Source: an uncultured Pseudomonadota bacterium (lineage in GTDB: Bacteria; Pseudomonadota; Gammaproteobacteria; Ga0077536). Taken from it: a stretch of 64,000 nucleotides of DNA. The stretch lies in assembly GCA_903825645.1 (NCBI GenBank), contig CAIKBL010000007.1, forward strand, positions 1 to 64,000, given 5' to 3'. The position numbers and the translations under genes were made by a program. Below, piece by piece: positions 1-64,000 of the stretch; within the stretch, counting starts at the first letter, position 1; every line of letters starts with the position of its first letter. The notes below the pieces were generated by a model. That model saw nothing but the letters and a program-made list of their open reading frames with translations, ran no database searches and was not told where the DNA came from.

Positions 1-278
1 CGAAATCCTAAGGTGGCGCCGGCGCTGACTCCACTGCGAGGGCAGAAAAAACGTCTGGCGCGCGGGATCGTTTATTCTCGTGAGCGGCCGACTGCCGCCA
101 CTCGTTGTTTCCCGGTATCGCGAACAATCCACGATCAGGGTGGCGCCGTGAAGGCTAGACGGACGTACTGCTTCGTTCAAACGCAAATTGCGGATGTGCA
201 TACGCCGTAAGCAAGCGCTACAGTCTATCCGGGCCTCCCACCTGGCCCAATCTTGCTGTTTTTTTGTATCAGCGTCGA
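1..278. other. window edge, no supported gene
   Basis: I see no convincing reading frame here. It lies downstream of the Rieske gene. A weak plus-strand hairpin (GGGCC at 231-235, GGCCC at 244-248) is followed about 10 bases later by a run of seven or more T, so it could be the terminator of a plus-strand gene ending at or before the window edge. The stem is only five base pairs. Confidence 0.3.
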
Positions 279-1424
279 TCAGCCGGCGCGCGCCAGCGTG
301 GCCGTAATTTCACGATGATAGTGTGTCAAGGCCGGCTCATTGCGACCGAAAACGGTGTGCGTTTGTGCTGCACAATGAAAACCCTGCTGAATCCTTTCGC
401 CCACCGGGAAATCTTCATTTTCGACGACATGAAGGACCAGTTCGAGGTTCCGATCCCAGTGGCGTCGCGCTTTTTCGGAGTCTGCCGGCGTGGGCGTGTA
501 GAGCGAAACCCGGAACCGGGCTTCGTCCGGAGTCGATCCGGGGTAGATTTGCCAAAGCTCGATTTGTTCGCCTTGCCAAACAATCACCGTGCCCGGGAAC
601 AAAACGTAAATCGCAACGACATGCGGTAACAATTGCCATTCTGTCTCTATTTTCTGCGATAGCTGAGTCACCGACTTGCGCGGCGAGACGAGTCGAAAAT
701 GTTGGCTATAGGCATCAAACGTCGCGAGATTCTGGTAGAAGATGGAAGCGATCGAATCCCGGTGTAATACCGCGAAGTGATAAGACTCAAGAAACGTGTC
801 GACGACGAGTTTCCAGTTCATTCGCCGTGTGAGATCACGCGAGGTGTAATGGTGGAACCCCTCGAGTTTGTAGCCGCTTAGTTCGCTGTCCAGCGGACCC
901 AGCCACTGTTCCAGGTCGAACACGGGACCGGGTGTCGGACAAACCCACAGCATGCCATGACGCTCACTTGCGGGCAGGGCCGTCAAGCCGAAATCCTCAC
1001 GCGCCAGCGCTGCAAAGGATGCTTCATCTGGGCGGCTCAGCAGCGCACCGTTCAGACCATAAACCCAAGCATGGTAGGGGCACGTGAACCCGCGCGCTTC
1101 TCCGCAGCCTGTCGCAACTTGGGCGCCGCGATGCCGACAGACATTTAGAAAAGCCTTGAATGCTCCCGTCAAATCACGGACAAGGAGGATCGGCACACCC
1201 GACAAATCATGTGTCTGGTAGGTTCCGGGTGCAGGAAGATCGTGACTGAGACCGACGCATAGTGGCTGTTCCCTGAAAAACACCTGCTGTTCTCGCGCTG
1301 CGACTTCTGAGCTGGTGTACTCATCAACGGACTGTGAGTAAGCCGCATCGGCTAGTTCAGTGGACGTCGTCTCCACTAACTGAAGCAGGCGCTTGGCCAC
1401 ATTGATTTGTTCCGCGTGTTGCAT
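279..1424 (-). CDS. Rieske 2Fe-2S ring-hydroxylating oxygenase, alpha subunit
   Basis: This is the catalytic subunit of a Rieske non-heme iron oxygenase, which inserts oxygen into aromatic or other hydrophobic rings using electrons passed through its 2Fe-2S centre. The Rieske motif is clear: C96-x-H98 (CRHRG) and C115-x2-H118 (CPYHAW). The iron site is the D-x6-H-x4-H array in DTFLESYHFAVLH, about residue 205 onward. The 381-residue length fits alpha subunits of this class. No beta subunit, ferredoxin or reductase is adjacent, so electrons must come from elsewhere or it is an alpha-only type. It lies 34 bases downstream of the molybdoenzyme gene on the same strand and is probably cotranscribed with it. 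The substrate cannot be told from sequence. Confidence 0.9.
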   Translation of the reverse strand: MQHAEQINVAKRLLQLVETTSTELADAAYSQSVDEYTSSEVAAREQQVFFREQPLCVGLSHDLPAPGTYQTHDLSGVPILLVRDLTGAFKAFLNVCRHRGAQVATGCGEARGFTCPYHAWVYGLNGALLSRPDEASFAALAREDFGLTALPASERHGMLWVCPTPGPVFDLEQWLGPLDSELSGYKLEGFHHYTSRDLTRRMNWKLVVDTFLESYHFAVLHRDSIASIFYQNLATFDAYSQHFRLVSPRKSVTQLSQKIETEWQLLPHVVAIYVLFPGTVIVWQGEQIELWQIYPGSTPDEARFRVSLYTPTPADSEKARRHWDRNLELVLHVVENEDFPVGERIQQGFHCAAQTHTVFGRNEPALTHYHREITATLARAG

Positions 1425-1458
1425 AATATCTTTCGCTTTTGAAGTTAGCCCGCCCGGA

Positions 1459-3531
1459 TCAGGCGGCTTTTATCCAGATTCCGTTGTCATGAAATGCCGC
1501 GCCGCCAGCTGGACCTGCGGGATCCGCGCCGGTCAGAGCGTTGATCCCGATGCCGCCTGGGAATGCGTGATTCGGCCAGATGCTCTCACTAATGACGACG
1601 CCGGTCTGAACCCCTTCGAAGAATTCAAGGGAGAGTTCAATTTCACCTCTTCGATTTCCGATGCGGATACGATCCCCGTCTTTTAGACCCAGTGCCGTCG
1701 CATCGGTCGCGTTCATTAGCAGGGTGGGTCGTTGTTCGCGGCGTCGCGATGTCGGCGTCTCCGTGAACGTGGAATTCAGGTAATGCCGAGCAGGTGCGGT
1801 GACCAGACGGAAGGGATGATGAGGATCCCCCTCCTCAATCACCGCGAAATGATCGGGTAACGCCGGGGGAGTTGCCTCCGCGCCAAATCCCTGAGGAGAG
1901 AGTCCTGCCCAGTCAGGTGCGAAATGAAATTTCCTGTCGGCGTGCGCGAACCCATCAAGATAGTGCGCGGTCTCAAAATCCGGTTGGCAGTCAATCCATC
2001 GGGCATTTTCGAGATCTTTGAGGTTGCCCCAACCGGAACGTTGTAACGTCGAGTCGATGATCTCGCGGGGTGTCATCTTGAACCCGTCATGCTGCGCGCC
2101 CAAGCGTTTGGCCAGTTCGCAGATCACGAAGTGATTACTCTGACATTCGCCCGGAGCCTCGATGATTTTGGGACCTAGCAGGATGTGCTGTTGTCCGCCC
2201 GCCTGATAGAGATCGTCATGCTCCATAAACATCGTTGCCGGCAGAATAATGTCGGCAATCGCCGCCGTTTCGGTCATGAACTGTTCGTGGACACACGTAA
2301 ACAAATCCGCACGCATAAACCCACGATGGACCGTATTCAAATCCGGCGCAACAGACATCGGATTGGTGTTTTGGATCAGCATGGCAGTGACTGCTGCTCC
2401 GCCCTGCAGTGCGGCGAATTCGTTCGTGAGCACGGCACCAATGCGAGATTGGTCCAGCAAGCGTATGGACGGGTCACGCACGTCGGATCCCTCAATTAGG
2501 GACCGGTCCCAATGAAAAATGGCGCCATTGTTGTGAAAAGCCCCACCGCCCTCGTGCAGCCATGCGCCGGTGATCGCAGGGATACAGGCCGCGGCATGCA
2601 TGTTCACGGCGCCATTGCGCTGCCGTGAAAACCCGTATCCCAGCCGAAAAAATGTTTTGGGGTGTTCGCCGATCAAGCGGGCGAAGGACTCGATAGTCGA
2701 TTCTGAAACGCCACTGATCTGGCTCGCCCATCGGGGGTCTCGGCTCTTCAGATGTGCGGCTAGTTCATGAGGACAGTCTGTATAGCGCTCGAGATATGAC
2801 CAGTTCGCCCAGTTGTCACGGAACAGACAATGCATGACGGCACAGGCTAGCGCGCCGTCGGTTCCGGGTCGGACACAGACAAAGAGATCCGCTTGCTCGG
2901 CAGTGGCGTTGCGGTAAGTGTCGACGACGACAATTTTTGCCCCCCGTTCGCGACGGGCTCGAAGGGCATGGGCCATGACATTGATTTGTGTACTTGCCGC
3001 GTTCGTGCCCCAGATAACGATCACGTCTGCATGGGCCATTTCTCGTGGATCGCTACCGGCGAGTCGACCAGTGCCCGCGATAAACCCTGTCCACGCTAGC
3101 GTTACGCAAATGGTGGAGTACTGCCCGGAGTAACGTTTGGCATGTCGCAGTCGATTGATGCCGTCGCGCATCACGAGACCCATGGTTCCGGCGTAGAAAT
3201 AGGGCCAGATCGACTCAGTGCCGTGGACTTGCTCTGCTCTCAGAAAAGCTTCGGCGACCTCGTCCAGTGCAGCTGTCCAGGATAACGGTTCGTACTGACC
3301 CGAACCCTTGGGGCCCGTCCGGCGTAGCGGTACAGTGAGTCGGTCCGGGTGGTGGATGCGCTCTGCATACCGAGCGACTTTGCTGCAAATCACGCCCGCA
3401 GTATAGGAATTAGCACCAGCGCCGCGAACTTTCCCAATATGGTGAGTGTCTAGTTTTTCGATTTCGAGCGCGCAAGTCGACGGGCAATCATGCGGGCATG
3501 CGCTGTAATGGATTTCGGGTGCGGGTTTCAC
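1459..3531 (-). CDS. molybdopterin (bis-MGD) oxidoreductase with N-terminal 4Fe-4S site
   Basis: This is a large subunit of the DMSO reductase superfamily. The N-terminus carries a 4Fe-4S ligand set C12-x3-C16-x3-C20 plus C49 (GVICSK), then the molybdopterin oxidoreductase domain and a C-terminal dinucleotide-binding domain (near HYLNSTFTETPTSRRR). At 690 residues with no twin-arginine signal, it resembles the cytoplasmic, stand-alone formate-dehydrogenase-like or hydroxylase-type members. No electron-transfer subunit lies nearby. It is the first gene of a probable two-gene unit with the Rieske oxygenase. The physiological substrate is unknown. The family assignment is firm, any narrower name is not. 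Confidence 0.88.
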   Translation of the reverse strand: MKPAPEIHYSACPHDCPSTCALEIEKLDTHHIGKVRGAGANSYTAGVICSKVARYAERIHHPDRLTVPLRRTGPKGSGQYEPLSWTAALDEVAEAFLRAEQVHGTESIWPYFYAGTMGLVMRDGINRLRHAKRYSGQYSTICVTLAWTGFIAGTGRLAGSDPREMAHADVIVIWGTNAASTQINVMAHALRARRERGAKIVVVDTYRNATAEQADLFVCVRPGTDGALACAVMHCLFRDNWANWSYLERYTDCPHELAAHLKSRDPRWASQISGVSESTIESFARLIGEHPKTFFRLGYGFSRQRNGAVNMHAAACIPAITGAWLHEGGGAFHNNGAIFHWDRSLIEGSDVRDPSIRLLDQSRIGAVLTNEFAALQGGAAVTAMLIQNTNPMSVAPDLNTVHRGFMRADLFTCVHEQFMTETAAIADIILPATMFMEHDDLYQAGGQQHILLGPKIIEAPGECQSNHFVICELAKRLGAQHDGFKMTPREIIDSTLQRSGWGNLKDLENARWIDCQPDFETAHYLDGFAHADRKFHFAPDWAGLSPQGFGAEATPPALPDHFAVIEEGDPHHPFRLVTAPARHYLNSTFTETPTSRRREQRPTLLMNATDATALGLKDGDRIRIGNRRGEIELSLEFFEGVQTGVVISESIWPNHAFPGGIGINALTGADPAGPAGGAAFHDNGIWIKAA

Positions 3532-3784
3532 ATGGACTCCAGTCGCTTCTGACAGAGGTGCACGCTAGTGTGCAACCACCGCCGACCTAGGGCAACGCTC
3601 GGCGTTTGCGTATCATGGCATACGATGGCTACAGAAGTGTCCCGGTGGAACACCGACGGTCTGCGCTTACGCCGAGGCATCGATCCTTCTGCGAGCAAAA
3701 GGGCGTGCGCTGAGGATCGGGCGATGGATGGGAGCGTCGTGTGTCGTTTGCCTCGCTGTCAATGGGAAGTTTGGAGAGAACATT

Positions 3785-4744
3785 ATGCATTTTGTCATTT
3801 TAGGTGCCGGCGCGCTGGGCACCCTCCTTGCCGGTCATCTGGCGCGGGCCGGTCACCGCGTACAACTCGTGGCGCGCGGCGCGCGTGCCGACCGACTTGC
3901 CGAGGAGGGCCTCGTGATCTGCGGGCTGAGCAATTTTCACATCGCGGTTGAGATAGTGCGTGAACCGGCGACGCTCGCGCACGCGGACGTTTTTATAAAC
4001 ACAGTTAAAACCTATGACAGCGTTGCCGGACTCGCGTCGCTATCCGCACTGCGACCGGTCATGGCGTTGTCTGTTCAGAACGGTGTCGTGAAGGAAGACG
4101 AATTAGAAGCGCGTTTCGGTCGCGCGGCTGTTATCGGTACGATGGCCGATTTCAGCGGCGAGTTGACCGAACAGGGTGCCGTGCGCTTCACGCGCAACAT
4201 CAATCTGCATCTGGGGGAGCGCGCAGGACAACAGACCACGAGGACTGACGCACTCGCGGCCGCGGTCCATTCGGCTGGCATCAATGCGCGAGCAGTGGAC
4301 AACATCGAAAGTATTATCTGGTCTAAATACGTGGGATGGCTTGGACTCATGCTGCTCGCCGTTTTGACCCGCCGTTATACGGGCGAATTTCTCCAGGATC
4401 CCGATGTCGCCCGAGTCGTTGCGCAGATTACGCGCGAAACGGCACAGCTCGCCGATTCCCGGCAGATTCCGCTACTCGATATTTCACCCATGCCGGCGTC
4501 ACGCCTCCGTACCGCGAGTGAAGACGAGGCGACTGTCCTTATCCAGGCGGTGGGTGTGAGCATGGCCACCCAGGCGCCTACGCATCGCCTGTCAAGCTTG
4601 CAGGACGTCCTGCGCGGCCGACCACTCGAAATCGAGGAAACGGTGGGTTATGCCTGGCGTGCGGGGAGTGCGTGTGGGCTTTCGATGCCGGTTCTCGGCA
4701 CCTGTTATCGAATAGCGGCGGCAATTAATCGAGGGTTGCAATAG
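3785..4744 (+). CDS. ketopantoate reductase family (PanE/ApbA-like)
   Basis: This is an NADPH-dependent 2-dehydropantoate 2-reductase family member. The protein opens with the nucleotide-binding motif GAGALGTLLAGHLARAGH, and the C-terminal helical domain carries the expected SIIWSKYVGWL stretch, where the lysine corresponds to the conserved catalytic Lys. I placed the start at the ATG at 3785 because GGAGAG sits six bases upstream and the Rossmann motif begins there; an upstream in-frame start would add 19 unrelated residues. It has 319 residues, usual for the family. Its neighbours (molybdoenzyme on the other strand, tonB downstream) do not suggest pantothenate synthesis. Many paralogues of this family reduce other 2-keto acids, so true PanE function is uncertain. 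Confidence 0.85.
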   Translation: MHFVILGAGALGTLLAGHLARAGHRVQLVARGARADRLAEEGLVICGLSNFHIAVEIVREPATLAHADVFINTVKTYDSVAGLASLSALRPVMALSVQNGVVKEDELEARFGRAAVIGTMADFSGELTEQGAVRFTRNINLHLGERAGQQTTRTDALAAAVHSAGINARAVDNIESIIWSKYVGWLGLMLLAVLTRRYTGEFLQDPDVARVVAQITRETAQLADSRQIPLLDISPMPASRLRTASEDEATVLIQAVGVSMATQAPTHRLSSLQDVLRGRPLEIEETVGYAWRAGSACGLSMPVLGTCYRIAAAINRGLQ

Positions 4745-4753
4745 GGTGGTTAT

Positions 4754-5485
4754 GTGGGTGCGGCAGTCCTGGGGGCTCTCGCCGTGTTGATGCCAAGCGT
4801 CGGTACCGCGGCGCTCGGGCGCTCGGGCGCTCGGCTGGCTAAGAGACCGGAATGGGACTGTGCGTTACTCGGCGGTATTTCGATTTTGCTGCATGGGTGG
4901 GCGTGGCTGTTGTTCCACGCGACCGATCAGCCGGGACGTCCACCCCCGATCCCGCACCAAATCGAACTTCAGTTATTTCGAGCATCGTCTGTCGAACCGA
5001 CGCTTCCAACCCCAGCGCCGTCGACGAAACTAAGGCCGCTTTTACCGAGCGTAAAGCCGACAATGCCCGCGCGCGCGCGCCCCAACGTGGCCAGAAAGCC
5101 GTTGACGCCCGCTATCTCCTCACCCCAGTCGTTATCGCCTACGTTGTTACCTCCGGCGCCCCCCGATTCTTCGGTCCGGGCCGCCATGTCGGCTCAGTCG
5201 ACGGTCCCGGCTTTGCTCGAAGCCGTGTGCGTGGCGTGTCCACCGCCGATATTTCCGCCGCGCGCACGGCAGCATGGCTGGATGGGTAAAGTCATCCTAG
5301 AAGTTGAAGTGTTGCCGGACGGCTCGATTGGTCATCTCAAAATTGCGCAGACGAGCGGACACCTTGTCTTGGATGAGGCGGCGCTGAGTGCAGTTCAGCA
5401 ATGGCATTATGTCCCGGCCAAGCGTGGGGACAGCCCCGTTGCGGTGATTCGCATGCTACCCATCGTGTTTAAATTCGATCATTAA
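4754..5485 (+). CDS. tonB: TonB family energy transducer
   Basis: This periplasm-spanning protein couples the proton gradient to outer-membrane receptors. One membrane anchor lies at about residues 37-53 (LLGGISILLHGWAWLLF). A long Pro/Ala/Ser-rich linker follows (about residues 60-150), then a C-terminal TonB domain with VILEVEVLPDGSIG and ALSAVQQWHYVPAK. Length is 243 residues. The start is uncertain: GTG at 4754 is used here, but the first 30 residues are weakly conserved in type and a downstream start is possible. It is followed nine bases later by exbB and then exbD, the canonical transducer-motor set. No TonB-dependent receptor or Fur-like site was recognised in the window. Confidence 0.85.
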   Translation: MGAAVLGALAVLMPSVGTAALGRSGARLAKRPEWDCALLGGISILLHGWAWLLFHATDQPGRPPPIPHQIELQLFRASSVEPTLPTPAPSTKLRPLLPSVKPTMPARARPNVARKPLTPAISSPQSLSPTLLPPAPPDSSVRAAMSAQSTVPALLEAVCVACPPPIFPPRARQHGWMGKVILEVEVLPDGSIGHLKIAQTSGHLVLDEAALSAVQQWHYVPAKRGDSPVAVIRMLPIVFKFDH

Positions 5486-5493
5486 TTAGGAGT

Positions 5494-6165
5494 ATGTCGG
5501 TCGTGTTGCCTCATTTGTCTAGCGATACCATTGTCGGTTTCACGCTAAACGCCCTCGGGATATTTTCGGTCACGACATGGACCGTGGTCTTTTTTAAGAT
5601 TTTCCAACATCTCCGGGCGGTTTTTAGTAATCGACGCTATATGCACGCGTTTTGGGGGGCTAGCAGCCTCTCCGCGGCGTATGCATTCAGGCCGATAGAC
5701 GGATCGGCAGCCCGCATTGCCGCGGCCGGCTTCGAGGTCTTGGCCTCGCACCCGACGGCACAAGATTTGGCCCATTCGGGTGAACGACGAGATTTGCTCG
5801 AACGTTGCCTGCGTCAGCAGCTGCAAAGGGAACGGCGTGCACTCGAGGGCGGGCTTGCCTTGCTTGCGAGCATCGGCAGCACGGCGCCCTTCGTCGGTTT
5901 ATTCGGAACGGTTTGGGGGATCATGAATGCTTTGCATGAAATAACCCGGGTGGGCAACGCCTCGCTTGACGTGGTGGCGGGCCCAATAGGGGATGCATTA
6001 ATCGCGACCGCCATCGGGATCGGCGTCGCTGTTCCGGCCGTACTGGCCTATAACTTTTTCCTGCGCAGGATGAAGATAGTCGTGGCCGAACTTGACGATT
6101 TCGCGACGGATTTCCTCAACCTTGCGGGCCGCCAGGGCTTCCACCTTGGGCGCGAAGACGAATGA
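5494..6165 (+). CDS. exbB: ExbB / TolQ-type proton channel subunit
   Basis: This inner-membrane motor subunit pairs with ExbD to energise TonB. It has a first membrane segment at about residues 15-37. The diagnostic MotA/TolQ/ExbB core GLALLASIGSTAPFVGLFGTVWGIMNA lies in the middle and is given here only as a landmark around residues 125-151. A third segment is rich in small residues (GDALIATAIGIGVAVPAVLAYN). It is 223 residues long with no N-terminal periplasmic extension. The ATG follows TTAGGAGT closely. The stop is ten bases before the exbD start. Middle gene of tonB-exbB-exbD. Confidence 0.92.
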   Translation: MSVVLPHLSSDTIVGFTLNALGIFSVTTWTVVFFKIFQHLRAVFSNRRYMHAFWGASSLSAAYAFRPIDGSAARIAAAGFEVLASHPTAQDLAHSGERRDLLERCLRQQLQRERRALEGGLALLASIGSTAPFVGLFGTVWGIMNALHEITRVGNASLDVVAGPIGDALIATAIGIGVAVPAVLAYNFFLRRMKIVVAELDDFATDFLNLAGRQGFHLGREDE

Positions 6166-6175
6166 GGAGTACCCG

Positions 6176-6583
6176 ATGCCGCTGATTTCCTCTCCGGATC
6201 AAGACGAGGTGCTAAGCGAGATCAATGTCACGCCCTTAGTGGACGTGATGCTCGTGTTGCTGGTGGTTTTTATCGTCACCGCTCCCCTGTTGACCAATGC
6301 CATTCAGGTTGCGTTGCCGAAGACCGCACATACCACTGGTCCCGACGCTCGCGAGGCCGTCACCATCACGGTCAGCCCCGCAGGTCACCTCCATGTGGGT
6401 AAGCGTGCCGTCGATCCCGCCATGCTCGAACAAGTACTGCGCAAGCTTCGGCTAACCCAGCCCGATTTGACCCTTTACCTTCAAGCCGACGAGGCCGCAC
6501 AGTACGGCCTCGTGGCTAAGGTCATGGCGAGCATTGAGCGCGCTGGGGTGTCCAAAGTCGCGGTTATTACCGCGACCGAGTAG
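6176..6583 (+). CDS. exbD: ExbD / TolR-type transport protein
   Basis: This is a single-pass inner-membrane protein with a periplasmic domain. The conserved N-terminal segment [19 protein letters not shown] contains the membrane Asp needed for proton coupling. I start it at the ATG at 6176, with GAGGAG seven bases upstream; a longer frame starting inside exbB would add 28 residues and is less likely. It has 135 residues, as usual. The last 17 bases overlap the 3' end of the convergent helicase gene, so there is no room for a separate terminator between them. Confidence 0.92.
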
Positions 6584-7862
6584 GCGCTCCGCGCGGACTC
6601 GCACCCGCCCGTTGGGTATTCCCGTTCGCCTGCGTACGGCTGCCCGGACTCCTAGGCCGTCGCTGACCCTGCTGCTCTCTGGGCGCCATTTGCCGGCGTT
6701 CAGGGACGTGATCCGCCTCGTGCGGACTCGGTTTGTCGAAACCAGGCATCGTGAATCGTTCGATTCGTTTGCCTAACAAACGTTCGATAGCCGCCAGTTG
6801 GGAGAGTTCTTCTGGGCTGACCAGCGCATGGGCCTCGCCTTCGGAACCGGCGCGGCCAGTGCGACCGATCCGGTGCACATAGTCCTCCGGCACGTGGGGT
6901 AACTCGAAGTTCACCACATGTGGCAGTTCGCTGATGTCGATGCCGCGAGCGGCGATATCGGTTGCTACAAGCACCTGTAGCTTCCCGTCTTTGAACTCGG
7001 CCAAGGCTCGCGTGCGGGCGTTTTGGCTTTTGTTTCCATGGATCGCCAGTGCCGAGATCGCTGATTTTTCGAGTTGCTCTGCGAGCCGATTTGCGCCGTG
7101 TTTGGTGCGCACGAAAACCAGCACCTGAAACCAGCCACCTTCTTTGATGAGCTGCACTAGAGCTTCGCGTTTGCGGGTCTTGTCGAGGACGCAAACGCGT
7201 TGGCTAATCAGGACGGGGCTCGCGCCACTGCGCGCAACTTCCACTCGAACAGGTTGATTGAGGAGTTGGTCGGCGAGGGAGGTAATTTCCGTTGGGAAAG
7301 TCGCCGAGAAAAGCAGATTTTGGCGCTTCGCCGGGAGTAGCGCCAGAACTCGGCGGATATCCCTGATGAACCCCATATCCAGCATGCGATCGGCCTCATC
7401 CAGCACGAAGGTTTCGATGTTGGAGAGATTGACCGCGCGTTGGCCAGCCAGATCAAGCAGGCGACCTGGTGTGGCGATGAGGACATCAACCCCACGCCGC
7501 AGCTGCGAGATTTGTGGGTTGATGCTCACGCCACCAAAAATGACGAGAGCTGTCTGCTTGGTATAACGGGCATAGTCCCGAAAAGAGGCTTCGATCTGTG
7601 CGGCGAGTTCCCGGGTAGGGGTCAGGATGAGGACGCGTATCGGACCCCCAGAAGGTTTCGGTGAGGCCATCAATCGGGCGAGGATAGGCATCAGGAACGC
7701 GGCCGTTTTACCGGTTCCGGTCTGCGCGGCGGCCAACACGTCACCGCCAGCAAGTACGACCGGGATGGCTTGTGCCTGGATGGGCGTTGGCGTGTCATAA
7801 CCGCATTCATGGGCGGCACGCACTAAGGCCTCCGGGAGACCCAGCGTGGAAAAAGTGGACAT
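6567..7862 (-). CDS. rhlE: DEAD-box ATP-dependent RNA helicase, RhlE type
   Basis: This cytoplasmic RNA helicase is involved in ribosome assembly or RNA turnover. All core motifs are present in order: the Q motif GYDTPTPIQ, motif [19 protein letters not shown] with the RhlE-like continuation RMLDMGF, SAT, and [10 protein letters not shown]. The core is about 375 residues, followed by a basic, low-complexity tail rich in Arg, Pro, Gln and Gly, typical of RhlE. Total 431 residues. Its 3' end overlaps exbD by 17 bases in convergent orientation. A second DEAD-box gene (deaD type) lies at 43 kb. Confidence 0.92.
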
Positions 7863-8041
7863 AAAGCTCCTAGTATTTAGGAATCGGCCTGCCGCCCATC
7901 GTGTGTGGCGTCAGTCAAAGGCAGATGGAGTAAAAAGGACGACCGTGGTCGGCGGAGAACGGAGGACTGATCAGTTAAACGCCGACGTACTGTAACAGAT
8001 GCAACGAGATCTGTCCTCCGCCGGTGCAGGAACTGTCCGAT

Positions 8042-9448
8042 TTAAAGGTGAGGTCGGCGTTTGTGCCATTCGGTCGCCTGCTCATAGGCCGCAGCGATAC
8101 GTACGATAGTTGCTTCGTCCCCGCGCCGTCCGATGAATTGCATCGCTAGGGGCATTCCCTCGGCACTGAAGCCGTTGGGAATCGTGATGGAGGGATGTCC
8201 GCTCAGATTGGTTGGGCCGCTATAGCGAATTAGCGCCGGCATTGCCTCGGGGGTAATGACGCCTTGCGGATGAAACGCCGCCTGGGATATCGCGGGAGAC
8301 GGCGTCGCGGGACAGAGAATGCAGTCCACTTTTTCCAGTGATCGGTCGATCAGTGTCTTGGTCGACAGTCTAAAGCGCTGTCCGCGCGCATATTCTTCCG
8401 CACTTGCCGCCAGACCATACTCAAGCATGGCACGAAATGTCGGACCGTATTCACTCGCACGGGCCGGGAAGAACTGCCCATGCCATGAGAGCGCGTCGAC
8501 ACTGCAGAGCGTGTACCAATGCGGCAGCCCGTCCATTATCCCGGTCAAATCAAGGTCGTGGATTTCGAGACCCCGAGCTTTCAGCATGTAGCATGCTCGG
8601 AAAGTCGCGGCGGCCTGGGCGGGGTCGGTGTCTGCTACACAGTAAGCGCGGTCGATTCCAACCTTCAGGCCCTGCGCGCCCTGACGGATGGCGCTCAGGT
8701 AATCCACACGCGGATCGCATCGCGTTGTGGGATCCCGTGGATCGATGCCTTCCATGACCTGCAGCATCAAGGCTGCATCCGCCACCGATCGGGCCATCGG
8801 GCCGACGTGGTCGAGCGTGTTGGCGAGTGGGAAAATGCCATGCCGGGAGACTTTGCCGAAAGTCGGTTTGATGCCGACGACACCACACCAGGACGCCGGA
8901 AAGCGTATCGACCCCCCCGTATCGGTCCCTATCGCGCCATAGCATAAAGAGGCGGCTGTCGCAGCGCCGGAGCCGCTCGAAGATACCCCAGCAGAATAGT
9001 CCGTATTCCATGGATTACGGGGCACGGGCATAGTGGGGTGATAGCCGGTGAGGGCGAACTCGGCCAGATTGAGCTTGCCCATGCAGATAGCCCCGGCCTC
9101 GGTCAGTCTTTCGATGATCGTGGCGTTTTCCGCCGAAATTGACCCTTGCAACATCGGCGAGGCGCAGGTCGTGGGTAATCCCTTGACCGAGATGAGATCT
9201 TTCACGCCGATCGGAATACCATGGAGTTTGCCGCGATAGTGACCTGTCGCGATCTCCTCCGCTGCACGTCGGGCCTGGGTACGGGCTAGATCAACCGAGA
9301 CATGCAGATAGCTTTGCAGTCTTCCGTCTAATTTTTCGATGCGCGCCAGCTGCGCCTCGAGCAAATCAACCGGCGATATGGCTTGGCGCTCAAGGTAGGG
9401 CGCTACCGCGGTAATTGTACCGGTTAGCAGAGCGTCCAGATCGGTCAT
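8042..9448 (-). CDS. amidase signature family hydrolase
   Basis: This enzyme hydrolyses an amide bond through the Ser-cisSer-Lys triad. The lysine is in GIPIGVKDLIS (near residue 80), and the serine region is SSSGSGAATAASLCYG followed by GTDTGGSIRFPAS, which contains both serines. Length is 468 residues, normal for the family. GatA, the glutamyl-tRNA amidotransferase subunit, shares the fold, but no gatB or gatC is near and the C-terminal half differs in style, so a catabolic amidase is more likely. It is followed by a gap of 93 bases to the esterase gene lying upstream on the same strand. Substrate unknown. Confidence 0.88.
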   Translation of the reverse strand: MTDLDALLTGTITAVAPYLERQAISPVDLLEAQLARIEKLDGRLQSYLHVSVDLARTQARRAAEEIATGHYRGKLHGIPIGVKDLISVKGLPTTCASPMLQGSISAENATIIERLTEAGAICMGKLNLAEFALTGYHPTMPVPRNPWNTDYSAGVSSSGSGAATAASLCYGAIGTDTGGSIRFPASWCGVVGIKPTFGKVSRHGIFPLANTLDHVGPMARSVADAALMLQVMEGIDPRDPTTRCDPRVDYLSAIRQGAQGLKVGIDRAYCVADTDPAQAAATFRACYMLKARGLEIHDLDLTGIMDGLPHWYTLCSVDALSWHGQFFPARASEYGPTFRAMLEYGLAASAEEYARGQRFRLSTKTLIDRSLEKVDCILCPATPSPAISQAAFHPQGVITPEAMPALIRYSGPTNLSGHPSITIPNGFSAEGMPLAMQFIGRRGDEATIVRIAAAYEQATEWHKRRPHL

Positions 9449-9541
9449 GTTGATTGCTCCCGCAGCGGTTCGGCGAGACCCGTACGCTGCGATCTCGGTT
9501 AGTCGGCGGTCTGCCGCCCGCAGGCGACAGACCGACTAGAC

Positions 9542-10474
9542 TCAGAGGTATTTCTTAATGAACACGGCCTGGTCGGCGAGGACCTGCCGTCCTTCAGGAA
9601 TGAACTTTCCCATGAGTGCAAAGCCGTGAAAGACGCCGTTATAACGTGTTAACTCGACCGGCACCCCGGCCATTTCTAGCTTCCGCGCATAATCCTCACC
9701 CTCATCTCGGAGCGGGTCGAACTCGGCTGTGGACACGAATGCGGGCGGGAGTCCGGCAAGACTCGCGGCAAACAACGGCGAGACGCCGGGATCGCGGGGC
9801 GGCAATGAAGAGCCGTCCACATAGTGGCCCCAAAACCACTTCATTTCGCGCTCACCCAGCAGTGGGGCGTTGGCGTTTTCTTTGATCGAAGCAGCGCTCA
9901 TGGTGGCATCCACTGCGGGGTAGGTCAAAATCTGGCATTTAATAGTCGGTCCCTTCCGGTCTCGTGCCATCTGCGCCACGACGGCGGCGAGGTTGCCACC
10001 GGCACTGTCGCCGACCACCCCGATTCTTTTCGCATCGATGCCAAGATTGGCCGCCTGCGCAATCACCCACTCAAGTGCCGCATAGCAATCTTCGGCCGGG
10101 ATTGGGGCTTTAAATTCAGGCGCCTTACGATATTCGACGCTGAGAACAGCCACCCCGGCTGCATTACACAGATTGCGGCAATTGCCGTCGTGTGTGTCCA
10201 AATTCATGATCACCCAGCCACCGCCGTGATAATGAATCAATACGGGTAACGGCTGTGTGCTTGCCGGTGCGTAGAGTCGCGCCGCAATGGTTCCACCCGC
10301 GACGGGAATGATTTTTTCTTCTACGCGCGCGACCGGCGCCTGATCGGCGGCGGGCGTCTTGAACGCGGTGTTGAACAGGGCACGACCTTCAGTCACCGGC
10401 AGTTCATCGAGACGCGGCATGTTCTGGGCGACGAGGGATTCGATAACGGCCATAGATTCAGCGGACAAGGGCAT
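9542..10474 (-). CDS. alpha/beta hydrolase, hormone-sensitive-lipase (HSL) family esterase
   Basis: This is a carboxylesterase of the HSL (family IV) type. The oxyanion motif HGGGW lies near residue 83, the nucleophile is in GDSAGG, the acid is in EFDPLRDEG and the histidine in GVFHGF near the C-terminus. The start is the ATG at 10474: AGGAG lies six bases upstream, whereas the longer frame adds eleven residues with no ribosome site. Protein length 310. It is divergent from the dehydrogenase operon across 284 bases. It probably hydrolyses short-chain esters or lactones. No signal peptide, so cytoplasmic. Confidence 0.9.
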   Translation of the reverse strand: MPLSAESMAVIESLVAQNMPRLDELPVTEGRALFNTAFKTPAADQAPVARVEEKIIPVAGGTIAARLYAPASTQPLPVLIHYHGGGWVIMNLDTHDGNCRNLCNAAGVAVLSVEYRKAPEFKAPIPAEDCYAALEWVIAQAANLGIDAKRIGVVGDSAGGNLAAVVAQMARDRKGPTIKCQILTYPAVDATMSAASIKENANAPLLGEREMKWFWGHYVDGSSLPPRDPGVSPLFAASLAGLPPAFVSTAEFDPLRDEGEDYARKLEMAGVPVELTRYNGVFHGFALMGKFIPEGRQVLADQAVFIKKYL

Positions 10475-10758
10475 TGGGGACTCCTGAATAAATAAAAAAC
10501 AGACCACATTCCCGAACGGACTAAAAGCAGATGGGGCGATGCCACGGACCTTACAAGATTACCTGAAATTGTGCGATCGCAATAAACAAACGCCAAGGTG
10601 TCTGGGAGATCGAATTTAGGCCGGAAGGTGCTACGCTTCGAGCTTATGTCCAGCATACAACACTCCCGGGACAGGCAACGTTCGGCGTTGCAGATCCCCG
10701 AGGCGTTGCGTGTCCGGCAACGGCGATTTCGAACCACATGAGCATAGGAGGGGAGGAC

Positions 10759-11733
10759 ATGGGAACAGCACTGTCTAGAGAAGATTTGCTCGAAGCGTAT
10801 CGAAGGATGAAAACGATCCGCGAATTCGAAGAACGTGTGCACGTTGAATTTGCTAAAGGAGGCATCCCGGGCTTCGTGCATCTGTATGCGGGAGAAGAAG
10901 CATCAGCCGCCGGCGTCTGCATGAACCTAACGGATGACGACAAGATCGCGAGCACGCATCGAGGGCATGGTCACTGTATTGCCAAAGGGGTTGACGTGAA
11001 AGGGATGATGGCCGAAATCTACGGCAAACGGACCGGCACCTGTCACGGTAAAGGGGGCTCGATGCATATTGCCGATCTCGATACCGGGATGCTCGGTGCC
11101 AATGGCATTGTGGGTGGAGGACCACCCTTAGTTTGTGGCGCCGCACTCGCGGCCAAGATGAAGGGGACCGGAGGGGTTGCGGTGGCCTTTTTCGGTGACG
11201 GAGCGTCCAACCAAGGCACCACCTTCGAGAGCATGAATCTCGCGGCGGCTTGGAAAATTCCGGCAATTTTTGTGGCCGAAAACAATGGGTACGCCGAAGC
11301 GACTTCTTCCAAGTTTTCGGTCGCCTGTGGTGATGTGTCGGTTCGTGCGGCGGGTTTCGGCATGCCCGGCGTGATGGTCGACGGCCATGATTTTTTTGCC
11401 GTTTATGAGGCGATGCGCGTGGCGGTTGAACGTGCGCGTCGGGGTGAGGGTCCCTCGCTAGTGGAAGTGAAATTAGATCGTTTCTATGGCCACTTTGAAG
11501 GCGACAATCAGAGCTATCGAGCCCCGGATGAGGTCAAGAACGTGCGCGCGACCAAAGATTGCCTTAATCGATTCAAGGCAAGAGTGATGCGTGATCACAA
11601 TATTTCAGAAACGGAACTTACGGCGATCGATGATGAAATTGCCCGTCTGATTGAAGAATCGGTGGCAGAAGCGGTCGCGGCGCCTAATCCGACGCCCGAA
11701 GATCTGTTGACCGATGTCTATATCAAATACTAA
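10759..11733 (+). CDS. acoA: thiamine-diphosphate dehydrogenase E1 alpha (acetoin dehydrogenase AcoA-like)
   Basis: This is the alpha subunit of a heterotetrameric 2-oxoacid or acetoin dehydrogenase E1. The thiamine-diphosphate motif begins at GDGASNQG and ends at ENNGYA. The N-terminal YRRMKTIREFEE segment is characteristic of E1 alpha. The start is the ATG at 10759, after a strong GGAGGGGAGG. 324 residues. First gene of an E1 alpha / E1 beta / E2-like operon. Acetoin is the best-known substrate of systems whose third gene joins a lipoyl domain to a hydrolase fold, but other acyloins or 2-oxoacids are possible. No AcoR regulator, AcoX or E3 gene lies in the window. Confidence 0.85.
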   Translation: MGTALSREDLLEAYRRMKTIREFEERVHVEFAKGGIPGFVHLYAGEEASAAGVCMNLTDDDKIASTHRGHGHCIAKGVDVKGMMAEIYGKRTGTCHGKGGSMHIADLDTGMLGANGIVGGGPPLVCGAALAAKMKGTGGVAVAFFGDGASNQGTTFESMNLAAAWKIPAIFVAENNGYAEATSSKFSVACGDVSVRAAGFGMPGVMVDGHDFFAVYEAMRVAVERARRGEGPSLVEVKLDRFYGHFEGDNQSYRAPDEVKNVRATKDCLNRFKARVMRDHNISETELTAIDDEIARLIEESVAEAVAAPNPTPEDLLTDVYIKY

Positions 11734-11758
11734 ACGGCGAGCACTGAGGACTTAAGTC

Positions 11759-12769
11759 ATGGCAAGAAAAATTTCTTATCAGCAGGCCATTAACGAAGCG
11801 CTCGACCAAGAAATGGCGCGCGATCCGTCGGTTATCATCATGGGTGAAGATGTCGTCGGCGGGACCGGCGGTGACGGCGAAATGGATGCTTGGGGCGGAG
11901 TGCTCGGCGTCACCAAAGGTCTTTATGGTAAATATGGTAATCGCATCATGGACACCCCGATCTCGGAATCTGCCTTTGTCGGGGCCGCAATAGGCGCCGC
12001 GACCTGTGGCATGCGTCCTGTCTGTGAGCTGATGTTTATCGATTTTCTCGGCGTCTGTTTTGATCAGATCTACAACCAGGCCGCAAAATTTCGCTACATG
12101 TTCGGGGGTAAAGCTCGCACCCCGGTCGTCATTCGTACGATGATCGGTGCAGGTTTTCGTGCCGCCGCGCAACATTCGCAATGTCTGTATCCGATTTTTA
12201 CCCACATCCCAGGACTCAAGGTGGTGATCCCCTCATCCCCCTATGATGCCAAAGGCTTGCTGATTCAAGCGATCCGGGATGATGACCCCGTTATTTTCTG
12301 CGAACACAAAGGACTCTATGCGCAGGAAGGCGATGTCCCGGAAGAGTCTTATACGATTCCCTTTGGCGAAGCGAACATCGTGCGGGAAGGAAAAGATGTC
12401 ACTATCGTGGCGCTTGCGCGGATGGTTTCGATGGCAAAGAAAGCCGCCGATGTTCTTGCGAAGGAGGGGATCAGTTGCGAAATCATTGATCCGCGCACGA
12501 CCTCGCCGTTCGACGAAGACACGATCCTTGAAAGCGTCGAAAATACGGGACATCTGGTGATCGTGGACGAGTCCAGTCCGCGTTGTGGTATGGCCGCGGA
12601 TATTTCCGCCATGGTGGCGCAAAAAGGCTTTGGTCTGCTGCGGGCACCGATTCAAATGGTCACGCCGCCGCACACGCCGGTGCCGTTTTCGGGAACACTC
12701 GAAGATCTCTACATTCCTAATCCTGCCAAAATCGAAGCGGCAGTCCGTAAGTGCATGGAGTATGCGTGA
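11759..12769 (+). CDS. acoB: thiamine-diphosphate dehydrogenase E1 beta (AcoB-like)
   Basis: This is the beta subunit that completes the E1 active site. It shows the expected N-terminal GEDVVGG region, DTPISESAFVGAAIGAA and the C-terminal EIIDPRTTSPFDEDT stretch with IVDESS. It has 336 residues, family-typical. It begins 25 bases after the alpha subunit and its TGA shares one base with the ATG of the E2-like gene (TGATG), so the three are translationally coupled. Confidence 0.9.
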   Translation: MARKISYQQAINEALDQEMARDPSVIIMGEDVVGGTGGDGEMDAWGGVLGVTKGLYGKYGNRIMDTPISESAFVGAAIGAATCGMRPVCELMFIDFLGVCFDQIYNQAAKFRYMFGGKARTPVVIRTMIGAGFRAAAQHSQCLYPIFTHIPGLKVVIPSSPYDAKGLLIQAIRDDDPVIFCEHKGLYAQEGDVPEESYTIPFGEANIVREGKDVTIVALARMVSMAKKAADVLAKEGISCEIIDPRTTSPFDEDTILESVENTGHLVIVDESSPRCGMAADISAMVAQKGFGLLRAPIQMVTPPHTPVPFSGTLEDLYIPNPAKIEAAVRKCMEYA

Positions 12770-13884
12770 TGACTCATCCTTTAATTACACCGATTACGAT
12801 GCCTAAATGGGGCCTCTCGATGCAAGAGGGCAAGGTTGTCGAATGGCTTGTCTCTGAGGGTGCGGAGGTGCAGCTGGGCGATCAGATGCTTGACATAGAG
12901 ACAGAGAAAATCGCGAACACCTTCGAAGCCTTGGATGCCGGTTTGCTTCGGCGCCGGGTCGCACAAGCTGAAGATGTTCTCCCGGTCGGTGCGCTGCTCG
13001 GTGTGTTGGCACCGGAAAGTGTGAGTGACGCCGACGTCGAGGCGTTCATCGTCGAGTTTCAATCGAACTATGTCCCGCCTGCGCCGGAAGAGGGAGATTC
13101 CGGACCGGCATATCAATGGGCAGACGTCGGCGATCTGCGTTTACGTTATACGAAGGTGGGTACTGGCGGTCCGGCCGTTATCCTGATCCATGGTTTTGGT
13201 GGGGATCTGGGCAATTGGCTTTTTACGCAGGAGCCGGTAGCCGCCAACGCCGAGGTTTATGCGCTCGATCTTCCCGGTCACGGGCAATCTTCCAAGCAGC
13301 TTTCGGACGGCTCGGTCGCGGGCCTTGCCCAGGTGGTTGCCGGCTTTATGCAAGCAGTGGGGATCCCCCAGGCGCATTTGGCCGGGCATTCCTTGGGGGG
13401 GGCGATTGCGCTCCAGTTAGCAATCTCCGAGCCAGCACGTGTGTTGTCCGTCAGCTTGTTGGCACCGGCCGGACTTGGCGAAGAAATCAACAGCGCCTAC
13501 CTGAAGGGATTCATCGCTGGCGAATCACGGCGTGATATGAAACCGCTCCTGCAACAATTGGTGGCCGATCCCGACCTCATCACGCGTCAGCTGATTGACG
13601 ACATCCTCAAATTCAAGCGTACAGACGGTGTTCCCGCCGCGCTCGCGTCGATTGCGGACGGATTCGTCTCGGGGGGGCTTCAGAAGGTCAATCTTCGGCA
13701 AAAGTTGGCCACGCTTGCGATGCCCATTCAGGTCCTTTGGGGGCGCCAGGATAAAATCATTCCGGTTAGCCAGGCAGAAGGGCTACCGGCCAATGTTCGT
13801 GTCCAAATTCTGGAGGGTGTCGGTCACTTGGTGCAGATGGAGGCTGCGACGCCCGTGAATGTCGCATTGAAGTCTCTTTTATAA
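12769..13884 (+). CDS. acoC: lipoyl domain-alpha/beta hydrolase protein (AcoC-like E2 component)
   Basis: The first ~75 residues form a biotinyl/lipoyl domain; the lysine expected to carry lipoate is K47 in DIETEKIA. A linker follows, then an alpha/beta hydrolase fold with oxyanion HGFG, nucleophile elbow GHSLGG and a C-terminal GVGHLVQME histidine. This arrangement matches the proteins called AcoC in acetoin dehydrogenase operons, which lack the usual acyltransferase core. Start at 12769, overlapping the acoB stop; six upstream residues in the longer frame are rejected because they lie inside acoB. 371 residues. It supports an acetoin/acyloin rather than a pyruvate role for the operon. Confidence 0.87.
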   Translation: MTHPLITPITMPKWGLSMQEGKVVEWLVSEGAEVQLGDQMLDIETEKIANTFEALDAGLLRRRVAQAEDVLPVGALLGVLAPESVSDADVEAFIVEFQSNYVPPAPEEGDSGPAYQWADVGDLRLRYTKVGTGGPAVILIHGFGGDLGNWLFTQEPVAANAEVYALDLPGHGQSSKQLSDGSVAGLAQVVAGFMQAVGIPQAHLAGHSLGGAIALQLAISEPARVLSVSLLAPAGLGEEINSAYLKGFIAGESRRDMKPLLQQLVADPDLITRQLIDDILKFKRTDGVPAALASIADGFVSGGLQKVNLRQKLATLAMPIQVLWGRQDKIIPVSQAEGLPANVRVQILEGVGHLVQMEAATPVNVALKSLL

Positions 13885-13966
13885 AGACAGCATGTCGAGG
13901 CAGGCCGGGTGAGGAGGCGACCGCGCCCCCTATCCTGTCGGCCTCGGCGCAGGCAACGGAGGGTTG

Positions 13967-14428
13967 ATGGATTTCCCAGGGCTTATCATTGAGATGACAC
14001 AAGCGGCTGTGCGCGGTGACGGGCGTGCAGTACGCGCGTGCTTCACGCCTGATGGCGTCTACCACGATTGCTTCTATGGTGCGTTCAGTGGCGAGTCGAT
14101 TATCGAAATGGTGGAAGAGCGTTTTCACCGCGATGCCTGTAATTTCATTTGGGACATTCACGCACCGGTTTCGGATGGACAGATTGGGTATGCACGGTAT
14201 GTTTTTAGCTATGAAATCCGGCAGCCCCAGGCGCTGGGCCGACGCGCAGGATTTGAAGGCGTAGCCATTTGTGAGCTTCGCGACCGAAAATTCGCCAGTT
14301 ATCGGGAAGTCGCGAATTCGCTGGTCGGATTCCAGGCACTCGGGTTCGCGCCCGAACGCTTGGCTAGGCGCGCTGAGCGTGAAGCAGAAGCGTTCTTCGC
14401 CCTCCCGGAGGCCATTCACCATCGGTGA
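13967..14428 (+). CDS. SnoaL-like / NTF2-fold protein
   Basis: A 153-residue protein of the nuclear transport factor 2 fold, as judged from the pattern MTQAAVRGDGRAVRACFTPDG near the N-terminus followed by a DAC..IWDIHAPV core and a YEIRQP strand. Members include small ketosteroid-isomerase-like and polyketide-cyclase-like enzymes. GGAGGG lies four bases before the ATG at 13967; a TTG one codon earlier is also possible. It follows the acoABC operon by 82 bases on the same strand and may be cotranscribed. The reaction is unknown. Confidence 0.65.
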   Translation: MDFPGLIIEMTQAAVRGDGRAVRACFTPDGVYHDCFYGAFSGESIIEMVEERFHRDACNFIWDIHAPVSDGQIGYARYVFSYEIRQPQALGRRAGFEGVAICELRDRKFASYREVANSLVGFQALGFAPERLARRAEREAEAFFALPEAIHHR

Positions 14429-14439
14429 CGGCGCTGTGA

Positions 14440-14784
14440 TTAGCGCCTCACCGGTGGTGTGTATGGTTCGCGCAAATCGAGCCTACAGATCGTGCATTGG
14501 GAGGGCTTTGATGCGTGGGCGGGTGCCCAGCATTCGGCAAACCCGACTTGCGGCAACCGGGCCCGGCAGCGAGGACAGCGGACGGTCAGCAGTAGCCCTA
14601 GAACGCCAACAATGACGGCGATGAACGCACCGAACATGAGTGGGAGCGGGATTGCCGTCACAAAAATACAGAGGGCAAACACCATCCAGCCGCCCACCAG
14701 GGCCAGTAGGAAGGGACGCGCACGACGTCCCAGTTGCGCACGGACCGCGAGCTTGCTTTGCTGCGATAACGGGTTAATCAGCAA
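14440..14784 (-). CDS. small membrane protein with C-terminal cysteine zinc-ribbon-like motif
   Basis: I do not recognise a named family. The 114-residue product has two hydrophobic segments at about residues 25-45 and 47-65. A Cys-rich tail follows, with CPRC at about residue 71, a single Cys in AECWAP, and CTIC near residue 94, spaced like a zinc ribbon. The start overlaps the 3' end of the nitroreductase gene by eleven bases on the same strand, which favours it being real and cotranscribed. It is convergent with the SnoaL-like gene. Confidence 0.6.
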   Translation of the reverse strand: MLINPLSQQSKLAVRAQLGRRARPFLLALVGGWMVFALCIFVTAIPLPLMFGAFIAVIVGVLGLLLTVRCPRCRARLPQVGFAECWAPAHASKPSQCTICRLDLREPYTPPVRR

Positions 14785-15397
14785 GCGCGGTGCCTTGGAA
14801 CGTCTCGAATTGAACGATTTCGCTCACGGGACGGCGATAGAGCCGCGCCGGGATCGCGCCTTCCAGTGCTTTGCCGAGCGTCATCATGAGGACGGGCACG
14901 ACCGTCGCGGGAAGCTCGGTTAATGTGCTGACCTTTGCCGCGTCAAAGCCGATCATCGGTCCACTATCCCATCCAAAATGTCGCGCCGCATACATCAGCG
15001 TCATGGCCGCAAGAGCCCCGGAGCGAATGGCTTCCTCACGCTGAAGCGCGGGTTGTCCGCGATAGACCCCCCCTATCATGGGCACGAATTTGTCGAGGAT
15101 TTCCTCGGCAGCTTGTGCATACAACACGGCGGCCTCTTCGAATGCATCAAGTCGGCCGCAGACCAGTACAACGGCCGCGCAGTCTTCGATTTGCTGTTGG
15201 CCATAGGCCATGCCGCGCAAGACCTGTTTTCGTCCCGCATCGCGAATCACGATGAAATGCCAATGCTGGAGGTTGAAAGAGCTCGGGGAGTACTGGACCT
15301 GCTGAAAAATTTGCCGGAGATCGTCATCCGTAATGGACAATCCGGGTTGATAACGCCGAATGCTACGGCGGGCGGCGCAGAGTTCTGGAAAGTTCAT
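14774..15397 (-). CDS. nitroreductase family FMN oxidoreductase
   Basis: This is an FMN-dependent, NAD(P)H-using nitroreductase/enone-reductase family protein. The N-terminal CAARRSIRRY is the FMN phosphate-binding segment, followed by QYSPSSFNLQHWHFIVI, which is typical of the family. 207 residues. It is divergent from the ferric-reductase-like gene across 172 bases and overlaps the small membrane protein gene at its end. Physiological substrate unknown. A second, more distant nitroreductase is at 19.3 kb. Confidence 0.88.
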   Translation of the reverse strand: MNFPELCAARRSIRRYQPGLSITDDDLRQIFQQVQYSPSSFNLQHWHFIVIRDAGRKQVLRGMAYGQQQIEDCAAVVLVCGRLDAFEEAAVLYAQAAEEILDKFVPMIGGVYRGQPALQREEAIRSGALAAMTLMYAARHFGWDSGPMIGFDAAKVSTLTELPATVVPVLMMTLGKALEGAIPARLYRRPVSEIVQFETFQGTALAD

Positions 15398-15569
15398 GGG
15401 CGTGACTCCGGTTTAGGGAGCGTGATTTTGACAGGTATTCGGCGAGGGTGTGCGCTCGTGTGCGTGCAGGTGGCCTCCCCACGCACCGTGACCGCGGCGA
15501 GTAGTCCCCGACACGCGCCTCGGCAGTTGGCTTCCGCTAGAATACGCGTGTTTCACGTGCTGAGTCAAA

Positions 15570-16373
15570 ATGCCTCCAAGTCCCGTTTTTCCAAACGCGC
15601 GCTATACCGTGCACGAGCAAGTTTGGTTGGCCGCAGTGCTGGTCTATACGCTTGCGCCAGTGGGCACACTGTTGGTGTATCAGCGGCCGCGCGGTGTGGA
15701 TATCGGTTGGGATTTCGCGATGGCCGTCGGTATTTTTGCAGCGGGCGGACTTGCCCTACTACCGCTTTTGAGCGCGCGTTGGTGGGCTCCCCATCTGCGC
15801 TCAGCCGGTTTTCTCCGACTTGTGCAGGACGTTCATCGATACTTGGCCTATGGGCTCGTCGTGTGGATATCGGTTCATGTCGGCTTGTTGTGTGTGCTGG
15901 AACCTCGGACCGTTGGCTACCTGAAACCAGACGCTGTGCCGGCGATGTTTGCTGGCCTGTTGGGGTTGCTGATTGTCGTGTTCTTGATCCTTTCTTCGCG
16001 CTACCGCACGCGCCTTCGTTGGCCTTATCCGAGTTGGCGGCACTGGCATGCGCTCCTTTCGTTGGCGACGGTGGTGCTCGCGGGATGGCATGTGTTGGGC
16101 GCAGGCTATTACTACCGCTCGTCGGGTGCCCTCGTCGCTTTTTTGTGGCTATTGGCGGCACCCTCCCTCGTCACCCTTAGGCTGCGTCGCTGGCCCCTCC
16201 GGGCCATTTCCCCCCGGGAGGCCCCCGAAAGATTGCCTGCCCGCGGACGTGCGGCGCGGGTCGTCTGGGCGATTATGTTGATCTGGCTAGCCGCCGCCCT
16301 AGGCTTCGCAGAGACAGGGCATTGGTCACTTTCCACCGAGCAAACACTTTGTCCCGTCGAACCCTGTTTATAA
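15570..16373 (+). CDS. ferric-reductase-like transmembrane b-type heme protein
   Basis: A 267-residue integral membrane protein with about six to seven hydrophobic segments. Two paired histidine positions fit heme b ligation in the ferric-reductase-like domain: QDVHRYLAYGLVVWISVHVG and WRHWHALLSLATVVLAGWHVLG (landmarks near residues 88 and 152). No flavin or NAD domain is attached, so it is a bare membrane electron conduit. Its 3' end overlaps the candidate start of the tetraheme cytochrome gene, which in turn overlaps the photolyase gene. This suggests transmembrane electron exchange with the cytochrome. Direction and partner are inferred. Confidence 0.75.
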   Translation: MPPSPVFPNARYTVHEQVWLAAVLVYTLAPVGTLLVYQRPRGVDIGWDFAMAVGIFAAGGLALLPLLSARWWAPHLRSAGFLRLVQDVHRYLAYGLVVWISVHVGLLCVLEPRTVGYLKPDAVPAMFAGLLGLLIVVFLILSSRYRTRLRWPYPSWRHWHALLSLATVVLAGWHVLGAGYYYRSSGALVAFLWLLAAPSLVTLRLRRWPLRAISPREAPERLPARGRAARVVWAIMLIWLAAALGFAETGHWSLSTEQTLCPVEPCL

Positions 16374-16702
16374 TATCGATTGGATTGATGGTCGCCGGCG
16401 GTGCGCTGTTGCAGTGGCGTCGAGACTGCATTGTCCGGCGACCGTTATTGCCGATAACATTCGATCACCATGACCACGGCGCCGTTCGATGCGCTACTTG
16501 TCATCATAATTTCCTGGACGATACCGGACGCGATGCCTGTTATTTCTGCCATAAAAACCGTCCCGATCTTGCGCTCCGTATTGAGCAAGATTTCCATGCG
16601 TTTTGTCGAGATTGCCACGTCCGGCTGGAGTCTCGAGGACATCATGCGGGACCCGTGCGGCGCTGTGCAGCGTGTCATGACGCCCCTGAGCTAAGACTAT
16701 GA
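16349..16702 (+). CDS. small membrane-anchored tetraheme cytochrome c
   Basis: Four c-heme attachment motifs occur in about 65 residues: CATCH, CYFCH, CRDCH and CAACH. At least six further histidines (HHDH, FHAF, GHHAG) could act as sixth ligands, which suggests bis-His hemes as in the cytochrome c3/c7 group. A hydrophobic stretch after RRT (LFIISIGLMVAGGALL) is an uncleaved signal anchor or signal peptide, so the hemes are periplasmic. The start is uncertain: TTG at 16349 is used here, TTG at 16322 and ATG at 16388 are alternatives; none has a clear ribosome site, and translation may be coupled to the upstream gene. The stop codon overlaps the photolyase ATG (ATGA). Confidence 0.75.
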   Translation: MSRRTLFIISIGLMVAGGALLQWRRDCIVRRPLLPITFDHHDHGAVRCATCHHNFLDDTGRDACYFCHKNRPDLALRIEQDFHAFCRDCHVRLESRGHHAGPVRRCAACHDAPELRL

Positions 16703-18087
16703 CGACGACGGTATGGTGGATTCGCCGTGATTTGCGTTTAAGGGACAACCCAGCCCTACTGGCCGCCTGTGCGGGCGGCTGCGTACTTCCGGTGTTCGTC
16801 CTTGACCGTGGCATTCTCGACGGGCGATTGCACCGCCATGCCACGCGCCGGCGGGCGTTCCTTTTTGACGGCTTGCGTGTGCTTGACACCGATTTGCAAG
16901 CGTTAGGATCCCGCTTGTTCGTACTTGCCGGTCGCCCACTAGAGGTGCTACGAGAAGTCCTTGCGGTCAGCGGCGCGAGGGCGATTCATGCGGCTGAGGA
17001 TTTCAGTCCTTATGCGCGACAACGAGACGCGGCCATCGCCCGTGAATTACCGTTGCAGCTCCACCCGGGCTTGACCGTCCATCATCCCGGCCAAGTACTT
17101 TCCAAACAAAACGCGCCCTATACGATTTTCACGCCGTTCTATCGCGCGTGGCGTGCATTGGGTTCCCCGGGAATACCGTGCCCCGCACCTAAATGGCTAC
17201 CACTGCCCGCGATTTGTCTGCGCGCAGAGCCGTTGCCGGTCGCGCTTGGGAATCCTGACTTTCCGGCCGGTGAGGCTGAGGCACTGCGACGAATGGACAG
17301 CTTTCTGGCGGGGCCGGTAAGTGCCTATGCATTGCAACGCGATGTGCCGGCGGTAGCCGGAACTTCGACATTGTCACCCTACCTACGGTTTGGCATGGTT
17401 TCGCCCCGGACCGCCGCACATCAGGTAACCGCTCTGGGCGAGGGCAGCGGTGCAGAAACGTGGCTAAAAGAACTCGTCTGGCGCGAGTTTTATCTCTCCG
17501 TGATCTACCACTTTCCGCGCGTGATGCAGGGCGCTTTCAACCCACGGTTGCGTGCGGTCCGTTGGCGTGACGCGCCGGCAGATCTTGCCGCCTGGCAGCA
17601 GGGTCGTACCGGATATCCCATCGTGGATGCTTTTATGCGGCAACTCTTGGCAACTGGTTGGATGCATAATCGCGGCCGCATGATCGTGGCGTCTTTTCTG
17701 TCAAAAGATCTGCTGTTGGACTGGCGTCATGGGGAACAATGGTTCATGGATCACCTACTCGATGGCGATCCAGCGGCCAACAACGGTGGTTGGCAGTGGG
17801 CGGCGGGCGTGGGGACGGACGCCGCCCCCTATTTCAGGATCTTCAATCCGGTCTTGCAGGGTGGGAAATTCGATCCGCACGGGACATTTATTCGACAATA
17901 CGTGCCGGAACTGGTGGAGGTACCGCTTCGCTATCTCCAACAGCCGTGGACGATGCCACCGCTCGAACAAGCGCTGTGTGGCGTCGAGCTCGGGCAGGCG
18001 TATCCTCGGCCAATCGTCGAGCATGCGATGGTCAAACCGAGGACGCTCGAGGCATATAAAGCCTCTCAGGCGGCCTACGGGGACTGA
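16699..18087 (+). CDS. phrB: deoxyribodipyrimidine photo-lyase (CPD photolyase, class I)
   Basis: This light-driven flavoenzyme splits cyclobutane pyrimidine dimers. The N-terminal antenna domain starts WWIRRDLRLRDNPAL. The FAD domain has TSTLSPYLRFG-like GTSTLSPYLRFGM, ELVWREFY, HNRGRMIVASFL and the conserved NNGGWQWAAGVGTDAAPYFR (about residues 360-379). 462 residues, usual length. The ATG overlaps the stop of the tetraheme cytochrome gene, so it is translationally coupled to two electron-transfer proteins, an unusual context for a repair enzyme. It could also be a cryptochrome-like member, but the photolyase signature residues look intact. Confidence 0.92.
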   Translation: MTTTVWWIRRDLRLRDNPALLAACAGGCVLPVFVLDRGILDGRLHRHATRRRAFLFDGLRVLDTDLQALGSRLFVLAGRPLEVLREVLAVSGARAIHAAEDFSPYARQRDAAIARELPLQLHPGLTVHHPGQVLSKQNAPYTIFTPFYRAWRALGSPGIPCPAPKWLPLPAICLRAEPLPVALGNPDFPAGEAEALRRMDSFLAGPVSAYALQRDVPAVAGTSTLSPYLRFGMVSPRTAAHQVTALGEGSGAETWLKELVWREFYLSVIYHFPRVMQGAFNPRLRAVRWRDAPADLAAWQQGRTGYPIVDAFMRQLLATGWMHNRGRMIVASFLSKDLLLDWRHGEQWFMDHLLDGDPAANNGGWQWAAGVGTDAAPYFRIFNPVLQGGKFDPHGTFIRQYVPELVEVPLRYLQQPWTMPPLEQALCGVELGQAYPRPIVEHAMVKPRTLEAYKASQAAYGD

Positions 18088-18108
18088 CGCCTCTCTCCCT
18101 CTTGGCGG

Positions 18109-19272
18109 TTAGTCTTCGTACACGGCGGATTCGAACGCCTGCAGGGTGGAAATCATCTTGGGATCGAAAAAAGGAAGCATTTGAGTGGCGATCATCGCGC
18201 TCATGTTCCGGGTCGGATCGATCCAGAAGTAGGTATTGCAGATCCCGGCCCAACTCAGACTTCCGGCCGCTCGCCCGCCCGGAATCGGCTCGTCGTTGAT
18301 CATGAAACTCAGTCCCCAACCGCTACGCTGACCCGGAAAGAAATCCACATGATGGGACAAGGTGGGAGCCTGCGCGACAATGCGCCCGCAATCCAACCCC
18401 GGACAATGATCGCGCGACATCAACGCCACGGTGTCTTCACGTAATATCCGAACGCCGTCCAACGTGCCGCGATTCAGGATCATGCGCATAAAACGCAGGT
18501 AATCCCGAGCGGTGGAGTAAAGCCCGCCTCCGCCCATTTCGAACTCAGGATCCTGCTTGACCTCAAAGGTCATCGGAGCGAGCGCCCCATCCGGGTCTCG
18601 AGCGTGCATCCCGGCCAGATGTGCGCGTTGTGTCGCACTGAGCTTGAACGAGGTGCTGGTCATCCCCAGCGGATCGAATAGATCTTCCCGCAAATATTGT
18701 CCCAGCGACTTCCCGCTCTGCCGCTCCACCATCTTGCCTGCCCAATCAATCCCAATGCCATAAGCCCACGCTTCACCCGGATCAAACAGGAGCGGAGTGG
18801 TCAGGGCTCGGTTCTCGCAGCTGAAAATAGACGGGGTCCCGGTCGCCTCTAGGTAACGCTGAATATCCGCACTCGAAAAATCATAGCTTTGGCCCGCGGT
18901 GTGGGTCAGCAAATGCCGCAGCGTAATGGCCCTTCTGGGTGCGCGCAGCTGCGGTTGGCCTGCTGCATCAAAACCCTCGAGCACCTGAAGCTGACCGATC
19001 TCAGGAACGATTTCTTGTGCCGGCGCGTCAAGCGAAAGCTTACCTTGTTCGACCTGTTGCATCGCGGCGGTGGCGGTGAGCGTTTTGCTCATCGATGCGA
19101 GCCATAACACGGTGTCCGGTGTAAATGCGCCGGCAGAACCCAGCGATCGTGGGCCGGCAGCACCTTCATAGAGAGTGCTGTCACGGTCGCCGATCACCGC
19201 CACGAGGTTGGGTAATCCGCTGTTGCCTACGGCATCGTTCAGCAGCGCGTCGATACGAGCTTGTCGTGTCAT
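18109..19272 (-). CDS. serine hydrolase of the beta-lactamase fold (class C / EstB-like)
   Basis: A family VIII esterase-type protein. The nucleophile motif is S60-M-S-K63 (ASMSKTLT) and the downstream tyrosine motif is WAYGIGIDWAG. 387 residues, with no signal peptide, so it is cytoplasmic and more likely an esterase than a periplasmic beta-lactamase. The gene is convergent with the photolyase gene with 21 bases between stops, and lies just downstream of the second nitroreductase gene on the same strand (26 bases). Substrate unknown. Confidence 0.87.
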   Translation of the reverse strand: MTRQARIDALLNDAVGNSGLPNLVAVIGDRDSTLYEGAAGPRSLGSAGAFTPDTVLWLASMSKTLTATAAMQQVEQGKLSLDAPAQEIVPEIGQLQVLEGFDAAGQPQLRAPRRAITLRHLLTHTAGQSYDFSSADIQRYLEATGTPSIFSCENRALTTPLLFDPGEAWAYGIGIDWAGKMVERQSGKSLGQYLREDLFDPLGMTSTSFKLSATQRAHLAGMHARDPDGALAPMTFEVKQDPEFEMGGGGLYSTARDYLRFMRMILNRGTLDGVRILREDTVALMSRDHCPGLDCGRIVAQAPTLSHHVDFFPGQRSGWGLSFMINDEPIPGGRAAGSLSWAGICNTYFWIDPTRNMSAMIATQMLPFFDPKMISTLQAFESAVYED

Positions 19273-19298
19273 AACTAAGGCTTTCTTTATTTAAATAA

Positions 19299-19952
19299 TC
19301 AAGCGTACTGATCCACACCCGGCAAAGCGGCACCATAGCTGTCCAAAAAAGCTGTTGTTGCTAGGGGTTTCCGTTTTAGTTTTTTAGGGAACGGTTTTGC
19401 CGGCCAGCCGAGCGTAATTACGGCCGCCGTGGCGACATCATCAGGAATATCCAGCAGTTTCTTGATCTCATTTTCGGCTAACACGAGCAGCGTCGTCAGT
19501 ACTGTGCCCAATCCTTCATTACGGGCGGCAAGCATCATGTTCTGCACGGCAGGATAAATCGATGAGCCGGGTGTAAGCACCGTGCGGCCCAGATTGGCAT
19601 CAAGTGCGGTGAGCTCCTGCCATCGCGCGCAGACCACGATCAGTACGGGGACATCGCACAGGTGGCGCGCGAAGTGATCGACATTGTCCAGAAATTTTGA
19701 ATCAAAGCCACTTTTTATCTCGCCACTGGAATAGCGTTTCATGACCATATCCCAGATCGGCTGGTACAAATCATGAATCGTTCGCCGCTTGCTCACGTCA
19801 CGAACAACCACATAGCTGACCGGTTGATTGTTACTCCCAGTTGCTGCCCAGCGCGCGCTATTCAGAATTTTGGCGACCAGTTCATCCGAGACGGCCGCGG
19901 TCGTGTAGTGACGGCAGGCGTTCAACGTCTGCATTGCTTCTAGGACATCCAT
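19299..19952 (-). CDS. nitroreductase family protein
   Basis: An FMN-binding nitroreductase-fold protein with the N-terminal segment MQTLNACRHYTTAAVSDE and the following RWAATGSNNQPVSYVVV typical of the family, and LGWPAKPFPKKLKRKPL at the end. The start is taken at 19952 because AGGAG lies six bases upstream. The longer frame adds 25 hydrophobic residues that resemble a chance extension. 217 residues. It is the upstream partner of the beta-lactamase-fold esterase gene. Substrate unknown. Confidence 0.85.
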   Translation of the reverse strand: MDVLEAMQTLNACRHYTTAAVSDELVAKILNSARWAATGSNNQPVSYVVVRDVSKRRTIHDLYQPIWDMVMKRYSSGEIKSGFDSKFLDNVDHFARHLCDVPVLIVVCARWQELTALDANLGRTVLTPGSSIYPAVQNMMLAARNEGLGTVLTTLLVLAENEIKKLLDIPDDVATAAVITLGWPAKPFPKKLKRKPLATTAFLDSYGAALPGVDQYA

Positions 19953-20180
19953 GAGGGGCTCCTGCGGGGCGGTTGAGATAGAGAGTGCGAAGAATAAGGG
20001 GAAGCGAGGGAACTCGATAGAGGGCATGTGTGCCAGCGTCGGAAGCAGGAAGCATATTCTTGCATTGCAATATCGCCGTCATTGACTAAACCCCCACGGG
20101 TGAAGCTGTTAATCTCACACGAAGTAGCCGCATGATTGGTTGGTTTTTTTCAATAACCCTGGCCGGGAGGAGATCCGAAT

Positions 20181-20978
20181 ATGGCACTGCTGAATTACGA
20201 AGTTACCGGGCATATCGCCCTTATCACGCTGAATCGGCCGGAGGCGCGCAACGCCTTGAATCCAGAAGTGGCGGTACGGTTGGCCCGAGCCTGGGCTGCC
20301 GTGCGTGATGACGATAATGTCCGGGTGGCGGTGCTGACGGGAACAGGCAGTGCTTTTTGCGCGGGCGCTGATCTCGGACAACTGATTCCGCTTATTTCTG
20401 GCGCTAGGCAACCGGCGGATGAATGGGATGAGCAATACATGCGCGATCCTATGATCACCCGGCACGCCCTGTTGCGGGATTTCGATACCGAGAAACCCGT
20501 TATCGCGGCCATCAACGGTCATGCGATCGCAGGGGGGATGGAAATTCTGCAGGGCACCGATATCCGCGTGAGCGTACCGGCAGCCAAGTTTGGTGTTCAG
20601 GAGGTCAAGTGGGCAATTTTTCCAGCAGGGGGATCCAGTGTGCGACTACCGGTACAACTCCCCTTCGCCAAAGCAATGGAGCTGTTGTTGACCGGCGATC
20701 TCATCACCGCGCAGGAAGCGTTGCAGTATGGTTTCCTTAACCATGTCACCGATAATCCACTTGCAAAAGCGCTTGAAATCGCTAACAAGATTGCGGCTAA
20801 CGGACCCTTGGCTGTCAAAGCGATACGGCGCTCTGCGCGAGCGTGTCTCGGTCTGCCGGAACGCGCTGCGCTTGATCTTGAACATCAAATAGCGATGCCG
20901 GTTTTTCAGACCGAAGACGCACGGGAAGGCCCACGCGCTTTCATGGAAAAACGCGCCCCGATTTACCATGGGCGGTAA
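20181..20978 (+). CDS. enoyl-CoA hydratase/isomerase family (crotonase fold)
   Basis: Acts on acyl-CoA thioesters. The CoA/oxyanion segments are GSAFCAGADLGQL (near residue 57) and INGHAIAGGMEILQGTDIRV (near residue 112). The position equivalent to the hydratase Glu is followed by VQEVKWAIFPAGGSS. 265 residues, usual length. GGGAGGAG upstream of the ATG is a good ribosome site. It is alone on the plus strand, convergent with the PhyH gene with ten bases between stops. Hydration versus isomerisation cannot be decided from sequence. Confidence 0.9.
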   Translation: MALLNYEVTGHIALITLNRPEARNALNPEVAVRLARAWAAVRDDDNVRVAVLTGTGSAFCAGADLGQLIPLISGARQPADEWDEQYMRDPMITRHALLRDFDTEKPVIAAINGHAIAGGMEILQGTDIRVSVPAAKFGVQEVKWAIFPAGGSSVRLPVQLPFAKAMELLLTGDLITAQEALQYGFLNHVTDNPLAKALEIANKIAANGPLAVKAIRRSARACLGLPERAALDLEHQIAMPVFQTEDAREGPRAFMEKRAPIYHGR

Positions 20979-20987
20979 TCGCGGGAT

Positions 20988-21863
20988 TTAAAGTATTGAG
21001 GCAGAACGGCCAGGATGTGGGCGTAATTGCGGGAATTCTGGGTGTCTGAAGGGCACGCCATGCGGCGCGAGCGCCATCTTTTTCAATGGGTGGCGACCTC
21101 CGTCGTCGTGTTTAAGGCCGTCGATGTTGGCCATCCCATCGTGCGGCCTCGATGCCACCCAGACATCGTCACCGAAGAATCGCAAGGAAAGTGTACGGCG
21201 ACGTTTGCCTGTCTGCGTCGAGGCGCCGCCATGCAGGGTGGCGGGATGGAAAACAATGATATCTCCAGGCACCACAGCCCATGACACGATCGAGAAATCT
21301 TGTGGGCGTGCATCCACATCGGGGAGTGCGGGCCAGCTATCCGGATCGAAAAGGCTGGCGCCGACGTCGTCAGGATTGAACGCTGTGGGGTTATAAAGGG
21401 GACCGCGATGGGAACCGGTCACGAACTCAAGCGATTGCGCCTTGTCGACCGGGTCAAGATTAATCCACATCACGGCGAGGTCCTTCCCCATAGCCGGTAA
21501 ATAGGGCAAGTCTTGGTGCCAGGGTGTGCGCCGCGTCGCGGCACCTTCCTTCAGCCAGATTTGCTCGTACATCAGCCATACGTTGTCGCAACCGAAAAGT
21601 GCCGCTGCCAGATCAGGGAGCACGGTATAGATGAGCAATGTCCGATACGCGGGAAATGCCTCGGGATTTGCCTGATCCTGATAAAAAACCCCCGGCGTCC
21701 CGGCGAGTACGGCGCCAGCCCCCGGTCCAGGGTGGTGCAGTGTCCATTCGAAGGCGGCTTGTGCCAGCTTGAGCGCGTGCGTGGACAATACCCCGGGGAC
21801 GCAGACAACCCCGGCGGCCTCAAAATTCTTGCGCAGACCGGGTGGGTATGTTGCTGCAGACAC
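20988..21863 (-). CDS. phytanoyl-CoA dioxygenase (PhyH) family oxygenase
   Basis: An Fe(II)/2-oxoglutarate-dependent oxygenase. The facial triad is visible as HQD in TPWHQDLPYLP and the distal histidine in HPATLHGGAS, with an Arg-rich RRRTLSLRFFG strand binding 2-oxoglutarate. 291 residues. It is the last gene of a minus-strand series (CoA-transferase, luciferase-like oxidoreductase, PhyH) with gaps of 24-26 bases, so probably one operon. Members hydroxylate branched acyl-CoAs or many other small molecules. Confidence 0.88.
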   Translation of the reverse strand: MSAATYPPGLRKNFEAAGVVCVPGVLSTHALKLAQAAFEWTLHHPGPGAGAVLAGTPGVFYQDQANPEAFPAYRTLLIYTVLPDLAAALFGCDNVWLMYEQIWLKEGAATRRTPWHQDLPYLPAMGKDLAVMWINLDPVDKAQSLEFVTGSHRGPLYNPTAFNPDDVGASLFDPDSWPALPDVDARPQDFSIVSWAVVPGDIIVFHPATLHGGASTQTGKRRRTLSLRFFGDDVWVASRPHDGMANIDGLKHDDGGRHPLKKMALAPHGVPFRHPEFPQLRPHPGRSASIL

Positions 21864-21887
21864 CTTATGTTCTCCTAAGTGTTGCGC

Positions 21888-22730
21888 TCAAGCGCAGAGA
21901 CAGGTCTGTGCTATTTGGTCCACGTAAGCTAGCAACTCATCGGCCGTTTTGAGGCGTGGAAACGGTATCAGACGATGGACACCGAGTGTGGCGTAACGGT
22001 CCAACAGTGGGCGATCAAGCGCTGCCGCTGGCGTAATGCTGATTTCCAGTGGTCCCAGCGCCACCGGCCGCGCCACCTCGGTTGCTGCTTTGGCGAGACC
22101 CGCGATACAACGTTGGGTGGCGGCTTCATCTAGTGCGAAACCGTACCAGCCATGCGCGTAGGCGACGGCTCGTCGAAAGGCCTCGGGCGCATGTCCTCCG
22201 ATAACGATCGGTATCGGGCTTTGTACGGGCTGTGGATGGGCCTGTACGCCGCTGAAAGAAATGAATTGCCCTGCATGACTGGGTGCGGCTTGGCTCCAAA
22301 GGGCCTGCATGGCGTGGAGATAATCGATGGCGCGACGCCCCTTGTGGTCAAAGGGGATCCCGAGGGCATCGAACTCGGCCTGCAAGTAACCAACCCCAAG
22401 TCCGAAGATGAGTCGACCTGAGGACAACACATCCAAGCTGGCGAGTTCCTTTGCGAGGACCAGCGGATTCCGCTGGGGCAGAATGATGATCCCGGTGCCG
22501 AGTTTTAGGGTTGTCGTATGTGCCGCCACAAAGCTGAGCGCGACGGCGGGGTCGAGAAGCGGGTACCAAGGCGGCAATGGAGAAGGAGCCACTTGCGGGT
22601 CGGGAAGCACCACGTGCTCGCCCGTCCACACAGATTCGAAACCGGCCGCTTCTGCAGCCTGGGCTACCCGTTTCGCGGTGTCAGGCTTACTACAGGCATT
22701 CATGTTGATGCCGAACAGTCCGAGTTTCAT
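21888..22730 (-). CDS. LLM class (luciferase-like) oxidoreductase, probably F420- or FMN-dependent
   Basis: A TIM-barrel flavin or F420 oxidoreductase. It starts MKLGLFGINMNACSKPD and has EAAGFESVWTGEHVVLPD and the GTGIIILPQRNPLVLAKELASLD-type strand typical of the group (landmark near residue 78). 280 residues matches the short subgroup often annotated as F420-dependent TIGR03619-type. Cofactor choice cannot be settled here. It is in the middle of a CoA-transferase / LLM / PhyH operon. One of three LLM-family genes in the window, the others being longer and not close paralogues. Confidence 0.85.
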   Translation of the reverse strand: MKLGLFGINMNACSKPDTAKRVAQAAEAAGFESVWTGEHVVLPDPQVAPSPLPPWYPLLDPAVALSFVAAHTTTLKLGTGIIILPQRNPLVLAKELASLDVLSSGRLIFGLGVGYLQAEFDALGIPFDHKGRRAIDYLHAMQALWSQAAPSHAGQFISFSGVQAHPQPVQSPIPIVIGGHAPEAFRRAVAYAHGWYGFALDEAATQRCIAGLAKAATEVARPVALGPLEISITPAAALDRPLLDRYATLGVHRLIPFPRLKTADELLAYVDQIAQTCLCA

Positions 22731-22756
22731 AGATGCCCCTTTGACTAGCCCGCGTA

Positions 22757-23956
22757 CTAACGGTCGCCTTTTATTAACACGCCGCTTCCCGCCAGCGCTT
22801 CGATACGCGCCGAGGAGTAACCGAGAACTTCGCCCAAGACGCGTTGGTTATGCTCGCCCAGTAACGGCGCCGTTAATTCGGGGATCTCCGGCTGCTCCGA
22901 GAAACGCAAGGGGAAACCGGGCATCATGAAATCGCCGAGGATCGGATCTTGGACGGTTCTCAGGGTGCCCCTTTTTTCGAAGTATTCGTATTTGGTGGCG
23001 TCGTACGGGCTGATGACGGGCGCGCTGGGTACACGGTACTCCTCCAGACACGCAAGGGCCTCGGCGTCGCTTGAAAATGTTGTCAGCCAGGCTTCGATCA
23101 GAGGGTTCAGTTCGTCCTGATTCTTCGCGCGGGGACCCGATTCAGAGAAGCGCGGATCATGCTCGAGATCGGGTCGATTCATAGCCTTGCACAGATTCGG
23201 CCACTGCAACTGCAGCGCCATGATGACCAGATAGCCTTCCGGTCCCTTGAATACGCCGATCGGTGCGACTAGTTCATGATTGGAACCCACACGCCCGGGT
23301 TTCCAACCGTCGCCTAGCGAGATCGATTGCACATTCAGTTCATGCATATGAAACAGTGAATCGACCATGGAAATATCGAGATATTGGCCTCGCCCAGTCC
23401 GTTCGCGATGAAATAATGCAAAACCAATGGCCGAGAATGCATGGACGCCTGAACCGACGTCTGCCATGCCGACGCCGACAGGGTGAGGCTTGCCGTCGCG
23501 AGGCCCGGTGACGTGCATGAAACCTGCGTAGGCTTGTGCTATCCAATCGTACCCCGTGCGGTGGGCTAGCGGGCCGGTGCGGCCGAACGCAGAAATAGAA
23601 GCCATGACAAGTCTCGGATTTATTTTGGAGGCACTCGGATAGTCGAGGCCTCGCCGTTCCATGACGCCCGGGCCATAATTTTCGACCAAGACGTCCGATT
23701 CTTTGACGAGATCGAACAGGATTTCTTTCGATTCAGGCTTCGAAAGATCCAAGCACAAACTCTGCTTCCCTCGGTTTTGCTGCACGAAGTAACCGCTGCG
23801 ACCATTCTTCAGGAAAGGCAATCCACGCGAGGGGTCCCCAGTAGGCGCGTGTTCGACTTTGATGATCTCTGCGCCCATTTCGGCCATCAATCGGGTCACG
23901 GTCGGCCCAGACAGATATTGGGTGAAGTCTAAAACCCGAATGCCTTCTAAAATCAT
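22757..23956 (-). CDS. CaiB/BaiF family III CoA-transferase
   Basis: Transfers CoA between an acyl-CoA and a free acid. The N-terminal GIRVLDFTQYLSGP and VIKVEH-like IIKVEHAPTGDP are typical. The catalytic Asp is in the GVGMADVGSG segment near residue 168, followed by the usual FHRERTGRGQYLDISM. 399 residues. First gene of the minus-strand unit with the LLM and PhyH genes. Possible role: activating a carboxylic acid substrate or intermediate for beta-oxidation. Confidence 0.92.
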   Translation of the reverse strand: MILEGIRVLDFTQYLSGPTVTRLMAEMGAEIIKVEHAPTGDPSRGLPFLKNGRSGYFVQQNRGKQSLCLDLSKPESKEILFDLVKESDVLVENYGPGVMERRGLDYPSASKINPRLVMASISAFGRTGPLAHRTGYDWIAQAYAGFMHVTGPRDGKPHPVGVGMADVGSGVHAFSAIGFALFHRERTGRGQYLDISMVDSLFHMHELNVQSISLGDGWKPGRVGSNHELVAPIGVFKGPEGYLVIMALQLQWPNLCKAMNRPDLEHDPRFSESGPRAKNQDELNPLIEAWLTTFSSDAEALACLEEYRVPSAPVISPYDATKYEYFEKRGTLRTVQDPILGDFMMPGFPLRFSEQPEIPELTAPLLGEHNQRVLGEVLGYSSARIEALAGSGVLIKGDR

Positions 23957-24221
23957 GGATACGCTCCCTCAACGTGTTTCCTTGAACCTATCCGAAAACG
24001 CCATCGCGCGCCATCGTGTCGCGCCCGAGAGTGTTTCATTGGAAGGCGACCGGCACAGGTGCGGTCACTCTTGTCGCCGGCAACAGCGTCTCCCCCAGCC
24101 CGATGGCAGGGTCTCTCGTGGTCCCGGGTATTCACGGATGTCTCGGTGCTGTCCGAGCGGTTCATCCCACTTCCTTGCCATGGGTGTACTGCGCGGCCTC
24201 GTTCTGTGTCGGTCGTGGTCG

Positions 24222-24890
24222 TTAGAGGGGCCCTCGGTTACTACGCCAGACACTTGCTAACCACGGCTGCTGCGCCCGAGGTAAATCAGGGGGGCGGTAA
24301 AAGTGTCGGATTTCCGTGAATCCCGCCGCCGCAAGCAAAGTTTGCCAGCGCACCCAACTGTAATAGGTGCCATAGCGCTCTCCACGCCAACCTTCTTCAT
24401 CGTTCCCGCGGGGGATCGAGCAAAAAAGCACCCCAGACGGCTTGAGTGTTCGTGCTAAGCAGCTGAGTACGGTGGGCAACGCGGAGCTTGGGAGATGGAA
24501 CAACGACGCATTCGCAAAAATGCCATCGAAATGACGCGCAGGCAGATCGAGGGCGAGAAAATCCTGTTGCCAAACGTCGCACCCACTGTGGGCACGGGCC
24601 ATCGCCACAAATTTTTCGGCCCCATCCAGTCCGATGGCGCGATGCCCAAGACGCGAGAAGGTTGCGAGATCCCGACCCGGGCCGCAGCCAAAATCCAGAA
24701 TGCTCCAGGGCTTCGGCAGCAGGATAGCGTCTAATAGCGCCGTGATGTTCTCCTGTACGTCATGATCCATCGTCCCCGCTCGGTAAGAGGCCGCGTGCGA
24801 CTCATAATGGGCCAGCGTACGCGCAGAGAGGGTCGATGCCGGGGAAAAGTGCGCTAACAGGGAAGCGGGGTCGTCGAAAATGTTTGCCAT
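24222..24890 (-). CDS. class I SAM-dependent methyltransferase
   Basis: A small-molecule methyltransferase of the Methyltransf_11/25 type. Motif I is ILDFGCGPGRDLATFS (about residue 65), the acidic end of strand 2 is IGLDGAEKF, and motif post-I has GCDVWQQDFLALDLP. 222 residues. It sits alone, upstream of the CoA-transferase unit by 265 bases and divergent from the MFS gene across 179 bases. Substrate unknown. Confidence 0.85.
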   Translation of the reverse strand: MANIFDDPASLLAHFSPASTLSARTLAHYESHAASYRAGTMDHDVQENITALLDAILLPKPWSILDFGCGPGRDLATFSRLGHRAIGLDGAEKFVAMARAHSGCDVWQQDFLALDLPARHFDGIFANASLFHLPSSALPTVLSCLARTLKPSGVLFCSIPRGNDEEGWRGERYGTYYSWVRWQTLLAAAGFTEIRHFYRPPDLPRAQQPWLASVWRSNRGPL

Positions 24891-25069
24891 CTGGGCGCCT
24901 CGTCATGGGTGCGCCGCGGCACCCTGTAGATGTTTAGGGCAGGAGGCGGCGCCGCCACCCGTGGACGGAAGCACACTTTCCGACGTTCATTGTAGCGCTC
25001 TGAGGACTTGATAGATTGCAGTCGGTTCAGGGCTTGCCTGCGCTGCAATCGCCCTTCAGGATAGGTGCC

Positions 25070-26371
25070 ATGGACAACATTCACCTACAGCCAAACTCGG
25101 CTCGCCGCTATGTACTCGGCATTCTTGTGGTGGTCTACACCTTCAATTTCATCGACCGGCAAATTCTGTCCATCTTGTTCGAACCGCTCAAACGAGAACT
25201 CCATCTGTCGGATACCGCGCTGGGACTTTTGTCGGGATTTGGTTTCGCGATGTTCTACGCCACGCTCGGGATCCCCATCGCTCGTTATGCCGATCGCGGT
25301 AATCGTCGTAACGTTATCGCCCTAGCGCTCGCCCTGTGGAGTGGCATGACGGCGTGCTCCGGATTGGTGACCAATTTCTGGCAGTTATTGGCGGCGCGGA
25401 TCGGCGTCGGGATCGGTGAAGCGGGATGTACGCCTCCAGCTAACTCTATTTTGTCCGATTATTATCCACCGGAATCGCGATCAACCGCTTTCGGTATCTA
25501 CGGGCTCGGGATCCCCATGGGGATCTTGTTTGGTTTTCTTGCCGGCGGGTGGGTCAACCAAATCTTCGGCTGGCGTTGGGCTTTCTTTTTGGTCGGGGCA
25601 CCGGGTCTTCTTCTCGCCTGCGTCGTTCGTCTAACGGTTCGCGAGCCGATACGAGGCCAGATCGAACGGCGGGGAGATAGCGGTGTCCCCCCGGAGGTCC
25701 GTGAAGTGATTGCTCATTTATGGCGACGACGCGCCTTCGTTCACCTGTCACTTGGGGCGTCGATGACGGCTTTTGTGGGCTATTCCTGGGTGGTCTGGAT
25801 GCCTTCGTTTCTTGTCCGTTCCTTCGGAATGACGACGGGAGAAGTCGGTACTGCACTCGGCCTGATCATTGGCCTAGGCGGAGGCGCAGGCATCGTTCTT
25901 GGCGGGTATTGCGCCGACTACTTTGGTCGACGCGATAGGCGATGGTCGATGTGGGTGGTTTCAATCGCGCTGCTCGTGAACATTCCTTGTTGTTATGCGG
26001 TATTTTTTGCGGATAACGCGAGGGTCTCGCTTGCGCTGATGGTGCCGCCTTTCATTCTGAGCAATTGTTGGCAAGGTACTTGTCTTGCGCATACGCAGGG
26101 GCTTGTCTCTCTTCGGATGCGGACCGTGGCAGCGGCCATCTTCCTTTTTATCGTGAACATTATAGGGTTAGGCGGCGGACCACAATTCGTCGGGATGATG
26201 AGTGATTTCCTTCGACCCACTTTGGGCGTGCAATCTTTGCGCTATGCCTTGATGCTTTGTTCTACTGCGAACTTGTGGGCCGCGGTGCATTTTTATTTTG
26301 CCGGTCGGGTGTTGCCCGCTGAACTTGCCGATCAAGCCGCCGACACGTTTGCTAGGCGCGTGCCGAGGTAG
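25070..26371 (+). CDS. MFS transporter
   Basis: A twelve-helix major facilitator. The loop 2-3 signature is ARYADRGNRRNVIALALALWS (landmark near residue 70), with GVGIGEAGCTPPANS in helix 4-5, typical of the organic-acid/spinster-like group. The start is the ATG at 25070, since the 18 preceding in-frame residues are hydrophilic and MDNIHLQPNSARRYVLG leads directly into helix 1. 433 residues. It is convergent with the broken phosphotransferase gene, whose decayed end overlaps it by about 20 bases. Likely imports or exports an organic acid related to the surrounding catabolic genes. Confidence 0.9.
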   Translation: MDNIHLQPNSARRYVLGILVVVYTFNFIDRQILSILFEPLKRELHLSDTALGLLSGFGFAMFYATLGIPIARYADRGNRRNVIALALALWSGMTACSGLVTNFWQLLAARIGVGIGEAGCTPPANSILSDYYPPESRSTAFGIYGLGIPMGILFGFLAGGWVNQIFGWRWAFFLVGAPGLLLACVVRLTVREPIRGQIERRGDSGVPPEVREVIAHLWRRRAFVHLSLGASMTAFVGYSWVVWMPSFLVRSFGMTTGEVGTALGLIIGLGGGAGIVLGGYCADYFGRRDRRWSMWVVSIALLVNIPCCYAVFFADNARVSLALMVPPFILSNCWQGTCLAHTQGLVSLRMRTVAAAIFLFIVNIIGLGGGPQFVGMMSDFLRPTLGVQSLRYALMLCSTANLWAAVHFYFAGRVLPAELADQAADTFARRVPR

Positions 26372-27742
26372 CCGATCCCAGTAAGGCGGTTTGTGTGCCG
26401 GCGTAACGCGGTTGATTAATCAAGGCTTCATGTAGCTCGGTCAGGCGCAGAGGGGTGGTGAGTGCGGTATTATCAGCGCCAGCGTGCCTGCCCGTAGCTT
26501 GTGGACCAAGGCCCATCGTGGTTCGGTTAAGGATCCTTCATACTCGAGTAAGGCATGCAATCGGGCATGTTCGGATTCCCGGATTGTTCCTCCCGACACA
26601 AGGTCCCGGCCGACGATTTCAAGGGAATTAGCCGCGACACGAACCAAGGATTGCTGGTGTTCTGATAATGTGGGGCCTAGTTCGCGTCGCAAAAAATTGC
26701 GGACACTATCGACCAGATCCCCCGTGGAGGGTAGTGCCGTGTCGTTCGACGCCGCGCTGGTGGTGTCTGCGATGATCGGGCCGGGAATCAGGTAATTCAC
26801 ACAGTCGATTTGGCATTCCGAAGATCGCCGTCCGACGGCAGGACGTTCAACAGTCCGATCAGCGCCATGCCGATAATGATCGGACATGAGAAGGCAGCCA
26901 ATCGCCCACCAAAAAGATCCAAACACCTCCCAATAACCGACCTCATTTGGATCTATGTTTGTCCTGGATTCAGCGTAATAACCGGCAAATAGATCCGCAT
27001 ACTCACCAAACCCGCCGACGGGTTTGTCGGTCTGACCGAACCGCCACGAACGTGTGCACAACCAACCCAGATCGCGTAGCGGATCCCCGAGGTGCGCGAT
27101 TTCTCAGTCGAGCACGGCCATTATTCCGTGCGAGGCTGTCATCAAATTTCCATTGCGAAAATCGCCGTGGACCAGGGTTTTTCTGGAATTTTTAGGCACA
27201 TGTTCAAGCAGCCAGCGCGCGTTATAGCCAATCATCGGACAAGGACATTCCAGCGCCCGATAAAGACCCCAGGTGTACTCAATAAGCACTTGCGGTGGGG
27301 TTGCCGCCAGTGGTGGATTAAAACAACTGGCAGTGACGTCCATGCCGTGGATACGCGCCAGAATTTTCCCACACTGGAAGGCGAGCGAGGGTGCTAGCGC
27401 GGAAAGGGTGGAGCCACGGACGATTTTAAAGTCAGGCGTTTTTCCCTCACCAGGGCATGAGGAAACCCTCGCCGAGCCCGTCGCTGGGCACAAACTCCGC
27501 GAGGACTTCTGGGACCGGCACACCCGCGCGTCGGGCGGCGTACAGCAAGCGCGCTTCGTTTAATAAACCCGCTGCTTGACCACCCGATCGCTTAATGGGT
27601 TGTCCACCGGCCTCCCGACGGAAGGCGAGACGGTACACATAATCGGCGCCGGAAATATCCAGCTGGTAGGTTTCCTGGCTGGCGCCGCCCGTAAGCCGCG
27701 CATAGGCACGTAATTCCCGATAATCAGGTAGCATGCGCGCTA
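26352..27742 (-). pseudogene. broken APH-type phosphotransferase fused to a DUF6285-like tail
   Basis: Read from right to left, the pieces rebuild an aminoglycoside-phosphotransferase-fold protein of the kind found beside acyl-CoA dehydrogenases (ACAD10/11-like). N-terminal GGASQETYQLDI, kinase motif LVHGDFRNGNLM, then AVLD where W should follow before EIAHLGDP. Four lesions are visible. The 5' end is cut at 27742 by the IS5 fragment. A net two-base loss near 27450 shifts frame after GFLMPW. TGG has become TGA at 27104-27106. A one-base loss near 26475 shifts frame before LTELHEALINQPRYAG. The last part resembles DUF6285, a domain I recall as usually encoded by a separate gene next to the kinase. 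The frame runs out at 26352, inside the MFS gene end. Not functional as it stands. Confidence 0.85.
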
Positions 27743-28053
27743 GGGCCTGTTGATCTTTCGCATTACATTGGCAACCAAACCATCACGAATGCCAGCGCAA
27801 GCATGCTGGCGAAGTTCCGTGCAAGCTTGTCCTATCTTGTTGTGATGGCGTGGAAATCTTTGATTCTGGCAAACCTGTTCTCGATCAAATGCCGATACTT
27901 GTGCAGACACCAGTCCATCCCGTCGTTGCCCCGGGTATTGTGCTTGCGACGGGGGATGACCGGCTGTCCGCCACGCGCCGCGATGGCGGCTCTTAGCGCC
28001 TGACTGTCGTGGCCTTTATCGGAAATTACGTACCAGAGCGGCTGCCGCGTCTG
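27743..28053 (-). mobile_element. IS5-family transposase remnant
   Basis: The minus strand encodes the C-terminal third of an IS5-family DDE transposase: WYVISDKGHDSQALR, then VIPRRKHN, then KYRHLIENRFARIKDF and ITTR, followed by DKLARNFASMLALAFV. The terminal catalytic Glu is in HLIEN and the last Asp in SDKG. An in-frame TAG at 27832-27834 replaces the tyrosine expected in TRYDK, and the frame ends at TAA 27763-27765. The 5' two thirds are absent. GGGCCTGTTGATC from 27743 looks like the element's end, preceded by CTAG at the junction. It separates the acyl-CoA dehydrogenase gene from the phosphotransferase pseudogene. Confidence 0.82.
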
Positions 28054-28059
28054 TCATGA

Positions 28060-28072
28060 AATACTCCCTGCA
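28060..28072 (+). repeat. 13-bp direct repeat copy 1 (aatactccctgca)
   Basis: The same 13 bases occur again at 29439-29451, so the two copies flank the acyl-CoA dehydrogenase gene. This copy lies between the IS5 remnant and the end of that gene. The second copy is part of a hairpin. Too short to prove common origin. Confidence 0.4.
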
Positions 28073-28095
28073 GGAGGTCGATGAGGGATGGGCTT

Positions 28096-29367
28096 TCAGC
28101 GCACCGATACGCCTTTCGGTGCCTGTTGCTGCATGTATCCAAACAGATATCCGCCAATTCGACGCATCTGGATTTCTTCGGCTCCTTCGGTAATCCGGTA
28201 ACGACGGTGATGGCGGTAAATATGTTCAAAAGGTTTGTGTCGCGAGTAACCGAGCCCCCCGTGGACTTGCATCGCGCGATCAGCGGCTTCGCAGCAAAGT
28301 CGATTTGCCCAAAAATTGCACATTGACACTTTATCCGAGACTGAGAATGCGCCGTAGGTATCCATCATCCACGCCGTCTTATGAATCAGCGCGCGCAGCA
28401 TTTCACATTGGGTATGTAATTCGACCAATGGAAACTGGATCCCCTGATTACTGGCGAGGGTTTTACCAAAGGTCTTGCGGGAACAGGCATAAGTGACGGC
28501 CTCATTGATGCAGTACTGCGCGGCGCCCAGACTGGAAGCAGCCTGACGGATCCGATTTTCATTGAAAAAATGCTGGACGACCTGCAGTCCACGCCCTTCC
28601 TGGCCGAAGATGGCCGCGTTCGAAACCTCTACGTCGGTCAGTGACACCCGCCCATGATCGGTCGGCATATTGAACGTCCAGAGCATCTCCTCGATCTTGA
28701 AGCCGGGCACGTCCGTGGGCACCAGAAAGGCCGTGATACCCTCTCCGTCACCTGGCTTTCCGCTGGTGCGGGCGAAAATCAGATCCGCCTCTGCGGTATG
28801 GATCCCGGTGTTCCAAGTTTTTTCTCCATTGATTCGCCAGCCGGCGTCGCACCGGGTTGCGGTAGTTTCCATGTGGGTCGCATCGGAGCCATGGTTGGGT
28901 TCCGTGATGCCAAAGCCGAAAATTTTCTTGCCGGCAGCGAGTGGCTCAATCCACGCTACTTTCTGCGCACTAGAGCCATATTCCAGCATGAGCAGGAAAC
29001 TGATGTTATTTCCCACGATAGCGTGCTCGTTTTGAAGGTCACAATGAAGACCTAGTCCTCGACCCGCCAGATGTTCACGGATCACCGCCATGCCGAGATT
29101 CGATCCATCGCGCCCTCCGTATTGGGCTGGGAATGGATAGCGGTAGTGGCCTGCGGCGTCGGCCCGACGTTTAGCTTCGGCAAGAAGTGCTTCCCATTCT
29201 TCCCGTGGTAGCCCCCCGCGGTCCCAATCCGTGCGCGCGTGTTCGCGCCGATGATCGAAAAAACGGATGTTATCGTCTTGTGCCTCGAGCGGTTGGATCT
29301 CGCGAGCGATGAACTCGTCGAGCTCTCGTAGGTAGGCCACCAACTCGGATGGGATGTCGAAATTCAT
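28096..29367 (-). CDS. acyl-CoA dehydrogenase
   Basis: An FAD-dependent acyl-CoA dehydrogenase that introduces a 2,3-double bond into an acyl-CoA and passes electrons to ETF. Landmarks: FGFGITEPNHGSDATHM in the middle domain, INGEKTWNTGIHTAEADL, RMQVHGGLGY-like RAMQVHGGLGYSRHKP, and RYRITEGAEEIQMRR where the catalytic base Glu is expected (TEG). 423 residues, close to the ACAD10/11-like bacterial forms. No strong ribosome site precedes the ATG at 29367. The next gene in the ancestral operon was the phosphotransferase-fold gene, now broken, so the pair ACAD plus kinase was once complete. Confidence 0.92.
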   Translation of the reverse strand: MNFDIPSELVAYLRELDEFIAREIQPLEAQDDNIRFFDHRREHARTDWDRGGLPREEWEALLAEAKRRADAAGHYRYPFPAQYGGRDGSNLGMAVIREHLAGRGLGLHCDLQNEHAIVGNNISFLLMLEYGSSAQKVAWIEPLAAGKKIFGFGITEPNHGSDATHMETTATRCDAGWRINGEKTWNTGIHTAEADLIFARTSGKPGDGEGITAFLVPTDVPGFKIEEMLWTFNMPTDHGRVSLTDVEVSNAAIFGQEGRGLQVVQHFFNENRIRQAASSLGAAQYCINEAVTYACSRKTFGKTLASNQGIQFPLVELHTQCEMLRALIHKTAWMMDTYGAFSVSDKVSMCNFWANRLCCEAADRAMQVHGGLGYSRHKPFEHIYRHHRRYRITEGAEEIQMRRIGGYLFGYMQQQAPKGVSVR

Positions 29368-29443
29368 GGGTAGTCGCTCATCTATATTAAACAGATCAAG
29401 ACTACCAGTTATCCTCGGTCTGTCGCACCCACACTTAGAATAC

Positions 29444-29475
29444 TCCCTGCATGCGAGCCGCTTGGCATGCAGGGA
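29444..29475. terminator. perfect 11-bp inverted repeat (hairpin)
   Basis: TCCCTGCATGC at 29444-29454 pairs perfectly with GCATGCAGGGA at 29465-29475 around a ten-base loop. It lies four bases past the stop of the exported-protein gene and upstream of the acyl-CoA dehydrogenase gene, both on the minus strand. No T run follows on either strand, so it may be an attenuating or RNA-stabilising hairpin rather than a classical intrinsic terminator. Confidence 0.55.
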
Positions 29476-29478
29476 CTG

Positions 29479-30273
29479 TCAGGATTTGGGCGAGTCTTCA
29501 CCGGGTTTTTTGCGAATGATGCGCATGTGTCCATTCCTGATCTCCCACATTTTGAGATCGCGCGTTACCACAAACAGAGGAACATGGTAGTGCAGGCTAA
29601 GGTATACGTGGGTCTCTAATGGGGTGTCGCTTAAGTTTGCGCGAACCGCAATCCCTTTTGAGCCATCTGTCGATTGGAGATCTGACAGCGTTGCCTTGGC
29701 ACACGAGGTCGACAGGGCGTCCGTCTGATGCAGCGCTGCCCCATTCGCACTGAGCGAAAAACGATAGTGACCTCCGAGCAATACGGTATGGGGATCAGCG
29801 GCCATCGCAATTGCATAGAGTAGAAGACCGTCACCACTAGGGTCCTGAGTGACGAGGCTTTCAAAGCGACTTGAGCAAGGTGACTGAATATTCGGCTCCA
29901 CGACCTGACGCGCGGCGAGCTGGTTTTCTTGACCTCTGGAAAGTTCTTTTTGGGTCGGCTGGCTGAACGCCGGGATGAGCAAGTCATCAAACTTCGCCTC
30001 GAGCACCGCTTCGGCCATGCCTTTGCTAAAACGCACGAAACGGACCAATAGATGATTAGGCTTTCCCTCGGTGACCCATGCGCCTATCTTCATCTGTTCC
30101 ACGTCGTAGTTTTCATGCATCAGGTCGAGCGCGATATCGATACGGCGCTCAGTTTCGTAGAGCTCTCGGCCGATAGCCTCGATCTGTGGCGACGAAAATA
30201 CGCGGAGATCCTCGGCACGTCCTGGGCAGGGCAGAGTGAGGATCCCGAGGAGCCCCAGGAGCAGTCTGTTCAT
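29479..30273 (-). CDS. exported protein of unknown function
   Basis: I do not recognise the family. The N-terminus MNRLLLGLLGILTLPCPGRAED is a signal peptide with a likely cut after GRA. The 264-residue product has a helical N-terminal third (RRIDIALDLMHENYD) and two isolated cysteines (SPCSSRF and TSCAKAT) that could form a disulfide in the periplasm. A strand-rich C-terminal half has HVYLSLHYHVPLFVVTRDLKMWEI. It sits 45 bases after the SDR gene and 111 bases before the acyl-CoA dehydrogenase gene on the same strand. Its presence inside a CoA-catabolic operon is odd. Confidence 0.7.
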   Translation of the reverse strand: MNRLLLGLLGILTLPCPGRAEDLRVFSSPQIEAIGRELYETERRIDIALDLMHENYDVEQMKIGAWVTEGKPNHLLVRFVRFSKGMAEAVLEAKFDDLLIPAFSQPTQKELSRGQENQLAARQVVEPNIQSPCSSRFESLVTQDPSGDGLLLYAIAMAADPHTVLLGGHYRFSLSANGAALHQTDALSTSCAKATLSDLQSTDGSKGIAVRANLSDTPLETHVYLSLHYHVPLFVVTRDLKMWEIRNGHMRIIRKKPGEDSPKS

Positions 30274-30318
30274 ACTGAATTTCTCATTGCCGGCGTCTCG
30301 CTGATGGTTATCCGAATG

Positions 30319-31083
30319 TTACAGATAACCATAAGCAGTCCAACCACCATCTAGGACCATGATATGTCCGGTCATGAAAGCGGCATCCTCGCTCGCCACG
30401 TAGACCACGGCTTTCCCGATTTCTGCACTGGTGCCGAGTCGACGCAGCGGAGTGCGTTTCTCCATGGCTTCGTAGGTCATTTTTCCGTCATGAACGAGGG
30501 TTTCGATCAGATCTGTTTTGACATATCCGGGCGCGACGCAATTCACCCTGATCCGATACTTCGCAAGTTCAATGGCCAGAACGCGGGTCATGTGTTCAAC
30601 AGCGGCCTTCGATGTGCAGTAGCCCAAGGTCTGCGGGGCAGCATTCTGGCCGAGAATAGAGCCGATATTGACGATATTGCCACCGCGGCCGGCCGATTTC
30701 ATTTGTCGAACGGCCGCTTGAGTGCACAAAAAGACGGATTTGACATTCACATCCATATGTAAATCCCAATTTTCTTCCGTCATGGCAAGGAGCGGCGTCG
30801 GTTGAGAAATCCCGGCATTGTTGACCAACAGATCAACCGAGCCGAGTTCGGCGAGTACCGCGTCAAACGCGGCGGTGACTTCATCCGATTTTTCAACTCG
30901 GCAACCGATAGCCATGGCGCGTCGACCATATGCACGGACCGCCGCTGCGGTCTCTTCTGCGTTCTCGGCACGGGTGGCGAGGCAAGCTACATCGGCGCCT
31001 GTCGATGCCAGCGCCTCTGCGATGCCCCGACCGAGCCCCCGACTTGCGCCGGTCACTACCGCTACCTTACCGTCCAGTTTCAT
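30319..31083 (-). CDS. short-chain dehydrogenase/reductase (SDR)
   Basis: A classical SDR. The cofactor motif is TGASRGLG at the N-terminus, then NNAG, the catalytic Ser in IVNIGSILGQ, and Tyr-x3-Lys as YCTSK, followed by RVNCVAPGYVKT. The acidic or basic residue after strand 2 (ATRAEN) gives no clear NAD/NADP preference. ATG at 31083 is chosen; a GTG one codon earlier is equally possible. 254 residues. First gene of the minus-strand series leading to the acyl-CoA dehydrogenase. May act as a 3-hydroxyacyl-CoA or alcohol dehydrogenase. Confidence 0.9.
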   Translation of the reverse strand: MKLDGKVAVVTGASRGLGRGIAEALASTGADVACLATRAENAEETAAAVRAYGRRAMAIGCRVEKSDEVTAAFDAVLAELGSVDLLVNNAGISQPTPLLAMTEENWDLHMDVNVKSVFLCTQAAVRQMKSAGRGGNIVNIGSILGQNAAPQTLGYCTSKAAVEHMTRVLAIELAKYRIRVNCVAPGYVKTDLIETLVHDGKMTYEAMEKRTPLRRLGTSAEIGKAVVYVASEDAAFMTGHIMVLDGGWTAYGYL

Positions 31084-31243
31084 CACAGGCTCGCTCCGTA
31101 TTACGGTTATAATCTCCGTATCATATCCGACTCGCTTCCGGGGAGGGCGATATCACAGATGCCGACAGTGTGCTCATGGCGACGATTGAGATTCGAGAGA
31201 CCTGACGTTCAAAACTTGCACGGGATGACGAAAGGGGAGTCAG

Positions 31244-31663
31244 ATGTTTTGTTTTAGTCAGTCGTGCTCGGCGGGGCAGGGACGGTGGGCACTGAACTTG
31301 CGAGCCTGTCTGTTTGGCGTGCTGGCGATGTTGATCAACGCGCCCGTTAATGCGCGCGAGGCCACGGCCGGAATGGTGGTGGCGACTTGCTCGCGTGCTC
31401 TTGCGGGCGGTTATTCGGGTCGTGATGCCGCCATGTGTGACTGGCACGTGAGACCTTGCGCAGTCTGCGGGAAAACTCCAGCTCATGCGTTTTGTATCCC
31501 ACCGGATATGTCACCCGCCGCTCTCGCGCGCGAAATGGTTCGTCAGCTGCGCAGGGCAAGCGTGCTTACCGAAGCCGCGAAGCCGCAGATCCGCGAAATT
31601 CTACGGACACGTTATCCTTGCGACACGCTGGATAAAGCGCGACCGGGCATGCGAGGCGAGTAG
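31244..31663 (+). CDS. Rap1a/Tai-family-like exported protein
   Basis: A 139-residue secreted protein. A basic start and hydrophobic stretch (RACLFGVLAMLINAPVNARE) form a signal peptide. The C-terminal half, AFCIPPDMSPAALAREMV through ILRTRYPC, matches the pattern of Rap1a/Tai immunity proteins, which have FCIPP, a helix, and a final FPC-like cysteine; extra cysteines (CAVC, MCDW) precede it. Known members protect against peptidoglycan amidase effectors of type VI secretion, but no effector or secretion gene is near, and many bacteria carry orphan homologues. The longest start is used; downstream alternatives exist. Confidence 0.65.
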   Translation: MFCFSQSCSAGQGRWALNLRACLFGVLAMLINAPVNAREATAGMVVATCSRALAGGYSGRDAAMCDWHVRPCAVCGKTPAHAFCIPPDMSPAALAREMVRQLRRASVLTEAAKPQIREILRTRYPCDTLDKARPGMRGE

Positions 31664-31754
31664 ACTGAGCACCTATAGCGCGGGCGATGCGGGGGCGTTT
31701 TCGGAAACCTAACGGGCCGGGATCCGCTGATGCGGGATCGGCACAGGAGCTCAT

Positions 31755-32627
31755 ATGAAAATCCAGGGACCTTTGATTAGCACTGAATGGCTTGCAGAAA
31801 ATCTCGAGTCGCCGTTATTGCGCATTTATGACGCGACAGTGTTCCTGCATCTGAACGTGCACGGGCCGGGCTATGTCCCCGAAAGTGGGTTTCAAAAATG
31901 GCGAGATCAGCATATACCCGGCGCGGGCTTTCTAGACCTGCTCGGTACTTTCGCCGATTCTAGCGCTGATGTCCGCTTTATGATGCCGGCGGCGACGACG
32001 GTCGCGGCACTCGCTGGCGAACTGGGAATAGGCGATGAATCGCAGGTTGTCTTATATAGCGCCGGCAGCGTGATGTGGTCGACGCGGGCTTGGTGGATGC
32101 TGCGCTCGATTGGGTTCGATAGCGTCGGGATCGTCGATGGGGGATTGGATAAATGGAACCGTGAAGCACGACCGCTCACGCATAAGATCACCACGTACCC
32201 GCCGGCTATCTTGACGCCACGCCCGCGCCCGCAGTTGTGGGCCGATAAGGAAGATGTCCGTAAGGCCATTCAGGATCCTGCGGTGTGCACGATTAACGCA
32301 CTTTCCCCTGAAGTTTACCGAGGCGATAAAAACATGTACGGACGTGCGGGGCATATTCCCGGCAGTCAGAACGTGTTCTATAACACCTTACTGGACCCCC
32401 TCGACTGTACTTTTCTTGCGCCCGACGCGCTCCGGGACTGTTTTGCAGCAGTCGGCGCTTTGGATCGACCCCGCGTCATTGCGTACTGTGGAGGTGGCAT
32501 TTCGGCCACAATGGACGCGCTCGCTTTGACATTGCTCGGTCACCCGGATGTCGCGGTGTACGACGGCTCCATGATGGAATGGGTAGCCGATAGTGAGTTG
32601 CCGCTGATTTGCGGCACACATCCATAG
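31755..32627 (+). CDS. rhodanese-like sulfurtransferase (two-domain)
   Basis: A tandem rhodanese protein of the thiosulfate/3-mercaptopyruvate sulfurtransferase type. The first domain (about residues 5-135) contains QHIPGAGFLDL and VVLYSAGSVMWSTRAWWML, in which the active Cys is replaced by Ala or Gly and is inactive. The second domain has GHIPGSQNV and the catalytic Cys in VIAYCGGGISATMDAL (C near residue 244). Loop CGGGIS is unlike the CGSGVTA of SseA, so the donor is uncertain. 290 residues; GGAGCTC precedes the ATG. Confidence 0.88.
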   Translation: MKIQGPLISTEWLAENLESPLLRIYDATVFLHLNVHGPGYVPESGFQKWRDQHIPGAGFLDLLGTFADSSADVRFMMPAATTVAALAGELGIGDESQVVLYSAGSVMWSTRAWWMLRSIGFDSVGIVDGGLDKWNREARPLTHKITTYPPAILTPRPRPQLWADKEDVRKAIQDPAVCTINALSPEVYRGDKNMYGRAGHIPGSQNVFYNTLLDPLDCTFLAPDALRDCFAAVGALDRPRVIAYCGGGISATMDALALTLLGHPDVAVYDGSMMEWVADSELPLICGTHP

Positions 32628-32675
32628 CCACGACACGCATTCTAGGTGGGCAGACACTAACAGGCCTGCCATAGG

Positions 32676-33320
32676 TCAGCCGACGAAGGTCTCGTCTATG
32701 CCCTGGCGTAAGGCAAAACGGACCAAATCGGCAGTCGTCGCCAGCGATAGTTTTTGCAACAATCGGGTACGGTGCGTGCTGACCGTTTTTACACTCAGAT
32801 TGAGCTCATTTGCGATTTGGGTTGAGCCCTTCCCGGTCACGATCATCTGGAATATCTGATATTCGCGATCGGAAAGATCCTCCAAGCTTGCTTCTTCTCG
32901 TTTACGGTTGACCGCCTCCTTCAATAGCGCACCGACGCTGGGGGTAATGTAAGTGCCACCACCCGCGAGCGTTCGAACCGCCGAAATGATTTCGTCAGGA
33001 TCGGCGCCCTTGTGGAGATAGCCAGAGGCTCCGGCGCGGAGTGTGCGAACCGCGTAATGTTCCTCTGGAAATCGGGTATAGAACAAGACCGGTAACTTTC
33101 CGTGACTGGCGTTGATGTCGCGCAAAACCTCTATTCCATGTTTGCCGGGCATTGATATATCTAGAATTGCGACATCGAAAGTATCGTTTGCCAACGCAGC
33201 AAGTGCTTCGTCGCCATTTTTTGCAGAATCCGCGATGACAATATCCGTGGTGTCGGCAAACACATGCTTGAGACCGGCCTGAACCAGCGGATGGTCGTCA
33301 ATCACAATGACTTTGATCAC
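32676..33320 (-). CDS. NarL/LuxR-type response regulator
   Basis: A 214-residue two-domain regulator. The receiver domain has the acidic pocket D8-D9, the phosphoacceptor D54 (ILDISMPG) and the switch Lys in YLHKGADPDE. The C-terminal LuxR helix-turn-helix contains LSDREYQIFQMI and LSVKTVSTHRTRLLQKL. Its start overlaps the stop of the sensor kinase gene by four bases (ATGA), so the two form one unit. Likely an UhpA/NarL-like DNA-binding activator. Targets unknown. Confidence 0.92.
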   Translation of the reverse strand: MIKVIVIDDHPLVQAGLKHVFADTTDIVIADSAKNGDEALAALANDTFDVAILDISMPGKHGIEVLRDINASHGKLPVLFYTRFPEEHYAVRTLRAGASGYLHKGADPDEIISAVRTLAGGGTYITPSVGALLKEAVNRKREEASLEDLSDREYQIFQMIVTGKGSTQIANELNLSVKTVSTHRTRLLQKLSLATTADLVRFALRQGIDETFVG

Positions 33321-35605
33321 TCTATTTTCTCCTTGAGGGATGGTTTTATCGGTAAGGTCACCAGTACGCGAGTGCCACCGGGTGAATGATTCTGGACTTT
33401 GAAAGTTCCCCCTAAGGGGGTGACACGAGCACTCAATCCGCGCAATCCGAACGCGTCAGTTCGGGTCATGGCCTCCGCAACAAGTCCTTTTCCATCGTCA
33501 ATAATATTGAGCGTCAGCGTTTCCGTGTCTACGGAGAGCTGTACGAATATTTGACTCGCGGCCGCGTGTTTGGCCACATTAGTCAGGCTCTCCTGTAAAC
33601 AGCGGAAAAGCGTAATGGATTGTTGCGCATCGAGGGGACCGCAAGATTGTGGAAGCGTAGACGCGCACTTTATGCCCGTCCGTTTCTGGAACTCGCCCAC
33701 ATACCACTCGAGTGTTGCCGCGAGACCGAGGTGATTGAGCATCTGTGGGTGCAAGCCATTGACGATGTCATCTAGGGAATCACCTGCTTTTGCGATCATT
33801 TCTTTGGTGTTTGCGAGCAATTCCCGGATCGCCGGCGAGGCACTCTGAAGCTGATTGGCGAGTCGGTAAAGGCTGAGGTTTGCGGCTGTAAAAACTGCTC
33901 CGAACTCGTCATGAATTTCGCGTGCGATGTGGCGACGTTCGTCCTCCTGAAGGTGTTGCAGGTGATGCATCAGATCGCGCTGCTCATCTCGCGAAGCGGC
34001 CAATTCTTGTTCTATCCGCTTTCGCTCTGTGATGTCCTGCAATACGCCGATTATTTCAATCACACCATCTTCCGCTGCCGGAATTACTTGGCCCTGACAG
34101 TGGATTGATAGCTCATGGCCATCACGTGTGACGATTTTAAAATCAAGTGAGGAGGGTGATATCCACGCTCCCGTGGGAGAGAAAAACAAGGAGACTCGTA
34201 CGCGATCATCCGGATGCACAAAATCCATAAAGTACTGATGGTCCATGGCGCGTTTAGCGTCAACGCCTAGGATTTCATAAATAACAGCAGACCAAAATTC
34301 CTTGCCGGTGTGTAAGTTCCATCGCCAACTTGCAATACGCGCGATGAGCTGAGCTTGAGCTAAATTAGCTTCGCTGCTACGTAACTGCTCATGAAGATAT
34401 CGTTGCTCTGTGATATCGCGGCAAACCCCTGTCATTATCGGTGTGTTTTCGGAATCGTGGTGCATTTCCCCTAAGGAATGGATGATGCGCTCGCTCTGGT
34501 TGGGCAGCGTTATTCGAAAAATGATGTCGTAAGATAAGCCAAGCTGAAGCGTAGCATCGATGGCTGCCGATACCGCATCGCGGTCTTTCGGATGAATGAT
34601 GGCGATGAAATCATCGCGCAGCCATGCGTTGGTGGAGGTCGCAGAAAGACCAATGATGCGCAGGGCTTCAGGCGAGCAAATGAGCTGACCAGTACTGGGC
34701 GCCCACTCCCAACTTCCGACCTGAGCGACCCGTTGTGCATGCGCGAAATTAGATTCGCTCCGTCGCAAGGCAAGCTCCGTGCGCTTGCGCTCCGTAATAT
34801 CAAACATCGTTCCACTCATGATCAAGGGACTAGCATCCCACGCCCACTGGGTGACGACACCCTCTAGGCAAAGATAGCGTGATTCGCCGTTAGGCCGAAG
34901 AATTCGAAAGTCATCCTTGAATTGCGTGCCATGACCCAATGCGCCCGCAAGTACTTGACGAGCGCGGTCGACATCATTGGGGTGGAAAAAACAGGAGATG
35001 GTGTCATAAGTCGGTTGAAAGACGGTGTGGTCGAGCCCGAAGATTCGGAAACATTCCTCGGACCAGATCACCTGATTGGTTTTAAGGTTCCATTCCCAGT
35101 TACCCAGATGGGCGATAGCTTGCGCCGCGGCAAAGCGGATCTCGCTGGCTCTGAGCGCTTCCTCGGCGTGCTTGCGTGCGGTATCCGGACCGATCCCCAC
35201 GATGCCGACAATTTGGCCTGTCCGATCGCGGACAGGTGCTTTCGATGTGTGTATGGAGAGAATCGACGGTTCGCCAGTGATCGGGAAGTCAACTTCGGCG
35301 GTTGTGCTTTCTCCGGTTTGGATTACCCACTGATCGGATGTCGTGAAAAGTCGGGCGCGCGCCGGATCTAACAATTCCCAATCGGTCTTGCCAATGATGT
35401 CACTTTCGGGGCGACCAAAATAACGCGCCACGGCCGGATTAATCATCCGGTATCGACCTTCCACGTCCTTGACGAATACGCGACTCTCCCGCTCTTGCAA
35501 TAAGGCGACAAAAAAAAGGTAACTGTCTCGGAGCGCCTTCAGAACAGGGGCCGCCAGCATCTCATCGGTCTTGGAAATGGACACGTCGAGCATTGGGGCC
35601 ACCAT
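33317..35605 (-). CDS. multi-PAS sensor histidine kinase (HisKA_3, NarX/UhpB type)
   Basis: A 762-residue kinase with about four consecutive PAS/PAC modules (starting near residues 35, 155, 285 and 410; each carries an ITERKR or ITEQR-type PAC end). Next come a short coiled linker (ELAASRDEQRDLMHHLQHLQ), a HisKA_3 dimerisation helix with the phosphate-accepting His in REIHDEFGAVF, and an HATPase domain with IIDDGKG and FGLRGL. No membrane segments are present, so it senses a cytoplasmic signal, probably redox, small molecule or light through PAS. A second ATG four codons downstream (35593) is an alternative start. Pairs with the adjacent response regulator. Confidence 0.92.
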   Translation of the reverse strand: MVAPMLDVSISKTDEMLAAPVLKALRDSYLFFVALLQERESRVFVKDVEGRYRMINPAVARYFGRPESDIIGKTDWELLDPARARLFTTSDQWVIQTGESTTAEVDFPITGEPSILSIHTSKAPVRDRTGQIVGIVGIGPDTARKHAEEALRASEIRFAAAQAIAHLGNWEWNLKTNQVIWSEECFRIFGLDHTVFQPTYDTISCFFHPNDVDRARQVLAGALGHGTQFKDDFRILRPNGESRYLCLEGVVTQWAWDASPLIMSGTMFDITERKRTELALRRSESNFAHAQRVAQVGSWEWAPSTGQLICSPEALRIIGLSATSTNAWLRDDFIAIIHPKDRDAVSAAIDATLQLGLSYDIIFRITLPNQSERIIHSLGEMHHDSENTPIMTGVCRDITEQRYLHEQLRSSEANLAQAQLIARIASWRWNLHTGKEFWSAVIYEILGVDAKRAMDHQYFMDFVHPDDRVRVSLFFSPTGAWISPSSLDFKIVTRDGHELSIHCQGQVIPAAEDGVIEIIGVLQDITERKRIEQELAASRDEQRDLMHHLQHLQEDERRHIAREIHDEFGAVFTAANLSLYRLANQLQSASPAIRELLANTKEMIAKAGDSLDDIVNGLHPQMLNHLGLAATLEWYVGEFQKRTGIKCASTLPQSCGPLDAQQSITLFRCLQESLTNVAKHAAASQIFVQLSVDTETLTLNIIDDGKGLVAEAMTRTDAFGLRGLSARVTPLGGTFKVQNHSPGGTRVLVTLPIKPSLKEKIE

Positions 35606-35820
35606 TGCTTTACGAGTGGTTGGTATGGAATGGCGCGGGGATACTTAATCAAGCGAAGTACCATCCAGTAACACCGCCGAATATCCATCCTTACCTTAAT
35701 CTAACCCCTGCCCCTTAACCATAGGATAATTCTGATCATATATCGAGGCTTCGAAATGTGGAGGCACCTGAAGCGAAGGGAAGTCAGACAAATTGTCGGC
35801 GGGCGCGTCGGGAATCATCG

Positions 35821-36744
35821 TTAGCCGACCAGAAGATAGATGGTTTCCACAAACTGCTGATCAATTTCGTCCATCAATTCATCATTAGTGCAATTCAGAT
35901 GAACGCCAAATTGCGCCAGGCGCGAGACGTTTTCGGGATCTTCCAGTGCCACGATCTCACTGAAGCTTCCGGTGCCAGAGAAGTTAGCAATCGTATCGGC
36001 GACTTTCAGGATGGTCGCGTCCAGACCGGCTAATTGGGCGCAGTGTGGCAAGTGGTGCAAGCGTACCGCCTCGCAGAGCGTCGTGGGTAGATGCCAGCTC
36101 TGTAACATCAGTCCACCTAAATAGGCATGATCAAAGCCAAGGCGCTCGGTTTCGAGCTGACTCAACCTGTCCTCGCTGCCCTTAACCTCGGCAATGATAG
36201 TTCCGGCGAGCTCGGGAAATCGGTGGTTGATGATCAGCGCACCCACGTCGTGCAACACGCCCGCGACGAACAGACGTTCCGGGTGGAGGATATTCGCTCG
36301 ACGGGCGATGGTCTGTGCCATCAACCCCACATAAACGCCATGGCGCCAAAAGGCGTTCATGTTGGTGAGTTGACTCGAGAGTTTCGAGAAGGTTCGCACG
36401 GCTGAAATCGTGCAGACCATTTTCTGGACTTCCATCAGCCCGACGATGGTCACCGCGCGCGACACCGTATCGACCTTGCTGCCTTGTCCGTAAACGCTGC
36501 TATTGGCGAGTTGCAGGACCTTGAAGGTCAGACTGGTGTCGCGCAGCATGACCGCGGCGACCTCGTCGATTGTGGCCGATTGGTCAGCGATCAGCGCGTT
36601 AAGTTTGACATAAACGTCAGGTGGTGACACCAACGCCGAAATATCCCCGACTAGACTTTGGGCAATGATTTCACTGGGAGTCTGGCGTGAGGAATCTGTA
36701 CCCGCTGGCACGTTGTCGGCAATAAATTGATCGCTGTCATGCAT
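35821..36744 (-). CDS. HDOD domain protein
   Basis: A 307-residue cytoplasmic protein built around an HDOD domain, related to the HD phosphohydrolase fold. Landmarks: SPPDVYVKLNALIAD at the front, LQLANSSVYG in the first helix pair, and the degenerate HD core FVAGVLHDVGALI with RLGFDHAYLGGLML. HDOD proteins act in signalling rather than catalysis, and some respond to two-component systems. It lies 215 bases upstream of the PAS kinase gene on the same strand, so a functional link is possible but not shown. Confidence 0.88.
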   Translation of the reverse strand: MHDSDQFIADNVPAGTDSSRQTPSEIIAQSLVGDISALVSPPDVYVKLNALIADQSATIDEVAAVMLRDTSLTFKVLQLANSSVYGQGSKVDTVSRAVTIVGLMEVQKMVCTISAVRTFSKLSSQLTNMNAFWRHGVYVGLMAQTIARRANILHPERLFVAGVLHDVGALIINHRFPELAGTIIAEVKGSEDRLSQLETERLGFDHAYLGGLMLQSWHLPTTLCEAVRLHHLPHCAQLAGLDATILKVADTIANFSGTGSFSEIVALEDPENVSRLAQFGVHLNCTNDELMDEIDQQFVETIYLLVG

Positions 36745-36831
36745 CCCGTCAGTTGTCGGCCATCGGACTGCCGGCTTGAGCGGTCAAGTGAAATACGCGC
36801 CAATGCGGCAAAATTCCGAGCGTGCTGATTT

Positions 36832-37950
36832 TTAGGCGCGGACGAGTTTGAAATTCTCTCGACGGATTGGCTGTGGGATCTTTAGATCGAGCAGGGCGTC
36901 TGCACCAATGGTCGTCGCAAAATCGGCGATCAGGCGGCGCTCGGTGGGCGTCGCGGCGGCGCAAACGGCTAGGGCGCGCTGTAGCATCCATTGGTCATAG
37001 CTGAATAGTGCCCTCGTACCGGCTGCGGGCTGAGGGAGGTCGCGACCGAAAATCACCGCATGGGTCCCGAAGGTACGGGGAATCGCCGCTTTTGGATGTT
37101 CAGCAAGCCAGTCTTGGAACGCGTCGGTCTGGGCGCACAGGATGGGAATGTAATCCCGACTCATTAATCGCCAAGCAGGTAGCAGGCTATCAGGAATTTG
37201 CTCAATGAACGCGTGGTCGGAGTGCGGGACGGGAATTTGCATACGCTGGACCCAGGCAACTACGCCGGGCGCTACGGCACGCATGATGCGCCCGGAATTG
37301 GGATCTCGGTAAAGATGGGCGTGGAAGGGGCCATAGAGCGCGCAATCAGCGAGTGTCGGCATAGCGCCGAACAGGAAGGGATGAACCAAAAAATGCGCCT
37401 CCAGTGCAGCTAGCAATGCCAGATAGCTTGCTTCGATCGCTGGCTGTGTGGTGGGCGAAACACCGAGCAACGACGGCCACGTAGCGAAAGGAGCAGCAAT
37501 TTTTTCACCGATATGGTACTGGGCCTCTAGCGAACGTTCGGGATCATTGTTACGACCAAATTCGGTTATGGCGAATTCACGGTCGTAGTGCCATCGATAA
37601 TGCAGCGCCGGGACCTTGATCCATTCATCTGCGTATAACTCAAAGAGCAGCGCCGCAAAACGCGCCACCGGGGTCTGCGGTAGAAGCGTGGGAGACAAAT
37701 GACGTGCCTCAAGAGCATCGATCATCTCCGAGGTGTCTTGAAGCGTGGTGTTTTCGGGGGTAATCAGGACGGGGATCACCGGCCAGCCTACCCGAGGTAG
37801 AATTTCGTCCCGAAACACGGTACGGGTCGCAAGTACGTCTGTGAAGGGCAGGCGCTTATGGATCAAGTAGGCGCGAATTTTGGCCGTGTAATAGGAAACG
37901 TCGGCGCCGAGGAGTTGGTAGGGATGTGAGTTCATCGGGAAGATAGGCAT
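36832..37950 (-). CDS. glutathione S-transferase-like protein with extended C-terminal half
   Basis: The N-terminal thioredoxin-like domain (about residues 8-95) contains YTAKIRAYLIHKRLPF, WPVIPVLITP and the glutathione-binding LQDTSEMIDALE. The remainder, about 275 residues, is helical and much longer than the usual ~120-residue GST C-domain. It includes LADCALYGPFHAHLYRDP, a typical GST helix, then a region (about residues 290-372) I do not recognise. Total 372 residues. A perfect hairpin lies eight bases upstream of the ATG at 37950, and a second ATG is at 37935. Downstream of the cupin gene on the same strand. Confidence 0.78.
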   Translation of the reverse strand: MPIFPMNSHPYQLLGADVSYYTAKIRAYLIHKRLPFTDVLATRTVFRDEILPRVGWPVIPVLITPENTTLQDTSEMIDALEARHLSPTLLPQTPVARFAALLFELYADEWIKVPALHYRWHYDREFAITEFGRNNDPERSLEAQYHIGEKIAAPFATWPSLLGVSPTTQPAIEASYLALLAALEAHFLVHPFLFGAMPTLADCALYGPFHAHLYRDPNSGRIMRAVAPGVVAWVQRMQIPVPHSDHAFIEQIPDSLLPAWRLMSRDYIPILCAQTDAFQDWLAEHPKAAIPRTFGTHAVIFGRDLPQPAAGTRALFSYDQWMLQRALAVCAAATPTERRLIADFATTIGADALLDLKIPQPIRRENFKLVRA

Positions 37951-37957
37951 TGAGTGT

Positions 37958-37984
37958 CCGAGGCGCGCGCGTGGCGCGCCTCGG
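37958..37984. terminator. perfect 11-bp GC-rich hairpin before the GST-like gene
   Basis: CCGAGGCGCGC at 37958-37968 pairs with GCGCGCCTCGG at 37974-37984 around a five-base loop. It lies between the stop of the cupin gene (38012) and the GST-like start (37950). No T run follows. It could end or attenuate the upstream transcript, or control access to the GST-like start. Confidence 0.55.
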
Positions 37985-38011
37985 GCCGTGGACCGGCGAT
38001 AGTGCTAAGCC

Positions 38012-38473
38012 TCAGGCCGCGGCCTGAACCTTGCGCGCTGCATGCGCTTCTTTTAGACGCCGCAACTCCTCCCAGCCGAGATAGCTTGTAAAACCATTCT
38101 CGTCGAAAAAGAGTACTGGGCCATCACAGATGAAGAGGTATTCCGTGTCTTCGAGTGCGGTGGTTGCGCCATGGATCATGCCGTTCGGCTCATAGACATA
38201 GTCACCCGTGTTCAGGGTTCCATCACGCACCTGGAGTTTGCCCTTGAGAATGAAGGTATGTGAGGCGCTGAGGTGTTTGTGCTGGGGTGCGACAAAGCCT
38301 TTCAGCCAACGAAACTGGACGGCCCAGCGTCCTGACTCGGCGCCGGTATAGAGCACGCGGATGAACGCCCGCTTGGGGTCCATCGGTTGTGGGATCCAGT
38401 CATCTTCACTGGCCTGGACCAGCGTATCCATCAATTCGGGATTGATAGGTGAGATATTTTGCGGCATAGCCAT
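38012..38473 (-). CDS. cupin domain protein
   Basis: A single-domain cupin of 153 residues. The metal-binding motif 1 is visible as HKHLSASHTFILKGKLQV (His, His, then Glu position occupied by a longer spacing) and motif 2 as GDYVYEPNGMIHG with the last His. The TGAESGRWAVQFRWLKGF strand precedes it. Similar proteins are found among dioxygenase-like and anti-sigma cupins; I cannot assign a reaction. It is 100 bases downstream of the luciferase-like gene and on the same strand as the dimethylformamidase-like genes. Confidence 0.75.
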   Translation of the reverse strand: MAMPQNISPINPELMDTLVQASEDDWIPQPMDPKRAFIRVLYTGAESGRWAVQFRWLKGFVAPQHKHLSASHTFILKGKLQVRDGTLNTGDYVYEPNGMIHGATTALEDTEYLFICDGPVLFFDENGFTSYLGWEELRRLKEAHAARKVQAAA

Positions 38474-38573
38474 TGGCTCTCCCTTCAGGGTTGGGTTAGT
38501 AACTACTGATGTGTCGTCATCTGGATGAGCCCCACAGCCGGCTTTCTGTCACCCGGCCGTGGGTCAGTGGAGG

Positions 38574-39704
38574 TCAACCCACGGCGCGCATGAACGCCGG
38601 GGCGTGATCATCTTCAATATCGAACGCCGGACGCGAACCCAGTTTTTTCAGCTCCGGCATCACTTCCTTCGCGAACAGCGCGATGTTGGCTCGCGTATGC
38701 TCAAACGACATGCCGGCGTACCCGAACACCCCGTTGAAGCCACAAGCGTCGGTGCGGCGATGGATATCCTGCAGTTTTTCGAAGCATTGCTCCGGCGTCC
38801 CCCAGACTTGCAGATTCATGAAAAAATCCGCCATGCCATCAACGCCCATGTTCTCGAGGGTCTTATTGAGGCCGGAATAATATTCGTAGCCCTTGGTGCT
38901 GGAGAAATGGTTACTTTGCATCTCGTAGTGCTGAACGACGCTGCGCCAGTATCCTGCAATATATTTCCGGGCTTGTTCTTCCGCCTTGCCGGCATCTTTG
39001 TCGCACATGACCCATCCCGCGACGTACGGGCGGGGGGCTGCGCGACCGTGCATGGTCTGGAATAGTTCGTTGTAGTCGCGCAATTCCTGGGCGTGTTGCT
39101 CCCAGGGCTTTTGCGGGATCACCAGGATACCGATGCCGAGCTTGGCCATGATCTCCGCGGACTCTGCAGAGACGGCGGCGGCGTAGGTTCGATTCTTGAA
39201 AGACTTGAACGGTTCGGGACGGATGCGGGCGCGTGGTTGCTTGATGTGCTTACCGTCATATTCGCAATAGCCCTGCTCCAAGCCCTGCAGGACCATTTCG
39301 GCGCTTTCGACGAAACGTTCCCGTGACGTATTCATGTCTATCCGGAAGCCCTCGAATTCTACTCTGGCGAGTCCTCGTCCAATGCCGAAGATGGCTCGTC
39401 CGTCGCTCATGCAATCCAACATCGACATTTTTTCGGCGACCCGCATCGGATCATTCCACGGCAGAACCACGACCATCGTGCCCAGCTTGATTTTGCGACA
39501 GGCGCCCCCGATAAAGGAGAGGAAATCCACTACGTCCGGCATCATCGTATAATCGGTGAAGTGGTGTTCAATGCCCCAAACGGAATCGAAGCCGAGTCCC
39601 TCGGCCATGAGGGCGATTTTCAGATCTTTTTGATAAACGGAATAATCGCTGATACCGCCTTCGCGGTCCGGATTTTGAAAAATTGACGCCATTCCTACGT
39701 GCAT
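38574..39704 (-). CDS. LLM class flavin-dependent oxidoreductase (bacterial luciferase-like monooxygenase)
   Basis: A 376-residue TIM-barrel flavoprotein of the FMNH2-dependent monooxygenase group. Landmarks: LMAEGLGFDSVWGIEHHFTDY at the front (near residue 33), KLGTMVVVLPWNDPMRVAEKMSMLD (near residue 95, landmark only), and GRAIFGIGRGLARVEFEGF. It belongs to the full-length subgroup that includes long-chain alkane and limonene monooxygenase-like proteins. A separate reductase is not adjacent. Two other LLM genes in the window are shorter. It lies 123 bases downstream of the dimethylformamidase-like large subunit gene on the same strand and could act on the same substrate class. Confidence 0.9.
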   Translation of the reverse strand: MHVGMASIFQNPDREGGISDYSVYQKDLKIALMAEGLGFDSVWGIEHHFTDYTMMPDVVDFLSFIGGACRKIKLGTMVVVLPWNDPMRVAEKMSMLDCMSDGRAIFGIGRGLARVEFEGFRIDMNTSRERFVESAEMVLQGLEQGYCEYDGKHIKQPRARIRPEPFKSFKNRTYAAAVSAESAEIMAKLGIGILVIPQKPWEQHAQELRDYNELFQTMHGRAAPRPYVAGWVMCDKDAGKAEEQARKYIAGYWRSVVQHYEMQSNHFSSTKGYEYYSGLNKTLENMGVDGMADFFMNLQVWGTPEQCFEKLQDIHRRTDACGFNGVFGYAGMSFEHTRANIALFAKEVMPELKKLGSRPAFDIEDDHAPAFMRAVG

Positions 39705-39827
39705 TTCGAAACCTCCAGAAGGGATCCGCGCCTGCGCATCCTGTGTTTATTTCTAACGGCCAAAGTCTACGCTAGGTAACCTAGACGGGTCATCCCTAGC
39801 GATGGTCGGCTCCTCCCCTACGTCCTC

Positions 39828-42089
39828 TCAGATCCCGTCAATGGGGCCGTCTTCCATGAATCGGCGCAAGACGTTCAGCGTAATCTGGGCGATCTCGGTG
39901 TTGATGGGCAGTGCTTGCCCCCAAGCGATTGACCCGGTCGCGAATACGGCACCCCCATTGGTCGTGCCGAAAAGGGTGACATCGGCCCGGACTTGAAAAT
40001 CCTGAGTACCGCCAAGGCCTGGGTAATTAAACATGATCTCCTCCCCGACATGAGGATAGTGGTCGGAGTGCCCTTCTGACGCCGCCAGTAGCCAGGTGTT
40101 GGGTGGGGTCCCCCATTGCAGATCGTAGCGATCGATTTCGAGACCCGCTCCGCCGCCCAGTCCGAGGCCGGTTTCGCCGAAGACTTCTCCGGCGACGCCG
40201 TCCATCACCCAAGCAACGGCGGGATCGCGGCTATCCGGTAATGTCCGGTAGGGTCGGCTTTCGTCCATCCCTTCTGAAGTAAAACCAACGCCCATCAATT
40301 TCTGTGGCGGGCGGCCACGGTTGCGCCAAATGCCGCCTCGCTCCCCGGTCGTTGCCATATAGTATTCACCCGGCGCCGCCTGCCATGCTCGGGAACCCGA
40401 ATCGAGCTTGCGGATTTCCATGCACCAGGGCTCGTCCGCCCGAAATGCAACGACCCAGTAATAACCGTTGGCACCCAGATACATCACGCGGCCACCTCGG
40501 GCGAGGTAGGCTTCTGTCGCATCCAGCATGGCTTCGGAGTAGTACTCCGAATGCGTGCCATTCAGGACGACGTTGTAAGGTTTGAGAGCTGCTAGGCCTT
40601 CGCTATGCAGGTGCTCGTCGGTGATCACATCGTAAGCGATGCCGCTCTTTTCCAACCAGTAAATAATGGAGAGGTCGGCCGGAAACTGCCAGGGCACGCC
40701 GGTCGAGGCCATGCGGTGTTTCGGTCGCAGTCCCATAATCGGACGGTGATAAGAGGTGTAACACACCCCGGCGCCGTCGCTATGGTGGTCATAACTGGAG
40801 CGACCCCATTCGGGGTGTTCGGCCAGGAGATAATCAGGATCCTGTAAGATTAGCGTATGCCCAGTCACCGCTTCCACGCCGGGTGCGTCGAGTACGAAAC
40901 GCTCGTTCGCGTAGGCGAGATAGCTGGCGGTTGGCATCAGCATCGCGACCTTGGCCGTGGGCGTGATAGGCCGGACAAAAAAAGTCAGGTGGTCTTCAAC
41001 CACCGGGCCGCGGAGTCGCGCTGCGTATACTCCACTCGGGAGGTCGCGCGGGAGCTGCCACTCGAACGTGGATGGCCAACGACAATCTATAATCGCGTCG
41101 TCATTGAAATACACGCCGCCGTACTGGGTGGGCGCGAGCCGGAAACAGTCGTCCCGGCCCTGCCAGTTGTAACCGGTCATTGCCCGTATGGGTCGGTTGT
41201 ACCCTACGCCGTGGAGACCATAGGGGCCTTTATCGAAAAGTTGCTCGCCGATACCTTTGTCGGTGTAACCCACCGTAGGATCCCAGCGGGCGACTAGCCC
41301 CTCGGTTGGCGGCTCACCTCCACCGCACAAGGCGTCAAGTTCAGCCCGGCTCAAGGCCCGTCCCTGGAAACCCGCGCGGTCGATTTTTCCGTTATACAGA
41401 CCCTGTACGCACGCGCCATGCGTTCCATGGCCATGATACGCGGCAAAAAGTAGCGTTCCGGCAGACGGGGTAGGGGCGATGGAAACATGCGTGGCAAGAT
41501 GATCGGCATAGGTGATTGGTACGATGCCTGAAAGCAAGCTGTTATAGGGGTTGATGACAGCCTCTTGGTAGAGTGTTACCGCCTGTGTTGCTGGGTCGAA
41601 GCTGGCGGCAACGAAGTACCAAATCTTCGCGACCAGCGGGGTCTTCACCGCGACTTCCGCCCGTTCCCGACCATTTCCCAACCACAAGGCAAGACGTCCC
41701 TGGTTGTTAATTCCCAGACCAAAGCCTTCGCCTGTCGAGTCAGACCACCGGGTTAGAAGACCTTGGCGTCCCTTGCCCGGGCTGGTGGGCCATATATACG
41801 CATAGACCGTAAAGGCACGCGAGATTCCGAGTCGACCAGCCGGATCGGCGACTGAGAAATAGCTGCCCACTTGCGTGAAGCGGGAATTGATCTCGACAGA
41901 ACCGTTGCAACTGGCCTCGATTTCTTGCTCGATAAAGCCGGGACCCGCAGGGTTCTCGTCTCCGTGGATAAGTCTGACAATCTGCACGCCGACTTCATCG
42001 ACGCCTTCGCCACTCGTCATGAACCGCTGCGTATCGCCTGCGGTGAGACTGAGGCGTTCACAATAACCCGTGACATATGGCTTGATCAT
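39828..42089 (-). CDS. N,N-dimethylformamidase-like large (beta) subunit
   Basis: This 753-residue protein matches the layout of the large subunit of N,N-dimethylformamidase, which splits dimethylformamide to dimethylamine and formate. It has an N-terminal beta domain and a concanavalin/LamG-like domain (about residues 90-240, with FTVYAYIWPTSPGKGRQGLL and IDRAGFQGRALSRAELDALC). The C-terminal part (about residue 290 to the end) contains FEWQLPRDLPSGVYAARL and an amidotransferase-like region with GGRVMYLGANGYYWVV. The studied Paracoccus enzyme uses an iron site of two Tyr and one Glu in that domain; I cannot align those exactly here. The start at 42089 overlaps the small-subunit stop (ATGA). 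Most homologues are uncharacterised, so the substrate may be another amide. Confidence 0.82.
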   Translation of the reverse strand: MIKPYVTGYCERLSLTAGDTQRFMTSGEGVDEVGVQIVRLIHGDENPAGPGFIEQEIEASCNGSVEINSRFTQVGSYFSVADPAGRLGISRAFTVYAYIWPTSPGKGRQGLLTRWSDSTGEGFGLGINNQGRLALWLGNGRERAEVAVKTPLVAKIWYFVAASFDPATQAVTLYQEAVINPYNSLLSGIVPITYADHLATHVSIAPTPSAGTLLFAAYHGHGTHGACVQGLYNGKIDRAGFQGRALSRAELDALCGGGEPPTEGLVARWDPTVGYTDKGIGEQLFDKGPYGLHGVGYNRPIRAMTGYNWQGRDDCFRLAPTQYGGVYFNDDAIIDCRWPSTFEWQLPRDLPSGVYAARLRGPVVEDHLTFFVRPITPTAKVAMLMPTASYLAYANERFVLDAPGVEAVTGHTLILQDPDYLLAEHPEWGRSSYDHHSDGAGVCYTSYHRPIMGLRPKHRMASTGVPWQFPADLSIIYWLEKSGIAYDVITDEHLHSEGLAALKPYNVVLNGTHSEYYSEAMLDATEAYLARGGRVMYLGANGYYWVVAFRADEPWCMEIRKLDSGSRAWQAAPGEYYMATTGERGGIWRNRGRPPQKLMGVGFTSEGMDESRPYRTLPDSRDPAVAWVMDGVAGEVFGETGLGLGGGAGLEIDRYDLQWGTPPNTWLLAASEGHSDHYPHVGEEIMFNYPGLGGTQDFQVRADVTLFGTTNGGAVFATGSIAWGQALPINTEIAQITLNVLRRFMEDGPIDGI

Positions 42090-42436
42090 GCGGGCTCCCC
42101 GGGAGTCATGAGATCGGTAACGTGGTGCAGGAACACCGCATGACAAGCGGTTCGCTCGTCATCATAAACGGCACTATCCACGGCACGAGGGGGCTCTCCT
42201 GACCGAATCGGCAAGCGGATGACCTGCCATTCGCGGCACGGGATCCGTGCGTAGAGTCCGTAACTGGGCGGACGACTGAAGAAGTTTTTCACGCGCTCCA
42301 GCGAGTCGGAATTTTGTCCCAATGGTTTGAGACGATGCTCTTCAATGAGCGCGGGCGTTATGAGGGTCTTGATCTGGGCTCGGATAGTGCTTGTGAATCG
42401 CGCATATACGAGGTGTTGTTTGTCCGTGTGACGCAT
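42086..42436 (-). CDS. N,N-dimethylformamidase-like small (alpha) subunit
   Basis: A 116-residue protein close in size to the 132-residue small subunit of dimethylformamidase. The second half, SYGLYARIPCREWQVIRL and VYDDERTACHAVFLHHVTDL, fits my recollection of that subunit's pattern. The start is the ATG at 42436, where AGGGGGG lies seven bases upstream; the open frame extends 97 codons further but that part has no ribosome site and a skewed composition. Its stop overlaps the large-subunit start, which strongly supports a two-subunit enzyme. Confidence 0.72.
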   Translation of the reverse strand: MRHTDKQHLVYARFTSTIRAQIKTLITPALIEEHRLKPLGQNSDSLERVKNFFSRPPSYGLYARIPCREWQVIRLPIRSGEPPRAVDSAVYDDERTACHAVFLHHVTDLMTPGEPA

Positions 42437-43225
42437 GGCGTGCCCCCCCTGACACAAGGTTTTGACGGTGACGCTGACATTGCGCCCCAGTATAGTGGAG
42501 CGCCGCACCGAATATGAGGGGCGTGATGGCGTCGAGCGCGCCCGCGACTTTTTCGAACGTGGATAATCTCGAGCTGCATCATCGTACGCGACGTCGTTAG
42601 GAACCCTCACGCCGGCTAGCGCCCGCCGGTCGAAAGCCGCCCTAACGGGGCGAGCCGCCGCCGTGGCATCAACGCTAATCGCAGTTTGGTTTAAACCGCG
42701 ACCAGCCCCGATCTCGCCTGACCGCATCGCTTGCTATTCCGGCAACGGGTTCGTGTCGGGGCAACGTCGCGACTGTTCCAGCGGACAAATCGTGACACCG
42801 CCGAAGCGGATTACGGATAGGTCGAGGTCTATCGCAGCACCGATCATCCGAGCGCTTTGGTGGAAAGCGGTTGTTGGAGGGGTGTTGCCCGTCTGTGCTA
42901 AGAGGGCGCAGGTTGCATGCCACGTGCTGCCGGTCTTATTTCGACTTTTTCGGCGATTTTCCGCGGTCTATGGGTCTATTTGACGTGACAAAAGCAGTGC
43001 CGCCTCCCATTTTGGGACGTCACGGTGACTTTTGTCCCTCAGATCGCTGTCCAGTTTCCAGAACGTTATATCGGACATAGTGTTGCATATTGTGCGCCAA
43101 GTCTTCTCAAAACCCTATTTTCGGGTGGCAATGGGAGGGGCTATCCCCGGTGAGCAAAAAATAATCAAAGACGCTGACCCCCTAATATGGGTACACTGCG
43201 CGGCCACAGAGCACCAGACCGCACT
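42437..43225. other. long intergenic region between divergent genes
   Basis: About 790 bases separate the dimethylformamidase-like small-subunit start (minus) from the deaD start (plus). I found no convincing gene: open frames on both strands are short, lack ribosome sites and look non-coding. It must hold both promoters, and the deaD side may carry a long untranslated leader, as is common for cold-shock helicases. Confidence 0.5.
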
Positions 43226-45205
43226 ATGCCCGATATATCCCCGACCTTTGACGATTTCGATCTTCCCCCGGCGTTGCTGACAGCCCTCACGGCAGTTGGC
43301 TATGAAAGCCCAAGCCCGATTCAGGCTGCGGCGATCCCAGTACTGATGGCAGGCAAGGACCTGATTGGCCAAGCACAAACCGGAACGGGCAAGACCGCGG
43401 CCTTTGCCTTGCCCTTGCTGGCGCGACTGGATTTTCGCCAACATGAGCCACAAGTTCTCGTTCTCACGCCCACGCGAGAACTGGCAATCCAGGTAGCCGA
43501 GGCGTTCCAGAGCTACGCCCGGCATATGCCAGGCTTTCATGTGCTCCCCATTTACGGCGGCCAGAGCATGGGCCAGCAATTGCGGAGCCTTCAGCGTGCT
43601 GTGCATGTGATTGTAGGAACCCCTGGCCGCGTGATGGATCACTTGCGTCGTGAGAGTCTTGCGCTCGGTAAATTGCGGGCGTTGGTGCTGGATGAGGCGG
43701 ATGAAATGCTCCGGATGGGCTTCTTAGAGGAGGTCAACTGGATTCTGGAACACACGCCCGCGACACGTCAGACCGCGCTTTTCTCCGCAACGATGCCGGA
43801 GCAGATACGCACGGTTGCGCAGCAGCACCTAAAGCACCCGGTCGAATTACGGATAAAGAATAAAACCAGCACGGTCGAAGCTATTCGGCAGCGGTACTGG
43901 CAGGTAGGGGGACTGCACAAACTCGATGCCTTAACGCGTATTCTTGAGGTCGAAGATATTGATGCGGCGCTTATTTTCGTTCGCACAAAAATTGCGACGG
44001 TTGAATTGGCGGAAAAACTTGAGGCGCGCGGGTATGCCTGTGCCGCCCTCAATGGGGATTTGAATCAGTCGCAGCGCGAAAAAACTGTCGAGCAGCTCAA
44101 AAATAAACAGCTCGACATCATGATCGCGACAGACGTGGCCGCCCGCGGACTTGACGTGCCCCGCATCAGCCATGTCATCAATTACGACATTCCGTATGAC
44201 ATCGAAGGCTATATCCACCGCATCGGGCGAACTGGACGAGCGGGTCGTCCGGGTGAAGCCATCCTGTTTGTCGCACCGCGGGAAATCCGGATGTTGCGGG
44301 CAATTGAACGTGCAACCAGGCAACCTATTGAACCGATGCGTGCGCCGTCTCGAGAAGCGATTGCCGATCGTCGTGCGGTCCAGTTCAAACAAACCGTATT
44401 TGACACGCTGGCAACTGAAGATTTGGAATTTTTCGGTGGCTTGATCGATGAGATGGCGCATGAACGTGGTGTCGACGCGCGTGAGCTTGCCGCGGGGCTA
44501 GCCTACCTTGTGCAGCGGGATCGCCCGCTGCGCGTGGAGGGGCTTACTCACGACGCGCCGCCATCGCGTAGCGACACGAGTCCAGCTAATCGAGAGCGGC
44601 CAACTGCCCGCCCGCAGCGACCGGCGACCACCATGCACGAGAACACACAATTTCCATCCTCATCCCCTCGAGGCAGCGCGCCGCCTAGCATGCCTAGAGC
44701 GTCCGCCCAGACGCGAGCGACGACTCCGCCGCAACAGGATCGAGCCGAACGGCAGCCGCAGCAGGACCGACCCGAACGACTGCTCGCGCCGGGTCCGGCG
44801 TACGCTCAGGAGCAGGCGCCGCCCAAGATCTTACCCACGGTCGATTCGCAACCGCTTCCCCTGAAGGAATATCCGGAACTCGAGATGGTGCGGTACCGGC
44901 TTGATGTTGGCCACGCACAAGGCGCAACGCCGAAACACATCGTCGGTGCAATCGCCAATGAAGCCGGCATGGAGAGTCGCTACATTGGTCGGATCGATAT
45001 TTATGATGATTTCAGCACGGTCGATTTGCCTGAAGGCATGCCGCGCGAAGTGCTCCAGCACTTGCGCAAGGTGAGACTTGGCCAGTATCGATTCAACCTC
45101 TCCCCGTTGACTGAACCACAGATAAAAGGCCTAGCGGAACTGAGTGCGGAGGGCGCTCGCCAGTTGCGCGGATCGCCCAAACCGCGAAAGAAAAAACCTT
45201 CCTGA
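43226..45205 (+). CDS. deaD: DEAD-box RNA helicase DeaD/CsdA type
   Basis: A 659-residue RNA helicase with the complete core: [39 protein letters not shown] and [11 protein letters not shown] charged helical region follows (about residues 365-440), then a low-complexity linker rich in Gln, Arg, Pro and Ala that contains a repeated QQDRxER unit, and finally a DbpA/CsdA-like RNA-binding domain (about residues 555-625, MVRYRLDVGHAQGATPKHIV). The start at 43226 is chosen because MPDISPTFDDFDLPPAL is the usual beginning; 13 upstream residues are unlikely. Role: ribosome maturation and RNA unwinding, often at low temperature. Confidence 0.92.
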   Translation: MPDISPTFDDFDLPPALLTALTAVGYESPSPIQAAAIPVLMAGKDLIGQAQTGTGKTAAFALPLLARLDFRQHEPQVLVLTPTRELAIQVAEAFQSYARHMPGFHVLPIYGGQSMGQQLRSLQRAVHVIVGTPGRVMDHLRRESLALGKLRALVLDEADEMLRMGFLEEVNWILEHTPATRQTALFSATMPEQIRTVAQQHLKHPVELRIKNKTSTVEAIRQRYWQVGGLHKLDALTRILEVEDIDAALIFVRTKIATVELAEKLEARGYACAALNGDLNQSQREKTVEQLKNKQLDIMIATDVAARGLDVPRISHVINYDIPYDIEGYIHRIGRTGRAGRPGEAILFVAPREIRMLRAIERATRQPIEPMRAPSREAIADRRAVQFKQTVFDTLATEDLEFFGGLIDEMAHERGVDARELAAGLAYLVQRDRPLRVEGLTHDAPPSRSDTSPANRERPTARPQRPATTMHENTQFPSSSPRGSAPPSMPRASAQTRATTPPQQDRAERQPQQDRPERLLAPGPAYAQEQAPPKILPTVDSQPLPLKEYPELEMVRYRLDVGHAQGATPKHIVGAIANEAGMESRYIGRIDIYDDFSTVDLPEGMPREVLQHLRKVRLGQYRFNLSPLTEPQIKGLAELSAEGARQLRGSPKPRKKKPS

Positions 45206-45444
45206 GGCCCTCGGCCTCGGATTAGCCCCCTCTGTCGGTGGGGCGCTCTCGGGCGGGATGGGGCGTGTGTCACGACGATCACGATCATTGACCCAACCGC
45301 GTAAGTCACGCGCGCGAAGGGGTGAAAGGCGATGAGCGAGGTGTCTCGCAGGCAGTGCTGCCGATCAGCGCCGTGATCTGTCCGGGCCCCAGGGGAAATA
45401 GCCAACTCGCGTCGGCTGTTGCTCCTGAAAAAGGGAGAGACTGG

Positions 45445-47022
45445 ATGAACGAAAATTTATCAGCCTTCCTCTCTACGCTCGATCCCGCGCGGGTTCTGAG
45501 CGGTACCGACGATGCTTTCCTGACTGGGGCGGCGCTCCGCGAGAATAGCCAGCGAGTGGCGGCGGGGCTGCGCCGTCTAGGTGTCCAGGCGGGCGATCGC
45601 ATTGGGCTCTGGTTACCGAATACACCAGAATGGCTCGAGCTTTTTTTTGCCTGTGCTCAACTCGCCGCGATAGCGGTGTCCATCAACACTCGATTTCGTG
45701 CGCACGAAGTGGGTGACATTCTGCAGCGATCAGGCTGCAAAATTCTTGCGCTATCACCGGGCTTTCGAGCACTCGATTTCGGGGCCATCCTGGCCCAGAT
45801 AACGTCAGCCCAATCCTACGACGTCGCCTATACGGTGTTGGTTGGTCCTGCCCCCTCATTGTCAGTGCCCTTGCCGGGGGTGCCAATCGCCTATGTCGAT
45901 TTACGCACCGCGGTGTTGGAGCCGCTGCCGGTTGTTCCGGCCGAGACGCGCTGCGTGATTTTTACAACCTCGGGGACCACGAGTGCGCCTAAATTCGTGT
46001 GTCATACGCAAGCAGCGGTTGCGCTTCATGCACGCGAAGTAGCAGCGCATTTTGGGTTTGACGGGCCGAATGCACGCGTCCTTCAGGCGCTTCCACTCTG
46101 TGGGGTCTTTGGTTTTACCCAAGCGCTGGGTGCGTTGGCTGGTGGCGCTTCCCTGTTTATGTTGCCGGTGTTCGATGCGCAAGCGAGTGCGCGCTTACTC
46201 GATGAATCTAGTGTCACCCATATGTGTGGTTCCGACGAAATGATGGACCGAATATTGGAGACGACGACGGTTTCCCGACCATTTCAAAGTCTTCGATATT
46301 TCGCTTACGCGAGTTTCAACCCGGCACTGGAGGATATCGCGGAGAGGGCTTTTGCACGTGGCGTGGTGATGCGTGGACTCTATGGTATGAGCGAATGTCA
46401 GGCCTTGTTTGCGCTACAGCGACTAGACGCCCCGCTGGCTATTAGACGCCAGGGCGGCGGCTTGCCAGTCTCGCCGTCTGCTCGGATAAGGATTGTCGAT
46501 CCAGAATCCGGGGATGTACTCCCACACGATGTGGCCGGAGAAATTCAACTCAGAGGGCCTAGCCTGTTCAAAGAGTATTACGGGGATCCGGAAGCTACTG
46601 CGCGCGCCTTCACAGCGGATGGTTACTTTAGGACCGGCGATTTAGGCTACCTTCGGTCAGCAGGGGATTTTTGTTTTCTGACCCGCCTCGGGGACGTCCT
46701 TCGGCTGGGTGGCTATCTCGTCAGTCCCCTTGAAATTGAACTTATCTTAGACCAGCACCCAGGGGTGTCCGCGAGTCAGGTCGTTGGGGTGACTTATGCC
46801 GGGCGGCCAGCCGCAATTGCGTTCGTGATCGCGGGCAGCGCCATGAAATTTGACGAAAAAGTGCTGCGCGACTGGTGTGCGACGCTTCTGGCAGGTTATA
46901 AGGTGCCCCAGCGGATATTCAGCTTGGTGGAATTTCCGACCACGCCAAGTGCGAATGGGACGAAAATCCAGCGCACGCTGTTGCGAGAGCTAGCGCTGCA
47001 GCGCTTAGTCGGAGCGGAATGA
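45445..47022 (+). CDS. AMP-dependent acyl-CoA synthetase
   Basis: A 525-residue adenylate-forming ligase that activates a carboxylic acid to its CoA thioester. ATP-binding loop IFTTSGTTSAPKFV, the GLYGMSECQ motif, YFRTGDLGYL with the adenylate-binding Asp, and a C-terminal PSANGTKIQRTLLRE segment with the catalytic Lys are all present. Start at 45445 with GGGAGAG upstream; the open frame starts 41 codons earlier without a site. Followed after 50 bases by an alpha/beta hydrolase gene. Substrate acid unknown; the surrounding genes suggest a degraded ring or chain. Confidence 0.9.
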   Translation: MNENLSAFLSTLDPARVLSGTDDAFLTGAALRENSQRVAAGLRRLGVQAGDRIGLWLPNTPEWLELFFACAQLAAIAVSINTRFRAHEVGDILQRSGCKILALSPGFRALDFGAILAQITSAQSYDVAYTVLVGPAPSLSVPLPGVPIAYVDLRTAVLEPLPVVPAETRCVIFTTSGTTSAPKFVCHTQAAVALHAREVAAHFGFDGPNARVLQALPLCGVFGFTQALGALAGGASLFMLPVFDAQASARLLDESSVTHMCGSDEMMDRILETTTVSRPFQSLRYFAYASFNPALEDIAERAFARGVVMRGLYGMSECQALFALQRLDAPLAIRRQGGGLPVSPSARIRIVDPESGDVLPHDVAGEIQLRGPSLFKEYYGDPEATARAFTADGYFRTGDLGYLRSAGDFCFLTRLGDVLRLGGYLVSPLEIELILDQHPGVSASQVVGVTYAGRPAAIAFVIAGSAMKFDEKVLRDWCATLLAGYKVPQRIFSLVEFPTTPSANGTKIQRTLLRELALQRLVGAE

Positions 47023-47072
47023 GATGGTCCGGATATTGAACTGACAACGAACCTTGAACGAGGAGGATGGGA

Positions 47073-47966
47073 ATGCGACGCGATATCGAATTCAACGCCG
47101 ATGGTGTGACCCTCAGGGGCTGGTTCTACAAGCCCTCCAAGGGGAAGGGACCGTTCCCGTGCATCATTATGGCGCACGGATTTTCCGGGGTGAAAGAAAT
47201 GTCCCTGGACAAGTTTGCCGAAGTTTTTGAGAAGGCTGGCATGGCGGTTCTGGTCTATGACAACCGCTGTTTGGGTAGCAGCGACGGGCGGCCACGAGGG
47301 GAAATCGACCCGACCTGGCAACGCCGGGACTATCGCACCGCGATTAGCTTCGCACAAACGCTTCCCGGCGTTGACGGCGATCGCATTGGCATCTGGGGGA
47401 CCAGTTATACCGGCGGTACGGTCTGCGCGGTGGCGGCGCTCGACCGTCGCGTCAAAGCGGTAGTCAGCCAAGTCCCCTTCATGGTGGGACACAAAAATTT
47501 GCAGCAATTCCTGCCGATCGATGGTTGGGCACCCTTCCAGAAAATGCTGGATGATGACCGATTACACCGCATGCAAGGCGGGAAATCTAAACTCATGAAG
47601 ATGTGTTCACTGGATCCGACCGAGCCGCACGTTTTCCCCGGCGAGAAGACCTACAACTACATCCAGCATTATCTGGATCGCGATCCAAAATGTACCTGGA
47701 AAAATCAGGTTACGATTCGTTCTCTCGAATACATGATGGAATACGATGTCTCGTCTTTCATGGAGCGCATTAGTCCAACGCCGTTATTGATGATTCTGTC
47801 TGATTACGACACGACCACGCCGAGCGATATCGCGCTGGCGTGTTATGCGAAGGTTCCGGGGCCCAAGCAGCTCGTCGTAATCAACGCGGATCACTACGCT
47901 GCCTATATCGAGAAGTTCGACGAAACGAGCGCCGCGGCGAGAGATTTCTTCCTCGAAACGCTCTAG
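47073..47966 (+). CDS. alpha/beta hydrolase, acetylxylan-esterase/dienelactone-hydrolase-like
   Basis: A 297-residue cytoplasmic alpha/beta hydrolase. Landmarks: LRGWFYKPSKGKGPFPCIIM with HGFSG oxyanion loop, GSSDGRPRGEIDP, the nucleophile elbow GTSYTGG, and a late ILSDYDTTTP (acid) and NADHYAAY (His). The start is the ATG at 47073, six bases after AGGAGG; the ATG two codons earlier abuts that site. Follows the acyl-CoA synthetase gene and may be cotranscribed. Substrate unknown, perhaps a lactone or ester intermediate. Confidence 0.87.
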   Translation: MRRDIEFNADGVTLRGWFYKPSKGKGPFPCIIMAHGFSGVKEMSLDKFAEVFEKAGMAVLVYDNRCLGSSDGRPRGEIDPTWQRRDYRTAISFAQTLPGVDGDRIGIWGTSYTGGTVCAVAALDRRVKAVVSQVPFMVGHKNLQQFLPIDGWAPFQKMLDDDRLHRMQGGKSKLMKMCSLDPTEPHVFPGEKTYNYIQHYLDRDPKCTWKNQVTIRSLEYMMEYDVSSFMERISPTPLLMILSDYDTTTPSDIALACYAKVPGPKQLVVINADHYAAYIEKFDETSAAARDFFLETL

Positions 47967-47992
47967 TCGCGGTAGCAGTTTTTTTGCATCCG

Positions 47993-48026
47993 CCGAGATC
48001 CGTGGGCGATCACTCACGGATCTCGG
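47993..48026. terminator. 12-bp perfect hairpin between convergent genes
   Basis: CCGAGATCCGTG at 47993-48004 pairs with CACGGATCTCGG at 48015-48026 around a ten-base loop. It lies between the hydrolase stop (plus strand) and the GST stop (minus strand) and is probably a bidirectional terminator. The seven T at 47979-47986 precede it on the plus strand rather than follow it. Confidence 0.65.
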
Positions 48027-48044
48027 GCCTTTGTCGACGTTAAC

Positions 48045-48680
48045 TTAGGCACCTGCGCTTGGACGTGCTGACACGGCCCGAAACCAGCGTTGCGTATGGG
48101 CGTGATTCTCGGGGATCTCAACTTTTATCCAAGCATGGAATCCGATCGCGCACTGTGCCGTGATATCGGCCATTGTGTAGGTATCACCCACTAAGTATTC
48201 ACTTCTGCTCAGAGTGTTTTCGAGCCAGTCATGAAAGCGGCCGATGGTCTGGTGACCCCGAGCGATTAGACCCGGGATAGCCGGAACCGATTGGTGCGGT
48301 GCGCCGGGGATGCTGCGTACCGAAAATTTTTCATGGCCGTTCCGGAACACCTCGGAGCCCGCAATCATGCCTTCAAATTCCGCCTTGCGTTGATAAGAAG
48401 TCACCCGTGCGCGTTCGACGGGTGTTCGCCCCAGTAACGCTGGCGTGGGGTAGAGCTCTTCGAGGTACCGACAAATGGCCATCACTTCATCGAAGTGGGT
48501 TCCATCATCCAGTTCTAGTGTGGGCAATAAGCCGCGCGGGTTGACGGTCAGGAAGGGTTCTCGAAGATTCTCTCCATTCACAATGTCCACTTCTATCGTG
48601 GGTAGCACAATGCTTTTTTCCGCCATGAAAATACGGGCCCTACGCGGATTGGGTGCCATGCGGCAGTCGTAAAACTTCAT
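48045..48680 (-). CDS. glutathione S-transferase family protein
   Basis: A GST of 211 residues. The thioredoxin-like domain begins MKFYDCRMAPNPRRARIFMAEK, followed by LTVNPRGLLPTLELDDG and the glutathione-binding EVMAICRYLEELYP. The C-domain has YTMADITAQCAIGFHAW (Asp at the N-cap). AAAGGA lies a few bases before two adjacent ATGs (48683 and 48680); the longer open frame adds 20 residues that overlap the upstream gene and is rejected. Ten bases after the stop of the LLM gene on the same strand, so part of the P450-LLM-GST unit. Confidence 0.9.
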   Translation of the reverse strand: MKFYDCRMAPNPRRARIFMAEKSIVLPTIEVDIVNGENLREPFLTVNPRGLLPTLELDDGTHFDEVMAICRYLEELYPTPALLGRTPVERARVTSYQRKAEFEGMIAGSEVFRNGHEKFSVRSIPGAPHQSVPAIPGLIARGHQTIGRFHDWLENTLSRSEYLVGDTYTMADITAQCAIGFHAWIKVEIPENHAHTQRWFRAVSARPSAGA

Positions 48681-48690
48681 CATCAGTCCT

Positions 48691-49698
48691 TTAACGGAAT
48701 TTAGGCATGACTTCTTCTGCAAACAGTTGCAGATATTCATTCATCTGCGCTTCTGGCATGCCGGGGGGGACGGTCCACGTGTAGTAGCGTTCGATACCAG
48801 TCGCCTCGACATACTGACCGATCATGTCGACTGCCTGCACGGGTGTGACAACCGACAAAATACCTCGCTTTGCGAGATCATCTGGGTGAGTGATTTCGGG
48901 GAAAAGAGCTTGTCCCGCCTCTCGCAACCAGTGATTGTACATCTGAATCTGATATAGGACCCCAGGCGCTACCTGGGCGAAAGTACGCTCGGGTTCGTGC
49001 GAAGTGATGAGCCAGAAATGCCCCCCAGCGACGCGACCTCTGTCGGGTTTTCCTAGCCGAGCGAGTTCGTCGCGATAGATTTTGACGAGCGCACTCATGT
49101 CGCCTGTCCCAATATAGCCATCGCCAAATCGCGCGGCGCGGCGCGCCGAGGCGGGTGCGAATCCACCTACCCACAATGGCATCGGCTGCTGGACTGGAAG
49201 TGGAGACAATTTGGCGTCTTCCACGTGGTAGTGTTTGCCGTGATAACGCACGGTTTCGCCTTGCCACAAGGCGCGAATGATTTCGAGACCTTCGTCCATG
49301 CGGCCGGCCCGGGATTTTGGGGTCAAGCCGAAGCCCGAAAATTCTTGAGGGCGGTAACCGATGCCGACGCCGAGATCAAAGCGACCATTCGACAAAATAT
49401 CGATGGCGGCAGCGTCCTCTGCAACCCGGACGGCATGGTGCAACGGAAGCAGCAACACGCTCGTGCCAATCCTAATACGCGTGGTGCGCGCCGCCACCGC
49501 GGCCGCCAACGGCAAGATGGAGGGGGCATGCCCGTCCTCACAGAAATGATGCTCGGTCAACCAAACATCGTCATACCCAATGGTCTCCGCCCAAGCAATC
49601 TGGCGGAGCGTTTCAGCGTAGATCTCGGGGTATGGACGATGCCACTGTGCCGGGTTGCGCAGCGAATACCATAAGCCGAACTTCAGACCTGCGTTCAT
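48691..49698 (-). CDS. LLM class flavin-dependent oxidoreductase
   Basis: A 335-residue luciferase-like TIM-barrel oxidoreductase. Landmarks: WAETIGYDDVWLTEHHFCED, TRIRIGTSVLLLPLHHAVRVAED (near residue 71, landmark only) and GRFDLGVGIGYRPQEFSGFG. Its start overlaps the stop of the P450 gene by one base (ATGA), so the two are coupled, and the GST gene follows ten bases later. The operon P450 / flavin monooxygenase-like / GST suggests oxidation and detoxification of a hydrophobic compound. Cofactor FMN or F420 not resolvable. Confidence 0.88.
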   Translation of the reverse strand: MNAGLKFGLWYSLRNPAQWHRPYPEIYAETLRQIAWAETIGYDDVWLTEHHFCEDGHAPSILPLAAAVAARTTRIRIGTSVLLLPLHHAVRVAEDAAAIDILSNGRFDLGVGIGYRPQEFSGFGLTPKSRAGRMDEGLEIIRALWQGETVRYHGKHYHVEDAKLSPLPVQQPMPLWVGGFAPASARRAARFGDGYIGTGDMSALVKIYRDELARLGKPDRGRVAGGHFWLITSHEPERTFAQVAPGVLYQIQMYNHWLREAGQALFPEITHPDDLAKRGILSVVTPVQAVDMIGQYVEATGIERYYTWTVPPGMPEAQMNEYLQLFAEEVMPKFR

Positions 49699-51065
49699 CA
49701 GTGAGCCTCTTTACGTTTTTCAATGAAGACTTGCATCCCGTGGCGGGGTCGGTAAGTGACGGTGGCCAGGGGCTCGATCGGATGGCCCGGAACCGGGCGC
49801 ACGCGAAACTGCGGTAACAACTGGGCGAGTACCAGCTGGATTTCCATCATCGCCATACCTGCCCCTATGCAGGTCCGAGGACCTGCAGCAAAAGGGAGAT
49901 AAGCGTAGGCGTGGCGACCCTGACTTTGCTGTGGAGAGAATCGCTCCGGATCAAACTGCGCCGGCTCTGGCCAGTAATCGGGATGTCGATGCAGACAGTA
50001 GGGCAGTATGGAGATGTAGGCACCCGCTGGGATTTCGAATCCACCAAAGACCTGTGCGTGAGTGGCGCGTCGAGCGATGCCCCAGATGGGCGGATATAGA
50101 CGCATCGTTTCCTGCACGACCTGTTTAAGGTAAGGCAGTCTGACCAAATCCCCCGCGCAGGCGGGGTTGCCACAGAGCACCTGCTCCAACTCGTGCAGCA
50201 GCTGTGCTTCAACGTCAGGATATTGCGACAGCATGTAGAAGATCCACTGCAGTGCAGTGGCCGATGTTTCATGTCCTGCGAGCAGAAGCGTCACGACTTC
50301 ATCCCGGATCTGCGCTTCTTCCATGCCCGCGCCGGTTGTCTCGTCGCGGGCCGATAACAGCCGATTCATGAGATCCGGGGTTGCCGTACCGGATCCCCGG
50401 CGGCCGTTTATGATCTTGTAAACAATATAATTGAGGCGGCCCATCACGCGTTTGACGTGGCGATTGTGGGCCGTCGGCACCCAGGGATAAAGAGTGAAGA
50501 ACGCCGCCGGAGTTTTCGTATTAATATTGAGTACGTCGAGAATATCCACCATCTCGCTGGCGTGCTCATCGATTTCTGATCCGAACAGGGTCGCCGCCAC
50601 AATCTGAAAGGTTACCCGCCCCATTTCTCTCTCTAGCGCTACCGGTTGATGCGCTTTCAGGGCGTGCCAGCGTGTGGCGAGCAGTCGGGTATAAGCGTTG
50701 ATTGCTTGATCAAAAGTACTGACTACTTTGTGATGAAACATCGGTTGCATCAAACGCCGCTGGCGAGCCCAGGCGTCTCCGTCATTGGTGACCAAGCCTT
50801 TCCCCATGGCTTGCGCGAGGACGCGGTAGTCATAAAGGTGCTTGGTAAACTCAGGGTGGGCCTGCGAAAGAATCTGTCGGACATGATCGGGGTTGTTCAA
50901 AAGGTAAATAGTGAATAACCCGCGCCACCTCGAGACTTCGCCATAGCGCAAAAAAAGCTGATGCATGGTAACGGCTGGGTCACCACCGTAGGCACGAAGC
51001 GCCTGCCAGAAGCTCGGGCCCGGCGGGCGTGGCAAGGTCGCGCGCGATCCAATATTCATGGTCAT
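49698..51065 (-). CDS. cytochrome P450
   Basis: A soluble bacterial P450 of 455 residues. I-helix oxygen motif LLLAGHETSATALQW, K-helix ETMR, and heme loop FAAGPRTCIGAGMA with the Cys ligand are all intact. No transmembrane anchor, and no ferredoxin or reductase adjacent. GTGACCATGAATATT region: two possible starts (51065 and 51059) two codons apart. First gene of a P450 / LLM / GST operon. Substrate unknown; fatty acid, terpenoid or steroid hydroxylation would be typical. Confidence 0.93.
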   Translation of the reverse strand: MTMNIGSRATLPRPPGPSFWQALRAYGGDPAVTMHQLFLRYGEVSRWRGLFTIYLLNNPDHVRQILSQAHPEFTKHLYDYRVLAQAMGKGLVTNDGDAWARQRRLMQPMFHHKVVSTFDQAINAYTRLLATRWHALKAHQPVALEREMGRVTFQIVAATLFGSEIDEHASEMVDILDVLNINTKTPAAFFTLYPWVPTAHNRHVKRVMGRLNYIVYKIINGRRGSGTATPDLMNRLLSARDETTGAGMEEAQIRDEVVTLLLAGHETSATALQWIFYMLSQYPDVEAQLLHELEQVLCGNPACAGDLVRLPYLKQVVQETMRLYPPIWGIARRATHAQVFGGFEIPAGAYISILPYCLHRHPDYWPEPAQFDPERFSPQQSQGRHAYAYLPFAAGPRTCIGAGMAMMEIQLVLAQLLPQFRVRPVPGHPIEPLATVTYRPRHGMQVFIEKRKEAH

Positions 51066-51322
51066 GCTGAAAATATTTCGCTCAAGTGCAGGGAGAGGCC
51101 GCGATCGAGGCTTCTATAGTGCCGTTGCAACCCCGTCAGAACAAGCGAGGGAGCCGTTATCCAGACTCAGAGCCCTTGACAGTCGCCACCGAGATCCCGT
51201 GGCTTGAACGCCGTGTGCTGGTCTATTCCCGTGCGAGCTGATAGGGCATGTGGTCTCGCCTCGGTGAGGCGAAAATCGGCGCCACTCTCGCGTCGCTGTG
51301 CGATAGGCTCTAGAATTTCAGC

Positions 51323-52114
51323 ATGCTGCTCTTTCCTGCTATTGATCCGGTCGCCGTTACGCTCGGCTCCCTCCAAATCCATTGGTACGGTCTCGCGTAC
51401 CTGACGGGTATTAGTCTCGGTTGGTGGATACTGAATCGGCGGGCAGGGGGGGCTCCAGAATTATGGTCGCGCGAGAATGTATCCGATATCGTGTTCTACG
51501 CCGCGCTCGGCGCGGTACTAGGTGGGCGTGTTGGATACGTGCTTTTCTACAATTTTTCCGAATATATGCATGATCCGCTCGCGTTATTCCAGGTCTGGCG
51601 CGGCGGGATGTCCTTCCATGGCGGGGTGATTGGATTCATCAGTGCGATGGCGCTGTACGCGCGGCGCTTCGGGCGTGGGTTTTTCGAAGTGGTCGATTTT
51701 GTCGTGCCGGTAGTGCCGATCGGATTGTTTTTTGGCCGTATCGCAAATTTCGTGAATCAAGAACTTTGGGGCGCACCCTCAAATTTGCCTTGGGCGGTGC
51801 TGTTTACCGATCCCTTAGCCGGCGGCGTTGCACGCCACCCGACGCAGTTGTACGAAGCGGGGCTAGAGGGGATAGTTCTGTTTTTACTATTGAACCGAAT
51901 CTGGTCGCGCCAACCACCTCGCGGGGTCGGTGCAGGGACCTTCCTGCTTGCTTACGGTGTCTTTCGTTGCGCCGTTGAATTCGTGCGTGAGCCCGATCGC
52001 CAATTAGGCTATCTCAATGGGACTTGGCTGACGATGGGGCAAGTCTTGTCCATCCCCATGATTCTTACGGGCCTCATCCTCATTCTCGTGGGCCAGGCGC
52101 GTCGTTTGCGCTAA
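51323..52114 (+). CDS. lgt: prolipoprotein diacylglyceryl transferase
   Basis: This inner-membrane enzyme transfers diacylglycerol to the lipobox cysteine of prolipoproteins. Seven hydrophobic segments, the early HWYGLAYLTGI, the Lgt signature GGRVGYVLFYN, MSFHGGVIGF, and GLFFGRIANFVNQELWG with the catalytic Arg and Asn are all visible. 263 residues. Followed after 15 bases by thyA, the usual proteobacterial pairing. Weak ribosome site before the ATG. Confidence 0.95.
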   Translation: MLLFPAIDPVAVTLGSLQIHWYGLAYLTGISLGWWILNRRAGGAPELWSRENVSDIVFYAALGAVLGGRVGYVLFYNFSEYMHDPLALFQVWRGGMSFHGGVIGFISAMALYARRFGRGFFEVVDFVVPVVPIGLFFGRIANFVNQELWGAPSNLPWAVLFTDPLAGGVARHPTQLYEAGLEGIVLFLLLNRIWSRQPPRGVGAGTFLLAYGVFRCAVEFVREPDRQLGYLNGTWLTMGQVLSIPMILTGLILILVGQARRLR

Positions 52115-52129
52115 GCGGAGAGTAGTATC

Positions 52130-52924
52130 GTGCAAACCTATCTTGAACTTTTGCGACACGTAAAGATCCATGGTGTGCCCAAAGGGGACCGCACGGGGAC
52201 CGGGACGCGCAGTGTTTTCGGCTATCAGATGCGATTTGATCTGCGCAGATCTTTTCCGTTATTGACGACAAAAAAAATTCATCTAAAGTCCATTATTCAC
52301 GAACTCCTCTGGTTTCTTCAGGGGGGAACGAATACCGGCTATCTCAATGCAAATGGCGTTTCGATTTGGAATGAGTGGGCGGATGAGCAGGGCGATCTCG
52401 GTCCCGTTTATGGTGCGCAATGGCGTACCTGGAAAACGGCGGATGGCCGGGTTGTTGATCAGATCAGCGAGCTCATAAATGGCTTGCGCCAAAACCCCGA
52501 TTCTAGGCGTCATGTTGTCAGCGCCTGGAATGTGGGTGAATTACCGCAGATGGCGCTTGCTCCCTGTCATGTGTTGTTCCAGTTTTATGTCGCCAATGGC
52601 GAATTGTCCTGCCAACTCTATCAACGCAGCGCGGACGTTTTTTTAGGCGTCCCGTTCAATCTCGCGTCCTATGCATTGCTAACGCTGATGGTGGCGCAGG
52701 TTTGTGATCTCAAAGTCGGAGAGTTCGTGCATACCTTAGGTGATGCGCATCTTTACGTGAATCATCTCAGCCAGGCGGATCTACAACTGAGCCGGACTCC
52801 TTACGCGCCACCCTTGATGCGGCTTAACCCGTCGGTTCGGTCAATCTTTGATTTTCGCTACGAGGATTTTGAATTGCAGGGTTATCAGGCGCATGCGAGC
52901 ATCGCCGCGCCGATTGCGGTTTAG
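52130..52924 (+). CDS. thyA: thymidylate synthase
   Basis: Makes dTMP from dUMP with methylenetetrahydrofolate. The catalytic Cys is in [14 protein letters not shown] and the substrate loop [16 protein letters not shown] follows. 264 residues, identical in length to E. coli ThyA. The start codon is GTG at 52130, supported by GCGGAG nine bases upstream and by the usual [11 protein letters not shown] beginning. Second gene of lgt-thyA-folA. Confidence 0.96.
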
Positions 52925-52939
52925 GCGGGGCGCTGAGAC

Positions 52940-53428
52940 GTGGAGATTACTATCGTGGTGGCCATGGCGACTAATCGTGTCATTGGGCGTGAGGGCGCGC
53001 TGCCCTGGCGCCTTTCCGCAGATCTCCGGCATTTCAAGCAGCTCACCCTGGGCCACCCGATTATTATGGGACGAGTGACGCACCAATCCATTGGTCGCCT
53101 GTTGCCTGGGCGCCTCAATATTGTGGTGTCCAGAGGGCAGCCTCTGGTGGCCGACGGGGCGCAGCTGGTGGGCTCCTTCGAAGAGGCCCTTGCGCTGGCC
53201 CGAGATGCCGAAGAAAGCATGGTTATCGGTGGCCACGCGCTCTATCAGATGGCTTTGCCACGTGCTGCAAGAATGTTGGTGACGGAGGTCCATGCCGAAC
53301 CTAGCGGCGATGTCAGTTTCCCGGTGTATTCGTGTGCTGACTGGATAGAAACTGCACGCGAGAATTATCCGGCAGACGTGGGGAACGAGCACCCCTACAG
53401 CTTCGTGGAGTTAAGGCGGCGACTTTAG
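52940..53428 (+). CDS. folA: dihydrofolate reductase
   Basis: Regenerates tetrahydrofolate used up by ThyA. The N-terminus EITIVVAMATNRVIGREG and LPWRLSADLRHFKQLT carry the Met20 loop and the catalytic acid; the nucleotide loops IIMGRVTHQSIGR and MVIGGHALYQMAL follow. 162 residues. GTG start at 52940, 15 bases after thyA. Its last four bases overlap the apaH stop on the other strand. Confidence 0.95.
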   Translation: MEITIVVAMATNRVIGREGALPWRLSADLRHFKQLTLGHPIIMGRVTHQSIGRLLPGRLNIVVSRGQPLVADGAQLVGSFEEALALARDAEESMVIGGHALYQMALPRAARMLVTEVHAEPSGDVSFPVYSCADWIETARENYPADVGNEHPYSFVELRRRL

Positions 53429-54270
53429 TCTAATGGCCGAGGCGACTTCCGACTTCCCGGGACGCTGATTCGCATGCCGTCCTCTAACCGTAAAGCCGTC
53501 AACGCGCCTCCCCAGACGGCACCCGTATCGAGCGGGATCACGTTGTATTTGTGCTCCTGCTCGCGTGTCAGTCGCAGTGTCGACCAGTGGCCGAATAGGA
53601 TCGTGTCGGGGCCTCGAGTGCGGTCCGCCAGCATGAACCACGGGAGCAGACCGGGTGTTGGCGTGGTGAGTCCCACTTTTGTTTTTAGTTCGAGTCGACC
53701 GTCCGTGCGGCAGTAACGCATCCGGGTAAAGCAATTAGTGAGATAGCGCAATCGATCGTCCGGTGGAAGGCCGGCGTCCCAGTCGTCTGGCCCATCTCCA
53801 TACATCATGCGCAGAAATGAGACGAAGGATTCGCCTCGGAGTACCGACTCGAGTTCGTGCGCAAGAGCGGACACTTCCACGGTCGACCATTGCCGAGGGA
53901 GTCCCGCATGCACCATGCAAAACCCGAGGGCAGGATCGCGATGGTACAGCGGGCGATGCCGTAGCCATTCGAGCAACGCCGAGCGGTCAGGTGCTGCGAG
54001 AACCTCCCGAAGGGTATCGCCTCTTTTTTGTCGCCGGGTCGGATCGTGAGCTACAGCAAGCAGGTGGAGATCATGATTGCCGAGTACGGTCACCGCGCAA
54101 TCAGCCAGATCTCTGATCAGCCGCAGGACGCCGAGACTATCTGGCCCCCGATTAACCAGATCGCCCACGAACCAGAGCCGATCACGGGCGCGATCGAAAT
54201 CGATTCTATCGAGAAGGCTCAGGAGGGATTGGAGACAACCCTGTACATCACCGATTGCATATGTAGCCAT
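53425..54270 (-). CDS. apaH: symmetrical bis(5'-nucleosyl)-tetraphosphatase
   Basis: Cleaves Ap4A to two ADP and decaps some bacterial RNAs. Phosphoesterase motifs in order: GDVQGCLQ, FVGDLVNRGPDS, LGNHDLHLLAV, then FCMVHAGLP and LDTGAVWGG. 281 residues, usual length. It follows apaG with 35 bases between and is convergent with folA, a frequent gammaproteobacterial arrangement. Confidence 0.95.
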   Translation of the reverse strand: MATYAIGDVQGCLQSLLSLLDRIDFDRARDRLWFVGDLVNRGPDSLGVLRLIRDLADCAVTVLGNHDLHLLAVAHDPTRRQKRGDTLREVLAAPDRSALLEWLRHRPLYHRDPALGFCMVHAGLPRQWSTVEVSALAHELESVLRGESFVSFLRMMYGDGPDDWDAGLPPDDRLRYLTNCFTRMRYCRTDGRLELKTKVGLTTPTPGLLPWFMLADRTRGPDTILFGHWSTLRLTREQEHKYNVIPLDTGAVWGGALTALRLEDGMRISVPGSRKSPRPLD

Positions 54271-54305
54271 CTCAAGCCCGGCGCGCTATGGGGGCATAAG
54301 GGTCA

Positions 54306-54701
54306 CTAATGAAGGACATTCGGCACAGAAAGACGAAAGACTGCGATTGGTGCTTCAAAGGGCGAGCCGTCATCCGTGACCATGTGGTAGGTTCCTTGCA
54401 TGGTGCCTACGGGTGTCTCGAGCACAGCACCGCTCGTATAGCGAAAGGAGTCCCCGGGACGTAGGTGTGGCTGCTCACCGACGACCCCTTCACCCTTGAC
54501 TTCCTGAACTGCGCCGGAAGCGTCGGTAATAATCCAGTGCCGGGTGAGTAGCTGCGCCGAGACCGTGCCGATGTTCTCGATGGTAATGGTATAGGCGAAA
54601 ACGTAGCGATTACGCTCAGGGTTTGACTGAGCGGAAATGAAGTCGGTTTCCACGGCTATCCGGATAGGGCTGCTAGGGGCGAAGGCGTCGTTTTTTTTCA
54701 C
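54306..54701 (-). CDS. apaG: ApaG (Co2+/Mg2+ efflux-associated) protein
   Basis: A single fibronectin-III-like domain of 131 residues. Typical strings include [20 protein letters not shown]-like [28 protein letters not shown] and GTMQGTYHM. Biochemical role is not settled; in other bacteria it lies in an operon with apaH and affects cation tolerance and Ap4A levels. Lies upstream of apaH on the same strand. Confidence 0.95.
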
Positions 54702-54806
54702 GGGGCTGAACTCGTACTCTGGAGAGGGCGTGAGCCCAATCTACGGGATGCGCCGCCTTGGAGCAAAGGTGGTGGGGAGGGTGAAGCCGGCGGCCACAGG
54801 TGGAGA

Positions 54807-55052
54807 TTAGGCACGGGGACTTTTTTCGAGCTCCGCAACTGCGGCTTCGAGTTGCTCGAGTTTCTCGCGCGTGCGAGCCAACAGGGCGGTTTGCGCGTCA
54901 AATTCTTCCCGGGTCACTAATTGCATTTTTGCCAGCGTGGCTTCCAGAAATACCTTGAGGCTGGCCCTGATTTCTTCTTGGGCGCGTCCGGCGGAGGTTG
55001 GCAGCAGGGTGCGCAGCTGTTCGGCGAGTTCGTTCAGATTTTTGATATTCAT
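54807..55052 (-). CDS. ubiK: UbiK-type accessory factor (BMFP coiled-coil protein)
   Basis: An 81-residue coiled-coil protein. The pattern fits the YqiC/UbiK family: a helical first half (LNELAEQLRTLLP), then KMQLVTREEFDAQTALLARTREKL and a C-terminal coiled coil (LEQLEAAVAELE). Known members assist aerobic ubiquinone synthesis and bind membranes. The start at 55052 gives the family's usual length; 55061 or a longer frame to 55139 is possible. Divergent from glnK. Confidence 0.8.
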   Translation of the reverse strand: MNIKNLNELAEQLRTLLPTSAGRAQEEIRASLKVFLEATLAKMQLVTREEFDAQTALLARTREKLEQLEAAVAELEKSPRA

Positions 55053-55143
55053 GTCCCACATTAAAAGCACTTCGCGCGCCTCAGTCCAGTAGCGCGCCAA
55101 CGAAAGAATGAGTGACTGTGGATGACCTAACGAGATCACCTTC

Positions 55144-55158
55144 GCACAAAAATAGTGC
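55144..55158. promoter_or_regulatory. NtrC-type enhancer site
   Basis: GCACAAAAATAGTGC fits GCAC-N7-GTGC, the core of known NtrC sites such as those upstream of E. coli glnA. It lies 121 bases upstream of the sigma-54 element at 55280, a suitable enhancer distance. A poorer partner (GCAC at 55204 with degenerate second half) lies between. Confidence 0.6.
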
Positions 55159-55279
55159 CGTCTGGGCTAGAGGAAGGGCTGAGATAGCGCGTTTTATTGC
55201 CTAGCACCGCTAGGGGATAAGCGCTATAAAGGGAGCAAGCGCTGCCGTTGTTGGATGTTTTCGCTAGTCAACATATTGG

Positions 55280-55295
55280 TGGCACGTAATCTGCA
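55280..55295 (+). promoter_or_regulatory. sigma-54 (RpoN) -24/-12 promoter for glnK
   Basis: TGGCACGTAATCTGCA matches the consensus TGGCACG-N4-TTGCW at every fixed position except one (C for T at position 12), with correct GG-to-GC spacing. It lies about 220 bases upstream of the glnK start, so the transcript would carry a long leader. Confidence 0.75.
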
Positions 55296-55500
55296 TGGTA
55301 ATCATGTGAGTCGTTTAGCCCTGAACGAGAGGCCGCACGAAGTGAACGCAGTGCTCAGGTATCACTGCCTCACGGGGGTTTCCTGGCACGGGTGTGAATG
55401 AACTCGAAGATGCTCTAGGTAAAGCCCTCCAGAGGGTAATCGGGGCAACTGAAACGCCCTGACAAAAGAGCTCACGGCGGTAAATGAACAGCGATTTTGA

Positions 55501-55854
<354 letters not shown>

Positions 55855-55902
55855 CGGCATGGTTTTCCCCCCTTCCAGCGTGTGAGATCACTTGCCATGC
55901 CC

Positions 55903-55939
55903 TTTTCTGGTGCATTTTAATTAAAAATGCACCAGAAAA
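55903..55939. repeat. 16-bp perfect inverted repeat between glnK and amtB
   Basis: TTTTCTGGTGCATTTT at 55903-55918 pairs with AAAATGCACCAGAAAA at 55924-55939 around AATTA. Downstream of glnK, a hairpin this strong followed by A/T-rich sequence could be a terminator. Each arm also carries TGGTGCA or TGCACCA, which resembles one half of an NtrC site but in the opposite order (GTGC before GCAC), so it may serve as a regulator-binding element for amtB. Confidence 0.6.
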
Positions 55940-56007
55940 ATCCATTTTGAACGATAACGCCCCACTGTTTTGAAGTAATCGGCGCTGTTTTGCGGCAAAT
56001 TGGCGCA

Positions 56008-56023
56008 TGGCATGTTTCGTGCT
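56008..56023 (+). promoter_or_regulatory. sigma-54-like promoter for amtB
   Basis: TGGCATGTTTCGTGCT fits TGGCAYR-N4-YTGCW with a single mismatch (G at position 12) and correct spacing. It is 104 bases upstream of the amtB start, so amtB may have its own nitrogen-regulated promoter beyond the glnK hairpin. Confidence 0.55.
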
Positions 56024-56126
56024 GCCTGAAAACAGGGCGCAGGCATGTGTCGCGATCCGTTTCCGGATCCAGACTCGTTGCGCGCGACCCATGATTTCAG
56101 ACTAATCCTAGGGGGAGGGCGTGGCA

Positions 56127-57419
56127 ATGTCGATTTCGAAGTTCGGGGCGGTGGTACTTTGGTGCATGCTCAGCACGGTTTGCCGCGCGTCAGCGGGTGG
56201 TCCGATTAACGCTGGGGATACCGCTTGGATGCTGGTAGCGACAGCCCTGGTTCTGTTTATGACGCTTCCCGGACTCGCCTTTTTCTACGGCGGGCTGGTA
56301 CGTAACAAAAACGTCCTCTCCATCCTGATGCAATGTTTTGCCTTGGCCTGTCTGGTGTCGATTGCCTGGTGCATCGGGGTCTACGGTTTGTGTTTTGGAA
56401 ATGGCGGCGATTTTCAGGCCTGGATTGGTCTGGGGCATTGGTTCCTCGGTGATGTGGCACGTGATTCGATCGCGGGCACGATTCCGGAAACGGTCTATTC
56501 GATGTACCAGATGACCTTCGCGATCATCACCCCGGCGCTGGTAATCGGTGGTGTTGCTGAGCGCATGCGATTCTCCGCGGTGCTCATTTTTGGTGCGCTA
56601 TGGCTGTTACTTGTCTATGCACCCGTCTGTCATTGGGTCTGGGGCGGTGGTTGGCTAATGCAGCGGGGGATTTTGGATTTTGCGGGCGGTACGGTGGTGC
56701 ATGTCAACGCGGGGGTCGCGGCCATTGTGTCCGCGTTGGTGATTGGACCACGCAAAGGGTTTCCGGAGAGCGCCATGGCGCCGCACAACATGACTCTCGT
56801 CGTTGCCGGCGCCGCTATGTTGTGGGTCGGTTGGTTCGGCTTTAACGCGGGCAGCGCCCTAGCGGCCAATGGGAGTGCCGGAATGGCCATGCTCGTGACT
56901 CATCTCGCTGCCGCGGCGGGTTCGCTCGCTTGGATGGGAATTGAATGGTTCCGCTATGGCAAGCCGAGTGTGCTCGGTCTGGTGACCGGAATGGTCGCCG
57001 GCTTGGGGACGATCACGCCTGCCGCCGGTTTCGTATCTCCCGGTGCCGCCCTCGTCATCGGTCTTGCCGCCGGCATAATTTGCTACGGCGCCACGCAGTT
57101 CATCAAGAGGATCTTGAAAATAGACGATTCCCTGGATGTGTTTCCTGTGCACGGTGTTGGCGGGGTCATCGGTACCTTGTTTGCCGGTGTATTCGCTTCG
57201 TCCGCCCTGGGCGGGGTGGGCTTTAACGCTGGCGTGTCCATGCTTGAGCAAGTGACCGTCCAGTTCGAGGGGGTTATCGCAACGGCGACTTGGTGTGCGG
57301 TATTAACCTACATGATTCTGAAAATCGTCGATCGGTGGGTTGGCTTACGAGTAAATCCGGAGGACGAAAACGAAGGGCTGGATCTTAGCGATCACGGTGA
57401 GCGAGCGTACTCGCTCTAA
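56127..57419 (+). CDS. amtB: ammonium transporter Amt
   Basis: An eleven-helix ammonium channel. The leader MSISKFGAVVLWCMLSTVCRASA is a cleavable signal peptide as in E. coli AmtB. Landmarks: FFYGGLVRNKNVLS with the conserved Asn, WVWGGGWLM, FAGGTVVHVNAGVAAIVSAL with the first pore His, and FPVHGVGGVIGTLFAG with the second pore His (H of VHG). 430 residues. ATG at 56127 sits nine bases after GGAGGG; the GTG at 56121 is less well spaced. Second gene of the glnK-amtB pair. Confidence 0.95.
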   Translation: MSISKFGAVVLWCMLSTVCRASAGGPINAGDTAWMLVATALVLFMTLPGLAFFYGGLVRNKNVLSILMQCFALACLVSIAWCIGVYGLCFGNGGDFQAWIGLGHWFLGDVARDSIAGTIPETVYSMYQMTFAIITPALVIGGVAERMRFSAVLIFGALWLLLVYAPVCHWVWGGGWLMQRGILDFAGGTVVHVNAGVAAIVSALVIGPRKGFPESAMAPHNMTLVVAGAAMLWVGWFGFNAGSALAANGSAGMAMLVTHLAAAAGSLAWMGIEWFRYGKPSVLGLVTGMVAGLGTITPAAGFVSPGAALVIGLAAGIICYGATQFIKRILKIDDSLDVFPVHGVGGVIGTLFAGVFASSALGGVGFNAGVSMLEQVTVQFEGVIATATWCAVLTYMILKIVDRWVGLRVNPEDENEGLDLSDHGERAYSL

Positions 57420-57539
57420 CCGATCAATCAGGAACCTCTTGTCCGGAGCCTAGGCCCCCTGAAGGGGAACGATCTGGCCGGAAGAGGCGTGAGGGCGAGC
57501 TCCCGTCGGGTAGATCGCCCCGTTGATCCGCGCCCGCGA

Positions 57540-57779
57540 CTAGGTCAGCGCCTTGTGGGCGCCGTCACAACTCGGCGAGTTCTTCGTTTGTTTGCACGCA
57601 CACAGCCACATGGTCTTCTTTTCTTCTAGCTTGAACGCCTGCGGTGTGAATTCCGTGCCCTTGTGTGCTCCGTCACAAAAAGGTTGCTTCTGCGAACGCC
57701 CACAGGAGCACCACCAGTACTGACCAGGCTCAAGATCCAATTTGATCGGCGATTTTTGCGCACACACGGGCTCACTCAT
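57540..57779 (-). CDS. double CDGSH-type iron-sulfur protein
   Basis: A 79-residue protein with two CDGSH-type 2Fe-2S sites, each with the Cys3His ligand set: C24, C26, C35, H39 (WWCSCGRSQKQPFCDGAHK) and C60, C62, C71, H75 (WLCACKQTKNSPSCDGAHK). Both carry CDGAH where the name-giving sequence has CDGSH. No membrane segment, so it is the soluble type-3 (double-domain, MitoNEET-related) group. AGGAGA precedes the ATG. Role in redox or iron-sulfur transfer is inferred. A TATAAT lies just upstream, overlapping the ribosome-site region. Confidence 0.92.
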   Translation of the reverse strand: MSEPVCAQKSPIKLDLEPGQYWWCSCGRSQKQPFCDGAHKGTEFTPQAFKLEEKKTMWLCACKQTKNSPSCDGAHKALT

Positions 57780-58197
57780 GATGAATTCTCCTGATTATAT
57801 TGCGGGGCGGATTACGAACCTTAGGGGTACTTTTCTTCGCTGTGCACTAAGGTAGTGCTGCCTACAATCAAGCACTACCCCTCACCTTGTCAACCAACAA
57901 GGTTGCGGACGGTGGGGGCGAGCGGCCGATTAAGGTAAAGGCTCCATCGAACTCAACCATACGCGATGGCGCCACCACACCACATCGACGCCGCGGGATT
58001 GCCGGCGCCGATAGCGCGCGCTACTCCTAGACTACTCTGCGTCATGGCTGCTATCTGGGCGTGCGACGGCGCCCTCACCCCCCTTGTTCTGATTAAGGAA
58101 GGTGTGGGCGCGTTCTTCTGTGGACGGAGGCCGAGGGAATGCTGAATGGCCTCCATAATGGTTGCCGAAAGGCATTCGTTACAGCCCCAAGACTCAT
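57780..58197. other. intergenic region with repeated GCACTA elements
   Basis: About 420 bases between the CDGSH start and the 3' end of the monooxygenase gene. No convincing gene was found. GCACTAAGGTAGTGC at 57844-57858 is a short palindrome (GCACTA/TAGTGC), and GGTAGTGCT at 57851-57859 pairs with AGCACTACC at 57871-57879. So three copies of one element can form alternative hairpins, 65-100 bases upstream of the CDGSH gene. Confidence 0.5.
57844..57879. promoter_or_regulatory. triple GCACTA palindrome, candidate operator or NtrC-like site
   Basis: The first palindrome also fits GCAC-N7-GTGC, as in NtrC sites and in the site at 55144. The overlapping 9-bp inverted repeat with an 11-base loop could instead form an RNA hairpin. 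It is the only strong structured feature upstream of the CDGSH gene. Confidence 0.4.
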
Positions 58198-59826
58198 CTA
58201 GCGTAATACAAAGCCCGCGTAGTTGCTGGCAGTGACTTCGCTACATTTCTGTCGATACTGCCCGACGCCACCGATGTAGGAAAGTAGTCGTCGCGGCTTA
58301 CCCTCAACATTCGATCCCATGTACCAAGAGTGCGTTTTAACGACGAGTGTGGCGTTCGCAAGGCCATCGTGATGTTCCACCCAATCGTTCTGGAAAGTTT
58401 CTCCTGGCTCGATAACCTTCACTCCTTTCGCACGCGTATTGGAGATGCATTCAGCGATCCACTCAGTTTGCTGTTGCAGACAGGTTGTCATATTGCAGAG
58501 CGCAGCAGACGGCGCCAGTGGCGCACCGGTTGTAAACAAGTTCGGGTAACCATGGATCATCAACCCCAACGAGGTTCGGATGTCTTTGCGCCATTCTTCT
58601 TTCAGCGAACGTCCTTCTCGACCCCGGATATCAATGCGGGTAAGCGCACCCGAGCCTGCATCAAAGCCAGTCGCGAGAATAACGTAATCGAGCGCATAGA
58701 CGGTCCCGTCTGCTGTTTTGATGCCTTCCGGCACGATTTCGGTAATCGGATTACCTCTCACACTGATAGCCTCAACGTTCGGTCGGTGATAGACCTCGAG
58801 GTAGTGGTGTTCGAGCGGGACCCTATGCGTTCCAAAACCATAATCGGTCGGAATCAGCAGTTCGCAAAGGTGCGGATCTTTTAAACGATCGCGCATTTTC
58901 TGGCGGACAAATTCCGAGATTTCCTCGCTAACTTCCTCATCCATAAACATTTCGGGACAGGTTGCCAGCCACATTTTTAGCGCCCCATGTTGCCAGTTTT
59001 CCTCTAGGATTTCTTGGCGGCGTTCAACCGACATCTTTTTCCACGGCCCATGGACAAAGTCATATTCGAAGCCGGAGAACGTATGCGGGAGTGTCGCCTT
59101 CAATTCTTCGAACCGAGCCTTGTAAGCATCGACCTCGGCGGGACCATAGGAAGGATTGGCCATGGGGTTCACGTACTGTGGCGTCCTAATAAAAACCTTC
59201 AGCTGATCAACTTCTGACGCGATGGTTTGGATCACTTGGATCCCGGTGGCACCAATCCCGATCACGCCGACCCGCTTCCCTTTGAAATCAATGACCTCAT
59301 TCGGCCACCGTGCAGTATGGAAGAGGCGACCTTTAAAACTATCTTGTCCCGGGAAGAGGTTTTCGAGCGGTGCCGATAGCATCCCCCCGCAGGCGACAAA
59401 ATACTGTACATCAAACCGCTGTCCAGCCAGGGTTTCGACGAGCCAGCGTTGTGTCGTCTCATCGAAATGTGCGGAAATCACCGTCGTCTTGAAGAGGATA
59501 TCTTTGCGGAGATCGAGTGAATCGGCGACGTAATTCATCCATCGTTCGATTTCCGGCTGTCCGGGAAATCGTGAACTCCAGCTCCAGTTCTTGTACAGCG
59601 CTTCATCGAAAAGGTACTGGTAGATATAGGCCTCGGAATCAAACTTTGCACCGGGATACCGATTCCAGTACCAGGTCCCGCCCACATTGGATGCGGTATC
59701 CAAGGCCTTGACCGTCAGCCCCATGTTGCGCAGCTGATAGAGCTGGTAGAGCCCGGCCACGCCGGCGCCGACCACGAGCGCATCGATCTTGGTGGCTGTT
59801 TTCGTGTTAGAGAGCGCATCCGACAT
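58198..59826 (-). CDS. Baeyer-Villiger monooxygenase (flavin-containing)
   Basis: A class B flavin monooxygenase of the cyclohexanone monooxygenase type that inserts oxygen next to a ketone to give an ester or lactone, using FAD and NADPH. First Rossmann motif GAGVAG (residues 20-25), the Baeyer-Villiger fingerprint F164-K-G-R-L-F-H-T-A-R-W174, a second Rossmann motif VGVIGIGATGIQ, and ILATGFDAGSG near residue 390. 542 residues, usual for the family. Stand-alone gene on the minus strand. Known relatives act on cyclic or aromatic ketones; esterases elsewhere in the window could open the products. Confidence 0.93.
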   Translation of the reverse strand: MSDALSNTKTATKIDALVVGAGVAGLYQLYQLRNMGLTVKALDTASNVGGTWYWNRYPGAKFDSEAYIYQYLFDEALYKNWSWSSRFPGQPEIERWMNYVADSLDLRKDILFKTTVISAHFDETTQRWLVETLAGQRFDVQYFVACGGMLSAPLENLFPGQDSFKGRLFHTARWPNEVIDFKGKRVGVIGIGATGIQVIQTIASEVDQLKVFIRTPQYVNPMANPSYGPAEVDAYKARFEELKATLPHTFSGFEYDFVHGPWKKMSVERRQEILEENWQHGALKMWLATCPEMFMDEEVSEEISEFVRQKMRDRLKDPHLCELLIPTDYGFGTHRVPLEHHYLEVYHRPNVEAISVRGNPITEIVPEGIKTADGTVYALDYVILATGFDAGSGALTRIDIRGREGRSLKEEWRKDIRTSLGLMIHGYPNLFTTGAPLAPSAALCNMTTCLQQQTEWIAECISNTRAKGVKVIEPGETFQNDWVEHHDGLANATLVVKTHSWYMGSNVEGKPRRLLSYIGGVGQYRQKCSEVTASNYAGFVLR

Positions 59827-60119
59827 TCTGTTTTTCTCCTTGATAGGTCATCGGGCGTCGGCTATTTTTTCCGACACGCATCAGTAGGGCTGAATACCCT
59901 GAACATCATCTTTTGGCAAGCGATCCGCAGGTAACCGCGGCGCGTCAATTCGATTAATTTGCGGAGTGCTGCCGCTTGATGCCACGATCCGTCATCGGTC
60001 CTTCGACAGCGCGCGGGATAAAATAGCTTCTTCGCGCAAGTTTCTGGCATGGTATCTCGACGCTGCCGACCAACGTTCTTCGCTGTCTCGGCTGCAAAAT
60101 CGAGCAACGCCTTAAATGA
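59827..60119. other. intergenic region upstream of the monooxygenase gene
   Basis: Nearly 300 bases with no supported gene, between the start of the Baeyer-Villiger gene and the stop of the XoxJ-cytochrome gene. Short open frames here look like noise. Confidence 0.4.
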
Positions 60120-61376
60120 CTATTTCCCGTGGTAGCGCAGCGGCACTTTGGATTTCTCCGCTTCTTCATAAATTAATGCGTGGGTGCCGGCTGGATAGCC
60201 ATTCTGTTGAAGGATGTAGGCCATGATGAGGACATCTTGCTCGCGCGTCAGACTACCCGGGGCGCTCGGCGGCATGAGTTTCGCGACGAAATTGAATATG
60301 TCGCTGACGTGGAAATCGTAGCTCGCGTCAGCGAAATCCTCTCCTTTTAGGGCGGGTCCAGCGTAACCCCCGGCTTGCCCTTCCATCAGCGGACCATGGC
60401 ACATCGCACAGTTCTGAAAGTAGGCGATGGCCCCTTTTTCAGCTTGAGCGCCTGCGTATAGCGCCGGTGGGCGCTTGTGTTTTGGCGCTGATGGCGTCGT
60501 TGTATTAGAGACCTTGATTAGGTCCTGTGTGGCCGAGTTATGAATCACCCCAGAGGTTGGCTTGAAATCGGCGACAGTCGGTGCAATACGCCCGCCGGCA
60601 GTAGTGGCGACTACTTGATATGGTTCAAGCAAACGTTCGAGTTGCCCCTTGTTTTTTAATTCAGCAAGCCCCTCTGCGAATAATTCGGCAGCGCGCTGGG
60701 AGGACGGCATGTACAGGGCAACAAGGTTCCAGCGCATGTGTTTCTCAGGCACGATACGAATGTCGAACAAGGGAGGCTTGGCGCGATCGTGGATATAGCG
60801 CTCAATAGTGGGCTGCCAGGCGAGGCCAGCGGTAATGTGTTCGGTCGCCAAGTCCGCAAGCATCAGCGAGTCTTTGGGGTACACATGCATGACGATGTTG
60901 GGATGGGCGCTGTAGAGCAGGCCAGCATAGGTATCGAGCTGCGCGATCCCGACTTCGCTGCCCTTAGGCAGCTCACTCAGGGATGAGCTTGGAGCTTGAA
61001 TGCGCTGGACCATCACAAAACCGGTACTCGCGTAAGGCAACGTAGCGACAACATCAGGTGGCAGACTGGGGTTGGTCACATCTACCGGGAATCCCATCAC
61101 TAGCTGACATTCGGAACTAGCCAATTTCGCAAAACGATTGACCGGAAAGCCATCGCCACCTTTGCCAAGGCCGACGAATTTGACGAGCTGTACCCCGTAA
61201 TGCTGGGTTTTGGCCGATGCGCGGACTACCCGCGCATCCATGGTCCACGTGGGGTTGGCTTGGTCGACGCACACTTTCAATAAAGGCGCAGCCGTAGCGC
61301 AGCGCATTAGCACCGCACCCAGCATGGCCACTACCAAATAAGCGCCACGCAACGCCTTACGGTAAGGCGAAGACAT
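60120..61376 (-). CDS. fusion of periplasmic XoxJ-like binding protein and cytochrome c (XoxG-like)
   Basis: A 418-residue secreted protein: signal peptide (about residues 1-29, MSSPYRKALRGAYLVVAMLG to ATAA), then a bacterial solute-binding domain (about residues 30-270) like XoxJ/MoxJ, a linker, and a cytochrome c domain (about residues 310-400) with CAMCH at 323-327 and the probable sixth ligand Met368 in KLMPPSAPG. It follows and overlaps the PQQ dehydrogenase gene by 20 bases. Separate XoxG (electron acceptor) and XoxJ are partners of lanthanide methanol dehydrogenase; a natural G-J fusion is reported in the methanotroph Methylacidiphilum fumariolicum. The start at 61376 is used as AAAGGCGG precedes it; a longer frame lies in the dehydrogenase gene. 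Confidence 0.82.
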   Translation of the reverse strand: MSSPYRKALRGAYLVVAMLGAVLMRCATAAPLLKVCVDQANPTWTMDARVVRASAKTQHYGVQLVKFVGLGKGGDGFPVNRFAKLASSECQLVMGFPVDVTNPSLPPDVVATLPYASTGFVMVQRIQAPSSSLSELPKGSEVGIAQLDTYAGLLYSAHPNIVMHVYPKDSLMLADLATEHITAGLAWQPTIERYIHDRAKPPLFDIRIVPEKHMRWNLVALYMPSSQRAAELFAEGLAELKNKGQLERLLEPYQVVATTAGGRIAPTVADFKPTSGVIHNSATQDLIKVSNTTTPSAPKHKRPPALYAGAQAEKGAIAYFQNCAMCHGPLMEGQAGGYAGPALKGEDFADASYDFHVSDIFNFVAKLMPPSAPGSLTREQDVLIMAYILQQNGYPAGTHALIYEEAEKSKVPLRYHGK

Positions 61377-63087
61377 AAAGTCGTCCGCCTTTCGGAATTG
61401 CCGCGACCGCGGGATCCTTGGCCATCTCTCCGCCCCAAATCGGTCCGGCACCGCCCCAGCCGGCCCAGACGGCGACATACTGCTTATCCCCCACCAGGTA
61501 AGTCGTCGGCACCCCAATGATTCCGGAACCGAGTTGGGTACTGCGCCAGAGGACTTTCCCCGTCTTTGCATCAAAGGCCATGAAATGCCCATCCGTGCTT
61601 CCGCTGAACATCAGGCCACTGGCGCTGGTCAGTGTGCCGCTGGACCAAGGTAGGTGCGTTGCGTACTGCCAGACCTGTTTACCTGTATTGAGGTCGACCC
61701 CCTGCACCGAGCCCCAATTGTCCGTGGTTGGGTCGCGTTTGACCTCAAAAGTTTCGTCTAGAAACGCAAGTCCCCCCTTATAGGCGATCGGTTGGATGCC
61801 CTTGATGTCCATGCACGCGTGCAGCGTCGGGATGTACGCCATGTGATTGTTTGGATCAATGGATATCGGCCACCAACTCTTGCCGCCCAAGAAGCTCGGG
61901 CAAGTGAATACTTTTTTATCAATGGCCGGACGCATGGCTGGATCATCCTGCGGCACCCCACCTTTCATGCCGACGATAGAAGTCGTATGCACGAAAGGTT
62001 CCGCGTAGATAAGCTTGCCATTGCTGCGATCAATCGCATAGAACCAACCGTTCCGGTCTGCGTGGACGAGTGCTTTGTAAGGATGACCGCTGTAGGTGAG
62101 TTCTGTCATCACGATCTCGTTTGCGCCGTCGTAGTCCCAGGTATCGTTAGGCGTCCACTGGTAATGCCACTTCAACTTGCCCGAGTCCGGATCCAGCGCC
62201 ATCACCGAATCGGTATATAGATTGGCGCCAGGTCGCAACGTGGCAAGCCACGGGCCTGGATTTCCCACGCCCCAGAACAAGGTGTTAGTCGCATAGTCGT
62301 AAGTGCCGGTGATCCAGGGATTGCCGCCGCCCGTCTTATAGGCACCCGTGGGCCAGGTATCGCCACCTGGCGCACCGGGTGCCGCTGTCGTATAGGTTTT
62401 CCATACGATTTTGCCGCTTCTGGCATCCATGGCGACGATGAAACCACGCGCGCCATATTCGCCGCCGCCGTCTCCGATAATCACCTTGTCGTTCACGATG
62501 AGCGGCGCACCCGAGATAAAGTATCCGACACCCGGAGGGGCGAGCGCAGTGTCCCACTTTACCTTGCCGGTCTTCGCGTCGAGTGCCACGATGTGATTGC
62601 CCAATGTCCCCATGTAGACCAGGTCGTTATACAGCGCCACTCCGCGGTTTACGACGTCACAGCAAACCGTCTTTAACGCTTTTTTATCGATCGGGTAATC
62701 ATATTCCCAGCGTACTTTGCCGGTTGTGGCATCGAGCGCGATCAAGTGATCCAACGGCGTTGTCACAAACATATAGTTGCCGTTGACCACCGGTGCGCCC
62801 TCGTGACCCTGGGTTAGCCCGCTGCGGTAATCAAAGACCGGTTGTAGTTTGTCGACGTTGTGGCTGTTGATTTGCTCAAATGGCGCGTATCCGGTGCTTT
62901 CATAATTTCGCCGATACATGAGCCAACCCTTATCCTGTTGGGCGTCGACCAACCGCTTCGCGGTGACCGCGGGGTAGGCGTCGTCGGCGCAATAAGCCGG
63001 TAGCGATAGGAAGGTAGCCCATAGAAAAGCTCCGAGGCTGAGCACCCGTTTGGCTGTCGTCAAAATGAAACCCTTACTCCCGTTCAT
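61357..63087 (-). CDS. PQQ-dependent alcohol dehydrogenase, probably lanthanide-type
   Basis: A periplasmic quinoprotein oxidising alcohols. 576 residues with a signal peptide ending near AYCADDAYPA, the eight-bladed propeller W-motifs (e.g. DATTGKVRWEYD, DAKTGKVKWDT, DPDSGKLKWHY), the adjacent cysteine pair C142-C143 whose disulfide lies over PQQ, and the catalytic Asp318 in NDTWDYDGANE. The Asp two residues later (D320) is the position that marks lanthanide-dependent enzymes (XoxF, PedH, ExaF); calcium enzymes such as MxaF have Ala or similar there. The start at 63087 has GGAG just upstream. Overlaps the XoxJ-cytochrome gene, its likely electron-acceptor partner. Substrate could be methanol, ethanol or longer alcohols. 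Confidence 0.9.
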   Translation of the reverse strand: MNGSKGFILTTAKRVLSLGAFLWATFLSLPAYCADDAYPAVTAKRLVDAQQDKGWLMYRRNYESTGYAPFEQINSHNVDKLQPVFDYRSGLTQGHEGAPVVNGNYMFVTTPLDHLIALDATTGKVRWEYDYPIDKKALKTVCCDVVNRGVALYNDLVYMGTLGNHIVALDAKTGKVKWDTALAPPGVGYFISGAPLIVNDKVIIGDGGGEYGARGFIVAMDARSGKIVWKTYTTAAPGAPGGDTWPTGAYKTGGGNPWITGTYDYATNTLFWGVGNPGPWLATLRPGANLYTDSVMALDPDSGKLKWHYQWTPNDTWDYDGANEIVMTELTYSGHPYKALVHADRNGWFYAIDRSNGKLIYAEPFVHTTSIVGMKGGVPQDDPAMRPAIDKKVFTCPSFLGGKSWWPISIDPNNHMAYIPTLHACMDIKGIQPIAYKGGLAFLDETFEVKRDPTTDNWGSVQGVDLNTGKQVWQYATHLPWSSGTLTSASGLMFSGSTDGHFMAFDAKTGKVLWRSTQLGSGIIGVPTTYLVGDKQYVAVWAGWGGAGPIWGGEMAKDPAVAAIPKGGRLYVFALP

Positions 63088-63699
63088 ATCTAACTCCTTC
63101 TCCCCTTTTGATACGTCCGTCAGTCGCATTGCGTTTTTTTTTGCCGCTCACCGTTAAAGCGAGATGTGGATTTATCGGTTTTTTAAAATCATCTACGTTA
63201 ACCCGAATCATGCGACTTTCCCTTGCCGGCGGTATCCAGCCACATTTAAAAAAAGACTTTTTTAGCGAAAGGATTTTGCCGGAACAAGGGGGGGTATGCG
63301 CAAGTCGTCTATGGCCTGTCATCAACAAAATTTCCGTGCTGCGAAGCACAAAAATATCTAGCGTGGTTTGACCGAATCTCCCCTCAGGTCGGCTGGGGCT
63401 GGGATAAAGCGGTAGGGAAGGGGCCCCCTAATCGCTGCATCGCTGGGCCAAAAAATAGCCCCGTGCGCGTAGAACGTTTAAGAGGCGTTCACCGACGATC
63501 GTCCAAGGTTATCATTGCGCAACACCCAATTATTCCAATAAATTTCGGAGACGAGGAGACACGACTATCCATTTTTCTTTTAAAGCATGCTTAAAGCGGA
63601 GGTATCCGTGGCCTACAGCACTTGCGTGTTGCGCCCGCAATGTCGTTGGTGCGGCCAACTAATTTAAATCATTTTTCGAAATGGTCTAACGGAGGATTT
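63088..63699. other. intergenic region between PQQ dehydrogenase and aroE
   Basis: About 610 bases, divergent promoters expected. The first 200 bases next to the dehydrogenase are A/T-rich with runs of T and A (63127-63136 and around 63245), fit for a promoter. The rest shows no recognised gene; a tiny frame with a good ribosome site is listed separately. Confidence 0.45.
63608..63667 (+). CDS. possible very small ORF (leader peptide?)
   Basis: GCGGAGG five bases before a GTG opens a 19-codon frame (MAYSTCVLRPQCRWCGQLI) with three Cys and one Trp, ending at TAA 63665-63667, 32 bases before the TTG start of aroE. The ribosome site is the only support; no family is recognised. It may be chance. 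Confidence 0.2.
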   Translation: MAYSTCVLRPQCRWCGQLI

Positions 63700-64000
63700 T
63701 TGGACATTCCTGTACATCTCCCCGGTGCGATTCTCTGTGTGGTGGTCGGTAAACCGATCGCGCATAGTCGATCGCCCGTCATTCATCGACTTTTCGCAGA
63801 GCAATTTCAATTGCCGCTGCAGTACGAGCGTTTGCTCGTTGAACCGGGCTTTCTGAGCGCGGCCGTGGGCGCACTTAGACGTCTGGCCTGTCGGGGTGTC
63901 AATGTCACGGTCCCACTGAAGGCGGAAGCAGCCTCGTTGGCAGACATTCGGACCGACGCGGTCGAACTCGCCGGTGCGGCCAATACGCTTTGGTGGTCAG
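63700..64000 (+). CDS. aroE: shikimate dehydrogenase, 5' part (cut by window edge)
   Basis: Reduces 3-dehydroshikimate with NADPH in the shikimate pathway. The visible 100 residues include the shikimate-binding SxS motif in GKPIAHSRSPVIH, the catalytic Lys in GVNVTVPLKAEA and AGAANTLWW. Start taken as TTG at 63700, with GGAGG four bases upstream and the protein beginning DIPVHLPG; no ATG is available in a better place. The gene runs off the window. Confidence 0.9.
   Translation, partial: MDIPVHLPGAILCVVVGKPIAHSRSPVIHRLFAEQFQLPLQYERLLVEPGFLSAAVGALRRLACRGVNVTVPLKAEAASLADIRTDAVELAGAANTLWWS

Follow-up and report, generated by a model that had tools for sequence, protein, structure and literature searches.

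Gene layout and surroundings

The window, that is, the whole stretch of 64,000 nucleotides analysed here, carries two overlapping genes on its reverse strand. The upstream gene (61357..63087) encodes a PQQ-dependent alcohol dehydrogenase of the methanol/ethanol family (576 aa, TIGR03075), and the downstream gene (60120..61376) encodes a predicted secreted protein of 418 aa in which a J domain is joined to a cytochrome c. The dehydrogenase gene starts with an ATG at 63087, preceded by GAAGGAG, and ends at 61357; an N-terminal signal-like stretch is seen by eye in its product. An alternative in-frame ATG lies upstream, at 63129, and would give a longer protein. The fusion gene runs from an ATG at 61376 to a stop ending at 60120, and by these coordinates the two genes share 20 bp (61357..61376), which agrees with the overlap described in the initial annotation. 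The GC content of the two genes (56.0 and 56.7%) is close to that of the window (56.9%), and base composition shows no sign of a recent import of the unit. Scans for promoters (2 found, 2.7 expected) and terminators (5 found, 4.8 expected) remained at chance level.

An FMO-like monooxygenase, probably of the Baeyer-Villiger type, is encoded on the same strand 293 bp downstream of the fusion gene (58198..59826; PF00743, 61.4 bits; NF045818, 243.6 bits, far below the cut-off of 1100) and probably lies outside the two-gene unit. Beyond it is an ammonium transporter gene, and thymidylate synthase, DHFR, P450, and luciferase-like genes are found further off. With such neighbours, the terpenoid-catabolism context suggested earlier appears weak. 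The lack of a separate PQQ gene set nearby had also been pointed out; pqqC, the pqq gene that was searched, is located elsewhere in the same genome (G000:C25:82609). MxaI had no match in this genome.

Domains of the fusion protein

A signal peptide (residues about 1–29, by eye) is followed in the fusion protein by the J domain, which has a solute-binding fold (residues 30–260; 60597..61289, reverse strand; hhalign, VIA-align, Cys36 and Cys90), a linker (residues 257–299; 60480..60608, reverse strand) and a class I cytochrome c domain (residues 306–418; 60123..60461, reverse strand; PF13442, invariant columns, AF2). Pfam finds the cytochrome alone and leaves the J half undetected. Against TIGR03871 (XoxJ) the J half reaches 13.8 bits, below the cut-off of 212.15, and two other fusions reach 24.6 and 31.1 bits. 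A profile of the J half (A3, 16 fused and 3 split rows) was aligned by hhalign with a profile of six XoxJ, MxaJ, or PQQ-linked J proteins, with a probability of 99.5% (E 5e-23). In a sequence search of the PDB, some generic binders (6h30, E 5e-12) ranked above MxaJ (1e-5) and XoxJ (2e-4). Cys36 and Cys90 match in position the cysteine pair of XoxJ (6onp) and MxaJ (9ism_B and 5sv6), and this pair is missing in two AncCDT sequences.

In the AF2 model of the fusion protein (mean pLDDT 80.0) the J half is predicted to form a full-length solute-binding fold. By VIA-align it is similar to MxaJ 5sv6 (Z 17.0), MxaJ 9ism_B (Z 16.8), and XoxJ 6onp (Z 16.6). Some amino-acid binders exceed these values (Z up to 19.9), and XoxJ and MxaJ are absent among the 50 Foldseek matches listed. 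Such a comparison cannot separate XoxJ from amino-acid binders, and the fold was not used as proof of family. When five MxaI-bearing genomes were searched with A3, 10 of the 12 hits (E<=0.01) were MxaJ/XoxJ-type proteins, eight having a dehydrogenase frame within the retrieved sequence and two assigned by sequence only, and the other two were generic binders. Genome G705, of Burkholderiales type, gave five hits below its own fusion, all of them generic binders or larger proteins. The second hit in the genome of the window (E 2.7e-15) is a separate J protein at G000:C69:37865, whose gene overlaps another PQQ dehydrogenase gene. Judged by profile similarity, the cysteine pair, and the PQQ dehydrogenase next to it, the J half belongs to the XoxJ/MxaJ superfamily in the broad sense.

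It is quite improbable that the J half still binds a small molecule (a substrate, an amino acid, or a lanthanophore-type ligand) that it senses or delivers, with the cytochrome being incidental. Its fold is that of amino-acid binders, PedG is reported to be annotated in silico as an amino-acid binder (PMC12997753), and a sugar-ABC binding-protein gene lies several kb upstream in one Caballeronia stretch. However, the scanned neighbours included no recognisable ABC permease or ATPase, none is annotated in the two regions viewed, J lacks at the aligned place (by eye) the T-x-E-R stretch that amino-acid binders carry, and the kin found in the five MxaI-bearing genomes mostly adjoin PQQ dehydrogenases.

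The linker is modelled as disordered (pLDDT < 50, AF2). It contains the sequence LIKVS, and a similar motif was matched in 42 of 63 linkers of relatives, a count with no computed chance level attached; the motif may weakly hint at a single origin of the fusion. The cytochrome half scores 34.5 bits against PF13442 and has its haem site at C323-A-M-C326-H327; a CXXCH motif is present in 62 of 62 fusions. Met368 is invariant in an alignment of 40 rows (A2), and we infer that it is the sixth haem ligand. Modelled alone, the cytochrome domain has a pLDDT of 88.8 (AF2). Assignment to XoxG/cL was rejected by the curated cut-off (TIGR03872, 16.1 bits, 147.8 required). The cytochrome profile is matched by hhalign to an XoxG/MxaG set at 96.6% and to PedF at 89.2%, and by fold cL 7c90 (Z 7.7) is one of many tied cytochrome c domains, with scores up to 8.6. 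A single secreted protein with a XoxJ-like domain and then a CAMCH cytochrome c, as initially proposed, is borne out by the hhalign and Pfam results.

The dehydrogenase and the distribution of the unit

The dehydrogenase scores 557 bits against TIGR03075 (cut-off 480.05), and its best PDB match is PedH (6zcw). Cys142-Cys143, Glu210, Asn276, Asp318, and Asp320 are all present, the last two forming a D-x-D motif. Asp320, to which the initial annotation drew attention as an extra Asp two residues past the catalytic Asp318, does fall in the alignment column where PedH and XoxF have Asp; this column holds A in MxaF rows, S in ExaA and its kin, and T in quinohaemoprotein alcohol dehydrogenases (ADHs).

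In a tree of 50 rows (midpoint root for drawing only; XoxF references 4mae and two XoxF5, four MxaF), 23 sampled dehydrogenases of the window type form a separate branch with support 100/100, apart from XoxF, MxaF, PedH/ExaA, and the quinohaemoprotein ADHs. Its hosts are Burkholderiaceae, Acidocella, Pseudoxanthomonas, Oleiagrimonas, and gammaproteobacterial MAGs. PedH clusters with Azospirillum and Phaeobacter enzymes, with ExaA-type rows further out (6 rows, 100/100). Two assignments were rejected on this tree: XoxF, since the enzyme carries Asp320 yet is placed outside the XoxF branch, and PedH/ExaF, since it is placed outside the PedH branch. The enzyme is thus not XoxF-type, and it does not group with the calcium-type enzymes either.

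We predict a putative lanthanide-binding enzyme, although the D-x-D motif is no proof of lanthanide use. That the dehydrogenase uses calcium or is promiscuous for metals, the motif being no sign of lanthanide dependence, seems rather unlikely to us. An ocean metagenome study is reported to predict only facultative lanthanide dependence for a membrane glucose dehydrogenase with this motif (PMC11996626), and the separation of the branch from both PedH and XoxF points the same way; against it, Asp occupies the D+2 position in 67 of 67 dehydrogenases of related loci (61 fused, 5 split, and L055), whereas this position is A in the MxaF, S in the ExaA-type, and T in the quinohaemoprotein references.

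A search of genome contigs found 126 relatives, and the 80 loci kept comprise 62 fusions, 5 loci with split J and cytochrome genes, and 13 with a cytochrome only. The order is J and then cytochrome in all 62 fusions, as was first noted for the window protein. Carrying Burkholderiales titles in 56 of the 62 loci, the fusion is real, frequent there, and not an isolated oddity. In 61 of the 62 fused loci (the contig of L049 is cut) the fusion gene is preceded on its strand by a dehydrogenase gene that overlaps it or ends no more than 119 bp away, and in all five split loci a dehydrogenase gene precedes J; in L050, L051, and L052 the dehydrogenase and fusion genes overlap by 17 bp. In the plasmid collection, 15 records match 80% or more of the fusion query in one place. 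Because this architecture is shared by 62 of 80 loci and by these 15 records, a chance read-through, mis-assembly, or pseudogene fusion is hardly credible.

Nearer to the window organism, the whole-fusion query matched in 25 of 58 genomes of relatives, its own included. The other relatives' matches concern the cytochrome half, except in G021 and G026, where the J half is matched in separate frames; the one of these frames inspected (L023) overlaps a PQQ dehydrogenase. The J half of the window (E<=1e-3) was found in 1 of 369 genomes of the class and the dehydrogenase (E<=1e-200) in 1 of 40 genomes, in each case its own, and the A1 profile (E<=1e-30) in 2 of 398 genomes of the phylum, its own and G705. 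With few relatives matching, the unit appears patchy near the window organism, some of the searched genomes being incomplete.

The split loci (L057, L058, L077, L080, and L082; four from Acidocella and one MAG) have the gene order J and then cytochrome. They sit among fused lineages, beside the window group (support 86/73, 50-row tree), which would imply either one fusion with later fission or several fusions; a second tree, with a long-branch warning, leaves their placement unfixed. In Acidocella aromatica, pqqB- and pqqC-like frames directly follow the split pair (by eye). At L055 most of J is lost and the cytochrome and dehydrogenase are kept, so this locus may do without J, unless the MAG is in error.

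Proposed role and comparison with known systems

We consider it probable that the two-gene unit provides a periplasmic D-x-D PQQ alcohol dehydrogenase with its own redox partner, a cytochrome tethered through J. The cytochrome c half would accept electrons singly from the reduced PQQ of the dehydrogenase, and the J half would bind the dehydrogenase, holding the cytochrome on its own enzyme by a flexible tether. The initial annotation envisaged such a wired acceptor docking to its own dehydrogenase, and the idea stands as a proposal drawn from sequence. XoxJ and MxaJ have a reported maturation role, in which the apo-enzyme is held while PQQ and metal enter, among several competing proposals (maturation, docking, regulation) given in a 2026 review (PMC12997753). 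J in the fusion protein probably retains such a role. The PDB contains a MxaF/MxaJ complex, 9ism (by entry title). More tentatively, the J half may remain attached to the dehydrogenase after loading it with PQQ and a rare-earth metal, the tethered cytochrome draining the enzyme at once. J would then act as a permanent subunit of the electron-transfer complex, in contrast to a chaperone that binds transiently.

We regard it as rather unlikely that J merely tethers the cytochrome while some other protein, for example the separate J at G000:C69, matures the apo-enzyme. The presence of this second J-like protein (C69:37865) beside another PQQ dehydrogenase would fit that arrangement, and attachment of the cytochrome to the enzyme by the J part of XoxG:J is reported as a speculation for Kam1 (PMC6688271). 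However, the model of the J half shows a full-length binding fold, whereas the J of XoxG:J is described as truncated, and the two-gene unit has no separate J.

A XoxJ-type part and a c-type cytochrome in one protein are reported for Methylacidiphilum (cytochrome cGJ or XoxG:J; PMC6688271, PMC8498564, PMC8170126). As proposed here, the chain there is the acceptor of a PQQ dehydrogenase. The operon name xoxFJG:J places G before J, the J part is described as truncated, and the operon keeps a separate xoxJ as well (PMC6688271). In comparison, with the Methylacidiphilum order taken from the operon name only, the window protein is J-first, its J is full-length and the sole J of the unit, and its dehydrogenase is outside the XoxF branch. 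While a fusion of J and cytochrome is known from Methylacidiphilum, the arrangement with J first and full-length is, by sequence comparison, a variant common to many bacteria. The titles and abstract openings listed from open-licence PMC literature yielded no description of a J-cytochrome fusion outside Methylacidiphilum.

The xoxF-xoxJ-xoxG and mxaFJGI operons likewise combine a dehydrogenase, a J with the cysteine pair and a cytochrome, and D-x-D is shared with XoxF; they differ in having separate genes and dehydrogenases of other branches, and the window J and cytochrome fall under the TIGR03871 and TIGR03872 cut-offs. PedH/ExaF with PedF and PedG is also a D-x-D PQQ alcohol dehydrogenase with a cytochrome and a binding protein, but these are separate proteins, and the dehydrogenase is of a separate branch. 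In quinohaemoprotein (type II) ADHs a cytochrome c is covalently placed in the electron path as well, but it is fused onto the dehydrogenase itself (1kv9), and D+2 is Thr. The Acidocella-type clusters share the dehydrogenase branch, the J and cytochrome families, and their order, and differ in that J and cytochrome are two separate genes.

A natural covalent pair of J and cytochrome, in the order opposite to that of Methylacidiphilum, independently suggests that J works beside the cytochrome. It also lets the role of each half be separated, the linker or either half being removable. A permanent-subunit J, if true, would extend to dozens of bacteria, mostly of soil type, in genera best known outside methylotrophy (62 fused loci). 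The Burkholderiaceae fusions (for example, WP_175686201.1 and WP_206470346.1) have the same full-length architecture and dehydrogenase branch, at about 23–28% identity to the window protein and, with the chosen starts, a gap of 29–119 bp to the dehydrogenase gene in place of an overlap. Their annotations, where seen, read transporter substrate-binding protein, c-type cytochrome, hypothetical protein, or none.

The gene pair and its J-like half

The dehydrogenase gene (63087-61357, minus strand) and the fusion gene (61376-60120, minus strand) overlap by 20 bp. By TIGR03075 (557 bits; cut-off 480.05) the dehydrogenase belongs to the methanol/ethanol family of PQQ enzymes; it has a vicinal Cys pair, Glu210, Asn276, Asp318 and Asp320. 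Its top PDB matches, best first, are PedH (6zcw and 6zcv), then XoxF 4mae and ExaA (1flg); 6zcw, 6zcv and 1flg are labelled quinoprotein ethanol dehydrogenase. The fusion protein has a signal peptide (judged by eye), a XoxJ/MxaJ-like binding domain (J), a linker (residues 257-299) that is disordered in the predicted model (pLDDT below 50), and a cytochrome c part with CAMCH and an invariant Met368. The fusion is genuine and conserved.

The J half has no Pfam match, and TIGR03871 gave only 13.8 bits. A profile (A3) of 19 J domains, 16 from fusions and three from loci with J and cytochrome as separate genes (split loci), matched one built from six J proteins (XoxJ, MxaJ and PQQ-linked J) with 99.5% probability and an E value of 5e-23 over 220 aligned columns. 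The modeled J half has a solute-binding fold, with Z of 16.6-17.0 against MxaJ and XoxJ structures; since amino-acid binders reach 19.9, the fold by itself is indecisive. When the PDB was searched by sequence with A3, several amino-acid binders also ranked above MxaJ and XoxJ. The J identity is supported by Cys36 and Cys90 (pattern counts 61/62 and 62/62 fusions, the single miss being L049, a cut contig), which align with Cys of XoxJ and MxaJ, with no Cys there in two AncCDT comparison sequences. It is supported as well by the A3 matches at E<=0.01 in five MxaI genomes, where 10 of 12 are of MxaJ/XoxJ type (eight with a dehydrogenase frame within the fetched stretch, two assigned from sequence only) and two are generic binders. 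Counting against it, the remaining five A3 matches in a sixth genome, which carries its own fusion (G705, Burkholderiales-type), are generic binders or larger proteins. The profile match, the Cys pair and the matches in MxaI genomes support the J-like N-terminal half proposed in the initial annotation. The second A3 match in the own genome is a separate J-like protein (L039:1402-2247, contig C69) that overlaps another D-x-D PQQ dehydrogenase.

Distribution and the dehydrogenase branch

A tblastn search of plasmid records gave matches in 33 records, 15 of which cover at least 80% of the query at one place; the first 15 of the 33 are all Burkholderiaceae by name. The fusion gene lies downstream of a methanol/ethanol-family dehydrogenase in the two annotated plasmid examples inspected. 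A scan of genome contigs found 126 relatives, and the 80 loci kept, several from the same organism or near-identical copies, comprise 62 fusions, five split loci (J and cytochrome as adjoining genes after the dehydrogenase) and 13 with the cytochrome only, L055 among them. The other 12, stand-alone cytochromes, are partly a search artefact, because the queries were two short conserved peptides, one being the haem site. Of the fusions, 56 out of 62 come from records titled as Burkholderiales (the rest are L049-L054), and annotation was generic or absent in those viewed. The nearest relatives are metagenome-assembled genomes (MAGs; L049-L052, 55-64% identity in the best segment), one titled Steroidobacteraceae, and no full-length copy was found among the searched genus and family relatives. 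Being frequent among Burkholderiales loci, the fusion is less surprising than first believed.

A dehydrogenase is upstream in 61/62 fused and 5/5 split loci, and Asp is at D+2 in 67/67 dehydrogenases (61 fused, five split and L055). In L055, a MAG (6001-6729), the signal-like start, cytochrome and upstream D-x-D dehydrogenase are kept and most of J is deleted in frame, which may be a genuine loss or a MAG error.

The IQ-TREE tree of 50 rows included four PDB references, four MxaF from mxaI loci, two XoxF5, other plasmid-borne enzymes and ten own-genome paralogues, some of which have very long branches and unsure placement. A branch supported at 100/100 sets the 23 sampled dehydrogenases of this type (fused, split and L055) off from XoxF, MxaF, PedH/ExaA and quinohaemoprotein ADH; the window's enzyme is not a XoxF. 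The lanthanide-type residue noted initially, D320, is present, and the enzyme does not clade with calcium-only enzymes. Lanthanide use is predicted from these residues; a D-x-D motif is also carried by an enzyme for which facultative lanthanide use is predicted (PMC11996626). The own genome has many PQQ-type propellers, 32 stretches matching PF13360 (contigs C3, C7, C42, C80, C87 and others).

Domain order and origin

As initially read, J precedes the cytochrome, and does so in 62/62 fusions. The fusion retains the order dehydrogenase, J, cytochrome seen as separate genes in one mxa cluster, the S. medicae cluster and the five split loci. This order is not universal, since the cytochrome is ahead of J in the Sagittula xoxF5 cluster. 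The split loci cluster with the window's group and a Pseudoxanthomonas/Oleiagrimonas pair rather than with Burkholderiaceae (98/96, 50-row tree). The Methylacidiphilum operon, in contrast, is written xoxFJG:J; the J part of its fusion is described as truncated, and xoxJ also occurs as a gene of its own (PMC6688271). Given these differences, the window fusion most simply arose independently of that one. On S. medicae plasmid pSMED03 (L161:4998-11681), a D-x-D dehydrogenase, which groups with XoxF rows, is followed by an overlapping J, a cytochrome and cytochrome oxidase subunits, similar to XoxF3 systems as described in PMC10875860.

Possible function and surroundings

The fusion is a further form of the known J/cytochrome partner system, on a separate D-x-D dehydrogenase branch, and is of interest because the role of J becomes testable. 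A 2026 review includes the proposals that XoxJ/MxaJ may hold the partly folded apo-enzyme, aiding entry of PQQ and metal, or act in docking or regulation (PMC12997753), and the PDB contains an entry titled as a cryo-EM MxaF/MxaJ complex. By analogy with these, the J half would bind the dehydrogenase, perhaps with a role in maturation, and the tether would keep the cytochrome near it, so that electrons could pass from reduced PQQ to the CAMCH haem. In B. multivorans a gene for a high-potential iron-sulfur protein, a possible next electron carrier, is directly 3' of the fusion (L044:7228-7545).

As to the initial remark that no PQQ gene set is nearby, pqqC is present in the same genome at another place, on contig C25. 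MxaI had no match in the own genome. Among relatives, L052 and L054 have aldehyde dehydrogenase genes upstream, while TonB receptors are found downstream in L052 and L053. Genes of acetyl-CoA synthetase type lie downstream in L049 and also at the B. multivorans locus. These neighbours are consistent with alcohols being oxidised to acids and CoA esters. Contexts differ elsewhere, with P450 and condensation-domain genes in L055, a met-zincin in L050 and an SDR in L051, and two neighbouring frames scanned had no family match. In Acidocella aromatica (L082:5752-9025) the dehydrogenase is followed by J, cytochrome, and pqqB- and pqqC-like frames (pqq judged by eye). Elsewhere in the window, 39828-42146 encodes a protein that resembles the dimethylformamidase beta subunit and carries a laminin-G-type lectin domain; a luciferase-like monooxygenase and a GST-type protein are encoded nearby.
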